DNA of 55,649 nucleotides. It comes from Thermoplasmata archaeon. GTDB lineage: Archaea > Thermoplasmatota > Thermoplasmata > Thermoplasmatales > Thermoplasmataceae. A model generated the notes under the pieces. That model ran no database searches. It saw nothing but the letters and a program-made list of their open reading frames with translations, and was not told where the DNA came from. The translations under genes were made by a program, and so were the position numbers. Positions 1 through 55,649 of the stretch are shown one piece after another (position 1 is the first letter of the stretch; the number at the start of each line of letters is the position of its first letter). The DNA lies in assembly GCA_021797735.1 (NCBI GenBank), contig JAJZZE010000034.1, positions 1-55,649 on the forward strand, read 5' to 3'.

Positions 1-107
1 TTGAAGACCACTCTTAAAAGAAGAGATTGATAGAGTCGGGATATAAGTATCAAGCTTTTGCGAGGTATTAAGTCCACGACTACTAATAGGTCGAAAGCAC
101 GATCTAT
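1..107 (+). rRNA. 23S ribosomal RNA, 3' end (partial)
   Basis: The stretch reads like the last domain of archaeal 23S rRNA: a GAAGACCACTC segment, TTGATAGAGTCGGG, then GAGGTATTAAGTCCACGA and ACTACTAATAGGTCG. These match the conserved 3' end, where GAGGUGUUCAGUCCACGAGUACUAAU-type sequence is usual. The gene begins outside the window. No 5S rRNA or tRNA follows before the next gene, in line with the unlinked rRNA genes of Thermoplasmatales. The exact 3' end is estimated. Confidence 0.9.
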
Positions 108-248
108 GCTAATTAATTATCTGGTATTGCCATTTCATTGGTATTTTTTATTTTATATTTTATTTACATTATCTGTATTTTATCGTTAAAAGGTTTATTG
201 AGACCAGAGTTTTTAATAAGAAATTAAAATTTTATAAAATTGATTAAA

Positions 249-1082
249 TTATTTTTTCAGGCTTTGTATTAAATTATCTGCAACGCCATTAAAAAATTTC
301 TTTACATAATCATTTTTTGCAACTGCGGGTACACCAATATCAGCATCGTCAACTATTTCTGGTATTATTGGGATGTTACCAAGATAATTTATATTATATT
401 CATTTGCTATTTTTTCCGCTCCACCCTTTTTAAATATATCAGTTTCATAACCACAGTGTGGGCATACAAAACCACTCATATTCTCTATAACTCCGAGAAC
501 AGGTACATTTACCTTTTTTGCAAAATTTATTGCCTTTCTGGCATCAAGCAATGCAACATCCTGGGGTGTAATGACTATTACTATTCCATCCGCATCAGGT
601 ATTAATTGTGTTATACCAAGTGGTTCATCGCCCGTACCTGGAGGTAAATCTACAATCAGCATATCCCTGCCATCCCATGATGTATCTTCAAGGAATTGCT
701 TAATAGCATTATGCCTTATCGGCCCTCTCCATATTACAGGTGTGTCATTTGACGGCAAAGCCATTTCCATTGATATTACCCCAATATTATACTTTGTTTC
801 AACCGGCATTATTTTTCCATCCCCGTTGCCGTATATTTTTTCATTCTCTATGCCGAGCATTTTTGGGTCGTCCGGTCCATTTATATCTGCATCCAGCAAT
901 CCGACCTTAAAGTTTTTCATTGCCAGAGTTACAGCAAGGTTTGTTGCTACTGTTGATTTTCCAACTCCACCTTTTCCGCTCATTACTAATATTGTGTGTT
1001 TAACATTATACTTTAGAGATTTACCCGGTGGACCCATGCTTGGCCTTGGGGGTGGTTCATTCATTTTTATTGTTCCTGTCAT
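249..1082 (-). CDS. Mrp/NBP35 family ATP-binding iron-sulfur carrier protein
   Basis: A 277-residue ParA/MinD-type P-loop ATPase of the Mrp/NBP35/ApbC family, which carries and delivers iron-sulfur clusters in the cytoplasm. The deviant Walker A motif GKGGVGKST is at residues 36-44, DLPPGTGD near 145-152, and a CPHC pair at 207-210 is the expected cluster-binding site at the dimer interface. The open frame extends 23 codons further upstream, but that part is very hydrophobic and not family-like. ATG at 1082 is preferred because a TATA box lies about 24 bp before it, giving a leaderless transcript. The gene is alone and converges on the 23S rRNA end. Confidence 0.93.
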   Translation of the reverse strand: MTGTIKMNEPPPRPSMGPPGKSLKYNVKHTILVMSGKGGVGKSTVATNLAVTLAMKNFKVGLLDADINGPDDPKMLGIENEKIYGNGDGKIMPVETKYNIGVISMEMALPSNDTPVIWRGPIRHNAIKQFLEDTSWDGRDMLIVDLPPGTGDEPLGITQLIPDADGIVIVITPQDVALLDARKAINFAKKVNVPVLGVIENMSGFVCPHCGYETDIFKKGGAEKIANEYNINYLGNIPIIPEIVDDADIGVPAVAKNDYVKKFFNGVADNLIQSLKK

Positions 1083-1100
1083 GCAGTTGTATTTTATAAT

Positions 1101-1110
1101 AATATATAAT
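1101..1110 (-). promoter_or_regulatory. TATA box (box A) of the Mrp gene
   Basis: An ATTATATATT motif on the minus strand is centred about 24 bp before the ATG at 1082, the spacing expected for a leaderless archaeal transcript. It supports the shorter start chosen for the Mrp gene. Nothing else recognisable lies between 1111 and 1310. Confidence 0.5.
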
Positions 1111-1311
1111 GTTAATTGGAGTAAATTTATATAACCTAAAGTTTTATTCAATTTTATAGGTACGGTAATATCATATGCAGGGATAGCTATTTTTAGATAA
1201 TTTTTTATTATGTTAGTGGGCGTTCAGTGTATGTGTGCGTTCAATTCACATTTTATCCATAATTTTACTGCAAAACTTAAACTTTAAGATAACATGGTTT
1301 TACTGGTAAAC

Positions 1312-1319
1312 TTTATATA
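1312..1319 (+). promoter_or_regulatory. TATA box of the aldehyde dehydrogenase gene
   Basis: TTTATATA is centred about 26 bp before the ATG at 1341, so transcription probably starts at the start codon itself. Confidence 0.55.
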
Positions 1320-1340
1320 AAATTCAGTCATATTTTTTTT

Positions 1341-2891
1341 ATGCCATTTGAAAATGAGAATACTTTTATAAAATTAAGGGACGCAGGAAAAGAAAGTGAG
1401 TTTGACAGACTTTATGAGGCTGCATTAAAGGAAGCGGAATTATATCTTCATAAAGAATACCCTGACCTTGCAAACGGTGAGGTAAAAGAAGGTAAAAAGA
1501 TAAGGGATATTTCACCAATTAATGAGGAGGAAATTGCAACATTTCAGATGTCCTCCCCGGAAACAATAGATAAAACTCTGGGAGTTCTACAGTCATCATA
1601 CAGGAACTGGTATGACCTGGGATATGTTGAGAGATCAAGAATCCTGCTGAAAGCCGCAGATATAATGAGTGAGAGGAAGTTTTTGATTGCCGCTGTCCTT
1701 GCATACGAGAATGGAAAAAATAGATATGAAGCTATAGGAGATGTTGATGAGGCAATAGATTTTATGAGATACTATTCCCTGAACCTTCTTGAGAATCAGG
1801 GCTTTACAAGATTCACTGGCAAGGGTTACAGGAACGAGGAAAGTGTGAGCATCATGAAACCATACGGTGTATTTACTGTAATACCTCCATTCAACTTCTA
1901 CTCCATAACAATAGGGATGACATCAGGGCCGCTGGTAGTCGGGAATGCAGTGGTGCTTAAACCATCCAGCGATATTCCGCTGGCATCATATCTGGGAATC
2001 AAAATACTCCACGAAGCAGGTGTTCCAGAGAATGTTCTTGCCTTCCTTGCAGGTTCTGGCAGTGTGGTTGGTAAAAAGTTAAGCGAAAGTGATCAGGTAT
2101 CCGGATTCGTATTTACAGGGTCACGGGATGTTGGTATGTCTCTTTACAGAAAGGCAACGGAAAAACATCCCAGGGTCGTGGTTACTGAAATGGGGGGAAA
2201 AGATGCAATTATAGTATCCTCTAAAGCAGATCTACCCCGGGCTGTAGAGGGAGTTGCGAGGGCTGCTTATGGTTATTCCGGGCAGAAATGCAGTGCATGC
2301 TCGGTGGCATATGTTATGGACTCTGTATATGATAGGTTTGTGCCAATGCTTATTGATCGGGTCTCTAAAATGAAGGTTGGAGATCCCAGAAAAAAGGATG
2401 TATTTGTTAACCCGGTAGTGAATGCCAGTGCATTTGAGAAATATAAAGAATTCATTCAGAGAATAGAAAAAGAGGGGAAAATAGCCTTTGGAGGCAAAGC
2501 AAGAAATGAAAAAGGTTACTATGTAGAGCCCACAATAGTCACTGACCTACCGGAAGATTCATTTGCTGTGAAGGATGAACTATTCCTGCCCATTCTTTCC
2601 ATTGTAAAGGTTGGGTCTCTGGACGGGGCAATAGCCAGGATAAATGCCTCTGATTATGGCCTTACAGGTGGAATTTTCACAGAGGATGAACGGGAGATTG
2701 AACACTATTTTGCTACCGCTGACGTCGGGGTTATATATGCTAATAGAGCCAGTGGTGGATCTACCGGAGCCATGGTTGGTTCCCAGCCATTTGTGGGATG
2801 GAAGATGAGCGGAATAAGTGGGAAGGGTACAGGATCATTTTACTATCTACAGCAGTTCCTCAGAGAGCAGTCACAGACAATAGCCCACTGA
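1341..2891 (+). CDS. 1-pyrroline-5-carboxylate dehydrogenase-like aldehyde dehydrogenase
   Basis: A 516-residue NAD(P)-dependent aldehyde dehydrogenase. Length and the long N-terminal part before the cofactor domain fit the RocA/PutA branch, which oxidises 1-pyrroline-5-carboxylate (glutamate semialdehyde) to glutamate in proline and arginine breakdown. The catalytic set is visible: Asn185 in PPFNFYS, Glu283 in VTEMGGKDA and nucleophile Cys317 in GQKCSACSV. The start follows an optimally placed TATA box. Its GC content is clearly higher than that of its neighbours, with fewer AT-rich codons, which may reflect transfer or high expression. Substrate assignment rests on subfamily resemblance only. 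Confidence 0.85.
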   Translation: MPFENENTFIKLRDAGKESEFDRLYEAALKEAELYLHKEYPDLANGEVKEGKKIRDISPINEEEIATFQMSSPETIDKTLGVLQSSYRNWYDLGYVERSRILLKAADIMSERKFLIAAVLAYENGKNRYEAIGDVDEAIDFMRYYSLNLLENQGFTRFTGKGYRNEESVSIMKPYGVFTVIPPFNFYSITIGMTSGPLVVGNAVVLKPSSDIPLASYLGIKILHEAGVPENVLAFLAGSGSVVGKKLSESDQVSGFVFTGSRDVGMSLYRKATEKHPRVVVTEMGGKDAIIVSSKADLPRAVEGVARAAYGYSGQKCSACSVAYVMDSVYDRFVPMLIDRVSKMKVGDPRKKDVFVNPVVNASAFEKYKEFIQRIEKEGKIAFGGKARNEKGYYVEPTIVTDLPEDSFAVKDELFLPILSIVKVGSLDGAIARINASDYGLTGGIFTEDEREIEHYFATADVGVIYANRASGGSTGAMVGSQPFVGWKMSGISGKGTGSFYYLQQFLREQSQTIAH

Positions 2892-2902
2892 GTTCTCAGT
2901 GG
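2885..2902 (+). terminator. Perfect hairpin across the stop codon
   Basis: CCACTGAG, TT, CTCAGTGG forms an 8-bp perfect inverted repeat that includes the TGA stop of the dehydrogenase gene. A T-rich stretch follows. It could help end the transcript or protect its 3' end. The function is not proven. Confidence 0.4.
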
Positions 2903-3017
2903 ATCCTGTTTAATTTCTGGCATCTTTATAAAATGTAAATTCGTTTTTAAATATTTTCTCATATATGAACCTGTTTTTGTGTACAGATACCTTAGTTGCC
3001 GTAATAAATATTATCTA

Positions 3018-3914
3018 TCAATTTCTACCAATGGCACTCAAAACATCATTAATATATGGGAATGATGGAAAAGCACCGTAACTTAAAGTTGAAAGTGCAG
3101 CAGCTGTGTTTGCAAATTCCATGCTTTTATCAACATCTTCAGTTTCAATATATTTTGCCGCAAAGGTTCCATTGAAGCAGTCACCGGCGCCCGTTGTGTC
3201 CACTGCATTAATTTTATACGGTTTATAATGTACTATTTCACCGTTATAGTTTATTAGTGAACCCTTTGATCCCAGTTTAATAATAACATTATTACTATAT
3301 TTTTCATGTATTGTTTTAGATGCTTTTTTTGCATCCTCTATGGAATTTATACTAACGTTTGATAATAATTCAGCCTCTTTTTCATTCGGGGTTAAAAAAT
3401 CACTATTTTTCAGTATAAACTCGTTTTTAATAAACGGACTTGGGTCTGTTATTATAATATTATTGTTATTTCTGGTATTTTTTATGGTATCCTCTATTGT
3501 TTTTAAAGGTATCTCCTGCTGGAACATTATAATAGAATTTTCCATTTTGATGTGATTAAAATCATTATAATCCAGTTCACTATTTGATCCGGGATAAACT
3601 GTAATCATATTCTTTCCATGGTTATCAACGTTTATAAATGCCATTCCTGTCTGTTTTCCATACTTTAATGACAAATCTATATTTTCCTTTTTTAGGTAAC
3701 TGTTTATTATATCTCCGAAATAATCCCTGCCTATTTTTCCTACCAGTTCTGTTTTTGCCCCACATCTTCCGGCAGAAATAGCCTGATTTGCTCCCTTACC
3801 ACCGGGATATATGTAAAATTTATCGGCTTTTACGGTTTCACCCTTTTCAGGCAATCTTTTACCCGATACGGTAATATCGATATTTATACTTCCTATAACA
3901 AATATTTTATTCAT
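3018..3914 (-). CDS. rbsK: Ribokinase-like PfkB family sugar kinase
   Basis: A 298-residue PfkB-family kinase that closely follows ribokinase: N-terminal IGSINIDIT, the signature PGGKGANQA at about 37-45, and the second signature DTTGAGDCFNG starting at 239, with catalytic base Asp245. It would phosphorylate ribose or another pentose or nucleoside in the cytosol using ATP. RpiA and PRPP synthase elsewhere in the window would carry ribose 5-phosphate further. The gene is transcribed divergently from the HIT gene. Another PfkB substrate, such as a nucleoside, cannot be excluded. Confidence 0.85.
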   Translation of the reverse strand: MNKIFVIGSINIDITVSGKRLPEKGETVKADKFYIYPGGKGANQAISAGRCGAKTELVGKIGRDYFGDIINSYLKKENIDLSLKYGKQTGMAFINVDNHGKNMITVYPGSNSELDYNDFNHIKMENSIIMFQQEIPLKTIEDTIKNTRNNNNIIITDPSPFIKNEFILKNSDFLTPNEKEAELLSNVSINSIEDAKKASKTIHEKYSNNVIIKLGSKGSLINYNGEIVHYKPYKINAVDTTGAGDCFNGTFAAKYIETEDVDKSMEFANTAAALSTLSYGAFPSFPYINDVLSAIGRN

Positions 3915-3988
3915 TTATTTATTATATTAATTAAGTATTTAAAAATTAAAATAAAAATATTTTTTATGTTTAATATAATGTAGATTAA

Positions 3989-4414
3989 ATGTATGATCAA
4001 ACCTGTGTATTCTGTAGAGAAATAATCAAAAACGACAATGCAGCATATGTTTATAAGGACAATGACGTTATAGCATTTATGGATAATGCTCCCATTGAAA
4101 AAGGCCATGTACTGGTTATACCAAGAGAACATTTTGTCAATGTATTTGATATAGATAAAGAAATATATACAAAAACACAATTAATGGTTAAAAAAATAGC
4201 TATGGCTGTTAAATTAGCATTAGAAACAGATGGCATTAACATAGGCCAGAACAATGGGAGGGCTGCAAACCAGGTTGTAATGCATTACCACGTTCATATA
4301 ATACCCAGATATTACAGGAGAAACATAAACTGGGAACGTGAAATAGCGGATATGGAAAGTTTAAAAACAACAGCAGATAAAATAATTAAAGAATTAATGG
4401 ATGTGAAAACATGA
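3989..4414 (+). CDS. HIT family nucleotide-binding hydrolase
   Basis: A 141-residue histidine triad protein of the Hint/Fhit superfamily. The triad HYHVHIIPR gives His99, His101 and His103, and the N-terminal CVFC (Cys6, Cys9) is the zinc pair seen in many prokaryotic HIT proteins. Members hydrolyse nucleoside phosphoramidates, dinucleoside polyphosphates or aminoacyl-adenylates. Being first in an operon with lysyl-tRNA synthetase is suggestive, because Hint proteins can hydrolyse lysyl-AMP made by LysRS. The stop overlaps the next start by 4 bp. Confidence 0.92.
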
Positions 4415-4992
4415 AAAGTCTTGAGGAGTTATATAATAGGGCTCTTGAGTTAAAAAATAAGGGTATGGCAGATAAGGAAATATCAACAGAATTACATTTA
4501 TCAGTAAATACTGTAACATGGCTTTTGAGCAAGGATTTAAGGGAAAATAAAGTTCAGGATGCAAAGATAGGCTGGCGCAGTATAGGAGTTTACAGTAACA
4601 GAATAGAAAAGATTGCTGAAATAATGGCTGATATAATAGGTGAGGAACTAAGCATGGATGAATTAACATCAATACTGGGCATAGCCATAAATGGAATACC
4701 TTTTGCAACCATGGTTTCGGATATACTGGATAAAGAAATGATGGTTTACAGGCCACATCCATCGGGTAAAGAAGGTTTATTCAGCAGTAATTTTTCAGGC
4801 GTAAAAGGTAAAAATATAGTTGTAATAGATGATGTTATCAGCACCGGAGAAACAATGAAAAGAACCATCTCTGATATTAAAAAACAGGGGGGCAATGTAT
4901 CATTATGCATTGTACTGGTATCAAAATTAAGTGTTGATGAAATTAATGGGGTAAGGATAAGGTCTCTGATAAGAACCACACTGGTGGGATAA
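4411..4992 (+). CDS. gfcR: GfcR-like regulator: HTH plus PRPP-binding domain
   Basis: A 193-residue protein with an N-terminal helix-turn-helix (about residues 18-40) followed by a type I phosphoribosyltransferase fold. The PRPP loop [11 protein letters not shown] lies at 138-148. This architecture was long annotated as orotate phosphoribosyltransferase-like, and in haloarchaea it is GfcR, a regulator of sugar-degradation genes. Here it probably senses PRPP or a related phosphorylated metabolite and binds DNA. It overlaps the HIT gene by 4 bp and LysRS by 1 bp, so the three are co-translated. Its targets in this organism are unknown. Confidence 0.82.
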
Positions 4993-6497
4993 TGTACTGG
5001 GCGGATGCAGTTGTTGAAAATTTAAATGGAAAACAATTAATATCAACTGGTATCTCTCCATCAGGCCCTATACATGTAGGAAATATGCGTGAGATATTAA
5101 CAGGCGATATTCTATATAAAGCATGCCTTGATAAAAAACTGGATTCGAGGTTCATATATCTGTGCGATGATATGGATCCATTAAGAAAGGTATATCCTTT
5201 TTTGGGCAGTGAATATGCAAAATATGTGGGTGTTCCATTGAGTTATATACCATCACCTGATGGCAATGGCAAATATTCGGATTATTTTTTGCGCCCCTTT
5301 GTCAACACATTAGGCAAAATAAACATCAACGTTGAGGTTATAAGCACAACCGGTTTATATCATAATGGCGTATTATCAAATGCAATAAATATAGCAATAA
5401 GTAAAAGAAAAGAAATAGCAGAAATAATGCATGATGTTGCCGGTTATGATTTAGACGGTGACTGGTATCCATATGAGCCTAGATGTTCAAAATGCAATAA
5501 AATAACCCACTCAAAGGTTATTAAATACGAAGAGCCATATGTTTATTATAAATGCGATAACTGCGGCAATGAAGGCAGAGCAGATATAAGGACCGATGAT
5601 GGTAAAATGCCATGGCGCGTTGAATGGCCAGCTAAATGGTTTTCCCTGGGTGTAACAGTAGAACCATTCGGTAAAGACCACGCTGCTGCAGGCAGTTCAT
5701 ACGATACCGGCAAGGCAATTGCAGAGAAAATATATAACATAGAGCCTCCTGCACCGTTGATGTATGAAAGGATCATGTTAAAGGGGCTTGGGGTAATGCA
5801 TTCATCAACAGGAATATCAATATCCGCTGAAGAGGTAACAAAATTTGCACCACCTGAGATACTGAGATTTTTAATAGCAAAAAATGATCCATCAAGGCAT
5901 ATAGATTTTGATCCCGGTCTGGGATTACTGCATCTGATAGATGATTATGAAAAAATTGAAAATGCATATTTTGGTCTGGATAAGCCAAATAATGACAATT
6001 ATAAGAGAATATATGAAATGTCAAGGATAAAAACACTGAATGCACCTGAAAAAATAAATTTCAGGCATATTGTTACCTTAGTTCAGATTTATCACGATAG
6101 GGGAAGCCTTCTGGGAGCACTCAAAAGAAGTGGTTATGATAAAAATGAAATAGATGATTATTTAGACAATGAGATAAACATTGCAGAATACTGGCTTGAG
6201 AAATATGCACCGGATGACATTAAGTTTTCATTAACGGATAAAAAAATCCTGTTAAATGATAATGAAAAATCGATATTAACTGAATTCCTGGGTAAAATAG
6301 AAAGTACAAACTGGGATTCCGGAGACATACATAATACAGTATATAATATAATCGGCGAAAAGAAGATATCTCCAAAAGATGGATTTTCTGTATTTTATAA
6401 GATATTAATAGATAAAACAAAAGGACCAAGATTGGGTTATTTTCTATCCAGCATGGATAAAAACTATGTAATAAACAGAATAAAAAATTTAATATAA
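4992..6497 (+). CDS. lysS: Lysyl-tRNA synthetase, class I
   Basis: A 501-residue archaeal-type class I LysRS that charges tRNA-Lys with lysine. The HIGH-equivalent motif GPIHVGN is at 25-31. A CxxC...CxxC zinc-ribbon-like segment (CSKC, CDNC) lies at about 166-188. The KMSKS-equivalent loop reads VMHSSTG at about 268-274, so both usual lysines are replaced. The C-terminal half is the helical anticodon-binding domain typical of class I LysRS. The start ATG overlaps the stop of the regulator gene (TAATG). An inverted repeat follows the stop. Confidence 0.95.
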   Translation: MYWADAVVENLNGKQLISTGISPSGPIHVGNMREILTGDILYKACLDKKLDSRFIYLCDDMDPLRKVYPFLGSEYAKYVGVPLSYIPSPDGNGKYSDYFLRPFVNTLGKININVEVISTTGLYHNGVLSNAINIAISKRKEIAEIMHDVAGYDLDGDWYPYEPRCSKCNKITHSKVIKYEEPYVYYKCDNCGNEGRADIRTDDGKMPWRVEWPAKWFSLGVTVEPFGKDHAAAGSSYDTGKAIAEKIYNIEPPAPLMYERIMLKGLGVMHSSTGISISAEEVTKFAPPEILRFLIAKNDPSRHIDFDPGLGLLHLIDDYEKIENAYFGLDKPNNDNYKRIYEMSRIKTLNAPEKINFRHIVTLVQIYHDRGSLLGALKRSGYDKNEIDDYLDNEINIAEYWLEKYAPDDIKFSLTDKKILLNDNEKSILTEFLGKIESTNWDSGDIHNTVYNIIGEKKISPKDGFSVFYKILIDKTKGPRLGYFLSSMDKNYVINRIKNLI

Positions 6498-6510
6498 TGT
6501 ATTTTAAATA

Positions 6511-6532
6511 TATTAGATTTTTACATCTAATA
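6511..6532 (+). terminator. Hairpin downstream of LysRS
   Basis: TATTAGAT, TTTTAC, ATCTAATA is an 8-bp perfect stem with a 6-nt loop, 13 nt after the LysRS stop codon. It may mark the 3' end of the operon transcript. The stretch 6533-6760 holds no gene that I can support. Confidence 0.35.
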
Positions 6533-6769
6533 GATTTATCATGTTATATTTCTGTTAATCATCTTAACTCCCACAGTTCAAAATAGGCTCCTTTCTTAGA
6601 TAGTTATTACCGTTATTACAAGTTTATTTGTCTAAAAAGTTTCAGGTATATCTAAATCATCAATATTTACAGTATATTTGTGTATCACTGCTGGCAATTT
6701 TTGATGATTGCATCTTACTTATATATGAAATATCCAATATTAACTTGTTACTAAAATCCTATAGAAAAT

Positions 6770-6777
6770 TTTATATA
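6770..6777 (+). promoter_or_regulatory. TATA box of the secreted precursor-like gene
   Basis: TTTATATA lies about 23 bp before the ATG at 6796 and is followed by an ATT-repeat spacer. The same box plus ATT spacer, over about 26 nt, occurs before the secreted-protein gene on the minus strand at 45175-45182. Confidence 0.5.
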
Positions 6778-6795
6778 TTTATTATTATTATTATT

Positions 6796-7326
6796 ATGGG
6801 AACTAACATAATAAACCCAGATTATAGAAATTTGTTGGCTATTGAGAAATCCCATATAAATAGTATGGGTCTGCATGAACATAAGAAACATAATAATTAT
6901 ATAAAAGCTATAATATCAATATTTGCAGTTGCAGTTTTGTTATCTACTATGGGTGTGCCTATTTACAATGGAATATATGCGATGGAAAATAATGCATTGC
7001 CATATGATATGGGAATTGTAGCTACAAGCAGTAACAGTGCAACAGCATCGGGACACGCAGGAAATCTTATTTTATTTGAGCTATATAACTGGGGAGAAAT
7101 TCCAACTGCCGCAGATGTGGGTAATATGATTGTTGGAGCATTAATTAATTTAGGATTGACTTATTTGTTGCCTGCTTCTGAAATTACAACAATATCTCAA
7201 ACAATTGTGATAATGATGGGAGAAGATGGCACCACAACGATAGTTGTGGAGACAGCGATAGATAGTACAGCATTGGTAACTCCGGGAGTTGCAGAGGCCT
7301 TGGCTATGGCTATAATAGCAGCGTGA
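6796..7326 (+). CDS. Secreted hydrophobic precursor-like protein
   Basis: I do not recognise a family. The open frame could begin at 6628 with TTG, but the TATA box at 6770 places a leaderless start at ATG 6796, giving 176 residues. A charged, His/Lys-rich N-terminus of about 35 residues precedes one hydrophobic segment (about 36-57, ending near NGIYAMENN), like a signal peptide or anchor. The rest is Ala, Gly, Thr and Ile rich with almost no basic residues, and the tail is strongly hydrophobic (AEALAMAIIAA). A membrane protein, an M48-type protease and an RDD-SpoIIM-like protein follow at once. A leader-bearing secreted peptide processed and exported by its neighbours is an attractive but unproven reading. 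Confidence 0.55.
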   Translation: MGTNIINPDYRNLLAIEKSHINSMGLHEHKKHNNYIKAIISIFAVAVLLSTMGVPIYNGIYAMENNALPYDMGIVATSSNSATASGHAGNLILFELYNWGEIPTAADVGNMIVGALINLGLTYLLPASEITTISQTIVIMMGEDGTTTIVVETAIDSTALVTPGVAEALAMAIIAA

Positions 7327-7333
7327 TGTTTAT

Positions 7334-7747
7334 ATGATACTTGACACTTACAATACTACAAAAAAAGGTTCTGTAGTATTTTTTATTTTTATACTTTTTT
7401 CTGCAATATTCTTGCTTTATGAAATTATATCAGCACTTCCATTTATAGTCAATTTTTTTGGTTCAGTCTTAATGCTTGGTTCATTCATTATTTTTAATAT
7501 TAAAAGCAATAATAAAGTTCCATATATTTACGGTAGATTTCTCTATTATATGCTTGGCGTACCATATTTCATTTTTTTGATATATCTGTTTAGGGGTATA
7601 AACATATATTATATGTTTATATTTTTTTATACTATTCTATTAATAACACCTTTTATACTACTTATAATGGTCTATAGCATTAAAAATTATTATAGGCAAA
7701 AAATACCTATGCATTTCATAAATCATTTTCGTTTAATTATAAATTGA
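7334..7747 (+). CDS. Four-helix integral membrane protein, unknown
   Basis: A 137-residue protein made almost entirely of four predicted membrane helices (about residues 14-34, 37-56, 70-88 and 92-113) with a short basic C-terminus. No family recognised. ATG 7334 is 7 nt after the stop of the precursor-like gene, and the end overlaps the protease start as TTGA, so it belongs to the same transcript. Its size and place suit an immunity or transport partner of the secreted protein, but the sequence itself shows no function. Confidence 0.6.
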   Translation: MILDTYNTTKKGSVVFFIFILFSAIFLLYEIISALPFIVNFFGSVLMLGSFIIFNIKSNNKVPYIYGRFLYYMLGVPYFIFLIYLFRGINIYYMFIFFYTILLITPFILLIMVYSIKNYYRQKIPMHFINHFRLIIN

Positions 7748-8355
7748 CGGAAACATATAATCAAAAATTTAAAGAAGTTATTAAAAATAAAACAATGTTA
7801 ATCTATACATATAATGGTGATAAAGAATCAGGAGGTATTTATACAAGGAATCATTTAAACAAGCATTTTATTTATATTGATTTTAAGGTATTCAATATGC
7901 TAGAAGATGATGAAAAGGATGCGGCAATGCTACACGAAATAGGGCATATAATGCATAAAAACTATATTAAGATCCTTACAATAATAATGATAGTTTTTTC
8001 TTTAATATTTGCAATATCATCTTTAATATATTTTTCCATAAATAGCGCGCGTTTATTTAGTATACACGGGCTAATCTTTAATATTATCATTTTTATTCTA
8101 ATGATTATTTCCATAATAAATGTAAAATACTTTAAAAAAATTCTTTATTCCGCAATTAACAAAGGTGAAAAAAAAGCGGATTATTTTGCATTAAATTATA
8201 TAAAACCGGAAAGCCTTAAAACAACACTTGCAAAACTTTATAGTTATTCAGAATATAATCAACCAGAATACTATTTATTTCTTGAAAAATATTTTAATAT
8301 AAGATCTTCAAATATAAACAATGTAACGCATATAATTATCAAGCGGTATAAATGA
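7744..8355 (+). CDS. M48-type membrane zinc metalloprotease
   Basis: A 203-residue protease. The zinc motif HEIGH is at 64-68 (His64, Glu65, His68), followed by two membrane helices (about 77-98 and 106-126). The third-ligand motif EKKADYFA starts at Glu142. This helix-HExxH-two helices-ExxAD order is that of HtpX/M48 peptidases, here in a short form. The TTG start overlaps the previous stop. In this cluster it may cleave the precursor encoded at 6796. M56/BlaR-like peptidases are the alternative family. Confidence 0.75.
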   Translation: MTETYNQKFKEVIKNKTMLIYTYNGDKESGGIYTRNHLNKHFIYIDFKVFNMLEDDEKDAAMLHEIGHIMHKNYIKILTIIMIVFSLIFAISSLIYFSINSARLFSIHGLIFNIIIFILMIISIINVKYFKKILYSAINKGEKKADYFALNYIKPESLKTTLAKLYSYSEYNQPEYYLFLEKYFNIRSSNINNVTHIIIKRYK

Positions 8356-8419
8356 CGTTAACATACATATCAAAAATTATGGTAAAAAGGAATAATAATT
8401 TAAACGGAAGGTAAAAATC

Positions 8420-9456
8420 ATGAAACTTCTTAATATCAGTGAAAGATTTTTTATATATACAACAGAACAATCCTTTCTAATTTCCATAACATCTATGATA
8501 TCACTGTATTTCCATATAAAAGCAGCGTTTTTAGGATTTTTTGAAGCATACAGAATAAGTTTTTCCAGTGGTTTTATGCATAATTTGATACAAAATTTGG
8601 ATTGTTGAATCTTCTAATACTTTTTCTGATATCGTTATTATACTATATGATGGAATCATTAACTGGAAAAGGCATAGCCGAGATTATATTTAAACAGAAA
8701 ATAATAAATAAACATAATATTGGGAAAAGAAAATATATAAAATTATTACTGGTAAGGGATATAATAAGGGCGTTCTTCATATCAAACATAATCAATTCAT
8801 TATTTTTATTATTCCATGGAAAGATGCTGCAGAATGAATATGATTACAGAACAAACATGTTTACCATAAAAAATGGTGAAGAAAATAAAAAATCATTATT
8901 TTTCCAGTATTTTTATGCGTCAATAATAATTTACTACTCCATATTCGTTATTTTATTGTTTATATATACATTTGTAGTTCCAGTTTCCACATTGAAATCT
9001 TCTGGGGATATAAAATCAAAATCATCATTCCATTACTGGGTATTTTTCCATACAATACTGTCAAATAACATGACACTGGATGTATTTGAATATATAATAG
9101 GTGGATTCAGCATTTTTACAGGGACATTTATAACTCTGTTCTCATCAAATATTTTAGAAACTACAATTATGGCATCACTGAATCGTGCCCATGGTACAAC
9201 TTCATTTGTAAAATACATTCTCCCACAGTTCTTCCCGGAAACTCTGGGTTATGTTTTTGGATTAGCCGCTGCAATGGTTATAACAGATGTAATATTAAGT
9301 TATATCCAGGCTGCCATAAGAAATGAAAAATATACGCAGTTCGCAAGCCGTTCTAGCAGGCTTGGTTATGTAATAATTGCCTACGTTAGTTTATCATTTA
9401 TACTGCTTTTTATCGGCGCATTAATAGAGGCATCTCTGGGAATTTATAACTTCTAA
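8420..9456 (+). pseudogene. RDD-SpoIIM-like membrane protein, split by a -1 frameshift
   Basis: Two frames, 8420-8608 and from about 8584 to 9456, make one protein when joined by a -1 shift near 8593-8599, giving about 345 residues. The first frame carries the start of an RDD domain (ISERFFIY plus a membrane helix). The second continues with YYMMESLTGKG and a charged helix ending NEYDYRT, typical of RDD. It then has a SpoIIM-like C-terminal region of several helices including LPQFFPETLGYVFGLAAA. The ATG at 8420 has a GGAAGGT Shine-Dalgarno. At the joint AAATTTG fits the X XXY YYZ slippery pattern. It may be a programmed shift, a disabled gene or a sequence error. RDD and SpoIIM calls rest on motif resemblance. 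Confidence 0.6.
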
Positions 9457-9485
9457 ATAAAATTATAATAATTATAAACATTAAT

Positions 9486-9941
9486 TTATTTCACGTATGC
9501 TTTTTTTATTGCAACCTTTTCAAGTGGTTTATCATTTCTATCTCTTTTTGCCTTACTTATTTTATCTGCAACATCCATGCCCCTTACAACCTTACCGAAA
9601 ACAGGGTGCATTTTATCCAGGTAGTTATTATTTACAACATTTATAAAGAACTGTGAGCCACCAGTATTTGGTCCTGCATTAGCCATTGCTATTGTACCCC
9701 TGTTGTTTTTGTTGTTTTTTGTAAATTCATCCTTTATTGTATATCCTGGTCCACCCATGCCGGTACCCTTTGGATCTCCACCCTGTATCATGAAATCCGG
9801 TATAACTCTGTGGAAAATTGTGTTATTGTAAAATCCCTTCTCAATAAGTTTTTTAAAATTACCGGTAGTTACAGGCATATCACTGTCAAATAGTTCTATT
9901 TCTATTTCTCCTAACGTTGTGTCAAGAATTACATCTGTCAT
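9486..9941 (-). CDS. Peptidyl-prolyl cis-trans isomerase, cyclophilin type
   Basis: A 151-residue single-domain cyclophilin, the usual length for the short prokaryotic form. The active-site block FHRVIPDFMIQGGDPKGTGMGGPGY-type region (residues about 39-63) and the NTGGSQFFI block are intact, including the catalytic Arg and the Phe/Gln pocket residues. It catalyses proline isomerisation during folding in the cytoplasm, since there is no signal peptide. The neighbours suggest no special partner. Confidence 0.95.
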   Translation of the reverse strand: MTDVILDTTLGEIEIELFDSDMPVTTGNFKKLIEKGFYNNTIFHRVIPDFMIQGGDPKGTGMGGPGYTIKDEFTKNNKNNRGTIAMANAGPNTGGSQFFINVVNNNYLDKMHPVFGKVVRGMDVADKISKAKRDRNDKPLEKVAIKKAYVK

Positions 9942-10401
9942 ATTATGTTAATAATTCATTCAATAATATACTTTTTTATTGTAGGTAACAGGTCGGTGGA
10001 ATGTGTACGCCTGCTTAACATTAAATCACAGCGATTCAGGTAATTATTGAATTTTTCACACACTGGAGGCAATACTTCCAGGCTCATGATTTTCACCCAA
10101 CAAATGTTCTGGCAATTCGGCAAAATATGTTGGCCTGTTATAAAATCCAGGTATATCTGTATGCACAGTAGTGACCAGTTGCTACCATCACGGTATAAAT
10201 CAGGCTCAGTGAAGTATTTATAAACAGGAAAATATAGAATTTATTTATATAAATAATATTTTATGTAATAATATTATCTTAAAAATTATCAGTACATATA
10301 ATATATTCACAACATATAATTTATATTATTTATTATAATATTTATAGATTTCTATATTTACTGACAAAATACTTAAATAAAATGATGTATTATTAATAAT
10401 T
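9942..10401. other. Gene-free stretch with a possible gene remnant
   Basis: 460 bp without an intact gene. On the minus strand 10057-10182 is open for 41 codons without a good start, and encodes a protein-like, GC-richer piece containing DIPGFYNRPTYFAELPEHLL. This looks like a relic of a deleted gene; I could not assign a family. The last 150 bp are very AT-rich and hold the promoter of the MFS gene (ACTTAAATAA about 27 bp before ATG 10402). Confidence 0.4.
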
Positions 10402-11823
10402 ATGTTTGATTATGGCGATGATGCATTAACAGTTCTTGATAATGCAAAAGTTGGAAAATTCCAGAGGAGATTGGCAGCAACAGCGGCTATAGGACCGTTT
10501 ACCGATGCCTTCAATGAATTCGGGTCATCAGTTTCACTGATAGCCGTGGGTATACTGTTCAAGTTACCGGGACCACTTGTAGCGGCAGCAACAGCGGCAT
10601 ACTGGGTTGGTGTAGCAGGTGGTGCAATAGTAGGGGGAATAGCATCGGATGCAATAGGAAGAAAACAGATATTTTTATACGACACAATAGGAATGGCATT
10701 ATTTGCAATTTTAAGTGCAGTTTCTGTAAATTACATATACTATTTTATTTTCAGATTAGGATTAGGCATATTTATAGGGTTAGATTATGCAGCAGCTGTT
10801 CCATTATTATCGGAATATTCCCCATCAAATAAAAGGGGAGGACTATTATCATGGGAAAAAATGTTTTTCATGTTCGGTACACTGGCAACAGTTTTAATAG
10901 GTTTAGGACTAACAGCATATGTGGGCGTATTATTAGCATGGAGATATGATTTCTTAATAGCAGCAGTTCCGGCAATAATATTATTCGGTCTAAGATTTGA
11001 TATGCCCGCATCCCTAAGATGGGCAAAATCACAGGGAAGGACGGATTTAATACCAAAAATATTAAAGAAATTAGAAAAGGAAGGAATAAAGATAGATCCC
11101 GATACGGTAAAAGTACAGCAACATCAGTCGATAAAGGAAAACATACACGAGTTCTTTAATAAAGATAATAAAAGAACAGTAGCATATATATTCTGGATCG
11201 GTGCAGCATATTCCCTAACCGTAAACCTGGTAAGTGTATATGCAAGTGTAGTTCTTGAAAAATTAGGTGCAACTTCCACATTTGCCTTATTAGGTACGTT
11301 CATAATAGATTTAGTCGGTACATTTGGTGTACTATTAACATTACTGGTTGTGGATAGAATAGGAAGGAGGCTAATGGGATTATTAGGCTTTGTACTGGGA
11401 GCAATACCATTAGGTGTCCTTTTAGTTGCAGATACGTACCATATAATGACAATACCACTGGTAATATCCATGTTTGCACTGTTCTTCTTCATAAATGTGG
11501 GTTTAGTAGGGACATTACAGTATTTACCCGCAGCGGAGGTTTCAACAACAAGATCAAGAGGGCTATCTGTAGGCTGGGAAAAACTATTTGAATTCGGTCT
11601 AGCATTACCCGCATTAACATTATATGCGGTAATAGGTCTGTACTATTCATTCGTATACGATACAGTAATGGTCATAGTGGGTGGAGTATTACTATACCTG
11701 CTGTCATTTGAAACAAAGAATAAGTCACTGGAAGAAAACTCGGAATTTGGCAAGAAAACATCAAGGAATACGGCAACTGCAGTAAAAAAAAGTGTAGAGG
11801 AAGAGGCAGAATCCAGCGAGTAA
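10402..11823 (+). CDS. MFS transporter, sugar or organic-acid carrier type
   Basis: A 473-residue major facilitator with twelve predicted helices. Loop 2-3 motif A is present as GGIASDAIGRKQ (about residues 74-85), with the symmetric copy VVDRIGRRLMG after helix 8. RYDFLIAAVPA and DMPASLRW after helix 6, and SFETKNKSLEE at the end of helix 12, are typical of the sugar-porter and metabolite:proton symporter branches. It would use the steep proton gradient of an acidophile for uptake. The charged C-tail of about 40 residues is cytoplasmic. Substrate unknown. Confidence 0.85.
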   Translation: MFDYGDDALTVLDNAKVGKFQRRLAATAAIGPFTDAFNEFGSSVSLIAVGILFKLPGPLVAAATAAYWVGVAGGAIVGGIASDAIGRKQIFLYDTIGMALFAILSAVSVNYIYYFIFRLGLGIFIGLDYAAAVPLLSEYSPSNKRGGLLSWEKMFFMFGTLATVLIGLGLTAYVGVLLAWRYDFLIAAVPAIILFGLRFDMPASLRWAKSQGRTDLIPKILKKLEKEGIKIDPDTVKVQQHQSIKENIHEFFNKDNKRTVAYIFWIGAAYSLTVNLVSVYASVVLEKLGATSTFALLGTFIIDLVGTFGVLLTLLVVDRIGRRLMGLLGFVLGAIPLGVLLVADTYHIMTIPLVISMFALFFFINVGLVGTLQYLPAAEVSTTRSRGLSVGWEKLFEFGLALPALTLYAVIGLYYSFVYDTVMVIVGGVLLYLLSFETKNKSLEENSEFGKKTSRNTATAVKKSVEEEAESSE

Positions 11824-11877
11824 AATTTTTAAATTTTTTTATAGAAATAATTAAATATTATATTATTATGTTTTTTT

Positions 11878-12891
11878 ATGGCTAAAGCAGGTTTTTTATA
11901 TAAAATAAACAGCGATATAAAAATAGATGATTTTTCTATTGAGGATCCTGATGACAATGAGGTTACAGTAAAGCAAAGTTATTCCGGTGTATGTTTCAGG
12001 GATATTCTAACAAGAAATGGTTTCCAGCCGAGGGTAAATTTGCCTGTAATTCCGGGGCACGAAATAGAGGGCACAATAATAAAAACAGGTAAAAATGTAA
12101 AAAATTTTAAAATAAATGACAGGGTATCAAGTTTGATATATGTTCCATGCGGAAAATGTGAATACTGTTTATCTGGAAATGAAAATTTATGCCCGGATAA
12201 AAAGAATTTTGGAGAAACCATTAATGGAGGTTATTCACAGTACGTAAACGTTAATGAAAATTCACTGGTAAAAGTTCCGGATAATGTGAGCCACGAGGCT
12301 GCTGCCATAGCTGCATGCGTCACCGGCATGCTATACCATGCTCTCCACACCGTTGGAAAAATAAAGAAAGACGATTATGTTTTAATTACCGGTGCTGGTG
12401 GCGGTGTCGGTGTACATGCAGTTCAGATGGTAAAGGCTTTGGGTGGCCATCCAATAGCTGAAACAAGTTCAAAATGGAAGGAAGAGGAATTATATAAGTT
12501 AGGTGCAGAGCACATAGTTGATTCCAGTTCGGATTACTATAGGGAAATAAAAAAAATAAGCAACGGTGTAAATATTGCCCTGGAAACAGTTGGCATATCC
12601 ACCTTCAGTAAAAGTTTAAGGTCATTAAAACCCGGAGGCAGAATGGTTGTAATCGGGAATCTGAAACCGGAGCCTGTGGATTTACCGTTAGGTTTAATAA
12701 TTTTAAAGGGCAATTCAATAAAGGGGAGTATCAGTTCAACAAAAACTGATTTAATGGAGGCATTAAAGCTTAATTCGGAAAATAAAATAAAATCAGTAAT
12801 AGGAGAAAAAATTGATTTAATCGATATAAACAACGCCTATGACGATATGCTAAACAGAAAAGTTTTTGGAAGGGTTTTGATAAAATATTAA
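11878..12891 (+). CDS. Zinc-dependent alcohol dehydrogenase, acryloyl-CoA reductase-like
   Basis: A 337-residue medium-chain dehydrogenase/reductase. Catalytic zinc ligands are likely Cys39, the His61-Glu62 pair and Cys147. Four structural-zinc cysteines are Cys91, Cys94, Cys97 and Cys105. The Rossmann motif GAGGGVG is at 172-178. Overall wording (PGHEIEGTI, CGKCEYCLSGNENLC, PCVTGM-like ACVTGM, VVIGNLKP) resembles the archaeal acryloyl-CoA reductase group more than classical alcohol dehydrogenases. It therefore may reduce an enoyl-CoA or oxidise an alcohol with NADP(H); this cannot be settled from sequence. It follows the MFS gene by 54 bp with its own AT-rich promoter. Confidence 0.85.
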   Translation: MAKAGFLYKINSDIKIDDFSIEDPDDNEVTVKQSYSGVCFRDILTRNGFQPRVNLPVIPGHEIEGTIIKTGKNVKNFKINDRVSSLIYVPCGKCEYCLSGNENLCPDKKNFGETINGGYSQYVNVNENSLVKVPDNVSHEAAAIAACVTGMLYHALHTVGKIKKDDYVLITGAGGGVGVHAVQMVKALGGHPIAETSSKWKEEELYKLGAEHIVDSSSDYYREIKKISNGVNIALETVGISTFSKSLRSLKPGGRMVVIGNLKPEPVDLPLGLIILKGNSIKGSISSTKTDLMEALKLNSENKIKSVIGEKIDLIDINNAYDDMLNRKVFGRVLIKY

Positions 12892-12944
12892 TTAAATCCA
12901 CATTAAACAAAAACCTTTTTTAAAAGTTATTGATATTGTATATA

Positions 12945-13808
12945 ATGTATATAGTCCCATCATCAACGGCATATAACGTATCGAGGAGGCTTGCAAATAT
13001 TTTATCGTGCAACATTTCAGGCGTTATAAGAAAAAGATTCCCCGATAATGAAATGTATTTAAGGGTAAATGAAAATTTAAATGATGAAGATGTTATTATT
13101 ATAGGAAATACAAGAAGTGACCAAGATATTATAGAATATTTATTATTACTTGATGCTGTAAAAGAGGAAAGTCCAAGAAGCCTTATCGCAGTTATACCAT
13201 TCTTCGGTTATGCCAGGCAGCACATGAGGTATAATAATGGTGAACCTATTTCATCCAAGGTTTTTACACAGGCAATAAATAATTATGCAGATAAAATTAT
13301 TTCAGTAGAACTGCACAATGAACAGACACTTAAATATTCAAAAATACCCTTCATAAATATTAAAATAATAAATCCCATATATAATTACTTTAGGGATAAA
13401 AAAATAGATTATGTAATATCGCCCGATGATGGTGGGTATGAGCGTGCCAGAATTCTTGGATCAAAATTAGGCATTCCTGCATACTATATAGACAAAAAAA
13501 GAATAGACTCAAAAACAGTAAAAATGGAATTACCGGATGAAGATTACAATGGTAAAAATATACTGCTACTGGATGATATAATATCTACAGGTGGAACCAT
13601 AATTAAGGCAACAAAGTTATTAAGGGAAAACAACGCAAATAAAATATATGCATGTGCAATACATGGAGTTTTTGCACTGAACAGCAATGAAAGGATAGAG
13701 AAATATGTTGATGAATTAACCGTAACGGATACAATAGAAACAAAATACAGCAACATAACGGTTGCAGATGATATTGCCTCATCGTTAAAGGACAAAATAA
13801 AGGTATGA
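12945..13808 (+). CDS. prs: Ribose-phosphate pyrophosphokinase (PRPP synthase)
   Basis: A 287-residue PRPP synthase making 5-phosphoribosyl 1-diphosphate from ribose 5-phosphate and ATP, for nucleotide and histidine synthesis. The FGYARQ segment (about 87-92), SPDDGG and the PRPP loop LLLDDIISTGGT (about 207-218) are clear. The short length is usual for archaeal forms. ATG 12945 is preferred over the upstream ATG at 12930 because MYIVPSS matches the family start. The stop overlaps the DUF99 gene by 4 bp (ATGA), so the two are coupled. Confidence 0.95.
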   Translation: MYIVPSSTAYNVSRRLANILSCNISGVIRKRFPDNEMYLRVNENLNDEDVIIIGNTRSDQDIIEYLLLLDAVKEESPRSLIAVIPFFGYARQHMRYNNGEPISSKVFTQAINNYADKIISVELHNEQTLKYSKIPFINIKIINPIYNYFRDKKIDYVISPDDGGYERARILGSKLGIPAYYIDKKRIDSKTVKMELPDEDYNGKNILLLDDIISTGGTIIKATKLLRENNANKIYACAIHGVFALNSNERIEKYVDELTVTDTIETKYSNITVADDIASSLKDKIKV

Positions 13809-14377
13809 AAGCTGGATTAAGAATTCTGGGGATTGACGACGGTCCATTTTCAAAAAATGTTGATAATGAAACAATTTTAGTAGGAGTTCTAATGAAATTT
13901 AATTCCTATGTAGAGGGAATAACAATTAAAAAAATAAGAGTTGATGGTACGGATGCAAATGAAATCATATTATCCATGTTTAATGGAAGATTTAACAGGG
14001 AAATAAATTTTATAATGACAAATGGTATAACATTTGGTGGGTTCAACATAATGGACATAGCACTAATAAATGAAAAAACAAATATACCGGTAATATCAAT
14101 AGTCAGGAAAAAACCAGATTTAGAGTCAATATACAGTGCATTGAAAAAGCATTTTAGTGATTATGAGTACAGAATAGGATTAATCAATAAAAGTTACCCA
14201 GAAAAAATAACGGTAAACAATAATGACCTGTATGTAAATTTTAAGGGCATAAATCTAACAGATGTTAAAAATATAATTAAAAAAACAGTAAAAATGGGTA
14301 ATATACCTGAACCAGTAAGAATGGCACATTTAATAGCAACTGCAATAATAAGAGGAGAAAGTTACGGCAAGGTTTAG
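13805..14377 (+). CDS. DUF99 family protein
   Basis: A 190-residue member of the archaeal DUF99 family, recognised by the N-terminal RILGIDDGPF, the middle NGITFGGFNIMDI and the C-terminal PEPVRMAHLIATAIIRGESYGKV-like region. The family is distantly related to endonuclease V folds and its biochemical role is not established. Coupling to PRPP synthase by a 4-bp overlap suggests a link to nucleotide metabolism or simply shared housekeeping expression. Confidence 0.85.
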   Translation: MKAGLRILGIDDGPFSKNVDNETILVGVLMKFNSYVEGITIKKIRVDGTDANEIILSMFNGRFNREINFIMTNGITFGGFNIMDIALINEKTNIPVISIVRKKPDLESIYSALKKHFSDYEYRIGLINKSYPEKITVNNNDLYVNFKGINLTDVKNIIKKTVKMGNIPEPVRMAHLIATAIIRGESYGKV

Positions 14378-14429
14378 TATTTGGAAATACAGTTAAAAAT
14401 AATAAAAGTTTAATATGGCTATAAAAAAT

Positions 14430-15869
14430 TTATTTTTTGCCCACAATATTTGCCTCATGAGCCATAGGCGTTTCATTTATAACGTTTATTTTTTCCATTT
14501 CTTTTGCTTCTCCAGAGGCATTTTCCAGTGAACCCTTAGTTTCAGGTATAAATACGAACGTTATTATTGCTGCCAGTATTGCCATTGAGGCTAAATAATA
14601 GAATGCATATATTTCACCCGCACCTATAAATATTGCAGGGAAAATAAAGGTTGCAATTGATGCACCAAGTCTACCTCCAGCCACGGTATATGATTGTATC
14701 TGTGATCTTATTTTCGTCGGTGCAAGTTCCACTCCAAGCATTCCAGATGCAGTTATTGACCCCGGGCCTACCTGACTTGAGAAATCCATTCCCATGCCAT
14801 ATAACAGTAATCCAACTAATGGTAAGGCTGTTATTATACCCAATTTTTCAAATCCGACGAAAAGCAACAGGAAACCGCCCATCCCAGTAAATCCAAGTAC
14901 CTGCAATATTTTTCTCCCCTTTTTATCTATTAATGATAGTAACAGCAATCCGCCAGGGATGGTAAATGCAGCCTCCACAAGGAATGTAAATCCATCCGGT
15001 GTAAGTCCGAGCTTTGATGCAATTAAGGTTGGTCCGAATAATATGCCGGCATATGCCACCTGGTCAAATAAAAACCATAATAATATTGCACTTATAAATT
15101 CCCTTTTATATTTTTTAAAATAATATTTGAAATTATGCCCGTCCTTTATATTTCCCTCTATTCTTACCTCCCTGCCTGCTACATATTTTAATTCATCCTC
15201 AAAACTCTTTTTATTTCCTGCAATTCTTGCTATAAATCTTGGTGTTTCAGGCATTTTCCTTCTTAAATATACAACTCCCAGTGCCGGGATGGACCCTGCT
15301 GCTAAAACTATTCTCCATAATACTGCTGGTGCGACTATCGGTGCAAATACAAAATATACAAACGCCGCTGTAACAGCACCAAATCCCCACATTAATCCAA
15401 AACCAAAGGCTATTGTTTTCCCTCTATCCTTGGCATTTGCATGCTCTCCCATTATCATAGGGGATAAAACATAATCGGCACCAACACCAATACCAAGAGC
15501 CAATCTTATTATTATTAACACATAAACATTTACAGCAAATATCTGCAGGATTGCTCCTATTCCAAGTATTAATACATCAATCCCATAGAATTTTGTCCTT
15601 CCCCTTCTTGCCAGTTCACCAAATATTATTGCACCTGCTGCAGCCCCTATCAGTGCCGTTCCGGCCACAAGGCTTAGAAAAAGTGTATATCCCGGAGTTG
15701 TTTTTGTTATACCATATGATGTCAATATAATTGCCAGAACTATGCCAACGGATGATAAATCATATCCATCGGTGAAAACACCCATGCCGGTTGTCAGTAT
15801 AGACCTTACATGGAACCAGCCAAACTTTTTCTTATCGAAACCATCAAATATATCAGTCATTTTCTTCAT
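14430..15869 (-). CDS. MFS transporter, phosphate/metabolite:proton symporter-like
   Basis: A 479-residue twelve-helix carrier. The first helix reads TGMGVFTDGYDLSSVGIV, the form usual in the PHS (phosphate) and related metabolite:H+ symporter branches, where the Asp in the helix is functional. GELARRGRTKFYG, LRRKMPETPRF and FIPETKGSLE complete the family marks. Substrate could be phosphate, a sugar or an organic acid. It is divergent from the MscS gene, with an AT-rich 112-bp region between them that must hold both promoters. Confidence 0.85.
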   Translation of the reverse strand: MKKMTDIFDGFDKKKFGWFHVRSILTTGMGVFTDGYDLSSVGIVLAIILTSYGITKTTPGYTLFLSLVAGTALIGAAAGAIIFGELARRGRTKFYGIDVLILGIGAILQIFAVNVYVLIIIRLALGIGVGADYVLSPMIMGEHANAKDRGKTIAFGFGLMWGFGAVTAAFVYFVFAPIVAPAVLWRIVLAAGSIPALGVVYLRRKMPETPRFIARIAGNKKSFEDELKYVAGREVRIEGNIKDGHNFKYYFKKYKREFISAILLWFLFDQVAYAGILFGPTLIASKLGLTPDGFTFLVEAAFTIPGGLLLLSLIDKKGRKILQVLGFTGMGGFLLLFVGFEKLGIITALPLVGLLLYGMGMDFSSQVGPGSITASGMLGVELAPTKIRSQIQSYTVAGGRLGASIATFIFPAIFIGAGEIYAFYYLASMAILAAIITFVFIPETKGSLENASGEAKEMEKINVINETPMAHEANIVGKK

Positions 15870-15981
15870 ATAAATATATTTTCACAATATATATAAAAAA
15901 TCCAAATATAATATATATTAGTGAATAAAATATATATGTTAATATGAAAATTATTATTAATGAGCCGGTTATTATAAAATC

Positions 15982-16905
15982 ATGAAATATAATAGAATAC
16001 TTGAATTGCTTATACTTGTTATAATAGCACTTGCAACCATGTTCTCAATATTATTTATACTTGATATTGTATACCATATACCGTTCTTCGAACTTTATAA
16101 TAGATATTTCTATGCAGGTATACTTGTTGTAGGTGGAGTAGTGGTTACAAATTTAATTGCATCGGCCATTACAAGGAGAACAACAAACGTTGTCGGTCTC
16201 TCAACGGCCGGGGCCTTAAGTTTTGTCATAAGGATTGTGGGCTATATGCTTGTTGCCGTAATTTTCTTCTCAATGGTAAAAATTGATATAACTGCAGCTT
16301 TAGCCGCAGGTGGTTTTGCAGGTCTGGTTCTGGGTCTGGCTTCCCAGGACGTCCTTGGAAATATATTTGGTGGAATAGCAATAGTTGCATCACATCCATT
16401 TAAAATTGGTGATCGGGTTACATTATCCACATGGCAGTATGGTCTGGCTGCCCCCGCATATCCGCCAAAATTTTATTCTGAGGATTTCATTATACCTGGT
16501 TATACCGGCGTTGTTACCGATGTATCATTAATGTATACCTCACTGCTCACCGATGATAATTTACCATTAAAGATACCGAACAGTGTAATGATACAGGCCG
16601 CTGTTTTCATACAGGGAAGAAACAGTTCAAGGGTTGTAAGGACAAAATTTGAAATTCCAAAGGAAATCGACCCGGATATACTTATACCGGAGTTACATGA
16701 CCGGATAAAAAAATTTGATTTTATAGTAAAAGAGCCAAAAATAATGATATACGAAACAACACTGGCAACATATATTATAGTTGTAGAGGCCCTATGCAAG
16801 GGCAATTATGAAGAGCCACCGAGAAGTGAAATCCTAAAACTGTCAATAAAACTTGTAAAATCATTGAAGGATAACGGGAATAAGATCGATAACAAAAAAT
16901 CATAA
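15982..16905 (+). CDS. MscS family mechanosensitive channel
   Basis: A 307-residue small-conductance mechanosensitive channel. Three N-terminal helices (about 8-28, 38-58 and 72-92) lead into the pore helix region ITAALAAGGFAGLVLGLASQDVL, then the signature GNIFGGIAIVASHPFKIGDRV. The beta domain contains an insertion of about 25 residues after DRVTLS that is rich in Tyr and Pro (about 154-178), which is unusual for MscS. It would release solutes on hypo-osmotic shock. Its end overlaps the convergent SMP-30 gene by 6 bp. Confidence 0.9.
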   Translation: MKYNRILELLILVIIALATMFSILFILDIVYHIPFFELYNRYFYAGILVVGGVVVTNLIASAITRRTTNVVGLSTAGALSFVIRIVGYMLVAVIFFSMVKIDITAALAAGGFAGLVLGLASQDVLGNIFGGIAIVASHPFKIGDRVTLSTWQYGLAAPAYPPKFYSEDFIIPGYTGVVTDVSLMYTSLLTDDNLPLKIPNSVMIQAAVFIQGRNSSRVVRTKFEIPKEIDPDILIPELHDRIKKFDFIVKEPKIMIYETTLATYIIVVEALCKGNYEEPPRSEILKLSIKLVKSLKDNGNKIDNKKS

Positions 16906-17724
16906 AAATTTAAATTCCATCGATTCCGTTCCCTCTATGTTATTTTCATATTTATATAGATAACCACCATTGCCATTTTCATCCATTGCTGTTGTTATAT
17001 ATAACGTTTTCAGGTCGTCACCGCCGAAAACACAGGAGGAAACATTTTTCGAACCTACCTTTATTTCCTTTATTAATTTCCCGTTTCTGTCAAAATTTAA
17101 TACGTGTGACCCACCAAAGAAACACACATATAAATTATCCATGGAATCCACCGTCATTCCATCCGGGACCCCAGGGGAAAAGGAAACATCTATACCTGTT
17201 TCCTCTGATATTATATTACTATTATTTCTATCATAACTGAATACCCTTATTTTTTTTGTCGGTGAATCTATATAATACATTTTATCATAGTCCTTATTCC
17301 ATATTGTACCGTTTGAAATGGTTATTTTATTCAGTACCTCATTTACATTTTTATCAAATTTATACAGTGACGCTATGTTATTTTTTTCTTTCATGTCCAT
17401 GGTGCCGGCAAATAAAACACCGTTTACATCACATTTTCCATCATTGAATCTTACCCCATCCTGCAAATTCATTGTAAATAAGTTTTTTACCTTTTTTGTA
17501 TTTAAATCCATATATTTTATACTGTTTTTTGTTGAAAATACAATATTATCATTGCATGGAACAATAAAGGTAATCATTTCCTTTAAATCTATTGTTCCAA
17601 AATTATTATTATAGCTATGAATTTTACCCCCCTTTATATCTATATAGTATAGCTTATTGTTTAACCACACGGGTGATTCACCGAGAACAGACTGTAACGA
17701 ATTTTTTATTCTATCCGCATCCAT
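16900..17724 (-). CDS. SMP-30/gluconolactonase family lactonase
   Basis: A 274-residue six-bladed propeller of the SMP-30/gluconolaconase/LRE family. The key blocks are present: LGESPVW at the N-terminus (metal ligand Glu), VRFNDGKCD and FAGTMD, ISNGTIWNKDYDKMYYIDS, and PDGMTVD near the fourth ligand, followed by FGGDDLKTLYITTA. It would hydrolyse glucono- or galactono-lactone formed by glucose dehydrogenase in the non-phosphorylative Entner-Doudoroff route used by Thermoplasmatales. No other genes of that route are adjacent. Confidence 0.88.
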   Translation of the reverse strand: MDADRIKNSLQSVLGESPVWLNNKLYYIDIKGGKIHSYNNNFGTIDLKEMITFIVPCNDNIVFSTKNSIKYMDLNTKKVKNLFTMNLQDGVRFNDGKCDVNGVLFAGTMDMKEKNNIASLYKFDKNVNEVLNKITISNGTIWNKDYDKMYYIDSPTKKIRVFSYDRNNSNIISEETGIDVSFSPGVPDGMTVDSMDNLYVCFFGGSHVLNFDRNGKLIKEIKVGSKNVSSCVFGGDDLKTLYITTAMDENGNGGYLYKYENNIEGTESMEFKFL

Positions 17725-17825
17725 AAGTATGTAATATTTTTTTATTATTATAACTTTTCAACTGGGATAAAATATATTATTATAAATAATAATAAAAATT
17801 ATAATGTAATTAATAATCATTAATA

Positions 17826-18146
17826 ATGTGGAGTGAGGTCTTTAAAAGTGATGGGATAAAAAATAATGAATTGAAAAGTGTCACTGTAAGGGGAATGCCA
17901 TTATTAATTGCCAGTATCAATAATAATATTTACATAACGGATTTATACTGTACACACGAGCAAACATCGTTGGAGGAGGGCTTTATCGATAAATGCCATG
18001 TGGTATGTTCAAACCACTTTGCCGAATTTGATCCGAAAACCGGTAAGGCCGTCGCAGGACCTGATGGAGGGGATGACCCAATTAAGGATTTAAAATCATA
18101 CAGAACAAAAATAGAAAATGATACAATAATGGTGGATTTACCTTGA
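17826..18146 (+). CDS. Rieske-type [2Fe-2S] ferredoxin
   Basis: A 106-residue soluble Rieske protein. Cluster ligands are Cys42 and His44 in YCTHEQTSLEEG and Cys61 and His64 in VVCSNHFAEFD. This is the dioxygenase-ferredoxin type, with no signal or membrane helix. The stop overlaps the TTG start of the ETF gene (TTGA), so the two are expressed together and the ferredoxin may exchange electrons with the ETF or with an oxygenase encoded elsewhere. ATG 17826 has AT-rich DNA before it. Confidence 0.92.
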   Translation: MWSEVFKSDGIKNNELKSVTVRGMPLLIASINNNIYITDLYCTHEQTSLEEGFIDKCHVVCSNHFAEFDPKTGKAVAGPDGGDDPIKDLKSYRTKIENDTIMVDLP

Positions 18147-19828
18147 AAATACTTGTATTTGTAAAGCAAATTCCAGATGTAAATGATATAAAATTCGATG
18201 AAAATACAAAAAGGATAATACGGTCAGGGGTTAAACTGATGATAAATTCCTTTGATAAGAAGGCTGTTGAGGAGGCAGTAAGGCTAAAGGAAAAATATAA
18301 TTATGAAACATATGTTGCAACGATGGGGCCACCACAGGCTGCAGATGTGTTAAAAGATTCAATGAAGATGGGAATAGACCATGGAATATTAATAAGTGAT
18401 AAGAACTTCGGTGGATCCGATACATATATAACATCTAAGATTTTATCAGAGGTTGTAAGGATAATCAAGCCAGACCTTGTTTTAACCGGTAAATATTCAC
18501 TGGACGGTGAAACATCACAGGTTCCACCTGAAATTGCATACCTATCAAAATATAATTTTAAATCATCAATATCCGGGATTGAAATAAACAATAATGCCGT
18601 AATAACCCGGGATGAGGATAACGGTATAAATACAATGGAGATAGAATTGCCTGCAGTGTTATCCGTAAGCGAGAAAATCAACAGGGCAAGGTCAGTACCT
18701 GATGTACCTCTGAAGGAGGATATAAAAATCTATGATTCCAGCACAATACAGAATATAAATGGCAGGGATTCACCGACAGAGGTTATAGATACATACGGAA
18801 TGGACAGTTACAGGAAAAATGAAATCATCGATTTTAATAAATTTTTAGATATAATGGGGTCAGTAAAAAACATCAGTGCAAAAATTAACAGTTATAAGAA
18901 ATTATATGATTATGATTCTGATGAAATCTTTCTCGGGCTTGCCATAGACGACTCCGTAACAGCACGGCAAATCGCATCAAAAATTGCTGAAATAAATGGT
19001 AAAAAAATGAAAATAGTAATTATAGGCAATGTTGAACCGGAAGACCTTGACGGTATGGCATGCCATGAATATATTTATCTGAAAAATTCAGACAATTTAT
19101 ATATCTCAGAATATGTTATAAACTATATAAAAAATAACGGTGTAAAACACATTCTGTGTCCATCAAATCTGAATGGCAGGGATATTTCATCGTATATAGC
19201 AGCATCACTTGGCCTGGGTTTAACAGCCGACTGTGTTGATGTTTCAATAGAGGATGATAAAATGATCCAGCATAAACCCTCATTTGGAGGCGGCATAATT
19301 GCAGTTATAAGATCAAAAACTTCACCGGATATTGCAACCGTTAGAAAAGGCATGTTCAAAATTAAATACGAATCATATGATTATTTTGTAAATATAATGA
19401 ATGCAACGAAAATGGAAAAAGTCAGGCATATAAGTTATGAGAATATTGATAGCAGGTTCAATAAATTAAACACAAACATTATTTTCGGCATCGGTACCGG
19501 TATTAAAAGAGACCATGTAAACAGATTAATAGAAATAGCAGATAAAATGCACGCATCTATAGGTGCAACAAGAAAGATTGTTGATATGCATTTAATTCCG
19601 AGGCAATTTCAGATAGGTTTAACCGGTGTATCAATATCTCCAGAATTATATATTGCTATAGGCATATCCGGTGCGGACAACCACATAGTTGGAACAAGAT
19701 ACCCTGAAAAGATTATTGCAGTTAATAATGACAGGGAAGCTAATATATTCAGGCACTCTGATTACGGGTTAATTATGGATTCGTCGGAATTTATAGATAA
19801 ACTGTATAATTATGTAAATAAAATTTAA
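18143..19828 (+). CDS. Electron transfer flavoprotein, fused beta-alpha subunits
   Basis: A 561-residue fusion of ETF beta (about residues 1-245: KILVFVKQIPDVNDIKFD, the ATMGPPQA block, DGETSQVPPEIA) with ETF alpha (about 250-561). The C-terminal FAD domain shows IGATRKIVDMHLIPRQFQIGLTGVSISPELYIAIGISGADNHIVG and AVNNDREA. It carries electrons from acyl-CoA or other dehydrogenases to the quinone pool. Such fusions are known in Thermoplasmatales and Sulfolobales. TTG is taken as start because of the overlap with the Rieske gene and a GGTGGAT Shine-Dalgarno. No ETF:quinone oxidoreductase gene is adjacent. Confidence 0.93.
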   Translation: MKILVFVKQIPDVNDIKFDENTKRIIRSGVKLMINSFDKKAVEEAVRLKEKYNYETYVATMGPPQAADVLKDSMKMGIDHGILISDKNFGGSDTYITSKILSEVVRIIKPDLVLTGKYSLDGETSQVPPEIAYLSKYNFKSSISGIEINNNAVITRDEDNGINTMEIELPAVLSVSEKINRARSVPDVPLKEDIKIYDSSTIQNINGRDSPTEVIDTYGMDSYRKNEIIDFNKFLDIMGSVKNISAKINSYKKLYDYDSDEIFLGLAIDDSVTARQIASKIAEINGKKMKIVIIGNVEPEDLDGMACHEYIYLKNSDNLYISEYVINYIKNNGVKHILCPSNLNGRDISSYIAASLGLGLTADCVDVSIEDDKMIQHKPSFGGGIIAVIRSKTSPDIATVRKGMFKIKYESYDYFVNIMNATKMEKVRHISYENIDSRFNKLNTNIIFGIGTGIKRDHVNRLIEIADKMHASIGATRKIVDMHLIPRQFQIGLTGVSISPELYIAIGISGADNHIVGTRYPEKIIAVNNDREANIFRHSDYGLIMDSSEFIDKLYNYVNKI

Positions 19829-19991
19829 CAGGGTACTAATAGTTACGGCACACATATTGTTAGCCATTTTTGGTTTTATCTGGTCATTCTCTTTATCAAT
19901 GCCATTATATTTTACTAACCAAATTTATCAATTATCTCTATCAAAATATATGTTCGATATCCATATGTATAAATGTTTGCATTTTAGGATT

Positions 19992-21189
19992 ATGTTTGAT
20001 AATTACAAAAAAATATATACTGGAATCTTTTTAAATTCTTTATTATATGGAGCAGCATTAATTTTTATTGATATAATTCTAATTAAAACCAATTCAATAT
20101 TGCTTGGAAGTATAGCATTATCTGTGTTTTATATACCTGCTATATTTTCATTTGTTGTAGGGCCATTAACAGACAGCATAAAAAATAAAAAATTGTTGTT
20201 TGCATTTTCTGATATATTTAAAATAATTGTTCTGTTTTTTTATAATTATAGATCTGTTAAATTCTTCATTTTATAATTATATTATTTTTCTTTTATTATT
20301 ATTTGTCCTGAGGTTATTATCCACCTTTTCAAATTTCAGTTTTATGGCAATACAACAACATATAATCAACAGTAAAGGTTCCAAAAAATATTTTAAAAAT
20401 TTGCATTCGGTAATTTTTATCCCGTCAATCATTGGTCTTCTCTTTCTTGGGGTATTATTAACGTACGACTATATATATCCAGTATTATTCATGCTTATAG
20501 TTTACGTGTTGAGTACCTCAGCATTTTTAACAATAGATGTTAAAGGGGTAAAATTTGAAACCAAAAAATTCAGTTTAAACAAATTGAAAAGCATCAAAGA
20601 TAGAATAACATATTTAAAAAATAATAATACTGTTAAACTTTTCACAGTTCTGGCAATATTTAATGGGGCGGCCATGGCAATGGTTATGCCCCTTATTGTA
20701 TTTATATCAGAGGATATAATAAAGGTAAACGCAATTATATTAACATCGTTTTATGTTTTTTCTTTAATAGGCGGCTTTACTGGAACATTTTTTGCCTCAA
20801 AGATAAAAACAGAGAGCAAAAAAATTATTTATGAATATTATGCATTAATATCATTTTTGTTTATATTCCTTTACTTCATGATATATTTATCACACTACTA
20901 TATATACTCAATTTACTTTGTGTTGTTTACAGCAGGATTTATGGAATCAATACTTTCCTTATTCCACAGCATTATTAATCTCGAGTACATAGATAAAAAG
21001 GTATCAGGCAGTATATATGGATTAAAAAGCACATTTAACACTCTTGCCAGTGCTCTGCCTAGCTTTGCAATGGGATTTATTTTATCGTTTTATATTTTAA
21101 AATATGCATTTGTATTTATATCTATTATATTCTCTATAAATTTTTTTATTTTATTGTTTTTAAAAATACATAATAAAACATTTTATTAG
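19992..21189 (+). pseudogene. MFS transporter interrupted at a T7 tract
   Basis: Two overlapping frames make one 398-residue carrier if a single T of the seven at 20235-20241 is skipped. The first frame gives helices 1-3 with a loop 2-3 motif GPLTDSIKNKK. The second continues through the remaining helices to the end. ATG 19992 is preferred to TTG 19857: a TATA box (ATGTATAAATG) lies about 22-27 bp before it, and the intervening residues are not family-like. The joint falls in a membrane helix (KIIVLFF then IIIDLL). It may be an inactivated gene, slippage-corrected, or a sequence error. Substrate unknown; drug-efflux-type MFS is likely. Confidence 0.65.
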
Positions 21190-21235
21190 AAATACAGAAT
21201 GAAAAATATAATTTATTATTATACTATATGCATCA

Positions 21236-21817
21236 ATGGAATTAAACAAATTAAATGTAAAATTCCCAAAACATGTATTACTTGAGGATAAAACAAGGGT
21301 GAAAATAGAAAATAATATGATGGGCAATGAGAATTTATTTTCCCTGTTATATCCTGAAAAATATACAGATAATATAGCAATAAACCTTATAAAACATGGA
21401 TTTAAAGATGCAACACCAAGCATTTTTAAGGGTGAAAGGTACAGTATGTCAAGAGAAGTTGAGTTTCCATGGGAGATGCATTTAAGGTTATTTAATTATA
21501 AGAAGTACTATGGTAAAATATCCGCACATGTTGAAATTTCAAGAAAATATTTTGAGCATCTATTCATAATACAGCCCGTTGTTTATGAACCATTCCAGTA
21601 TTACCAAAGTATTTATAAAACCTTTAAGGTATTATATGAACCGGAAAACAAAGTAGTTTCAAAATTTATTGATAACTATAATGTTGAACTGATACCACCA
21701 GATAATTTAATAGAATGGATGCCGGTTGTACTGAATTTATATAACAGCTTCACGATTTATAAGGAAAAAATCAGGGAAATTCTGGATGAGATAGATTATA
21801 ATATGCATAGAAAATAA
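21236..21817 (+). CDS. Hypothetical soluble protein
   Basis: A 193-residue protein of no family I recognise. It has no membrane segment or signal peptide, is rich in aromatic residues, and has a short conserved-looking core (EVEFPWEMHLRLFNYKKYYGK, about 73-93) and a helical C-terminus. Codon use matches the neighbourhood, so it appears to be a genuine gene. It converges on Nob1, with one base between the two stops, and has its own AT-rich upstream region. Confidence 0.65.
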   Translation: MELNKLNVKFPKHVLLEDKTRVKIENNMMGNENLFSLLYPEKYTDNIAINLIKHGFKDATPSIFKGERYSMSREVEFPWEMHLRLFNYKKYYGKISAHVEISRKYFEHLFIIQPVVYEPFQYYQSIYKTFKVLYEPENKVVSKFIDNYNVELIPPDNLIEWMPVVLNLYNSFTIYKEKIREILDEIDYNMHRK

Positions 21818-21818
21818 T

Positions 21819-22283
21819 TTATTTTTTAATGTACCTTTTTGTTTTATGCCCGCATATGGGGCATATTTCTATATAATCTCTGTATATTTTATGGCATCCG
21901 GTACATCTGTATTTCCATTTAATCTCCTTTTTAATTGCATCTATGCCTGCCCCGGAATACTCTAAACCCATTAATTTCGCAACATTCTGTATTGCATAAT
22001 CATCTGTAATTATCGTCGCGTTTAACTGTAGGGCCAGGGCTATAACATCAATATCAGTTCTGCTTAAAACATAATAATCTCCGGTTTTTTTAGCAAATGT
22101 TACAACCTTCTCTATGTATTCATTTTCCGGCATCTCTATTCTTATGCTGTCTACTGAATCTATTATTGTTTTTAAATTACCTTTCCTTATCTCAGATATA
22201 ACACTATCAGGAAATATATAGTTATCACTGGTAATGTTTATTTTTCCGGATAATATCGCTGATGTATCAATAATATATAACAT
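21819..22283 (-). CDS. nob1: Endoribonuclease Nob1 (PIN domain plus zinc ribbon)
   Basis: A 154-residue archaeal Nob1, which cuts the 3' end of precursor 16S rRNA. The PIN-domain acidic residues are Asp6, Glu31, Asp77/Asp79 in SRTDIDVIALAL and Asp94/Asp95 in IITDDYAIQN. The zinc ribbon follows as CTGC (127-130) and CPIC (141-144), ending GHKTKRY. Length and order are standard for archaeal Nob1, which distinguishes it from VapC toxins that lack the ribbon. Confidence 0.93.
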   Translation of the reverse strand: MLYIIDTSAILSGKINITSDNYIFPDSVISEIRKGNLKTIIDSVDSIRIEMPENEYIEKVVTFAKKTGDYYVLSRTDIDVIALALQLNATIITDDYAIQNVAKLMGLEYSGAGIDAIKKEIKWKYRCTGCHKIYRDYIEICPICGHKTKRYIKK

Positions 22284-22509
22284 AATATTACTCCTATAAC
22301 TATATTCTAATATAACATATTTTATGTTATATCAATATTTTTAATTTATAATACTGTTATAGCATTTTCATAATTAACGTTTCCACAGTATTGAGGGCAG
22401 AACATACAATATATAATTTATCGAATAGTATATTACTTATCTGTTTATAAATATAAAGAATTTATTGTTTTTACAAGGTTATTTTAATTATTTATCAATA
22501 TGTAATATT

Positions 22510-23283
22510 ATGTTTATCTTACTCTACATATTATTCCTAATTATTGGCGTGGCCGTTGGTGCCATTACAGGCATAACGGGCAGCAGCGGTGTAGTGGTGG
22601 TTGTTCCGGTTCTATCATACATGGGCATAAATTTTAAAACGGATATAGGTACAAGTTTGCTCGTTGATGTGATAACCACGACAATAGTGATTTATGTATA
22701 TTTAAAGAAAAAAACATTGAATATAATTCTGGGATTAATTATGGGTACAGGAGCCCTGATTGGAGCCCAGGTTGGTGCAAACATAGCACATATAGTACCC
22801 ATATTGCCACTGGAAATTGTATTTACTATTATGATGGGATATATGGCATATTACACGATACATAAATCATACCATATGGATAGCCCGATGAAACACATAA
22901 ACCTGAATAGGAATTTTGCATTGTTTGCTGGCTTTTTACTGTCTATTCCCGTAGGGATGCTTACAGGCATAATAGGGACAAGTGGCGGGGTATTATTTAT
23001 TTTTATTATTATACTGTTATTTACCATGAAGGTTCAGAATATGGTGGGAACAGCAACCCTGGCAATGTTTATATCAGCATCAAGTGGTGCATTCGGTTAT
23101 TACCGTATAGGCCATATAGATTATATCGCTGCAATATTAATAGGCGCTGTTGCATTGATATCTGGATATTATTTTTCCATACTGGCACACAAACTGGATC
23201 AGAAGTATATATACAGGTTTCTAGGCGTTATATTTATACTTGTTATAATCGGTGAAATATTTAAAATAACCATTTTAGGGTAA
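22510..23283 (+). CDS. TauE/SafE family anion exporter
   Basis: A 257-residue membrane protein with the two TauE half-repeats: GAITGITGSSGVVVVVPVLSYMG...DIGTSLLVD at the N-terminus and GMLTGIIGTSGGVLFIFIIILL...MVGTATLAM in the second half, with about eight helices. The family moves sulfite, sulfoacetate or other small organic anions. ATG 22510 is chosen over the upstream TTG at 22465, because helix 1 starts there and the TATA-like sequence lies at the right distance. Its end overlaps the convergent E1-like gene by 9 bp. Confidence 0.88.
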   Translation: MFILLYILFLIIGVAVGAITGITGSSGVVVVVPVLSYMGINFKTDIGTSLLVDVITTTIVIYVYLKKKTLNIILGLIMGTGALIGAQVGANIAHIVPILPLEIVFTIMMGYMAYYTIHKSYHMDSPMKHINLNRNFALFAGFLLSIPVGMLTGIIGTSGGVLFIFIIILLFTMKVQNMVGTATLAMFISASSGAFGYYRIGHIDYIAAILIGAVALISGYYFSILAHKLDQKYIYRFLGVIFILVIIGEIFKITILG

Positions 23284-24048
23284 TATAGATCTGCCCAAAT
23301 TTGAATAATATTTATCCAGGTATTTATAATCGTTTAATGAACACGAAGCACAGTGGTCATTCCTATTGATTTTGATCCTTCTCAATTCAAAATTTAGTAC
23401 ATCAAAGAAATACAGATCCCCGGAAATATTATAATCAAGCAATATCTTTATGCCCAGATTGACTGCAAAGGAACCTATTATATTGGGTAACGTGCTTAAA
23501 ACGCCGGTAACAGAGCATGATGGCAGTTCCCGTGGCTCCCTATTATAGCATGCATAACATGAGGTTTTATCAGGTATCACCGCTTTGATTTCCCCATAGG
23601 TTTCGTTTGCGGATGTAAATACCCATGGAATTTTAAATTTATTGCATGCATCGTTTATAATAAACCTTGTTAGCATATTATCGGTACCGTCGAATACGAG
23701 ATCCACATCTTTTACCAAATCAATTTTTGATGAATCAAATGTTTCATTATAATACTGAACCTCAACATCGGGATTTATTTTTCCTATTTTTTTACAGGCA
23801 GTTTCAGCCTTAAAATTATTTATATCATTATAATCGTATAATATCTGCCTGTGTATGTTGGTCCCCTCTATTTTATCACGGTCTATTAAGATCATCTTTT
23901 TTATGCCGGTTCTTGCAAGTAAATCGGCTATGGTACTGCCGGTACCTCCGAGGCCAACAATCAGAACGGTTTTATTTAAGAGTTTTTTCTGGTTTTCCGC
24001 ACCAATAAAGTCTAATGATAGCTGTCTTGCATATTTTGTTAAATCCAT
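23275..24048 (-). CDS. ThiF/MoeB/UbaA-type E1-like adenylyltransferase
   Basis: A 257-residue E1-like enzyme that adenylates the C-terminal glycine of ubiquitin-like sulfur carriers (MoaD, ThiS or SAMP proteins). The ATP site GLGGTG is at 32-37, followed by the Asp in LIDRDKIEGTNIHRQ (52-68). Zinc ligands are Cys164/Cys167 (CYAC) and Cys233/Cys236 (CASC), with catalytic Cys178 in LPSCSVTGVL. No rhodanese domain is attached. It likely serves molybdopterin synthesis, tRNA thiolation and SAMP-like conjugation together, as in other archaea with a single E1. Confidence 0.92.
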   Translation of the reverse strand: MDLTKYARQLSLDFIGAENQKKLLNKTVLIVGLGGTGSTIADLLARTGIKKMILIDRDKIEGTNIHRQILYDYNDINNFKAETACKKIGKINPDVEVQYYNETFDSSKIDLVKDVDLVFDGTDNMLTRFIINDACNKFKIPWVFTSANETYGEIKAVIPDKTSCYACYNREPRELPSCSVTGVLSTLPNIIGSFAVNLGIKILLDYNISGDLYFFDVLNFELRRIKINRNDHCASCSLNDYKYLDKYYSNLGRSILP

Positions 24049-24493
24049 AATAATAATATTCTATTTTCATTAAAATTTTTTGTTATTTTAAACTTGAGTT
24101 TCGGGATTAAGCTCTCCGCACATATCACTAAGGGTTTCCATGGTGGAAGTGGAACGAAGTGCCATCTCCATGTAATTGCCGAGTGCCCTTCATTTTTTAA
24201 TAGAGCCAGGTTTGTGTTGTCTCTGAAACCCCTGGCACAAATCTAACAGCTACAAATGAGGATTTACCAAAAGACGAAGGAACGCAGGGGCCAAAAAACG
24301 TTTCAGAATAATAATTTTTTTAATTTTAATGAAACTCATTAGAAACTTGTGATTATTATATTATGAATTGCAATGGTGAGATAATTTGAATCGTGTGGGG
24401 CTATCAATGAGTAAATGACTTTATACCAACTGTTCTGTACCCTGTATATCAATGATTTAGATAATTTAATAACGCATAAAGAAATTAAAAGCC
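24049..24493. mobile_element. Gene-free stretch with a transposase remnant
   Basis: 445 bp with no intact gene. On the minus strand, about 24092-24205, an open piece reads ALGNYMEMALRSTSTM followed by ETLSDMCGELNPETQV and a stop. Its make-up resembles the N-terminal region of IS4/ISH3-type transposases. The block up to about 24300 is GC-richer than its surroundings and contains TTTTTTGGCCCCTGCGTTCC on the minus strand, which could be an element end. It is a relic without a catalytic domain. Family assignment is tentative. The AT-rich DNA from 24340 holds the methionine aminopeptidase promoter. Confidence 0.4.
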
Positions 24494-25369
24494 ATGGATT
24501 CAGATATAAAGGAAAAATATCTACTTGCAGGAAAAATAGGTAAAGATGCACGTGAATATGCTCAATCACTTATCGAACCAGGTGCATTATTTTATGACAT
24601 TGCAGAAAAAACCGAGCAGTTTATTAGAGATAATGGTGCAATGCCATCATTTCCGGTCAATTTATCAATAAATAATGAGGCAGCACATTACACGCCATAT
24701 GAAGGTGACAAAAAAAAGTTTAAAACCGGAGACCTGGTCAAAATAGATCTCGGTGCAATGGTAGATGGCTATATGTCAGATACTGCTATCACCGTTGAGG
24801 TCGGTAACACAGGAAAGTATTCAGATTTAATTGAATCAACATCAGAAGCTCTAAATGCCGCTATCAAGGTATTAAGGCCATTAATAAATATATACAGGAT
24901 CGGTGAGGAGATTGAAAACATAATAACATCATACGGGTTTAACCCCATAAAAAATCTTGGAGGCCATGGAATAAATAGATATGACCTGCATTCAGAAATA
25001 TTCATACCGAACTATGACGATGGCAATGATGAGACAATTAAAACCGAGAAAGTTATTGCAATAGAACCATTTGCAAGTACTGGTATAGGCATGATCCATA
25101 ATGGTCCTTTAGGGAATATATATATCATAGATGCACCAAAAGTGAAAAATCAGGACGAAATTATATATAAAAATTTTAAAACAATACCTTTTGCTGAAAG
25201 ATGGCTTGCCAAATTAATGCCAGACGACCAGGCATATATTAAAAAAATGATATCTGCAAGGGAGGTCTCTGGCTTTCCAGTACTGAAAGAACACAATAAA
25301 TCCATGATAGCACAGACAGAGCATACAATAATGATTTTGAGTGATGAGATTATAGTTACAACAAGATAA
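24494..25369 (+). CDS. map: Methionine aminopeptidase, type II
   Basis: A 291-residue archaeal type II enzyme that removes the initiator methionine. The pita-bread fold ligands appear in order: VKIDLGAMVDGYMSDTA (two Asp), GGHGINRYDLH (His), AIEPFAST (Glu) and TEHTIM near the C-terminus (Glu). The helical insertion typical of type II lies between about 195 and 260. The substrate-pocket His is in NEAAHYTP. ATG 24494 matches the expected start, and the stop abuts the convergent thymidylate kinase stop. Confidence 0.96.
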   Translation: MDSDIKEKYLLAGKIGKDAREYAQSLIEPGALFYDIAEKTEQFIRDNGAMPSFPVNLSINNEAAHYTPYEGDKKKFKTGDLVKIDLGAMVDGYMSDTAITVEVGNTGKYSDLIESTSEALNAAIKVLRPLINIYRIGEEIENIITSYGFNPIKNLGGHGINRYDLHSEIFIPNYDDGNDETIKTEKVIAIEPFASTGIGMIHNGPLGNIYIIDAPKVKNQDEIIYKNFKTIPFAERWLAKLMPDDQAYIKKMISAREVSGFPVLKEHNKSMIAQTEHTIMILSDEIIVTTR

Positions 25370-25987
25370 CTATAAATTTTTTATTATTTTATATGCATCA
25401 TTAAAAATTTCGTTTTTATCCCTATTTGCATCTATTTTGATTACCTTTATATCCTTACTTACAAATTTCTTTAGATTATTAAAGAAATAATCATAATATA
25501 TCTTTACATCTTTTAAATTATTTTTCTCCTCAAGTATGGATAATATTTTATTATTATAATCCAGGTTTTTCCTGTTTTTTTCTATTCTGCCAATAGCAGT
25601 ATCAATATCCAGGTCAAGATATATTATAATATCCGGTAATATTATCATTTTTGACACACTTAAAATATAATTTATTGTTTCATCGACATTACTGAAAAAT
25701 TGGTCTATTAACGGTCCTTCATATGCTATAGATGATGTTATATACCTGTCAGAAATTATAATTTTATCAATATTATTTTTAATCTCCTCCTGATGATTAA
25801 TTCTGTCATATGTAAACAAAAAGAAATTATAGATAGAATCATATTTATTATTTAATCTTTTCAAATTATTATATTCGAAGTTTTCAGTGGGTTCCCTGGT
25901 GAAATATATGTTATTAAATTTTGTTTTAAGATAATTTACCAGTGTGGTTTTGCCGCTGCCATCAATGCCCTCTATGTTAATAAGCAT
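25370..25987 (-). CDS. tmk: Thymidylate kinase
   Basis: A 205-residue dTMP kinase producing dTDP. The P-loop GIDGSGKTT is at about 7-15, the REP motif is FTREPTENF, the DR motif is SDRYITSSIAYEG, and a lid-like basic segment EKNRKNLD follows DLDIDTAIGR. Lys/Asn content is high, following the AT-rich DNA. ATG at 25987. It is convergent with methionine aminopeptidase, sharing adjacent stops. Confidence 0.95.
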   Translation of the reverse strand: MLINIEGIDGSGKTTLVNYLKTKFNNIYFTREPTENFEYNNLKRLNNKYDSIYNFFLFTYDRINHQEEIKNNIDKIIISDRYITSSIAYEGPLIDQFFSNVDETINYILSVSKMIILPDIIIYLDLDIDTAIGRIEKNRKNLDYNNKILSILEEKNNLKDVKIYYDYFFNNLKKFVSKDIKVIKIDANRDKNEIFNDAYKIIKNL

Positions 25988-26375
25988 AAAGGGTTATAAT
26001 TAAACATTATAAATTATTATTTATTCTATCGATGATTTTTATTATGGTGTTAGATTTAATTAATTGAATCTGTGAATGTTTGTCAGAATATACCGTACCC
26101 TGCAGAACTGGTATCTATGGACGGGCAGCCGCAAAGGATCTGGTAAGTAAAAATGTCAAATGAAAATGGTGGAGAGACTGATCCGGGATTTATTTGAAGA
26201 ACTAAGGTATCTTTTCAACTGGAGCCCTGATAACAGCAATAGCGGCAGTCATTGAAAAACAATGAAAAAATAGGGAATATTGATCAATTTATATACCACC
26301 ATAAAACAGAGAGTTATCAGAAAATGCCAGCCACACAATCGGTAAAGTTTATTATATTTACATAAATATATTATA
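25988..26375. other. Gene-free stretch with decayed coding fragments
   Basis: 388 bp without an intact gene. Two short plus-strand pieces look formerly coding: 26107-26163 (ending GRAAAKDLVSKNVK, stop) and 26203-26265 (IFSTGALITAIAAVIEKQ, stop), the second like the last membrane helix of a transporter. They lie in different frames with stops between them, so this is probably one decayed gene. The last 40 bp before 26376 are AT-rich and act as the promoter of the transsulfuration gene. Confidence 0.35.
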
Positions 26376-27548
26376 ATGGAATTTACAGGTTTTAATACAA
26401 AGGCGGTACATGCAGGTGATTTAAAAATACCACAGATAGGAAATGTCGTTACACCGATATTTGAAAACTCCACATTCATATATCCAAATAGCAACGAAGA
26501 TGCATATACTGATAATACAAGGAATTTGCCATATGTCTATTCAAGATGGGGGAACCCTACAATACAGTCACTCGAAGAGAAATATAAATCTCTTGAAAAC
26601 TGTGATTATAGCCTGGCTTTTTCATCCGGCATGGCGGCAATAAGTTCCGTGATTTTAAGCGTTTTAAAAAAGGGAGATAATTTACTGGCAATAAATGAGC
26701 TGTACGGCCAGACCTACGGTCTGTTCTCAAAATCATTAAAAAATTATGGAATAAATGTTGATTTTATCTCTGTTGATAATTTAAATAATTTAAATATAGG
26801 TAAGAAAAATTACAAAGCAATTTACATAGAATCAGTAACAAATCCATTGCTTGAAGTCCCAGATATATTAAAAATATCAAAATATTGCAAAGAAAATAAT
26901 ATGATACTAATAGACGACGCCACCTTTGCATCACCATATAACCAGAAGCCAGTAGATTTAGGTGTTGATATTGTTGTTCATAGTGGGACCAAATATATTG
27001 CAGGGCATTCCGATTTATTGCTGGGCCTGGCAGGTACATCCAGTAAGGAATATTATGATGATATTGTTAATGCCAGGAAAACCTTTGGTGCAATACCGGA
27101 TGCTTTTCAATCATATTTAGCATATAGGGGTTTAAAAACACTGGGTTTAAGAATGGAAAAACACAATGAAAACGGTAATAAAATTTCTGATTATTTATAT
27201 AATTCAGATTATGTTGCAGAGGTCTACTATCCGGGATTAAAAAATAATAAATATCATAATATTGCAGTAAAAAATCTAAAAAGTTTTGGGGGAATGATAT
27301 CATTCAAATTAAATAGTAATCTCGATGCTCATAAATTCATTAAAAATCTGGAAATACCATCATACGCTGCAAGTTTAGGAGGTGTTGAAAGCCTGATAAC
27401 ACTGCCAGTGGAAACATCGCATTTATCCTTAACTGCAGAAGAGAGAGAAAAAACAGGTATAACGGAAAATCTAATACGGTTATCGCTGGGCATAGAGGAT
27501 TATAATGATATAATAAGCGATTTTGATAATTCTTTTAAAAAATTATAA
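26376..27548 (+). CDS. Transsulfuration PLP enzyme (cystathionine gamma-synthase/lyase type)
   Basis: A 390-residue Cys/Met-metabolism enzyme with pyridoxal phosphate bound by Lys206 in HSGTKYIAGHSD. YSRWGNPT, SSGMAAIS and the C-terminal LGGVESLITLP...IRLSLGIED complete the family pattern. It could be cystathionine gamma-synthase, gamma-lyase, methionine gamma-lyase or O-acetylhomoserine sulfhydrylase; sequence motifs do not separate these safely. The gene is alone on its strand and its end overlaps convergent Pth2 by 6 bp. Confidence 0.9.
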   Translation: MEFTGFNTKAVHAGDLKIPQIGNVVTPIFENSTFIYPNSNEDAYTDNTRNLPYVYSRWGNPTIQSLEEKYKSLENCDYSLAFSSGMAAISSVILSVLKKGDNLLAINELYGQTYGLFSKSLKNYGINVDFISVDNLNNLNIGKKNYKAIYIESVTNPLLEVPDILKISKYCKENNMILIDDATFASPYNQKPVDLGVDIVVHSGTKYIAGHSDLLLGLAGTSSKEYYDDIVNARKTFGAIPDAFQSYLAYRGLKTLGLRMEKHNENGNKISDYLYNSDYVAEVYYPGLKNNKYHNIAVKNLKSFGGMISFKLNSNLDAHKFIKNLEIPSYAASLGGVESLITLPVETSHLSLTAEEREKTGITENLIRLSLGIEDYNDIISDFDNSFKKL

Positions 27549-27893
27549 TAATTTATATTTCCCTGTTATCTCATCCATTATATCATCCTCATCAGGACCA
27601 ATACCTATACACGTTACAGTTCCCGGCATTAACTGGGTAAATCCAGCATCTGTAATTATCTCACTTATTATTCCCAAATCCCTGCATTCTTCCTTTATTT
27701 TATATATCTCCTCAACGTTATCGACCTTAACTACAACCTTCTTCTGTCCGAGCGAATACCATGCATTGAAAACCTTTTTATTTTTCTTCATAGACAACAA
27801 TGTGCATGCAACAGCTGCATGTGCTGCCTGTGCCGCAATTTTACCCCTGCCCATATCTATATCCTTCCGCATCGCTATTACCATTTTTACCAT
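27543..27893 (-). CDS. pth2: Peptidyl-tRNA hydrolase, archaeal/eukaryal type (Pth2)
   Basis: A 116-residue Pth2, which frees tRNA from stalled peptidyl-tRNA. The start VKMVIAMRKDIDMGRGKIAAQAAHAAV, the DAGFTQLMPGTVTCIGIGP segment and the terminal GKYKLL are all standard. It is last of three minus-strand genes; its start overlaps the end of CarS by 7 bp. Confidence 0.97.
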   Translation of the reverse strand: MVKMVIAMRKDIDMGRGKIAAQAAHAAVACTLLSMKKNKKVFNAWYSLGQKKVVVKVDNVEEIYKIKEECRDLGIISEIITDAGFTQLMPGTVTCIGIGPDEDDIMDEITGKYKLL

Positions 27894-28444
27894 GGAACAT
27901 CCTTCATTTTAAATTTGTATGCCAGTATATTTACGCCCCTATGTACCGGTGGCGTTATTACCAGTATCACTATTATAGCTATAAAATCTCCGTAAAATTT
28001 TATAAAAAATGGTCTGGCAAAAATGAACAGTAATAAAAACGACATCAATACAAACGGCCATTGATCCAGTATAGAACCCCTGGCACCACGTTTTATGCCC
28101 ATTCTTCTCTTTATAAATGAACCTGATAGGTCTCCTATGAGGGAACCGAAGCTCATGGGTATTAAAACATATACTGCATCTAAAATGGTTTTTCCGTAAT
28201 TGCCATATGGAATTTTCAGAAACATTACAGCATAAAAAATTATTATACCGGATAATATGCCTATTAAAGAGCCACCGATAAAACCCGACCAGGATTTTCC
28301 ATCACCCAGAATCCTTTTGCCATGGAAACTTTTGCCAAGGTCTATTTTTATATAACCGCCGGTAATAACTGCCCCGGGATTTGCTATAAATGCCGGCAAA
28401 AACAATATTATCGAATATACAGTAAATAAAACAATATTAACCAT
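27887..28444 (-). CDS. carS: CDP-archaeol synthase
   Basis: A 185-residue membrane enzyme that joins CTP to digeranylgeranylglyceryl phosphate to give the CDP-archaeol precursor of archaeal phospholipids. About five helices, with the family blocks FIANPGAV, GGYIKIDLGK...HGKRILGDGKSWSGFIGG and FIKRRMGIKRGARGSILDQWPF. It lies between the HTH-CBS regulator and Pth2 with short overlaps at both ends, so all three are translated from one message. Confidence 0.93.
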   Translation of the reverse strand: MVNIVLFTVYSIILFLPAFIANPGAVITGGYIKIDLGKSFHGKRILGDGKSWSGFIGGSLIGILSGIIIFYAVMFLKIPYGNYGKTILDAVYVLIPMSFGSLIGDLSGSFIKRRMGIKRGARGSILDQWPFVLMSFLLLFIFARPFFIKFYGDFIAIIVILVITPPVHRGVNILAYKFKMKDVPW

Positions 28445-29015
28445 ATGTTTCTACCGCTTTGAGTATGTCAGCCTTGGTTATAATACCTTTTAATTCTGTA
28501 CCATCAACTATTAAAACCGCATTTGAATACTTTAATAACGGATAAATCATGGAGATCGGGCTGTCCTTATCCAGCTGGGGTAAAACATTGCCCATAACCT
28601 TTCTTACAGTTAAATGTTTTAAGGATTCAATAGATGTACCCTTTATTAACATATCATTTATATCGGCCTCTGTTATCGTTCCTATAATCCGTTTGTCGGA
28701 TGTTACAACCGGTAGCTGTGAATATCCCTTTTCACGCATTTTATTCAGTGCAAATATAATAGAATCATTCATATCACAGGTTATCACATCCTTTGTCATG
28801 ATGAGTCCTGCCTTTATTGATATGTCCCTTGCCCTGTTTCCTGAGCTATTTAAATACTCAAAAATCTTTCTTACCTTATCATATGCAGGATTTATCTCAC
28901 CCTTTTCCAATCTGGCTATGTATGACTGGCTTACGCCACTTACCCTTGCCAGCTCCTTCTGGCTTATACCAAGGGATTTACGCATTTTTCTTAATTCTTC
29001 AATACTGGGAAGCAT
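28437..29015 (-). CDS. HTH-CBS transcriptional regulator
   Basis: A 192-residue protein: an XRE-type helix-turn-helix (about residues 5-55, LGISQKELARVSGVSQSYIARLEKGEINPAYD) followed by two CBS domains (about 70-120 and 132-190). This archaeal class probably senses an adenine nucleotide or S-adenosylmethionine through the CBS pair. As first gene of the carS-pth2 operon it may control its own transcript, but the targets are not shown. Confidence 0.9.
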   Translation of the reverse strand: MLPSIEELRKMRKSLGISQKELARVSGVSQSYIARLEKGEINPAYDKVRKIFEYLNSSGNRARDISIKAGLIMTKDVITCDMNDSIIFALNKMREKGYSQLPVVTSDKRIIGTITEADINDMLIKGTSIESLKHLTVRKVMGNVLPQLDKDSPISMIYPLLKYSNAVLIVDGTELKGIITKADILKAVETYG

Positions 29016-29129
29016 TTATTTGCTATAATAAATTACTATTAATAATTATTGTTTTTAATTCAAATTTAAAATATTTAAGCAGTATTATTATTAAATAATC
29101 ATTTATATTATAATTTATTATCAACTATA

Positions 29130-29849
29130 ATGGATATTAAAAAGATTGACATCAAAAAAATTCTGAGAAAACACAACCGTATCTTCATTCCAGTATTCGG
29201 TATATTATTTTCTGTCCTTGTGTTCTACCTTGCCTTGCTAAATCCTGATTTACTTTTACTGATTTTTTTAATTCCGGTTGTAATATTCTTATTAATGCAT
29301 TATCTTAATATATATAAGTTTAGACCAAGATTTTTTGGTGGTATAGTCATTTTATTTGTAGCATTAATAATTGTTTCCGGTGCATATTCCAATTTACTGT
29401 ATACATCAAACGGGATTGAGAGTGAAAATGTAGGCAATACATCAATTGAAACGGCGATAACACCATATTCTGGTATACACAGTAGTTATAATATAACAGT
29501 CATAACAAATTATACGGGTGCCTTAAACTCATCGCATTTAAGAATAACCTCATCGGGATATAATAAAACCATAGATTACAGTAGTCTGCATCCAGAAACA
29601 AAAAACAATAAAACATATATGTATTATAATGCAAAAAATTTACCAACAGGCCTTTATGTTGTAAATTATACAATAAGTAAGAATATTACAATGGAGGTGG
29701 AAGGTCCCATAAAGGTTAGTGGATTTACCTTATTTGAATACTATATATATGCCATAGCCTTCAAATATATGTTCTCTGTAGGTATATTATATATTATGGG
29801 AATATCTATTGCATATTTCTTTAATAAAAATAAGGTTATAAAGAAATAA
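29130..29849 (+). CDS. Membrane protein with an extracellular Asn/Thr-rich domain
   Basis: A 239-residue protein of no family I recognise. A basic N-terminus is followed by three close helices (about 17-36, 38-55 and 64-83). An outside domain of about 110 residues comes next, rich in Asn, Thr and Ser with many N-glycosylation-type NxT/S sites. One last helix (about 207-229) ends in a basic tail. The outer domain has a beta-sandwich-like rhythm (YNITVITNYTG...YVVNYTISKNITM). It precedes the PhoU-like gene but that has its own promoter. Confidence 0.6.
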   Translation: MDIKKIDIKKILRKHNRIFIPVFGILFSVLVFYLALLNPDLLLLIFLIPVVIFLLMHYLNIYKFRPRFFGGIVILFVALIIVSGAYSNLLYTSNGIESENVGNTSIETAITPYSGIHSSYNITVITNYTGALNSSHLRITSSGYNKTIDYSSLHPETKNNKTYMYYNAKNLPTGLYVVNYTISKNITMEVEGPIKVSGFTLFEYYIYAIAFKYMFSVGILYIMGISIAYFFNKNKVIKK

Positions 29850-29907
29850 ATTATATATTTTATTTAAGTTAGGATAAATATATATAGTTATTATTATTAT
29901 ATATATC

Positions 29908-30876
29908 ATGTCGTCTGTAAGAAAAATACAATTAACCGGTGGCTCAACGTATATCGTTTCGCTTCCGTCAAAATGGGTTAAAAAGAACAATCTTGTAAGA
30001 AGCAGTGAAATTAAGATAGATGAAGAAAAGGATAAATTAATTCTATATGGCAATATGGATGTAAAAACGGAGATAAATAAAACATTAACATTAAACACAC
30101 AGCTTGATAATAAAAGTCTTGAAAGGACATTAATTTCATTATATATCTCTGGTTTTGATACGCTGGCAATCAGGAGCTTCAATTACATCAATGATGAAAT
30201 CAGGGCTACAATAAAAAAATTTTCAAAACTCGTAATAGGCATAGAAATATTTGAAGAGGACTCAAAAAAGATTGTTTTACAGAATGTTTTGAATTCAAGT
30301 TCATATCCTGTATACAACTCAATAAAAAGAATGTCGTTAAACGTTGAGTCAATGATATACGATGTTATTAAGGGAATAGATGAGGATGATGCGGAACTGT
30401 TAAAAAATGTTATAAACCGCGATGATGAAATCGATAGATTCCAGTGGTACATTTATAGGGAAGTAAAAAGCAAGGGCAATGATGATAATAATATATTCTA
30501 CCTGTTATTATCAAGGATACTGGAAAGAATAGCGGATCATGCTGTGAATCTGTGTGATATCTGGACAAATAGGAAATTAATAATAGAAATACCATCATCA
30601 AAGATGGTTGAAAATTTAACCTATTCACTGGATTTATTCAAAAGGGCAATAGCATTATTTTACGCCCGGAAATACATCGGTTTGAATGATATAATATCAA
30701 CCAAAAAAAATATAATGACACAGAAAAAAGAATTATTAGGTCTTGGCAATTCATCGGATATAGCTACAGTATCATCCTCATCTGAGGAAATATCAAGGAT
30801 AGGATTATACTCTACAGATATTGCTGAGCTTGCAATGGACATGGTTCTCTCAATGAATAATGAAATAACATTATAA
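29908..30876 (+). CDS. AbrB-PhoU family phosphate regulator
   Basis: A 322-residue protein: an N-terminal SpoVT/AbrB DNA-binding fold (RKIQLTGGSTYIVSLPSKWVKKNNL, about 5-45) joined to two PhoU three-helix bundles (about 110-320), with acidic metal-binding patches such as NRDDEIDRFQWYI and the ERIADHAVNL motif. In archaea this fusion probably senses phosphate state and controls uptake genes. A PHS-type carrier is encoded at 14430-15869 but is not adjacent. The end overlaps the convergent rpiA by 6 bp. Confidence 0.88.
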   Translation: MSSVRKIQLTGGSTYIVSLPSKWVKKNNLVRSSEIKIDEEKDKLILYGNMDVKTEINKTLTLNTQLDNKSLERTLISLYISGFDTLAIRSFNYINDEIRATIKKFSKLVIGIEIFEEDSKKIVLQNVLNSSSYPVYNSIKRMSLNVESMIYDVIKGIDEDDAELLKNVINRDDEIDRFQWYIYREVKSKGNDDNNIFYLLLSRILERIADHAVNLCDIWTNRKLIIEIPSSKMVENLTYSLDLFKRAIALFYARKYIGLNDIISTKKNIMTQKKELLGLGNSSDIATVSSSSEEISRIGLYSTDIAELAMDMVLSMNNEITL

Positions 30877-31539
30877 TTTTCTTATAGAAATTGTATTGCA
30901 TTTATTGTTTTTCCCCTCAAATATTTTTGTTGCAATATTTTTAAATATGCCAACCTCAACAACACCAGGGAGCATCTTTATTTCTTCTTCGTATTTAACA
31001 TCCGTATAATTAAATCTACAATCTATTATATAATTTCCATTATCACTTATAAAGTTTTTATTATCCCTGAAAGAGCATTTGCATCCTAATTTTTCTATAT
31101 TTTTTTTTGTTATATCCTCCATAAATGGTATTACTTCAACGGGCAGGGGAAAGTTATGTAATTTTTCTGAAAATTTACTTTCGTCAACCATTATATAAAC
31201 ATCTTTACTGTTATAGGCAACGATTTTTTCCCTTACAAGGGCTCCACCACCACCCTTTATTAAATTACCGTAAATATCACATTCATCAGCGCCATCAAAA
31301 TCAATCTCTATATTATCTAAATTATTATCTATTTTAATTCCGTATGATCTTGCTATTTCTTCCGTTTTTTTGGATGTTGGGACACCGGTAATATTTTTTA
31401 TTTCTCCATCCTTTATTAATTCGCCCAGATTATCAAGAAAGAATTTTGTTGTTGACCCGGTTCCCAGACCAATTTTCATATTGCTTTTTACATATTTTAT
31501 TGCCTCATCAGCGGCAATTTTTTTATCATTTTCAAACAC
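30871..31539 (-). CDS. rpiA: Ribose-5-phosphate isomerase A
   Basis: A 222-residue RpiA interconverting ribose 5-phosphate and ribulose 5-phosphate. GLGTGSTTKFF (24-34), DFDGADE, the KGGGGALVREK block with the catalytic region, VDESKFSEKL and PLPVEVIPF are all intact. Together with the ribokinase at 3018 and PRPP synthase at 12945 it completes a ribose-to-PRPP route in this window. Confidence 0.96.
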   Translation of the reverse strand: MFENDKKIAADEAIKYVKSNMKIGLGTGSTTKFFLDNLGELIKDGEIKNITGVPTSKKTEEIARSYGIKIDNNLDNIEIDFDGADECDIYGNLIKGGGGALVREKIVAYNSKDVYIMVDESKFSEKLHNFPLPVEVIPFMEDITKKNIEKLGCKCSFRDNKNFISDNGNYIIDCRFNYTDVKYEEEIKMLPGVVEVGIFKNIATKIFEGKNNKCNTISIRKL

Positions 31540-31659
31540 GAAGGTTTATTATTAATTTATTTATAAATTTTATATATTAATCGAATCATCCTTAGAATTT
31601 AATGCGTTTTCGCATCTTGCAAATATTAATATATACTTAAAGAATAATATAACCGCATA

Positions 31660-31935
31660 CGTAGAAAGCGATAACGTAAACCATCAACTATTCTAAAGAG
31701 ATTGGCTCGTTTCGTGATGGCAATAAGAGAGTTGCCCAGGAGGCTTTGAAAATATGAAAGGAAAGCAGAAGTTGGATCAGAGAGATATATACGGGGGTGT
31801 TCTACGGACCTGTGGTAACTGTGTCCTGTCCCAGAATGGCGTATTAAGATCATGTGAAGGATTCCGTCCGTCATTTCTGCAGATATTTTTTAAATTCCTC
31901 CCACTAAAGATGCGTAGGGTTCTGGAAGTGATCAT
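31660..31935 (+). repeat. Dispersed repeat, copy 1 (probable mobile-element remnant)
   Basis: About 275 bp, shared with 38562-38912. Common blocks include GGCAATAA..AGAGTT, GGAGGC.TTGAAA..ATGAAAGGAAAGCAGAAGTT, AACTGTG, GTATTAAG and TTTCTGC.GATATTTTTT followed by CCTCCCACTAAAGA. Compared with copy 2 the middle is shortened by about 80 bp. One frame ends GNKRVAQEALKI, against GNKRVTKEALKA in copy 2, as if both held the tail of one transposon protein. The copy ends right at ATG 31936 and supplies its Shine-Dalgarno. The rest of 31540-31660 is AT-rich and holds the rpiA promoter. Confidence 0.6.
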
Positions 31936-32544
31936 ATGAAAGTAAAATATACATTGAATTATAGCAAGTGTTATTTAGGTAAAATTCCATACGATTTCAA
32001 TTTAAAAATACTGAAAAGGGAACTTAATGATAATAAAATGTATGAAATAATAGAAATAAATTACAACAACAATTATGATGATATAATAAAAACCCTAAAG
32101 GAATCGGACAGTATTATCGGCATAGATATTTTATATAAGAATGAGAAGATCATTATTATAAGGTCAACGCTAAAAGTATGCAATTTAATTTCAGCAATGA
32201 AAAAATATTCAAATGGAAATAGAGATTTTGAAAACAATGAAACTATAGATGATAAGCATAACGTATGGAAAATATCCCTTGAAAATATGGATGATATAAA
32301 AATGCTCGGGGAATCGTTAAAAAAGGAAACCGGGAATAACGTTTCAATTAAGATAGAACATGGAAATGCTGTAAAGTCAGAATCCCTTTTTATATTAAAG
32401 GAGGCATTCGACCTCGGGTACTTTGATGTTCCTAAGAAGATAAATTTAATTGAATTATCAAAAACATTGAATATAACCCCTACAAAATTAAACATTACCA
32501 TAAGGACACTGTTAAATCATTTTCTTGAGGAAAGTTTTTATTAG
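31936..32544 (+). CDS. Bacterio-opsin activator-type HTH regulator
   Basis: A 202-residue protein ending in an HTH_10 domain (about 150-202: LKEAFDLGYFDVPKKINLIELSK, then TLNITPTKLNITIRTLLNHF). That domain marks the Bat/bacterio-opsin activator family of archaeal regulators. The N-terminal part, about 150 residues, is a sensor or dimerisation region without a clear domain. The ATG is preceded by GGAAGTGAT, which comes from the repeat copy ending there. The flavoprotein-like gene follows 24 nt downstream and may be co-transcribed. Confidence 0.85.
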   Translation: MKVKYTLNYSKCYLGKIPYDFNLKILKRELNDNKMYEIIEINYNNNYDDIIKTLKESDSIIGIDILYKNEKIIIIRSTLKVCNLISAMKKYSNGNRDFENNETIDDKHNVWKISLENMDDIKMLGESLKKETGNNVSIKIEHGNAVKSESLFILKEAFDLGYFDVPKKINLIELSKTLNITPTKLNITIRTLLNHFLEESFY

Positions 32545-32568
32545 ATTAACTTCTGGTAATGCATTTAA

Positions 32569-33435
32569 ATGAATAAATTAAAAATAGTTATTGCAGGTTC
32601 AGGTTATTCTGGAATAAATGCATATTATGAATTAAAAAATCATTATGATGTTGTTCTAATAAATAATAATAATTATTTTAATTACTATTCAAAAACCGGC
32701 ATTGAGAAAATATATGTAAAAAATATAAAAAATGAAACAGTAACAGATATAGATACCGGTAATTTAAATGTTAAAACCAATAAAAATACCTATTATTGTG
32801 ATAAACTAATACTATCATTGGGGTGCGATAGAAGTGGTCAGATCAATTTTTTAAAAACCATGGAAAAATACGATAACCTGACACTGTCCTCGGAAAATAA
32901 ATACGATGATTATATACTGATTCAATACCTGTTATATTTAAACAGTAGGGGTAAAAACTTCCATTATAATGGTGAATTTCTATCATTTTTAGGCGATGAC
33001 GTTAGCAATAAACTTAGAAATTTTATGGAGTTATCAGGAATAAAATATAGGGAAAAAAGTGATAATATATTACCTGAATGCAGGCCAAATTTTTTTGATA
33101 AATTTTTAGAAGTTGATAAAAATTTTATGTATAAAAAAAATATATTTGCGATAGGTGATTTAACTAAATCCCCCATAAAACTCGGGGAATTATCCATGCG
33201 TGAGGGTATTTATACGGGCAAGTACATAAAAAATGGAAGTATTAATTTTGATCCTGTATTTATAACAACATTTACCAATTATAAGGGTTTATCAATGAGA
33301 ATAAAAAGCAAAGTACCATGGAATAACGGCTATCAACATGTAAATATTTCACATTATTATAATTTAATGACAAAAAATTTAAGTAAATACTATAAAATAA
33401 GAAAAGGAAAAATGGGATTTATTAAATATTTTTAA
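32569..33435 (+). CDS. Shrunken FAD oxidoreductase (NDH-2/sulfide:quinone reductase-like)
   Basis: A 288-residue flavoprotein relative. The N-terminal FAD Rossmann motif IAGSGYSGINAYYEL is at about 7-21, and the late FAD motif NIFAIGDLTKSP at about 190-201. Type II NADH dehydrogenases and sulfide:quinone reductases are normally near 400 residues and have an NAD-binding domain between these motifs. Here only about 100 residues separate the regions and no second GxGxxG is visible. The C-terminal part (NNGYQHVNISHYYN...) could contact the membrane. It may be a reduced quinone reductase or an FAD-binding sensor partner of the upstream regulator. Confidence 0.6.
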   Translation: MNKLKIVIAGSGYSGINAYYELKNHYDVVLINNNNYFNYYSKTGIEKIYVKNIKNETVTDIDTGNLNVKTNKNTYYCDKLILSLGCDRSGQINFLKTMEKYDNLTLSSENKYDDYILIQYLLYLNSRGKNFHYNGEFLSFLGDDVSNKLRNFMELSGIKYREKSDNILPECRPNFFDKFLEVDKNFMYKKNIFAIGDLTKSPIKLGELSMREGIYTGKYIKNGSINFDPVFITTFTNYKGLSMRIKSKVPWNNGYQHVNISHYYNLMTKNLSKYYKIRKGKMGFIKYF

Positions 33436-33638
33436 TTTTTTAAAATAAAAAAAGTCTCATGGCAGTGTGCACAAACTGCTGTAATTCCAAAATGCCCTGT
33501 GCAACTCTAATTTATCTTCACATTCATATACATTCTTCCAGTACACACAGGGAAAATAAATATATATGAATTTATAAGGTATATAAAGGAAATATTAATG
33601 GGACAGCACATACATTTTACCATTATAAATATTAAAAT

Positions 33639-33656
33639 GATATTTATATAAATATC
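33639..33656. promoter_or_regulatory. 18-bp perfect palindrome upstream of the wHTH gene
   Basis: GATATTTATATAAATATC reads the same on both strands and lies 65 bp before the wHTH start. A second similar but imperfect motif overlaps the TATA box (TTATATAAA at 33691-33699, centred 26 bp before the ATG). Being almost all A and T, it may be chance, but its place fits an operator for the module that follows. The rest of 33436-33720 shows nothing recognisable. Confidence 0.35.
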
Positions 33657-33720
33657 TTTAATTCAATTTTAGAAAACCTAAAATGATAAATTATATAAAT
33701 CTAATGTATATACAATAGAT

Positions 33721-34071
33721 ATGACAGTTGAAACAGCTAAAAATAATAACTTCCCGCCCTATATAGATGGAAAGTTGAGGCATGTACTGCTGTATGCCAG
33801 GATAGGTGTACTGGCGATGCTTGACTATTATGGTGCTGATGGTTTGCCATACCAGGATATAAAGGACGTTCTTCGACTTCCCGACGGTTCATTGGGGCCA
33901 AATCTGGCATGGCTTAAGGATAATGGGTATGTTGAATCTCATGAAGAGAGGGTTGAAGGTCATGGCATAGTGGTCTATTATATTACACAGGAAGGAAGGT
34001 CTGCCTATGAACGGGTAAAGAATTGGCTGGATGTCTTATTGCACCATGACGGTTTAGATAAAGGGGTGTGA
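33721..34071 (+). CDS. Winged-helix DNA-binding protein
   Basis: A 116-residue winged helix of the archaeal MarR/PadR-like kind: helix ARIGVLAMLDYYG, recognition region DIKDVLRLPDGSLGPNLAWLKDNGYVES (about 45-72) and a wing EERVEGHGIVVYYITQEGR. It lacks a ligand domain. It is first of a three-gene operon with a YwgA-like protein and a MazF-like protein, and is the natural candidate for the operon repressor. The leaderless ATG is 26 bp after a TATA box. GC content of the whole operon is above the local average. Confidence 0.82.
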   Translation: MTVETAKNNNFPPYIDGKLRHVLLYARIGVLAMLDYYGADGLPYQDIKDVLRLPDGSLGPNLAWLKDNGYVESHEERVEGHGIVVYYITQEGRSAYERVKNWLDVLLHHDGLDKGV

Positions 34072-34073
34072 GA

Positions 34074-34628
34074 ATGATTGAACAAAAAAACAGGTTAATA
34101 GCATATTTAAAAATGTTAGGTGTAGGCATAGACAGTGATGTTTTTGAATCCAGAATAAGGGCACAAAAACTGGCGTATATCCTGCAAACAATTCTCAACA
34201 CAGACCTCTACGATGACTTTAATTTCTACATAAGAGGGCCTTACTCAAAAAAACTGGCTGTCGAATACTTTTCAGACTCCAGTGATTTCAGGAATGGCAG
34301 AAGTAGTTACCAGCCAACAGCCGCCGAATCCGGCGGGATAGAACGTATAAAGCCACTGCTTATGGCATTTACCATTAACGATCTGGAGATAATTGCCAGT
34401 CTGCTTTATCTCAGAAAGGAACTCCATCTTGATGAAGAAACAGCGGAAAAGGTACTGGAGGAACGTAAACCACACCTAAAAATGGAGGATATCTGGAGAG
34501 GCACTAACAACATAAAGAGATTATTACTGACAGATCAACTTAGGGAGAGGCTAATAAAATCACTCAAGGAAGAGGGTGATAATTGGGATGAACTATCCAA
34601 CGAGAGCCTGAATAAATTCGGACGATGA
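34074..34628 (+). CDS. YwgA-like/Panacea-like protein, putative antitoxin
   Basis: A 184-residue mainly helical protein. The piece RIRAQKLAYILQ...DFNFYIRGPYSKKLAVEYF (about 25-62) resembles the KL.YLLQ...YLRGPYS..L pattern of YwgA and Panacea-type (SocA-like) proteins, several of which act as antitoxins. The start is taken as ATG 34074, 5 nt after GGGGTG; GTG 34068 is possible. It lies between a winged-helix gene and a MazF-like gene with minimal spacing. The antitoxin role is inferred from context and weak motif likeness. Confidence 0.55.
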   Translation: MIEQKNRLIAYLKMLGVGIDSDVFESRIRAQKLAYILQTILNTDLYDDFNFYIRGPYSKKLAVEYFSDSSDFRNGRSSYQPTAAESGGIERIKPLLMAFTINDLEIIASLLYLRKELHLDEETAEKVLEERKPHLKMEDIWRGTNNIKRLLLTDQLRERLIKSLKEEGDNWDELSNESLNKFGR

Positions 34629-34632
34629 GTAT

Positions 34633-34968
34633 ATGGAAGAATACAGTATATACAATGTAGATTTTGGTACTGGCAAAGGGCATGAACAGGGATATCCCAG
34701 ACCGGCAATAATGCTTAAAATAATAAACGATCTTGGCATGTGCATAGTTATACCTTTAACCAGCAACATCGACCACCTTAATCTGCCCTATACCGTCCAG
34801 ATAAATAAAACAGGGCACACTAACCTGAAAGAGAATAGTGTTGCTCTTGTGTTCCAGGTAAGAGCTGTAGATAGGATGAGGATAACAGGGATCCAGATAG
34901 GCAGGGTGGAAGAATATCAGGTAAATAAAATAAGGACTGTGATTAAGGAGATGCTAACTATAAATTGA
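34633..34968 (+). CDS. MazF/PemK-like ribonuclease toxin
   Basis: A 111-residue SH3-like barrel protein with the MazF pattern: VDFGTGKGHEQGYPRPAIML (about 10-29; the GxxHEQ...RP core), CIVIPLTSN at the second strand pair, and SVALVFQVRAVDRMRI near 73-88. MazF toxins cleave single-stranded RNA at specific triplets or longer sites. The start lies 4 nt after the preceding stop. The usual partner MazE is absent; the YwgA-like protein takes its place. Confidence 0.8.
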   Translation: MEEYSIYNVDFGTGKGHEQGYPRPAIMLKIINDLGMCIVIPLTSNIDHLNLPYTVQINKTGHTNLKENSVALVFQVRAVDRMRITGIQIGRVEEYQVNKIRTVIKEMLTIN

Positions 34969-35071
34969 GTACACTCCTGATAACTTGTGGTGCTTCCAGC
35001 GATAAAGAAGCACAGTTCATTAAAACATTCTGCTCTCACAAAATTTATTAATAATTTTAATATTACTTTAC

Positions 35072-35971
35072 GTGTACTGGGATCCTGGAGGAACTAAGAA
35101 TATTCGTAATAAACTGTATATAACATTAAGATTTCTAAGAATGGAACAGACATTTTTTAGTTTACCAATGGCTTATTTGGGAGCTTTTCTCGCTGTGCGT
35201 GGTATACCATCAATAAGTGTTCTGTTATTAATATTCTCGGCATTGTTCTTTGTGAGAATAGCAGGTATGACAAACGATAATCTGGCGGATAGATTTATCG
35301 ATGCAAAGAATCCGAGAACAAAAACAAGGCCGCTGGTAACCGGTGCAATTACGGTAAAAAACGCGTATACCCTGATAGCAATAGGTTTAATCGGTTATTT
35401 CATCTCTGCATATTTTATAAACATTATAGCATTTTCCATATCACCACTGGGTGCTCTGGTTATAATGAGTTATCCATATATGAAAAGGTATACATCATTC
35501 GCAAATTACCAGATAGCATCTATACAGGGATTATCTGTAATGGCCGGTGCAATAGCCGCTTTAGGCATTCACGGTCCATACTATATAATATATAGGATAC
35601 CATGGCTATTTGTTTTTGCCACTATATTCTGGGCACTTGGCTTTGACCTGTACAATCACATACCGGATATGGATTATGATATAAAAAATAATTTACATAG
35701 TTTTGCAACATTACTGGGTAAACACGCATTAAAATTTGCAGGAATGAATCAGCTCCTGTCCGTAAGCCTTGCCATTGCCGCAGATATAGTTTATAATCTA
35801 TATACCGTATCATATATAGCTACGGCATTTCATGGATTAATAATGCTTGCAGCATTTATTATGGCATTCAAGGGCAATTTTGGCAGGGCATTTTATTATA
35901 ATATTTATGCCTCTATTGTACTGGCACTTGGAATAATAATCGGTGCATCACTGGGTTTCCCCATTCTATAA
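35072..35971 (+). CDS. UbiA family prenyltransferase
   Basis: A 299-residue membrane prenyltransferase with seven to nine helices and both Asp-rich motifs: NDNLADRFIDAKNPRTKTRP (about 69-88) and DLYNHIPDMDYDIKN (about 190-204). It transfers a polyprenyl chain to an aromatic or similar acceptor. Quinone synthesis (4-hydroxybenzoate or menaquinone type) is most likely, since the digeranylgeranylglyceryl phosphate synthases usually look different. A GTG at 35072 is placed about 25 bp after a TATA-like sequence; ATG at about 35141 is the alternative. Confidence 0.88.
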   Translation: MYWDPGGTKNIRNKLYITLRFLRMEQTFFSLPMAYLGAFLAVRGIPSISVLLLIFSALFFVRIAGMTNDNLADRFIDAKNPRTKTRPLVTGAITVKNAYTLIAIGLIGYFISAYFINIIAFSISPLGALVIMSYPYMKRYTSFANYQIASIQGLSVMAGAIAALGIHGPYYIIYRIPWLFVFATIFWALGFDLYNHIPDMDYDIKNNLHSFATLLGKHALKFAGMNQLLSVSLAIAADIVYNLYTVSYIATAFHGLIMLAAFIMAFKGNFGRAFYYNIYASIVLALGIIIGASLGFPIL

Positions 35972-36004
35972 AAATATATTTAAACAAGAAAAACATCTAT
36001 CCAC

Positions 36005-36391
36005 ATGGAGATATTTAAAAAAGATAGGGTTTTACAGACAAGTAAAGATTTGAATCAGCTGGTCAATGATTTCTCGGCATATTTAAAAAATGCTAACTGG
36101 AAAGTTCAGAACAATACACAGAATGGAAAAGCAATTTTACAGGCACAGAAGGCAGGAATTCTAAGGGATATTATAGCAGCAGACAGGGCTTTAACATTTG
36201 TATTTGAGAAGAATGATGATAATATAAACGTTCATGTTGGCGTTGCAAAATTATTGCAGAATCTGGGCATTACAGCAATAGAAACGATATTATTATCCGA
36301 GATATTTCTTGTAATAGATGTACCTGAAATAGCATGGACTGACCATGTTGAAAATGGTTTATTAAAACAACTTGAACAAATTGCACATTAA
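36005..36391 (+). CDS. Conserved hypothetical small protein
   Basis: A 128-residue soluble protein I cannot place in a named family. It has an amphipathic N-terminal helix, a beta segment (NWKVQNNTQNGKAILQAQKAGILRDII) and a helix-rich end with LGITAIETILLSEIFLV. The pattern of a short domain acting on charged surfaces recalls small membrane-associated proteins with the QAKK.G..RDL motif. It starts 33 bp after the UbiA stop, with an AT-rich stretch (TATATTTAAAC) that could be its promoter. Confidence 0.6.
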   Translation: MEIFKKDRVLQTSKDLNQLVNDFSAYLKNANWKVQNNTQNGKAILQAQKAGILRDIIAADRALTFVFEKNDDNINVHVGVAKLLQNLGITAIETILLSEIFLVIDVPEIAWTDHVENGLLKQLEQIAH

Positions 36392-36430
36392 TAAATAAGT
36401 TAATATATAATAAACTTATTTTTATACACA

Positions 36431-38641
36431 ATGGGTTCTGATGATATAGATAATATTATAAATTTTAGAAATAGTAACCCTTCGGCAACACTCGGTTTAC
36501 ACAGATTAAATAGTGAATATTTTATAATGGCATATCTGCCAGTAGCAAAAGAAGCATATGTAAAAATAAATAATAATAAATATAGAATGAAAAATTTAAA
36601 GGATAACCTCTTTTCCTACAGTTCCCACAATGAAATAAACAGCTATAAAATAATATATGTGGATGAAAGCAAATATATAAATGAAATATATGACCCGTAT
36701 AATTTTAAAACAACATTAAGCGATTATGATATATTTTTATATAAAAGTGGAAAACTCTATCAGGGCTATCAAACATTTGGTGCGCATAAAACAAAAATAA
36801 ATAATATACCGGGTGTAAGGTTTATATTATGGGCACCCAATGCAGTAGCAGTATCTGTAATAGGGAATTTCAACCACTGGACTACAGGAATGAACCCCAT
36901 GACGGATGTAGGCAACTCAGGAATATGGGAACTATTTATACCGTGCATAAAGGAAAATGAATATTATAAGTTTGCATTGAAACTGGGCAACGGTGAAATA
37001 AATGTAAGAACGGACCCATTTGCATTTTATACTGAAAAGAGACCAAGGACAGCATCAATTACAGTGGATATAAAATATAAATGGCATGATGATTTATGGT
37101 TAAGTAAAAGAAATGATATGAACTGTAAAGAGCCATTATCAATATATGAAATTCATTTAGGTTCATGGAAGAAAAATAATAAGGAATTCTTAAGTTATAA
37201 AGAACTGGCGGATGATTTAATAATTTATTTAAAAAATATGAATTTTAATTATGTAGAGGTAATGCCATTGATGGAATACCCTCTCGATATTTCATGGGGT
37301 TACCAGGTTATAAATTATTTTGCCCCCACATCAAGATACGGCAAACCAGAGGATTTAATGTATTTTATAGATAAAATGCATGAAAATAACATAGGTGTTA
37401 TAATGGACTGGGTACCGGCACATTTTCCAGATGATGAATACGGTTTATCAATGTATGATGGCACACATTTATATGATTATTCCGATCCATTAATGGGGAG
37501 AACACCGGACTGGGGAACAAACGTTTTTGATTTCGGCAAAAATGAGGTGAGATCTTTTTTGATTTCAAGTGCAATGTACTGGCTGGATTTCTACCATTTT
37601 GACGGTATACGTGTTGACGCTGTAACATTGATGATCTACAGGGATTTTAACAGGAATAAATGGTTACCCAATATATACGGCGACAATATAAATTTAGAGG
37701 CAATTTCATTATTAAAGGAATTTAACAGTGAGGCACATAAAAATTTTAAGGGTATAATTACCGTTGCCGAAGAATCAAGTGCGTACAACGGTATAACAAA
37801 AAAAATAGAAGATGGTGGGATCGGCTTTGATTATAAATGGAATCTGGGGTGGATGCATGACACATTAGACTTTTTCTCAACTGACCCACTGTATAGAAAA
37901 TATAACATTAACCTGATAACATTTACAGTTTCATACGCATTCAGTGAAAAATATATACTGCCCATATCACATGATGAGGTTGTTTACGGTAAAAGATCAT
38001 TATTCAGTAAAATGCCTGGAGACAGTAATGATAAATTTAACAATTTAAAACTGTTCTTCAGCTACATGTTTTCATATCCAGGCAAAAAATTATTATTTAT
38101 GGGTACTGAGTTTGGGCAGATAGAGGAATGGGATGTTTTGAATCAGTTGCACTGGGAAGAGTTAAATGGAAATAGAAAACTGTTAATTAACATGGTCAGG
38201 GATTTAAACGATATATATCAAAAATATGGTGAATTATACCATTATGATAATTCCAATGAAGGCTTTGAATGGGTTGATTTCAACGACAGGGATAATACAG
38301 TTATAAGCTTTATAAGAAAATACAAAAATAATGAAATATTATGTGTATTTAACCTCACACCGGTAGTCAGGGAAAATTATAATATAGGTGTAAACAAATA
38401 TTCATATTATGATGAAATATTTAATTCAGATTCAAAACTTTATGGAGGCAGTAATATAAAAAATAATAATCTTCACTCATATGAACGCGGTATGCATGGT
38501 AGAAAATATTCAATAGAAATAACATTGCCACCACTGTGTGGGTTATACATAAGGTGTAGAAATCAACTACCCACAGAGAACGCAGGAGGGTTGTTCCAGG
38601 AGGGCAATAAAAGAGTTACTAAGGAGGCCTTGAAAGCATGA
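36431..38641 (+). CDS. glgB: 1,4-alpha-glucan branching enzyme
   Basis: A 736-residue GH13 branching enzyme that makes alpha-1,6 branches in glycogen. An N-terminal E-set domain (GVRFILWAPNAVAVSVIGNFNHW, about 134-156) precedes the barrel. Catalytic residues are nucleophile Asp396 (FDGIRVDAV), acid/base Glu447 (VAEESSAYN) and the Asp in PISHDEVVYGK. The all-beta C-terminal domain ends at TLPPLCGLYIR. The last 27 residues (from RNQLPTENAGG) are unlike the family and come from a repeat copy inserted at the gene end. The gene is first of the glgB-glgE-treS-mak run. Confidence 0.95.
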   Translation: MGSDDIDNIINFRNSNPSATLGLHRLNSEYFIMAYLPVAKEAYVKINNNKYRMKNLKDNLFSYSSHNEINSYKIIYVDESKYINEIYDPYNFKTTLSDYDIFLYKSGKLYQGYQTFGAHKTKINNIPGVRFILWAPNAVAVSVIGNFNHWTTGMNPMTDVGNSGIWELFIPCIKENEYYKFALKLGNGEINVRTDPFAFYTEKRPRTASITVDIKYKWHDDLWLSKRNDMNCKEPLSIYEIHLGSWKKNNKEFLSYKELADDLIIYLKNMNFNYVEVMPLMEYPLDISWGYQVINYFAPTSRYGKPEDLMYFIDKMHENNIGVIMDWVPAHFPDDEYGLSMYDGTHLYDYSDPLMGRTPDWGTNVFDFGKNEVRSFLISSAMYWLDFYHFDGIRVDAVTLMIYRDFNRNKWLPNIYGDNINLEAISLLKEFNSEAHKNFKGIITVAEESSAYNGITKKIEDGGIGFDYKWNLGWMHDTLDFFSTDPLYRKYNINLITFTVSYAFSEKYILPISHDEVVYGKRSLFSKMPGDSNDKFNNLKLFFSYMFSYPGKKLLFMGTEFGQIEEWDVLNQLHWEELNGNRKLLINMVRDLNDIYQKYGELYHYDNSNEGFEWVDFNDRDNTVISFIRKYKNNEILCVFNLTPVVRENYNIGVNKYSYYDEIFNSDSKLYGGSNIKNNNLHSYERGMHGRKYSIEITLPPLCGLYIRCRNQLPTENAGGLFQEGNKRVTKEALKA

Positions 38642-38912
38642 AAGGAAAGCAGAAGTTATACCGGCGAGATACATACGGAGATGCCCTACAGGCATGTGGC
38701 AACTGTGACCCGCTACAGAATTGGGTATTAAGGCCATTAAACAGAGAAAAAACTCTCAGTGTGTCGGGTTTAAAAACTTTTTTTCATAACCCTTATGTGG
38801 CTCCACAGGGTAACGCAGCCCGTACAGGCACGGGGATGTTCTACCCGTCGTTTCTGCGGATATTTTTTCAGCCCCTCCCACTAAAGAGGTGTAGAGCTAT
38901 GGAGGTAATCAG
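38562..38912 (+). repeat. Dispersed repeat, copy 2 (probable mobile-element remnant)
   Basis: About 350 bp matching 31660-31935 with one extra block of about 80 bp (roughly 38735-38845). It starts inside the last codons of glgB (GTAGAAATCAACTACC; compare GTAGAAA and CATCAACTA in copy 1) and ends directly at ATG 38913. It supplies GGAGGT at 38901-38906 as the Shine-Dalgarno of glgE. A frame through it from ATG 38638 (92 codons) is shared in part with copy 1 (MKGKQKL..RD.YG..L..CGNC), but differences look unconstrained, so I do not call it a gene. Confidence 0.6.
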
Positions 38913-40817
38913 ATGAATAATATTGCAATAGAAAATGTATATCCTGAAATAGATAATGGTTTATTCTATGTTAAAAAAACGGTAAATGATAAATTTAATG
39001 TCTATGCCGATATATTCAGAGCTGGAACGGACACAGTAAAATCATATTTACTGTACAGGAAAAATGGAAATTTAAACTGGAACCAGACTGGAATGGAATA
39101 TTTGAATGATGATCGCTGGTACGGTTCATTTATACTGAATGATACCGGCTTATACGAGTATAAAATAACTGCATGGACAGATACATACAATACATTACTG
39201 AAAAATTTAGAATCATGGTATAGGGCTGGGGAATCAATAAAATCCGATCTGTTTGATATAATAAATATACTGAAAAATATTGAAAAAAATTCACTGGAAA
39301 GTGATAAAAACATTATTGAGGGGAAAATAAATTTAATAAATAATTCAAATGATTATGAGGCAGTAAATATTTTAAAGGGTGATGAATTAAAAAATATAGT
39401 TTTAAAATATCAGGAAAAAAGGGATTATACTGAATATAAGATTTTATATGTTTTTTCTGACCGTAAAGCATCGGGCTTTTCATCATGGTATGAACTATTC
39501 CCAAGGTCATATAGCAGTTTTAATGGGGTAGAAAAGGAATTAACTGATATAAAAAATATGGGATTTGATGTTTTGTATTTAACGCCGGTACACCCCATAG
39601 GTATAACGGACAGAAGGGGTAAAAACGGTTCAAGGGTTGCCGATAAAAATGACCCGGGAAGTCCATGGGCAATAGGCAATTCACAGGGTGGTCATTATTC
39701 TATAAACAGTGATCTGGGTACATTAGATGATTTTTTACATTTAATAAAAACTGCAAGGTCAATGAATATTGAAATAGCAATGGATTTAGCATATCAATGC
39801 TCACCGGATCATCCATACGTTAAGGAACATGATAACTGGTTTTATAAAAGGCCTGATGGCACAATAAGGTATGCCGAAAATCCCCCCAAAAAATATTATG
39901 ATATATTTCCATTTAATTTTGATACTGAAGATAAGGAAAATCTGTACAGGGAATTAAAAAATATAATTATCTTCTGGATAAAAAATGGTGTAAAAATATT
40001 CAGGGTTGATAATCCGCATACAAAACCATTTTCATTCTGGGATTATGTTATAAATGGTATTAAAAACGAATACCCTGAGGTTATATTTTTAGCCGAGGCA
40101 TTTACAAGAAGGAAAATAATGTATGAATTATCAAAAATCGGTTTTTCAATGTCATATACGTACTTTACATGGGTAAATACATACGATGAGATAAAAAATT
40201 ATTTCAATGAATTATACTCACACCCAAATAACCTCTTTTTCAGGCCAATGCTCTTTACAAACACTCCCGATATACTGCCGGAATCATTAAAAAACAAAAA
40301 CAGGGATGCATTTATTATGAGATCATTATTAGCGGGTACATTATCCCCACTGTGGGGTATTTACAGCGGGTTTGAAATATGTGAAAATCAACCATTAAAT
40401 GATAACAGTGAAGAATATTTAGACTCAGAGAAATACGAAATTAAAAAAAGAGATTCTGATAAACCCGGAAACATAAAAAATTTAATATCAAAAATTAATA
40501 AAATAAGGCTTGAAAATGATGCTCTGAAAACATTTAATCTAATATTCTGCGATAATAATAATAAAAATATTATTTCCTATTTAAGATACAGTGATAATAA
40601 AAGTAATATAATTATAGTGGTTGTAAATCTGGATACAAACAATGTACAGGGCGATATGGTCAGAATCCCATTGAGGGCATTAAATATGGATGAAAATATT
40701 ACATATAATGTAATAGATTTACTGGATAACAGTAAATATACATGGCACGGAGAAAATAACTATGTTAGGTTGATTCCAGGATATCGTAATGCACACATAT
40801 TAAAGGTGATTTTATGA
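38913..40817 (+). CDS. glgE: Alpha-1,4-glucan:maltose-1-phosphate maltosyltransferase
   Basis: A 634-residue GlgE (GH13_3), which adds maltosyl units from maltose 1-phosphate to glucans. The N-terminal domain IAIENVYPEIDNGLFYVKK and DDRWYGSF...YEYKITAWTDTYNT are diagnostic. The barrel has FSSWYELFPRSYS, YLTPVHPIG, nucleophile Asp366 in FRVDNPHTKP and acid/base Glu395 in LAEAFTRRKIMYEL. Length agrees with bacterial GlgE. The ATG follows a repeat copy that provides its Shine-Dalgarno; the stop overlaps treS as ATGA. Confidence 0.95.
   Translation: MNNIAIENVYPEIDNGLFYVKKTVNDKFNVYADIFRAGTDTVKSYLLYRKNGNLNWNQTGMEYLNDDRWYGSFILNDTGLYEYKITAWTDTYNTLLKNLESWYRAGESIKSDLFDIINILKNIEKNSLESDKNIIEGKINLINNSNDYEAVNILKGDELKNIVLKYQEKRDYTEYKILYVFSDRKASGFSSWYELFPRSYSSFNGVEKELTDIKNMGFDVLYLTPVHPIGITDRRGKNGSRVADKNDPGSPWAIGNSQGGHYSINSDLGTLDDFLHLIKTARSMNIEIAMDLAYQCSPDHPYVKEHDNWFYKRPDGTIRYAENPPKKYYDIFPFNFDTEDKENLYRELKNIIIFWIKNGVKIFRVDNPHTKPFSFWDYVINGIKNEYPEVIFLAEAFTRRKIMYELSKIGFSMSYTYFTWVNTYDEIKNYFNELYSHPNNLFFRPMLFTNTPDILPESLKNKNRDAFIMRSLLAGTLSPLWGIYSGFEICENQPLNDNSEEYLDSEKYEIKKRDSDKPGNIKNLISKINKIRLENDALKTFNLIFCDNNNKNIISYLRYSDNKSNIIIVVVNLDTNNVQGDMVRIPLRALNMDENITYNVIDLLDNSKYTWHGENNYVRLIPGYRNAHILKVIL
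40805..40810 (+). promoter_or_regulatory. Shine-Dalgarno of treS
   Basis: GGTGAT, complementary to the archaeal 16S tail, lies 3 nt before ATG 40814 inside the end of glgE. The same motif class (GTGAT) precedes the genes starting at 31936, 54629 and 55232, showing that internal genes use ribosome binding sites here while first genes are leaderless. Confidence 0.6.
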
Positions 40818-42490
40818 ATGATAATTTATGGTACCGTGATGCCGTTTTCTATGAAATAGCGGTAAAATCATTTCACGATTCAAATAATGATGGCATCGGT
40901 GATTTTAATGGGCTAACAATGAAACTTGAATATTTAAAGAATTTAGGAATAGATGCAATATGGTTGCTCCCATTTTATAAATCGCCGTTGAGGGATGATG
41001 GTTATGATATATCAGATTATTATTCCATTCTGCCGGAATATGGCACAATGGAAGATTTTAAAAACTTTATTAGTAAGGCACATTCATACAGTATAAGGGT
41101 AATAGCGGACCTTGTAATAAACCATATTTCAGACCAGAATCAGTGGTTTATCGATGCAAGGTCTGATAAAAATTCAAAAAAGAGGGACTGGTTTATATGG
41201 AATGATACTCCCGATAAATTTAAGGATGCAAGGATAATATTTATAGATACAGAAAATTCGAACTGGGCATACGAGGCAGGTACAAAGCAGTATTATTTCC
41301 ATAGATTTTATTCACAGCAACCGGATTTAAATTATGATAATCCTGAGGTAAGGGAAGAAATGAAAAATGTTATACGCTACTGGTTAAACCTTGGTTTAGA
41401 TGGTTTCAGGGCCGATGCAGTACCGTATTTATTTAAAAGGGAGGGCACAAGCTGTGAGAATTTACCGGAAACACATGAATATTTTAAGGAAATCAGAAAA
41501 ATGATGGATATTGAATTTCCCGGAACAATATTACTTGCAGAGGCAAATCAGTGGCCAACGGAGGCTAAAAAATACTTTGGCAATGGTGATGAATTTCATA
41601 TGGCATTTAATTTTCCATTGATGCCGAGAATATTTATATCTCTGGCAAAAAGATCCAATAGATCTATAATAGATATTATAAATCAGATATCAGATATACC
41701 GGATGACTGTGACTGGTGCATATTTCTAAGAAACCATGATGAATTAACATTAGAAATGGTAACAGATGAAGAACGGGATATAATGTATAATGAATATGCA
41801 AAATTACCAAAAATGCGTTTGAATATGGGCATAAGAAGGAGATTAGCACCATTAGTTGATAATGATAGGAGTACGATTGAACTTTTGAATGCATTGATAT
41901 TCTCATTACCGGGAACACCCATATTATATTACGGTGATGAACTGGGTATGGGTGATAATATATATCTGGGCGATAGAAATGGTGTAAGAACACCCATGCA
42001 GTGGTCATACGATAGAAACGCTGGATTTTCAAAGGTTGATGCGGAGCAGTTATATGCACCGGTAATAACTAACCCGAATTATCATTATGAAAGTGTGAAT
42101 GTTGAATCTGAATTAAGAATCTCATCATCTCTGCTGAACTGGATGAAAAAAATAATAGGTGTAAGAAAGGATTATAAGGAGTTACTTGGCAGGGGGGCTA
42201 TAGAATTTATAAATAATAAAAACCAGAGGGTTCTGGCATATATAAGAAAATATGAAAATCAGAGAATGCTATGTTTATTTAATCTCTCAAGAAGGCCTAC
42301 CTATGTTGAACTGGATTTAAGTAATTATAAGGGCTTAAAACCAATAGAAGCATTTACAAAGGCACCATTTCCAAGAATAGGGGATTTAAATTATTTTATA
42401 ACAATTCCACCCAGAGGATTTTTCTGGTTCAATCTAATTATACCAGAAACAGACGATTCGATGGATTTTGAGGGTGAGGATAATTACTGA
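40814..42490 (+). CDS. treS: Trehalose synthase (maltose alpha-D-glucosyltransferase)
   Basis: A 558-residue GH13 enzyme that isomerises trehalose and maltose. WYRDAVFYEIAVKSFHDSNNDGIGDF at the start and LRDDGYDISDYYSILPEYG are characteristic of TreS. Catalytic residues are Asp201 (GFRADAVPYLF), Glu243 (LAEANQWP) and Asp309 (LRNHDELTLEM). The calcium-binding loop region near DSNNDGIGD is kept. The length and sequence style correspond to the short TreS known from Picrophilus, without the maltokinase fusion often seen in bacteria. The next gene supplies that kinase. Confidence 0.96.
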   Translation: MNDNLWYRDAVFYEIAVKSFHDSNNDGIGDFNGLTMKLEYLKNLGIDAIWLLPFYKSPLRDDGYDISDYYSILPEYGTMEDFKNFISKAHSYSIRVIADLVINHISDQNQWFIDARSDKNSKKRDWFIWNDTPDKFKDARIIFIDTENSNWAYEAGTKQYYFHRFYSQQPDLNYDNPEVREEMKNVIRYWLNLGLDGFRADAVPYLFKREGTSCENLPETHEYFKEIRKMMDIEFPGTILLAEANQWPTEAKKYFGNGDEFHMAFNFPLMPRIFISLAKRSNRSIIDIINQISDIPDDCDWCIFLRNHDELTLEMVTDEERDIMYNEYAKLPKMRLNMGIRRRLAPLVDNDRSTIELLNALIFSLPGTPILYYGDELGMGDNIYLGDRNGVRTPMQWSYDRNAGFSKVDAEQLYAPVITNPNYHYESVNVESELRISSSLLNWMKKIIGVRKDYKELLGRGAIEFINNKNQRVLAYIRKYENQRMLCLFNLSRRPTYVELDLSNYKGLKPIEAFTKAPFPRIGDLNYFITIPPRGFFWFNLIIPETDDSMDFEGEDNY

Positions 42491-43844
42491 TTATTATGAT
42501 TACTTAAATGATAGTTTATATAATATATTAAATTATATGAAAAATAAAAGGTGGTATGGAGATAAATCATTAAATGAAAAATCCATGGAAATCTACGATT
42601 ATATAAATATGGACGATTTTGTAATTTTAATATTAAAAATAAACTTTGATGATAAGCATTCACTGTATTATCTGCCATTATTTTTATCCGAATTAGAATC
42701 TGATAATAAAATAACACATTTTAATATAAACGGCAAAAAGATAAATGTTTATGACGCTTTTTATTTTAAGGAATTTGCTGAATTCATTGTAAAAAATATT
42801 GAAAACAGTAAAAATAATTCTAAAATAGAATTTATAAAAACAAAATTTTTTTATAAAAATGATAGCAATGGTTTTAAAACAATAAATTCAGAGCAGAGTA
42901 ACAGTTCTTTTATTATAAATTCAATGATAATTAAAAATTACAGGTATCTGCAATACGGTAATAATCCGGATATATTTATGGCACTGAAATTAAACGAATA
43001 CAATTTTTACAGCGTACCCAAGATATATGGATATATGTTATATAAAAATGGCAATAAAACAATCTGTTTAGCAAACGCTATGCAGTATTTAGATAATTCT
43101 ATAGATCTATGGTCATATTATGTAAATTATTTAAAAGACAATAAAAACTTTGAAGATGAAATAATAAAATTAGCAGACAATATATCCTATATAACAGGAA
43201 ATATGGCATATAATTTATCAAAAATAAGCGAACCGGACTTTATTCCAGAGGCAATGAATATAGATGATATGCTATATATAATAGATAATATAGATAAATA
43301 TATAGAAAAATCATTAAAATATATGGATGGTCAGAATATAGGTTATAATAATATTTTAAGAGATGTGGACTATAATAATATAAAATCAATCACTTTTAAT
43401 ATATTCAAGAACAATAAAATAATGAAAACAAGGGTTCATGGTGATTATCATTTAGGTCAGATTTTATTATATAAAAACAATTATTATATAATAGATTTTG
43501 AGGGCGAACCGGTAAAAACTATAGAAGAGAGAAACAAAAAATTATCCCCATTAAAGGATGCTGCAGGGATAATAAGGTCAATAGATTATTTAATTGGATA
43601 TTTTAACATAAATGATTATAATCTATTTAATACAGTAAAGAGTAGATTTATGGATAACTATATTAGAATAGTATCAAAAAGCAATATATTCAATATAGAT
43701 GCTGATGATTTACTAAAATTACTGGACATATTTCTACTGGAAAAGGCATCGTATGAACTATATTATGAGATAAATAACAGGCCCTCATGGATTAAAATAC
43801 CTCTAAATTTCATTGAAAATACATTAAAAAATTATATAAAATAA
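42474..43844 (+). CDS. mak: Maltokinase
   Basis: A 456-residue aminoglycoside-phosphotransferase-fold kinase that makes maltose 1-phosphate, the GlgE donor. The N-terminal MKNKRWYGDKS is the typical maltokinase opening (RWF.GK/DK). The catalytic loop is HGDYHLGQILL with Asp324, and the metal loop is IIDFEGEP. Both match Pep2/Mak proteins. The start is uncertain: GTG 42474 (used) or TTG 42468, both overlapping the end of treS. Codon use is extremely AT-rich. It is last of the four-gene run. Confidence 0.92.
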   Translation: MRIITDYYDYLNDSLYNILNYMKNKRWYGDKSLNEKSMEIYDYINMDDFVILILKINFDDKHSLYYLPLFLSELESDNKITHFNINGKKINVYDAFYFKEFAEFIVKNIENSKNNSKIEFIKTKFFYKNDSNGFKTINSEQSNSSFIINSMIIKNYRYLQYGNNPDIFMALKLNEYNFYSVPKIYGYMLYKNGNKTICLANAMQYLDNSIDLWSYYVNYLKDNKNFEDEIIKLADNISYITGNMAYNLSKISEPDFIPEAMNIDDMLYIIDNIDKYIEKSLKYMDGQNIGYNNILRDVDYNNIKSITFNIFKNNKIMKTRVHGDYHLGQILLYKNNYYIIDFEGEPVKTIEERNKKLSPLKDAAGIIRSIDYLIGYFNINDYNLFNTVKSRFMDNYIRIVSKSNIFNIDADDLLKLLDIFLLEKASYELYYEINNRPSWIKIPLNFIENTLKNYIK

Positions 43845-43847
43845 AAC

Positions 43848-44309
43848 TCAATCATTGTAATTTTTATGGTTAATATTATGAATTATATATATAACGCCTA
43901 AAGCAATCTCAACCAGCACAAGGATGACATCTATAAATGACAGTGGTATTATTATCAGGCTATATGGGAATTTTAAAAATCTTGGAATCACGGAATCTAT
44001 AAAAAAGATTATTATTGCCATAACACCAATGATTATTAAATTTCTTTTCAGTTTATAATGACCATCACCTTCACTTTCCGAAAAATTATTCCTCTTTTTT
44101 TCTAGAGGAAAAATATATCTAGTGTTTATGTAAATAATTACCATAACTAAAGTTAGAGTAGCCCAAAAAATGAAGGAAGTTGCTTTATTGTGGCCATTTA
44201 GTCCTAATAAAAATTCTAATAAAAATTCTAATACGACAAGAAATATGAAAACTATAAATACAATCGTTCTATATTTTTTATATTTTTTTATTTTATCTTT
44301 TTCTATCAT
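43848..44309 (-). CDS. Four-helix membrane protein next to a secreted protein
   Basis: A 153-residue protein with four predicted helices (about 13-35, 43-60, 89-106 and 115-140) and a charged loop between the second and third. No family recognised. ATG 44309 is chosen because GGAGG (44317-44321, minus strand) sits 7 nt before it; the open frame extends 17 codons upstream into the preceding gene. It follows the secreted-protein gene by 25 bp and is surely co-transcribed, repeating the secreted-plus-membrane-protein pairing seen at 6796-7747. Confidence 0.6.
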   Translation of the reverse strand: MIEKDKIKKYKKYRTIVFIVFIFLVVLEFLLEFLLGLNGHNKATSFIFWATLTLVMVIIYINTRYIFPLEKKRNNFSESEGDGHYKLKRNLIIIGVMAIIIFFIDSVIPRFLKFPYSLIIIPLSFIDVILVLVEIALGVIYIIHNINHKNYND

Positions 44310-44334
44310 TATTATTCCTCCTATGATGAAATAT

Positions 44335-45198
44335 TTATGGAATGTCTCCGTTTCCTGCATATAATGTTATCGGCTGTGACCTATAATTACTTAAGTCGTA
44401 TGGTACAGTGTTATACGGTGAACCAATACCTGGATAACCCATCCACCCCCATTCGGTATAGGTGAAAAACACACCATTATCGCCGCCCCAATTATCTTCT
44501 AATTTTATTAATCCGTCTCCAATTGATATAATATAGCCCACTATTTCACCCACAGGTCCACCGAATAGAGCTATAAGTCCGGCATCTGCAATTATCAGAA
44601 GCATAAGTAGATTTGTCATACCCTGATTAAAAGCATCAGCGTATCCATTAGACCCCGAGCTATAAACACCGCATAAATCAATATAAGCATCATTATTATT
44701 TTTTGTTGATGTTGCATTTGTATTATTTGTTATTGTTGTTATATTATAATGACCTGATTTTGAATATAACGGTATTACACTGTAATTAGAACTTTTATTA
44801 TCCGTACTATTTACCATTAATGATTCATGAAATAGTTTATCATTTTTATATACATGTAATAATGTTCCCGTAACATTATTGGTACCATTGTATAATGTAT
44901 AACCCATTGTTATCGTTGTATTTTTATTTGTATTATTTGCAACATCAGGATTTGTATTATTAAATATTGTCGTGTGACTTATGCTATCAACCTCCTTAAA
45001 ATTGTATTTTTCAATATAATGACCTAATTTAGGTATAGTTACCTTATTACCATGATTATTTTCGGGATTATAATACATTAATCCTGTAAAGCCAACCATT
45101 ACCATAATTGTAGCAAATGATATTGCTATAATAATTTTTTTATTTATGTGCTTTTCTATAATAATAATAATAAATATATAAAAATTTTTGTAGAACAT
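44335..45198 (-). CDS. Secreted protein with hydrophobic C-terminal domain, unknown
   Basis: Up to 287 residues, no family recognised. A signal or anchor helix KKIIIAISFATIMVMVGFTGLMYY is followed by an Asn/Thr-rich outer region with many glycosylation-type sites. Next comes a hydrophobic stretch (GMTNLLMLLIIADAGLIALFGGPVGEIVGYIISIGDGLIKL, about 200-240) and a tail rich in Gly, Tyr and Trp. The start is unclear: ATG 45198 lies upstream of the TATA box at 45175-45182, so a leaderless message would begin near 45152. The codon there that fits best (before NKKIII) is ATA at 45147. It heads a two-gene transcript. Confidence 0.55.
   Translation of the reverse strand: MFYKNFYIFIIIIIEKHINKKIIIAISFATIMVMVGFTGLMYYNPENNHGNKVTIPKLGHYIEKYNFKEVDSISHTTIFNNTNPDVANNTNKNTTITMGYTLYNGTNNVTGTLLHVYKNDKLFHESLMVNSTDNKSSNYSVIPLYSKSGHYNITTITNNTNATSTKNNNDAYIDLCGVYSSGSNGYADAFNQGMTNLLMLLIIADAGLIALFGGPVGEIVGYIISIGDGLIKLEDNWGGDNGVFFTYTEWGWMGYPGIGSPYNTVPYDLSNYRSQPITLYAGNGDIP
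45175..45182 (-). promoter_or_regulatory. TATA box of the secreted-protein gene
   Basis: TTTATATA on the minus strand, followed by the same ATT-repeat spacer as the promoter at 6770-6777 (about 26 nt shared). It lies inside the longest open frame of the gene it should serve, which argues that the true start is downstream and not ATG. Confidence 0.4.
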
Positions 45199-45291
45199 GT
45201 GTGTTATATTATAAAGAAAGGATCATTTCAGGATATCACATTTCCTATAGCAATCATAATATTTATTAGGCACAACTCAATGAGTTTTTGC

Positions 45292-45633
45292 ATGAAAAAA
45301 GTACTTTTCTTATTGGTTTCTGGATCAGATTCTCCAGAGAGGGCTAGTTTGGGCATAATCACGGCAGATCATCAGTTGAGCTCACACAGGTATGAAGATG
45401 TAAAAGTCCTGCTCTACGGTCCATCTGAAAAATATGTTATACAGCTTGATGGCATGGCAAAGGACTCTTTTGATAATCTTATGAAGGCTGGTGCTATAGA
45501 TTCCGCATGTGTTGGAGTGGCAAAAAATTACAACATATCCGATGAACTTATAAAGATAGGAGTCCAGCTTCAACCATTTGGGGAACGCCTTGCAAAATTC
45601 GTAAACGATGATTACGAAATTATTACATTCTAA
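45292..45633 (+). CDS. DsrE/DsrF-like family protein
   Basis: A 113-residue DsrE-fold protein: strand VLFLLVSGSDSPERASLGIITADHQL, the YEDVKVLLYGPSEKYV block, and SACVGVAKNYNISDELIKIGVQLQPFGERLAKFVNDDYEIITF at the end. Members of this fold handle sulfur or act as small-molecule binding proteins. One Cys (SACVGVA) lies where the active cysteine of sulfur-relay members is often found. ATG 45292 is about 26 bp after a TATTTATTA box; ATG 45280 is the alternative. Confidence 0.75.
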   Translation: MKKVLFLLVSGSDSPERASLGIITADHQLSSHRYEDVKVLLYGPSEKYVIQLDGMAKDSFDNLMKAGAIDSACVGVAKNYNISDELIKIGVQLQPFGERLAKFVNDDYEIITF

Positions 45634-45785
45634 ATAATAAAAATGAGGAAATTTAATGACTCCCCAATTCACAGAGGTCGCTTTTGAACTTTCCTCCATA
45701 AATTTATACATTTTTATCTAAATCTATTAACAGGCATATAATACAACAGCAATAAAATTAAAAATAAATAAAATATATACATGAA

Positions 45786-47579
45786 ATGTTAAATTATGAT
45801 GAATGGATTATAGCAAATAGAAACGGAACATATTCTTCAAGCACAGTTTCATTTATGAATACAAGGACATATCATGGCCTGTTTGTAAAAAACATGAATG
45901 ATTCATTTGAGAGATATGTATTATTATCCAAATTATTTGAGGAAATAAGTATAAACAATGATATTTACAATCTTGATACAAATCAGTACAACGATATTTA
46001 CATTTACCCTGAAGGTTATAAATATTTAATAGACTATAATAAATTTCCAGTGCCGGAATTCAATTATAAAATAAATAACACAAAAATTAAAAAAAGAATT
46101 TTACTGGACCCGGATAATGATTTTTTAAAAATAAGATATGATTTTTCTGAAAAAATTAAGAATTTTAAATTAACACCATTAATTGCATTCAGGTCCTTTT
46201 ACGGTACAGTAAACAGTGATAATATTGAATACATTATTAATAATAGAAATAAACGCATCAATATAAATTATAATAATACAGATTTAAATATTGAATGTAA
46301 TGGTGTATTCAATCATAATCCACTATGGTATTATAATTTTACATATCCTGTTGATAAGGACCGTGGTTCAGGTTATAAAGAAAACCTATTTTCTCCAGGA
46401 AGCATTGAATTCAATAATATAGATAATCTGGAAGTAAATATATACTCTGATACAAATAATAATATTGATTTTAACTCACTGTTAAATAAATATCTAAACT
46501 TATTATCAGATATAAATTATAAAGACATCAAAAAATTGGTAAATATATCAACATATTTTTTAACAAAAAATAACATAATCGCAGGTTATTACTGGTTCGG
46601 TGCGTGGGCACGTGATACACTGATTTCCCTGCCTGGCAATGTCCTTATACCAAAAAAATATGCACTTGCAAGAAAAATTTTAGAAAATTATATCAGTTTA
46701 AATGTGCCTATGAAAACAAATTTTAATTCAAACGATGTGAGTGAGGACGTTTCATTATGGTTCATATACGCAATGAAAAAATATTATGATTATACAGAAG
46801 ACCTGGATTTTATAAAAAATAATATAAACTTCATTAAAAAAATAGTAGATTATTATTTAAATGAAAATGATTTACATAAAATCTACAATGGTTTTATTAT
46901 ATTAAAAAAAGGACATTTAACATGGATGGATGGGAAATACAAGGATATAGTTTTTACACCAAGAAATGGAGGTGCCATTGAAATAAATGCATTATGGTAC
47001 AACGCATTAATGGTAATGAGATATTTTTATGATAAATTAAATTTAACTTTTGACAGTGTATACGGCAGTACAATAAATCTACTGAAAAACAACTTTAAAA
47101 ATTATTACTCAAAAAATGGGAGATTAATGGATACGATATATCCGGATGATGCTTCATTCAGACCGAATTTTATTTTTGCCTTTTCACTGCCATTTAATAT
47201 CCTGGATAATTTTGAAGAGTATAAAGATGATGTAGATAATGAATTATTAACTGAATACGGTTTGAGGACCCTATCCCCCAAGGATAAAAATTTTAAGCCA
47301 CTGTATGTGGGAGACCAGTACAGCAGGGATTCAGCATACCATAACGGAACTATATGGCCATGGCTTGTCGGTCCGTATATAACTGCATCTGTAAGATCAG
47401 GTTACGATAAAAACAAATTATACGATTATTTTAAAAATCTATTTTCAATGGAATATGTACCAGAAGTATTTGATGGTTTAAATCCTGGAAAGCCCAGGGG
47501 TTGCATTATTCAATCATGGAGCTATGCAGAGTTAATACGATCATATTATGAGGATATAAAAAACAATATTAATTTATAA
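45786..47579 (+). CDS. Glycogen debranching enzyme (amylo-alpha-1,6-glucosidase family)
   Basis: A 597-residue GH133-type debranching enzyme. The N-terminal domain opens with DEWIIANRNGTYSSSTVSFMNTRTYHGLFV, and the C-terminal (alpha/alpha)6 domain contains YYWFGAWARDTLISLPG, the LTWMDGKYKDIVFTPRNGGAIEINALWYNAL block and NGTIWPWLVGPYI, all family marks. It removes alpha-1,6 branches from glycogen. Standing beside the synthesis genes, it gives the cell a way to mobilise the store. The start codon is ATG 45786 after AT-rich promoter-like DNA. Confidence 0.93.
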   Translation: MLNYDEWIIANRNGTYSSSTVSFMNTRTYHGLFVKNMNDSFERYVLLSKLFEEISINNDIYNLDTNQYNDIYIYPEGYKYLIDYNKFPVPEFNYKINNTKIKKRILLDPDNDFLKIRYDFSEKIKNFKLTPLIAFRSFYGTVNSDNIEYIINNRNKRININYNNTDLNIECNGVFNHNPLWYYNFTYPVDKDRGSGYKENLFSPGSIEFNNIDNLEVNIYSDTNNNIDFNSLLNKYLNLLSDINYKDIKKLVNISTYFLTKNNIIAGYYWFGAWARDTLISLPGNVLIPKKYALARKILENYISLNVPMKTNFNSNDVSEDVSLWFIYAMKKYYDYTEDLDFIKNNINFIKKIVDYYLNENDLHKIYNGFIILKKGHLTWMDGKYKDIVFTPRNGGAIEINALWYNALMVMRYFYDKLNLTFDSVYGSTINLLKNNFKNYYSKNGRLMDTIYPDDASFRPNFIFAFSLPFNILDNFEEYKDDVDNELLTEYGLRTLSPKDKNFKPLYVGDQYSRDSAYHNGTIWPWLVGPYITASVRSGYDKNKLYDYFKNLFSMEYVPEVFDGLNPGKPRGCIIQSWSYAELIRSYYEDIKNNINL

Positions 47580-47746
47580 TTTTATCACAGTGTATAGATT
47601 TACATTTTTAAATATAGAATATTTTATATATTCATTATTATAGAAACATATACAAATAAAAAAATTATTATAATTATTAACCTTATTTTAAATTGTAGTC
47701 ACGATCCAGAACTTGCCAGGCAGTTATATAAATAAAGGTGAAATAG

Positions 47747-48376
47747 ATGTATAAACAAATTAGAATAGTATTAACAATAATAATTATAATAGCGATAACC
47801 TCGTCATTAATATTTATGGGTCTATTAGAGCCAAAAGTAATATCTTTAAACAATAATCTGGTCAGAACCAGTGAGAAGGATACTAAAACAGATCTGGGTC
47901 CACTTATGTACCAGACATTTAACGTATCAGTTAATAATAGAAATTTAGAATTTGCTTTTTCTCCATTACTGAGTGCAGGTCATAATAATTCACATAATGC
48001 TATTCTTTGTGATGCAATAAATATAAGCCAACCAGGAACAATAATGGGAGTTACAAACTCATTATTCTTATTAAAAAGCAATATTAATGGAATAGGGATT
48101 ATGATAAATTCTATTAAATTTCTAAATCAAACGCACAACGTTGAATACAACAGTAGTCTGGGTTTCAGGGTGCACAATTGTGATAAGTGCTTTGTGGGTG
48201 GTGATCAGGTCACCATGTCTTATACATATAACAAAAATCCATATACCATTAATGGAAATTTAACTTATGTTCCCGTAGTTTCATTTACGTTATATAAGGA
48301 ATATTCAATTTTTTATTACAGTATCGGAGAATACCACGCAACATTAACCCATTTCCCCATAAAAATAATAACTTAA
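47747..48376 (+). CDS. Signal-anchored extracellular protein, unknown
   Basis: A 209-residue protein with one N-terminal helix (about 6-27) and an outer domain of about 175 residues, rich in Asn and Ser with glycosylation-type sites and three Cys (ILCDAIN, HNCDKC). No family recognised. General style resembles the proteins at 54629 and 55232. GGTGA lies 5 nt before ATG 47747, although no gene precedes it closely; a TTATATAAA element just before it could be the promoter. Confidence 0.6.
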   Translation: MYKQIRIVLTIIIIIAITSSLIFMGLLEPKVISLNNNLVRTSEKDTKTDLGPLMYQTFNVSVNNRNLEFAFSPLLSAGHNNSHNAILCDAINISQPGTIMGVTNSLFLLKSNINGIGIMINSIKFLNQTHNVEYNSSLGFRVHNCDKCFVGGDQVTMSYTYNKNPYTINGNLTYVPVVSFTLYKEYSIFYYSIGEYHATLTHFPIKIIT

Positions 48377-48424
48377 TATACGGATAACATACCAGATAAA
48401 ATTAGCACCAAACTTTTATAAGAA

Positions 48425-48508
48425 TGCGGAGAGAGGGATTTGAACCCTCGAATCCCTACGGAAATGGACCCTAAATCCATCGCCTTTTCCTAGCTCGGCA
48501 ATCTCCGC
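48425..48508 (-). tRNA. tRNA-Leu (anticodon UAG)
   Basis: The minus strand folds as a class II tRNA: acceptor GCGGAGA pairs with UCUCCGC, discriminator A, D arm GCCGAGCUAGG..AAAGGC, anticodon stem UGGA/UCCA with loop UUUAGGG, so anticodon UAG. A long variable arm and the T arm GAGGGUUCAAAUCCCUC follow. It reads CUA leucine codons. CCA is not encoded. Confidence 0.95.
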
Positions 48509-48581
48509 TTTACAACGTTATTGTGGAATTTTATTTATATTTATTGAAAACCTAAAAATATGTTAAAGTTATACAAAAACA

Positions 48582-49157
48582 ATGATAGATATAAACGACT
48601 CAATAATTATAATGTTAAATTATGATGATGATTTTTTTAAAAATACTTTCAGTAAAATGGAATTCTTGATGGGAATGGATTATGTAAATAATTTAATAAA
48701 AAAATTTGACCTTCCAGTACTATTTACGAAAAGAGAACTGAATTATAAAATAAAAAACAATGATATTAAGGAAGCAAGAGATAAAAAGGAAAACAAAAGA
48801 ATTGAAAACAAACCTCCAGAAACATCATACGATAAAAAATTTTTAAACCAATTTAGGGATAAAATAGAAATACAAAATCAAATAAATGTTAAAAAAGAGG
48901 ATATATTTTATGATACAGATATTGAAAATTATATAAAAAAATATCATAAAAATACAGTATTACTTGGTGGATTTTTTACAGATACCGATATATTTATAAG
49001 TTCAATAGAGGCAAGTTTAAGGGAATTTAATACAATAGTAATATCTGACATAACCTCTACATATTCAGAAAGATTATACTTTCAGAGTCTTGAAATGATA
49101 AGCCAGTTTGTTGATATCATTGATACGAGAGATTTAATGTTAATATATGATGTATAA
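48582..49157 (+). CDS. Isochorismatase-fold protein lacking the catalytic cysteine
   Basis: A 191-residue protein. The C-terminal part (about 105-185) follows the cysteine hydrolase fold: NTVLLGGFFTDTDIFISSIEASLREFNTIVISDITSTYS, equivalent to the usual GV.T..CV..TA..A...GY.V.VV.DA. The nucleophile Cys is replaced by Asp or Ile in TDTDIF, and the usual opening LLVIDMQNDF is degenerate as IIIMLNYDDDFF. The middle is highly charged and disordered-looking. A non-enzymatic binding role is probable. A clear TATA box is not evident. Confidence 0.6.
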   Translation: MIDINDSIIIMLNYDDDFFKNTFSKMEFLMGMDYVNNLIKKFDLPVLFTKRELNYKIKNNDIKEARDKKENKRIENKPPETSYDKKFLNQFRDKIEIQNQINVKKEDIFYDTDIENYIKKYHKNTVLLGGFFTDTDIFISSIEASLREFNTIVISDITSTYSERLYFQSLEMISQFVDIIDTRDLMLIYDV

Positions 49158-49280
49158 ATTTTAACCCAACGAACTGAATTTCCCACAACAGCATACCATC
49201 TTTTCATCCATAGATACCTACCTAAGTGCATTAATGTCGTTCAAAATCCTATCAATTCTTCCCTTTAGCCTTTACAGTTT

Positions 49281-49500
49281 GGTTGTGTGTATAATTTTGT
49301 GTATTTATAAACCCCCCTGTTACAGATAGAATTACCTATTAAATAACAGGAGGGAATACCTCTTCTAAAACAACAAGGAGGTAGAGAAATATGGAATATA
49401 ACAATATAAATATATCGGAATTTGAAGAAGCTATAATGAAAACGGTAAAGGAAAAGATAGAGAAACTGATAGATCCATATTTGGCTGAGAATATTGGTAT
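49281..49500 (+). mobile_element. Left-end remnant of an IS256-like insertion sequence
   Basis: GTGTGTATAATTTTGTGTAT at 49285-49304 looks like an IS256-family terminal repeat. A leader with nested inverted repeats follows (CCTGTTA at 49316-49322 against TAACAGG at 49344-49350), then GGAGGT (49377-49382) and ATG 49391. About 30 codons (ISEFEEAIMKTVKEKIEKL, LIDPYLAENIG) resemble the start of an IS256-type transposase. The frame then runs without family likeness into the upstream region of the acyl-CoA synthetase gene, so the element is truncated. Confidence 0.5.
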
Positions 49501-49592
49501 ATGGAATAGTCATTACCAGAGACACTTCACTTATTTCCAATGTATATTTAACCAGTTAAAAACATTTTTAAACTTAACCAATATCTATATCT

Positions 49593-51566
49593 ATGATAGA
49601 ACAGTTGTTTAAGCCTAAAAGCATAGCTGTTGTTGGGGCGTCATCAAATAAATTAAAGGTGGGAAACATACTTTTCAGAAATGTGATATCATCATTTAAT
49701 GGAAAAATATACGCCGTTAACGATAAAAGTGAAACAATAGAGGGTTATAACTCATACAAAAGTTTAAGGGATATAAAAGATAATATAGATCTGGTTGTTA
49801 TTGTAGTTCCGAGAGATTCTGTTGTAAATATTATGAATGATACTGCGGCAATAAAAGCAGGTGCGGCCATTATTATAACCTCGGGTTTTAAGGAAACAGA
49901 TGATCACGGTGCTGAACTGGAAAAACAGATAGTAGAAATAGCCAGGAAAAATGATATAAGGGTTCTGGGTCCGAATACAATAGGCTTAATAACACCTGAA
50001 GTTAATGCTACATTTGCATTTTCAGATGTTAAAATGGGAGATACCGCCTTAGTTGCACAGAGTGGCGGTTTAGGTGGTTATATGCTTAACTGGGCACAGG
50101 AAACAAAAATAGGCATGAGTTATTTTGTAAGCCTTGGCAATCAATCAGATGTAGATGAAACCGATGTATTTCGCTTTCTATCAAACGATATAGAAACAAG
50201 GGCAATATTTTCCTATACAGAGGGCATATCATCCGGAGAGAAATTTTTAGAGTATGTCCCTGCTGTTACAAAGAAAAAACCAATAATATTTTTAAAGGGT
50301 GGTATAAGCAATAAGGGTGCACAGGCAATAAAAACGCATACAGGCAGTGTTGCAGGCTCAATTGATATATTTAAGGCTGCTGTTAGAACCGTAGGTGGCA
50401 TATTTGTCGATAACCTGGAAGATATGCTAAATCTTGCAAAAATAATTCTATCCAGTGAAAATGTATATAATGATATATTAGTGATAACAAATTCCGGTGG
50501 TCATGGGGTTTTAACAACGGATTCAATAGATGTAAACAATTTAAATGAAATAGAAATACCGGACAGGTTAAAAAATGACCTGATAAAGGTAATACCACCA
50601 CAGAGCAAGCCAAGAAATCCTATAGATTTATCAGGTGATGCGGATTACAATAGGTATAATAATGCGCTTGGGGTTGTTCAAAATCTTGACTGTACAAAAG
50701 TTGTTATAGTTCAATCCTTACCGATGATTACATGTTCGGATGTTGCAAGGGCAATAATGAACTATAAGGGTAAAAGCGTTGTTGGAGTCACAATGGGGCT
50801 GGATCAGGATGCGGCATCAAAACTTCTCGATTCTGTTTCAATACCCTCATTTGAATTTCCAGAGGATGCAATAAAAGCTATAAAATACATGGCAAATAGA
50901 CCAAACCCAACAAAAAAATTGAGAATACCAGAACCCATAAAAGAGGCATCAGTTTTAATTAAAAATAAAACATCATTAAAGGATTTTGAAGCGATGAAAC
51001 TAATGGAAATCTACGGTATCAGAACACCGGAATACGGTGTGGCAGAAGATTTAGAAACAGCCAAAAAAGAGGCGGATAGAATAGGTTACCCGCTTGTAAT
51101 GAAAATATCACCTGATGAGCCATTGCATAAAACCGATATTAATGGGGTTCTGATGAACTTAGAAAGGGAGGATATAGAAGAGGCATTTAAAAAATTAAAC
51201 TACAAAAGGGTAATTTTACAGGAGCAGATGCCGGGTGTGGAAATATTCATAGGTGGTATAAAGGACCCGGTATTTGGGCCAGCAATAGTTGCGGGCATTG
51301 GTGGCATATACATGGAAGTTTTAAAGAGTTTAAGTTATTCTCTATGCCCGGTTTCAGAAGAGGAAGCATATAATATGATTAAGGAAAGCAAAATATATAA
51401 TATATTAACCGCACGTAACAGGAATTATGATATTAATAGTGTTGTAAGGGCTATAACAAAAGTATCAAACATGTTAATAGACCTTGATATAAAGGAAATG
51501 GATATAAATCCCTTAATGGTCAATGATAAGGGATCCTTTGCTGTTGATGTTAGAATAATCCTGTAA
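49593..51566 (+). CDS. Acetate-CoA ligase (ADP-forming), fused alpha-beta
   Basis: A 657-residue ADP-forming acyl-CoA synthetase that converts acetyl-CoA, ADP and phosphate to acetate, CoA and ATP, a main ATP source in sugar or peptide fermentation by archaea. Residues about 1-430 form the CoA-binding and ligase alpha part (FKPKSIAVVGASSN, ILGPNTIG-like VLGPNTIGLI, AQSGGLGGYM and the phosphorylated His249 in KTHTGSVAGS). Residues about 440-657 form the ATP-grasp beta part (GYPLVMKISPDEPLHKTDINGV, EQMPGVEIFIGG, VAGIGGIYMEV). Fusion in this order is common in Thermoplasmatales. TTTTTAAACTTA before the ATG is its promoter. Confidence 0.94.
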   Translation: MIEQLFKPKSIAVVGASSNKLKVGNILFRNVISSFNGKIYAVNDKSETIEGYNSYKSLRDIKDNIDLVVIVVPRDSVVNIMNDTAAIKAGAAIIITSGFKETDDHGAELEKQIVEIARKNDIRVLGPNTIGLITPEVNATFAFSDVKMGDTALVAQSGGLGGYMLNWAQETKIGMSYFVSLGNQSDVDETDVFRFLSNDIETRAIFSYTEGISSGEKFLEYVPAVTKKKPIIFLKGGISNKGAQAIKTHTGSVAGSIDIFKAAVRTVGGIFVDNLEDMLNLAKIILSSENVYNDILVITNSGGHGVLTTDSIDVNNLNEIEIPDRLKNDLIKVIPPQSKPRNPIDLSGDADYNRYNNALGVVQNLDCTKVVIVQSLPMITCSDVARAIMNYKGKSVVGVTMGLDQDAASKLLDSVSIPSFEFPEDAIKAIKYMANRPNPTKKLRIPEPIKEASVLIKNKTSLKDFEAMKLMEIYGIRTPEYGVAEDLETAKKEADRIGYPLVMKISPDEPLHKTDINGVLMNLEREDIEEAFKKLNYKRVILQEQMPGVEIFIGGIKDPVFGPAIVAGIGGIYMEVLKSLSYSLCPVSEEEAYNMIKESKIYNILTARNRNYDINSVVRAITKVSNMLIDLDIKEMDINPLMVNDKGSFAVDVRIIL

Positions 51567-51593
51567 TAAATAGCATGGTAATGCCTTTAATAA

Positions 51594-52373
51594 TCATTCG
51601 TCCTTGTACATGGTATCCGTATCTTCTCCACCGGTGAAATAGTTGGACATATCTGTATATATATCCTCAAAACCGAACATATCCTTTGATGATATGGGGA
51701 ATATTTTATTTATTATATCTGAATCTTTCAGTGACCTAATTATATTCAGGAAATAATCCTTTATCATGTCCTCTTTCTCGTCCCTGAATTCATCATATAA
51801 AATGTCTGGATCATCCTCCCACACGGATATTTCTTTAACCTTATCTGAACCTATTAAATCTATTTTATTTAATATAAACATCATCGGTATATAAAATCTT
51901 GAATACACAGAACCAAACAGCATCTTTTCCGAAATAAATCCAGAAGGCGTCTGTGAAATTATTGCATCGGCAACAAATGCAAGCATGGCCTTCTGACCTG
52001 CCAGTGCCCTTACAAGCATTGTACTTCCCGGTCTGAAACTGAATAATTCTATCTGTCCAGGAGTATCAAATATTACATAATAATCTGTATATAATTCCAG
52101 TTTACTTTTTATTTTATCGACATTATCCAGTAACAGGTCGGCTGCTACTATCTGTGCACCATTCGGTCCGAGGGAATAGTCACTCATAATAGTACTCAAT
52201 GAAATAAATTCTCTGATATCTATATCCGCCTCATAGGGCAAAAATTCTGCACCCGGATCCAGATTAACTATTATGGCATCATAGTCATTCCTTATTAACC
52301 AATCCTTATATGCACCGCAAAAAGTAGATTTGCCTGTTCCCGCAGGTCCTGTAACAAATAATGATCCTATCAT
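51594..52373 (-). CDS. GPN-loop GTPase
   Basis: A 259-residue GPN-loop GTPase. P-loop GPAGTGKST at about 9-17, NLDPGAEFLPYEADIDIRE, the family signature GPNGA at about 73-77, switch DTPGQIELFSF, and the base motif LNKIDLIG. Archaea usually have one such dimeric GTPase; eukaryotic relatives assemble RNA polymerase II. A role in protein-complex assembly is likely. The acidic C-terminal tail (GGEDTDTMYKDE) is usual. No partner gene is nearby. Confidence 0.95.
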   Translation of the reverse strand: MIGSLFVTGPAGTGKSTFCGAYKDWLIRNDYDAIIVNLDPGAEFLPYEADIDIREFISLSTIMSDYSLGPNGAQIVAADLLLDNVDKIKSKLELYTDYYVIFDTPGQIELFSFRPGSTMLVRALAGQKAMLAFVADAIISQTPSGFISEKMLFGSVYSRFYIPMMFILNKIDLIGSDKVKEISVWEDDPDILYDEFRDEKEDMIKDYFLNIIRSLKDSDIINKIFPISSKDMFGFEDIYTDMSNYFTGGEDTDTMYKDE

Positions 52374-53108
52374 ATATCATATATTGCTTGTTTTTATTTA
52401 AATAAAGTGTAGACCCGGTTAAAATTTACCAGTGTAATATTCCACAGGTATTTCGGAACCTCTCTCTTTTTACTCAACCACCCATAAAATTTCTTTAACC
52501 TAGTTTTTTGTTAAAAAATGATGGAACTGTTTTTAATTTTCCTTAATTTTTTATTTATTTTTTATACATGCAGCTATTGTACCCCCTTTTCTATGGAAAC
52601 AAGTGTAAATAGATTGCAATCTAAACACAGGGCTACCATTAAAGATCCTCTTTATGACAGGGTTATGACAGGGTATGGTTTCTCACCGGGTGACTGAAAT
52701 ATTTATAACATTCCGGGACAGTTTAGAAAAATAATTAAAGAGTACCCGGATCAATTGTCTTAACTATGGTAGAAAGGGGAGTATATACCCCGAATTCAGT
52801 AAATGAAAAATAGGTGAGAATTATGAACTGCAACAGATAATCATTCAGACTGTGTGCAGCACTGATTACAGTGATGAGATACTTTCGTAGATGAAATCAT
52901 GGTAATGAAGCATACAGATCCACAATATACAATAAAAAATGATAAGTACAGTATTTGATAAAGCTATATGGAAAACTATTCTTATTCGGATAACTCTTTA
53001 TAGTCCGACGAAACACCGGGTATAAGCAGAAATTTGGCATAATTTCCTACACCTGTGAAGGGCGGACATTATAAAAACATTTTTATATAGTCATATGTTA
53101 AACTTTCT
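52374..53108. pseudogene. Long gene-free stretch with decayed coding fragments
   Basis: 735 bp with no intact gene. On the minus strand 52394-52510 is an open C-terminal-like piece without a start (FYGWLSKKREVPKYLWNI). On the plus strand, from about 52595, METSVNRLQSKHRATIKDPL runs to a stop, and about 52770-52890 reads GENYELQQIIIQTVCSTDYS between stops. Fragments in changing frames suggest one or two degraded genes, perhaps transposases; I cannot name a family. Near 53078-53087 TTTTTATATA is the promoter of the next gene. Confidence 0.45.
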
Positions 53109-54623
53109 GTGAATAAAAGGAAGATAACAGGTGTAATAATGGTATCAATTTTTATGGCAACTGCATTTGTTCCCCTGGCTGATAATTTAAATAATTTAAA
53201 TAATTCAAACAATTCATTATATATTCCGGCTATAAGCAGTAAACTACACCATAAAACATCCATATTTAATATAAAACCCTCAGGCATGGCATATAATTCT
53301 AATAACAACGGTGTGGTATTTTCAGGAAATGATCCATATATAAAGTTAAATAACCAGTATTACCCATCACAGTGGTCAGTACTGAATAAAAACTCCAATA
53401 GGGAGAGATTAAACACACTGAACAGCAGGAGCATAAATAACAGGGTACAGAACTCTGCTGTTGAAACACTCAAAAATAATAATATCAGTGTGGCATACAT
53501 ATATTCATTTTATGGCAGTGGTGTCCATGCAAGTGTTGCAATAAAGAATTTAAATAATTCAACAGCAAATTATACAGTGCAGTTGAATGTAATACTGCCA
53601 TCTAATAATGTTATGGAAATATCAAACAATCATAGCATAAATAAACATTTCAACTACATCAATGGAATGAATGTTATGAATATAAAAAGGACATACAACC
53701 CATTACTATTTGGCAATGTCATGGTAAACCCATTGAACTCAATACCATCATCAACAGTGATAGTAAAGGACAGCAACTATGCAGTTTTAAACATGCAGTA
53801 CCACATAACCCTGACGAAGAATGAAACGTATACAATAGACCCTGCAATAACAGATTCATCAGGTGCATCAAACTGTGCTACACATGGCAATATTACATCC
53901 GGTTTAAGTACAGGTGGGTGTGTATTCAATTCAAATGGTGCTAAGGTTGGTGTTATAACTGAAACTGCACAGACAGGATCTCTTGTACGCCCAGCTTCGG
54001 GGCCTATTTGCCTCCATATTGATTCAACCTTCAGTCCCACATCATCGTCATATAATGTTAACTGTATAGAACAGAAAATAGTAGATAATAATGGGGGCAG
54101 TGGAAATTTTGTAGAACACACTTATAAGAGTTTTCTGCAGGACCATCAGGAAAGAACCTCTGCAACAATGCAGAAAGATATAAATGCAGCATTCTATTTC
54201 CTTAATATAATATTAGCAGTTGTTGGTGTATCAGTACCGAATCCATCATCGTTATTCTCTGCAAGCAATGACGTATCTGCCGGGACAGTTACCAACGGCT
54301 TTGAAATAACAGCAAACGCAGGCGTAACAACATCACCAAAAGCCGGTGCTTATTGGAATTCTATACAGTACGAATACTGGACACACGCGTGGGGCATCAT
54401 TCCGGTATGCCACATTAAAAATGCTCATGAATTTGGTGACTGTATAGACATGCATTTTCAGTGTAATTACGGCACATATGCTCACCCATACTGGAATTAC
54501 ATAACGTATACAAGTACATTTAAGATTGTTAATAATTACCAGAAACCTGTTGAAAATGAAAACGGTCAATATGAAACTCAGATAAGTGAGACATTTAAAC
54601 TGGGGCAGTATTCAGAAGTGTGA
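53109..54623 (+). CDS. Large secreted protein, unknown
   Basis: A 504-residue exported protein that I cannot place in a family. GTG 53109 lies about 25 bp after a TTTTTATATA box. A signal peptide (MNKRKITGVIMVSIFMATAFVPLADN) is followed by an Asn/Ser-rich region. A middle domain has a beta-sandwich rhythm and paired cysteines (SNCATHG, GGCVF, GPICLH, VNCIE). A hydrophobic stretch follows (AAFYFLNIILAVVGVSVP, about 358-375), then a Cys/His/Trp-rich end (VCHIKNAHEFGDCIDMHFQC). The layout, with a hydrophobic insert and aromatic tail, recalls the secreted proteins at 6796 and 44335. Confidence 0.65.
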   Translation: MNKRKITGVIMVSIFMATAFVPLADNLNNLNNSNNSLYIPAISSKLHHKTSIFNIKPSGMAYNSNNNGVVFSGNDPYIKLNNQYYPSQWSVLNKNSNRERLNTLNSRSINNRVQNSAVETLKNNNISVAYIYSFYGSGVHASVAIKNLNNSTANYTVQLNVILPSNNVMEISNNHSINKHFNYINGMNVMNIKRTYNPLLFGNVMVNPLNSIPSSTVIVKDSNYAVLNMQYHITLTKNETYTIDPAITDSSGASNCATHGNITSGLSTGGCVFNSNGAKVGVITETAQTGSLVRPASGPICLHIDSTFSPTSSSYNVNCIEQKIVDNNGGSGNFVEHTYKSFLQDHQERTSATMQKDINAAFYFLNIILAVVGVSVPNPSSLFSASNDVSAGTVTNGFEITANAGVTTSPKAGAYWNSIQYEYWTHAWGIIPVCHIKNAHEFGDCIDMHFQCNYGTYAHPYWNYITYTSTFKIVNNYQKPVENENGQYETQISETFKLGQYSEV

Positions 54624-54628
54624 TTACT

Positions 54629-55213
54629 ATGAAAAAATCAATAATTAAATATTTAGTAATATTCGTTATACTCATCATTATAATCTCATTTACAGGTTAT
54701 AATTTAGATACAGAACCACATAACATCAATACAATAAACCATAGTCAGTTCAAAAGTACCATAAAGAATCAAAGTGTTTCCGTAGGGGTTTCCGTATTAA
54801 AATATGTTAATTTGACATATGGCAATTCAAAAGCCGAATATGTTGTAGATTTCCATTATATTGCACAAGTGTATAATGCAGGTACTTTCTTTTATACAGA
54901 AATAAACGTATATAAATTAGGTCAAAAACTAAATTCTCCAATAACAGGAATATCACTTGAAATAAAAAATATTAAACTTGAAAATCGTTCTTCTCATTCT
55001 TCGCTTTTAGTAGGTAATCATCACCTCAAAACATATATATGTAACAACACCATAGAAAAATCTATACAGTCCGGTTTTTCTACAGCAGGTAATAAGTCAA
55101 TATCTGTTTCATTCAGTATAATACCGGTATATAATATGTATATATACCACTTTGATGGGAAAGAACAGTACTTTCATTATAATTATACCCTGAAGGCTAT
55201 CAGCCAAACTTAA
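54629..55213 (+). CDS. Signal-anchored extracellular protein, tandem copy 1
   Basis: A 194-residue protein with an N-terminal anchor helix (IIKYLVIFVILIIIISF) and an outer domain with glycosylation-type sites and one Cys. No family recognised. ATG 54629 is chosen because GTGAT (54620-54624) is a Shine-Dalgarno-like motif 4 nt before it. The upstream gene ends at 54623, so they are co-transcribed. The first 120 bp are almost identical to the next gene. Confidence 0.65.
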   Translation: MKKSIIKYLVIFVILIIIISFTGYNLDTEPHNINTINHSQFKSTIKNQSVSVGVSVLKYVNLTYGNSKAEYVVDFHYIAQVYNAGTFFYTEINVYKLGQKLNSPITGISLEIKNIKLENRSSHSSLLVGNHHLKTYICNNTIEKSIQSGFSTAGNKSISVSFSIIPVYNMYIYHFDGKEQYFHYNYTLKAISQT

Positions 55214-55231
55214 TTTAAATAAGTGATTATT

Positions 55232-55537
55232 ATGAAAAAATCAATAATTAAATATTTAGTAATATTCGTTATACTCATCATTATAATCTCATTTACAGGT
55301 TATAATTTAGATACAGAACCACATAATATCAATACAATAAACCACAGTCAGTTAAAAAGTTGTATAAAAAATACGGGAGTTTCCGTATTAAAATATGTTA
55401 ATTTAACATACGGTAGTTCTAAAGCCGAATATCTTATAGCTTACTATTATATTCCTGGAACATATCACGCAGGTAGTAGATTTTTTACAGGAATAAATGT
55501 ATATAAATTAAACCAGAAGCTAAGGAGTTGTGAATAA
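55232..55537 (+). CDS. Signal-anchored extracellular protein, shortened tandem copy 2
   Basis: A 101-residue paralogue of the previous gene. About 45 N-terminal residues are identical apart from one or two changes; the next 50 are similar (VSVLKYVNLTYG.SKAEY..., INVYKL.QKL), then it stops at RSCE where copy 1 has about 80 more residues. GTGAT at 55223-55227 again precedes the ATG by 4 nt. It may be a truncated duplicate or a short variant. 55538-55649 shows the end of another possible gene on the minus strand that I cannot identify. Confidence 0.6.
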   Translation: MKKSIIKYLVIFVILIIIISFTGYNLDTEPHNINTINHSQLKSCIKNTGVSVLKYVNLTYGSSKAEYLIAYYYIPGTYHAGSRFFTGINVYKLNQKLRSCE

Positions 55538-55649
55538 ATAACAATTCTGTTTACACTTATCTGGTTCTAATTGTATAATTCCAGTCACCATGGAATTCAT
55601 TTCTGGCCAGATTTATCTTTTCCAGGTCTTCATCGGTCACAACCCTACC

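Follow-up and report, generated by a model that had tools for sequence, protein, structure and literature searches.

A putative archaeocin-like exported-peptide cassette with core-specific M48 proteases in Thermoplasmatales

Circular bacteriocins of groups i and ii derive from leader-core precursors with a hydrophobic, Cys-free, helical core that ends in a conserved hydrophobic C-terminus, and their clusters encode a SpoIIM/DUF95 membrane protein that is class-defining (PMC13289728). Genome mining has placed M48 peptidases in two bacterial clusters of this class, for which no enzyme of leader cleavage or cyclization had been identified as of 2021 (PMC8659200). Among archaea, cassettes of arCOG01996 (SpoIIM/COG1300) were described earlier from Methanococcales, Thermococci and Archaeoglobi; in the passages that treat them, they combine a SpoIIM-family protein with small, fast-evolving membrane proteins in a predicted conflict or defense role, as the present locus does, but feature Yip1-type proteins rather than M48, with leader/core modularity going undescribed there (PMC4158269, PMC5898192). 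The CAAX/Abi genes of bacteriocin loci likewise place a multi-TM metalloprotease, implicated in immunity, processing or reception, beside the peptide gene (PMC9298176), although its fold and motifs (EExxxR/FxxxH) differ from those of M48 (HExxH...ExxAD). Halocins and sulfolobicins were the only described archaeocins as of 2023 (PMC10105419), and antiSMASH with BACTIBASE gave no bacteriocin locus in one Thermoplasmatales genome (PMC10354927). As exported antagonistic proteins or peptides of archaea, halocins and sulfolobicins resemble what we propose below, but they belong to other lineages and are set apart by description rather than by sequence. We know of no M48/SpoIIM cassette associated with them. 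A literature search, with the survey by Makarova et al. 2019 (mBio) outside its scope, found no paper uniting SpoIIM, M48, archaeal and membrane protein; that survey reportedly covers archaeal peptide weapons and might list the families of the cassette.

Here we analyzed a 55,649-nucleotide stretch of DNA from a Thermoplasmata archaeon (contig JAJZZE010000034.1; the whole stretch is hereafter called the window), which carries a cassette of three genes encoding a leader-bearing precursor, one membrane M48 protease and one RDD/SpoIIM membrane protein. With modest confidence, we favor a new archaeocin-like exported-peptide system that acts like a bacteriocin cassette, with a core-specific M48 protease for maturation, immunity or both. 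Judged by sequence, it appears to represent a type of archaeal bacteriocin not yet described, a signal being less likely. If this holds, diversified peptide warfare would extend to hyperacidophilic archaea.

Gene content and reading frames of the cassette

The earlier note had described four genes adjoining without gaps. The four-gene reading was ruled out, as two of these "genes" are halves of one M48 gene, which leaves three genes, two of them frameshifted. What had been taken for a separate four-helix membrane protein is the N-terminal half of the protease (Table 1): in G007, a relative in the same genus that shares neighbors with the window locus, the orthologue is a single 340-aa ORF (L022:9133-10155) that unites the N-terminal TM helices with the M48 domain. 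Compared with that orthologue, the window gene lacks one A from an A-run near 7698, which splits its frame. The SpoIIM gene starts at 8420 rather than 8602, and a 1-nt deletion near 8583 divides it into two ORFs, its orthologues being intact. Since both genes are frameshifted, the window copy is probably decaying or misassembled, and the two indels could represent either real decay or draft-assembly errors. The genes do not adjoin throughout, as a gap lies between 8355 and 8420. The remaining parts of that description stand, namely the leader-bearing, nearly base-free precursor, the short M48-type domain with its HEIGH...GEKKAD motifs and the SpoIIM domain, with RDD character recognized through the L098 homologue (PF06271, E 4e-7). 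The window SpoIIM protein is 72% identical to a paralogue at G000:C15.

Table 1. Features of the cassette, its promoter and the second exported-protein family (window positions unless a locus is named)
Feature	Position	Strand	Basis
Promoter block TATAGAAAATTTTATATAT and, adjoining the start codon, (ATT)5; TATA-like box at -26	6760..6795	+	
Precursor, 176 aa: leader 1-90, predicted core 91-176	6796..7326	+	ORF; homologues; 2 paralogues in genome
Predicted core peptide, 86 aa	7066..7323	+	Cleavage after Asn90 inferred
N-terminal multi-TM half of M48 protease	7334..7747	+	99% DNA identity to intact G007 gene
Catalytic half of the same M48 protease: HEIGH, TM hairpin, GEKKAD	7744..8355	+	PF01435, E 3.8e-9
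First ~60 residues of RDD/SpoIIM membrane protein	8420..8608	+	Matches start of intact 345-aa orthologues
Remainder of RDD/SpoIIM membrane protein	8602..9456	+	PF01944, E 9.9e-8
Small multi-TM protein after second-family member	43848-44360	-	
Second-family member	44335-45198	-	
Small multi-TM protein after second-family member	L101:1393-1779	-	
Second-family member	L101:1790-2626	-	
Second-family member	L102:1370-2833	-	

The precursor has no Pfam or NCBIfam family match, and its two paralogues in the same genome show 62% and 53% identity. Its leader comprises a basic N-terminal segment, a single TM helix (residues 34-58) and a conserved ...ENNALPYD (NALPY) motif, while the core ends in AIIAA and contains nine Asp/Glu and no Lys or Arg. 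A start at TTG 6628 was ruled out, homologues and promoter both placing the start at ATG 6796. The start of each core was placed just behind the D/N found ahead of a hydrophobic pair and Tyr/Phe, and a D/N stands before the hydrophobic pair in 23/25 precursors. In the variable clade, the cores so defined are 77-93 aa long and Cys-free, with 0-3 K/R and a GRAVY of about +1; their C-termini follow (I/V/L)(I/V/L)(A/G)(A/Y/W/F) with few exceptions, whereas their interiors are unrelated between core types. AlphaFold2 models them as five helices; mean pLDDT is highest for the G000:C15 core (75.7), and the window core reaches 69.3.

All 25 M48 proteins retain HExxH (25/25), PF01435 supports the assignment to peptidase family M48, and hydropathy indicates two or four TM segments ahead of the catalytic domain in most of them, a layout that should put the active site on the cytoplasmic side, as in HtpX. 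The third zinc-ligand position (ExxAD) holds Glu in 17/25 and Gln in 8/25, including all of core type C, and some of the M48 proteins may for this reason be inactive as proteases. Those with Gln, which keep HExxH, lie at L020, L023 (two), L024, L027, L029, L092 and L096 and are possibly pseudo-proteases or enzymes with an altered metal site. The family may accordingly differ in its action, cleaving in general or perhaps only binding in some members.

Distribution of the cassette and exchange of its cores

The cassette was recovered from about 20 genomes of related acid-loving archaea, almost all belonging to a single Thermoplasmatales family, with precursor and M48 and usually also SpoIIM. Searches with profile A1 detected the precursor in 16/117 genomes of the order and 14/400 sampled genomes of the class, every match being confined to one family. 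The genome of the window itself encodes three precursors with near-identical leaders, each with M48 and SpoIIM genes downstream. An M48 gene or its remnant lies downstream on the same strand in 29/29 precursors with readable downstream DNA, with a SpoIIM gene or stub next in 23 of them, which argues against a chance arrangement. The linkage across other Thermoplasmatales that the earlier note had envisaged is borne out: the cassette is conserved in many genomes, and its homologues are not scattered.

Tandem arrays reach up to four modules (G008), and SpoIIM stubs of 65-80 aa between some modules are as expected if recombination adds modules. Several cassette members are pseudogenized; at one decayed locus (L030:6933-7532, G009), a precursor remnant runs straight into an M48 fragment. 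Transposase-like genes adjoin the cassettes in L021, L024, L028 and L029, consistent with high turnover. The cassette had no match in the plasmids searched or in IMG/VR, giving no sign of plasmid or virus carriage there, and assignment to a known defense system was rejected in the absence of a PADLOC match.

The three-gene set also occurs in a second, slower-evolving clade (G003, G009, G001, G013, G020 and G025), where the gene order is either unchanged or differs by a divergently oriented precursor, and where the core measures about 70 aa. The profile of this clade aligns with that of clade I (hhalign 92%, E 6.6e-7) and, searched separately, picks up members of clade I as well. In G059, from another family of the order, an M48-SpoIIM pair lies at a contig end. 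At two loci in which no M48 gene was detected, we also observed an RDD/SpoIIM-like protein of ~490 aa that has a hydrophobic protein with a leader (~160-237 aa) close by (L111:4201-4914 (-) with L111:4957-6444 (+); L110:3575-4063 (-) with L110:620-2086 (+)), a possible third cassette variant.

To resolve how the components evolve relative to each other, pairwise identities were compared over 25 modules by Mantel tests, with near-duplicates removed for a non-redundant set. Leader and SpoIIM similarities are tightly correlated (r = 0.93), as are, to a lesser degree, those of core and M48 (r = 0.74; 0.47 in the non-redundant set, p 0.0002), a co-variation that could partly be linkage because the two are adjacent; leader and core are uncorrelated (r = -0.02, non-redundant set). 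Tandem or paralogous pairs within genomes mostly have leaders 83-97% identical, with cores at 18-51% and M48s at 23-63%. On the M48 tree, core types are explained by a minimum of 4 changes, a value as low as which was reached in 0/200 shuffles, whereas core type maps onto the SpoIIM tree as by chance (51/200 shuffles). As a point against co-variation, cores within core type B are about 40-79% similar while the M48s drop to about 30-43%. As far as these comparisons go, leader and SpoIIM follow the genome, and core and M48 vary together, independently of the leader.

At the DNA level, nearly all paralogue pairs within a genome are 93-100% identical to the left of a sharp breakpoint and 39-53% to its right. 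The breakpoint falls at residues 85-89 (SGHAG motif) in four paralogue or mosaic comparisons, and at residue 45, 64-67, 76 or 97 in others. In copy A of G007, the leader DNA as far as residue 89 is 100% identical to that of copy B in this genome; from residue 87 on, its core is 99% identical to the window core. This mosaic is direct evidence of core exchange at the leader/core boundary, and the overall pattern is one of bacteriocin-like modular diversification. In terms of its sequences, the cassette is a constant TM-helix leader with interchangeable hydrophobic cores, each having its own M48 type, and with SpoIIM in the genome backbone. Apart from its gene count, the proposal that a hydrophobic peptide is exported and has processing and membrane genes of its own is therefore well supported by the linkage and by a constant leader joined to a hypervariable, exchanged C-terminal part.

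The same data bear on whether the precursors are processed at all. HtpX-type M48 enzymes are quality-control proteases, the cores are hydrophobic enough for membrane insertion, and precursor cleavage is itself a prediction, all of which would suit small unprocessed membrane proteins under diversifying selection for surface or antiviral variability, with M48 as their quality control. However, general quality control would predict neither the sharp leader/core junction, nor a conserved C-terminal motif on otherwise unrelated cores, nor a strict M48 partner for each core type, and we regard this explanation as improbable.

An Agr-like pheromone system with pherotypes would likewise join an invariant leader to a core that varies together with its processing enzyme, the core being the signal and M48 a co-diversifying, core-specific maturation enzyme. 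Membrane metalloproteases of the CAAX type take part in maturing or assisting both signals and bacteriocins (PMC9298176), and a promoter block with variable spacing (see below) could fit such a role. Yet the cassette lacks a receptor or regulator gene, a core of 77-93 hydrophobic residues would make a rather long signal, and multiple unrelated cores in one genome fit an arsenal of weapons better, so that we give signaling little credence. Antagonism is preferred given the several unrelated cores per genome, rapid decay and the exchange of cassettes.

Relationship to circular bacteriocins and proposed mechanism

The archaeal cassette shares with circular bacteriocins a precursor of leader and core, a hydrophobic, Cys-free, helical core with a conserved hydrophobic C-terminus, and a SpoIIM/DUF95 membrane protein in the cluster. 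In contrast, its leader of ~90 aa has its own TM helix (2-48 aa in known systems), its cores span 77-93 aa in the hypervariable clade, its SpoIIM is fused to an RDD domain, and M48 is present in essentially every cassette rather than in two clusters. Within the cassettes, the gene lists examined show neither an ABC transporter or ATPase gene nor a distinct gene for immunity; the lack of a transporter is a further difference from circular bacteriocin clusters.

We considered whether the cores form a true circular bacteriocin family, homologous to AS-48 or circularin, with M48 as the missing leader peptidase or cyclase. Besides the SpoIIM partner and the Cys-free helical core, some cores end in sequences, VIAW and AIAAY among them, that resemble the C-termini of AS-48 (VIAW, confirmed) and circularin A (AIAY), and a clade II stretch, MGLEPSVAILVADALGAAGWI, aligns gap-free to FGIPAAVAGTVLNVVEAGGWV of AS-48. 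That alignment, however, scores 13.1 and is beaten by 3/100 shuffles, placing it within controls. More broadly, hmmscan gave the cores no Pfam or NCBIfam match to known bacteriocins, and hhalign of core profiles against group i and ii profiles (in which the AS-48 and acidocin B sequences were confirmed against PDB chains) scored within shuffled controls, whereas the two known circular groups, aligned with each other as a positive control, reach 79% probability. Foldseek of the core models, which are of moderate confidence, against the PDB returned nothing below E 2 and no circular bacteriocin. With sequence and profile tests negative, no support from the fold search and no ABC-transporter gene in the cassettes, we rejected direct assignment to circular bacteriocins, and homology to them seems very unlikely. 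By analogy, the cassette would nonetheless work like a circular bacteriocin cluster, membership being unsupported by sequence. An M48 tied to each core type, beside SpoIIM, is a testable candidate for the missing enzyme of circular bacteriocins.

Under the archaeocin-like reading that we favor, the leader would insert the precursor into the membrane, where the membrane M48, its active site exposed to the cytoplasm like that of HtpX, would free the core near the (D/N)-(I/L)(I/V)x(Y/F) junction. Alternatively or additionally, M48 may shield the producer from its own peptide. SpoIIM would aid export or maturation, as in circular bacteriocin clusters, and the freed core, possibly cyclized head to tail, would attack the membranes of competitor strains. 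New specificities could come about when recombination between the flanking leader and SpoIIM regions swaps core and M48 together. The most specific form of this proposal, a new archaeal bacteriocin class, possibly cyclized, in which M48 is both maturation enzyme and immunity determinant and core-M48 modules are exchanged, is speculative and in our view rather unlikely to hold in full.

Promoter block and a second exported-protein family

All three precursors of the window's genome have (ATT)4-5 immediately 5' of the start codon. The sequence ATTATTATTATTATNG has 6 occurrences genome-wide, 3 before precursors and 3 at the start of a second exported-protein family, and members of both families have the block TATAGAAAAxTTxATATAT in common. 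The promoter block of Table 1 also precedes other precursors of the genus, where 4-8 ATT units put the start of the TATA-like box at -23 to -37; over all members that have a tract, ATT number ranges from 4 to 9 and the box shifts accordingly between -23 and -38. These upstream sequences suggest a common regulon in which promoter spacing varies. In G078 (L090, upstream of 2070 and 4044), a different short tandem repeat, (ATATT)n, fills the stretch from TATA box to ATG, as though such tracts had originated independently at this position.

Members of the second family (Table 1) share the N-terminus MEKHINKKIIIA(I/M)SFATIM..., followed by a variable remainder, and have the (ATT)n tract at their start; a small multi-TM protein comes after two of them. 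The family is possibly another conflict or surface system under the same regulation. At one site in each family (G000:C18:69283, equivalent to L021:6284, for the precursors and window 45157 for the second family), ATA stands after the ATT tract instead of the expected ATG, reflecting either differing start codons or silenced genes.
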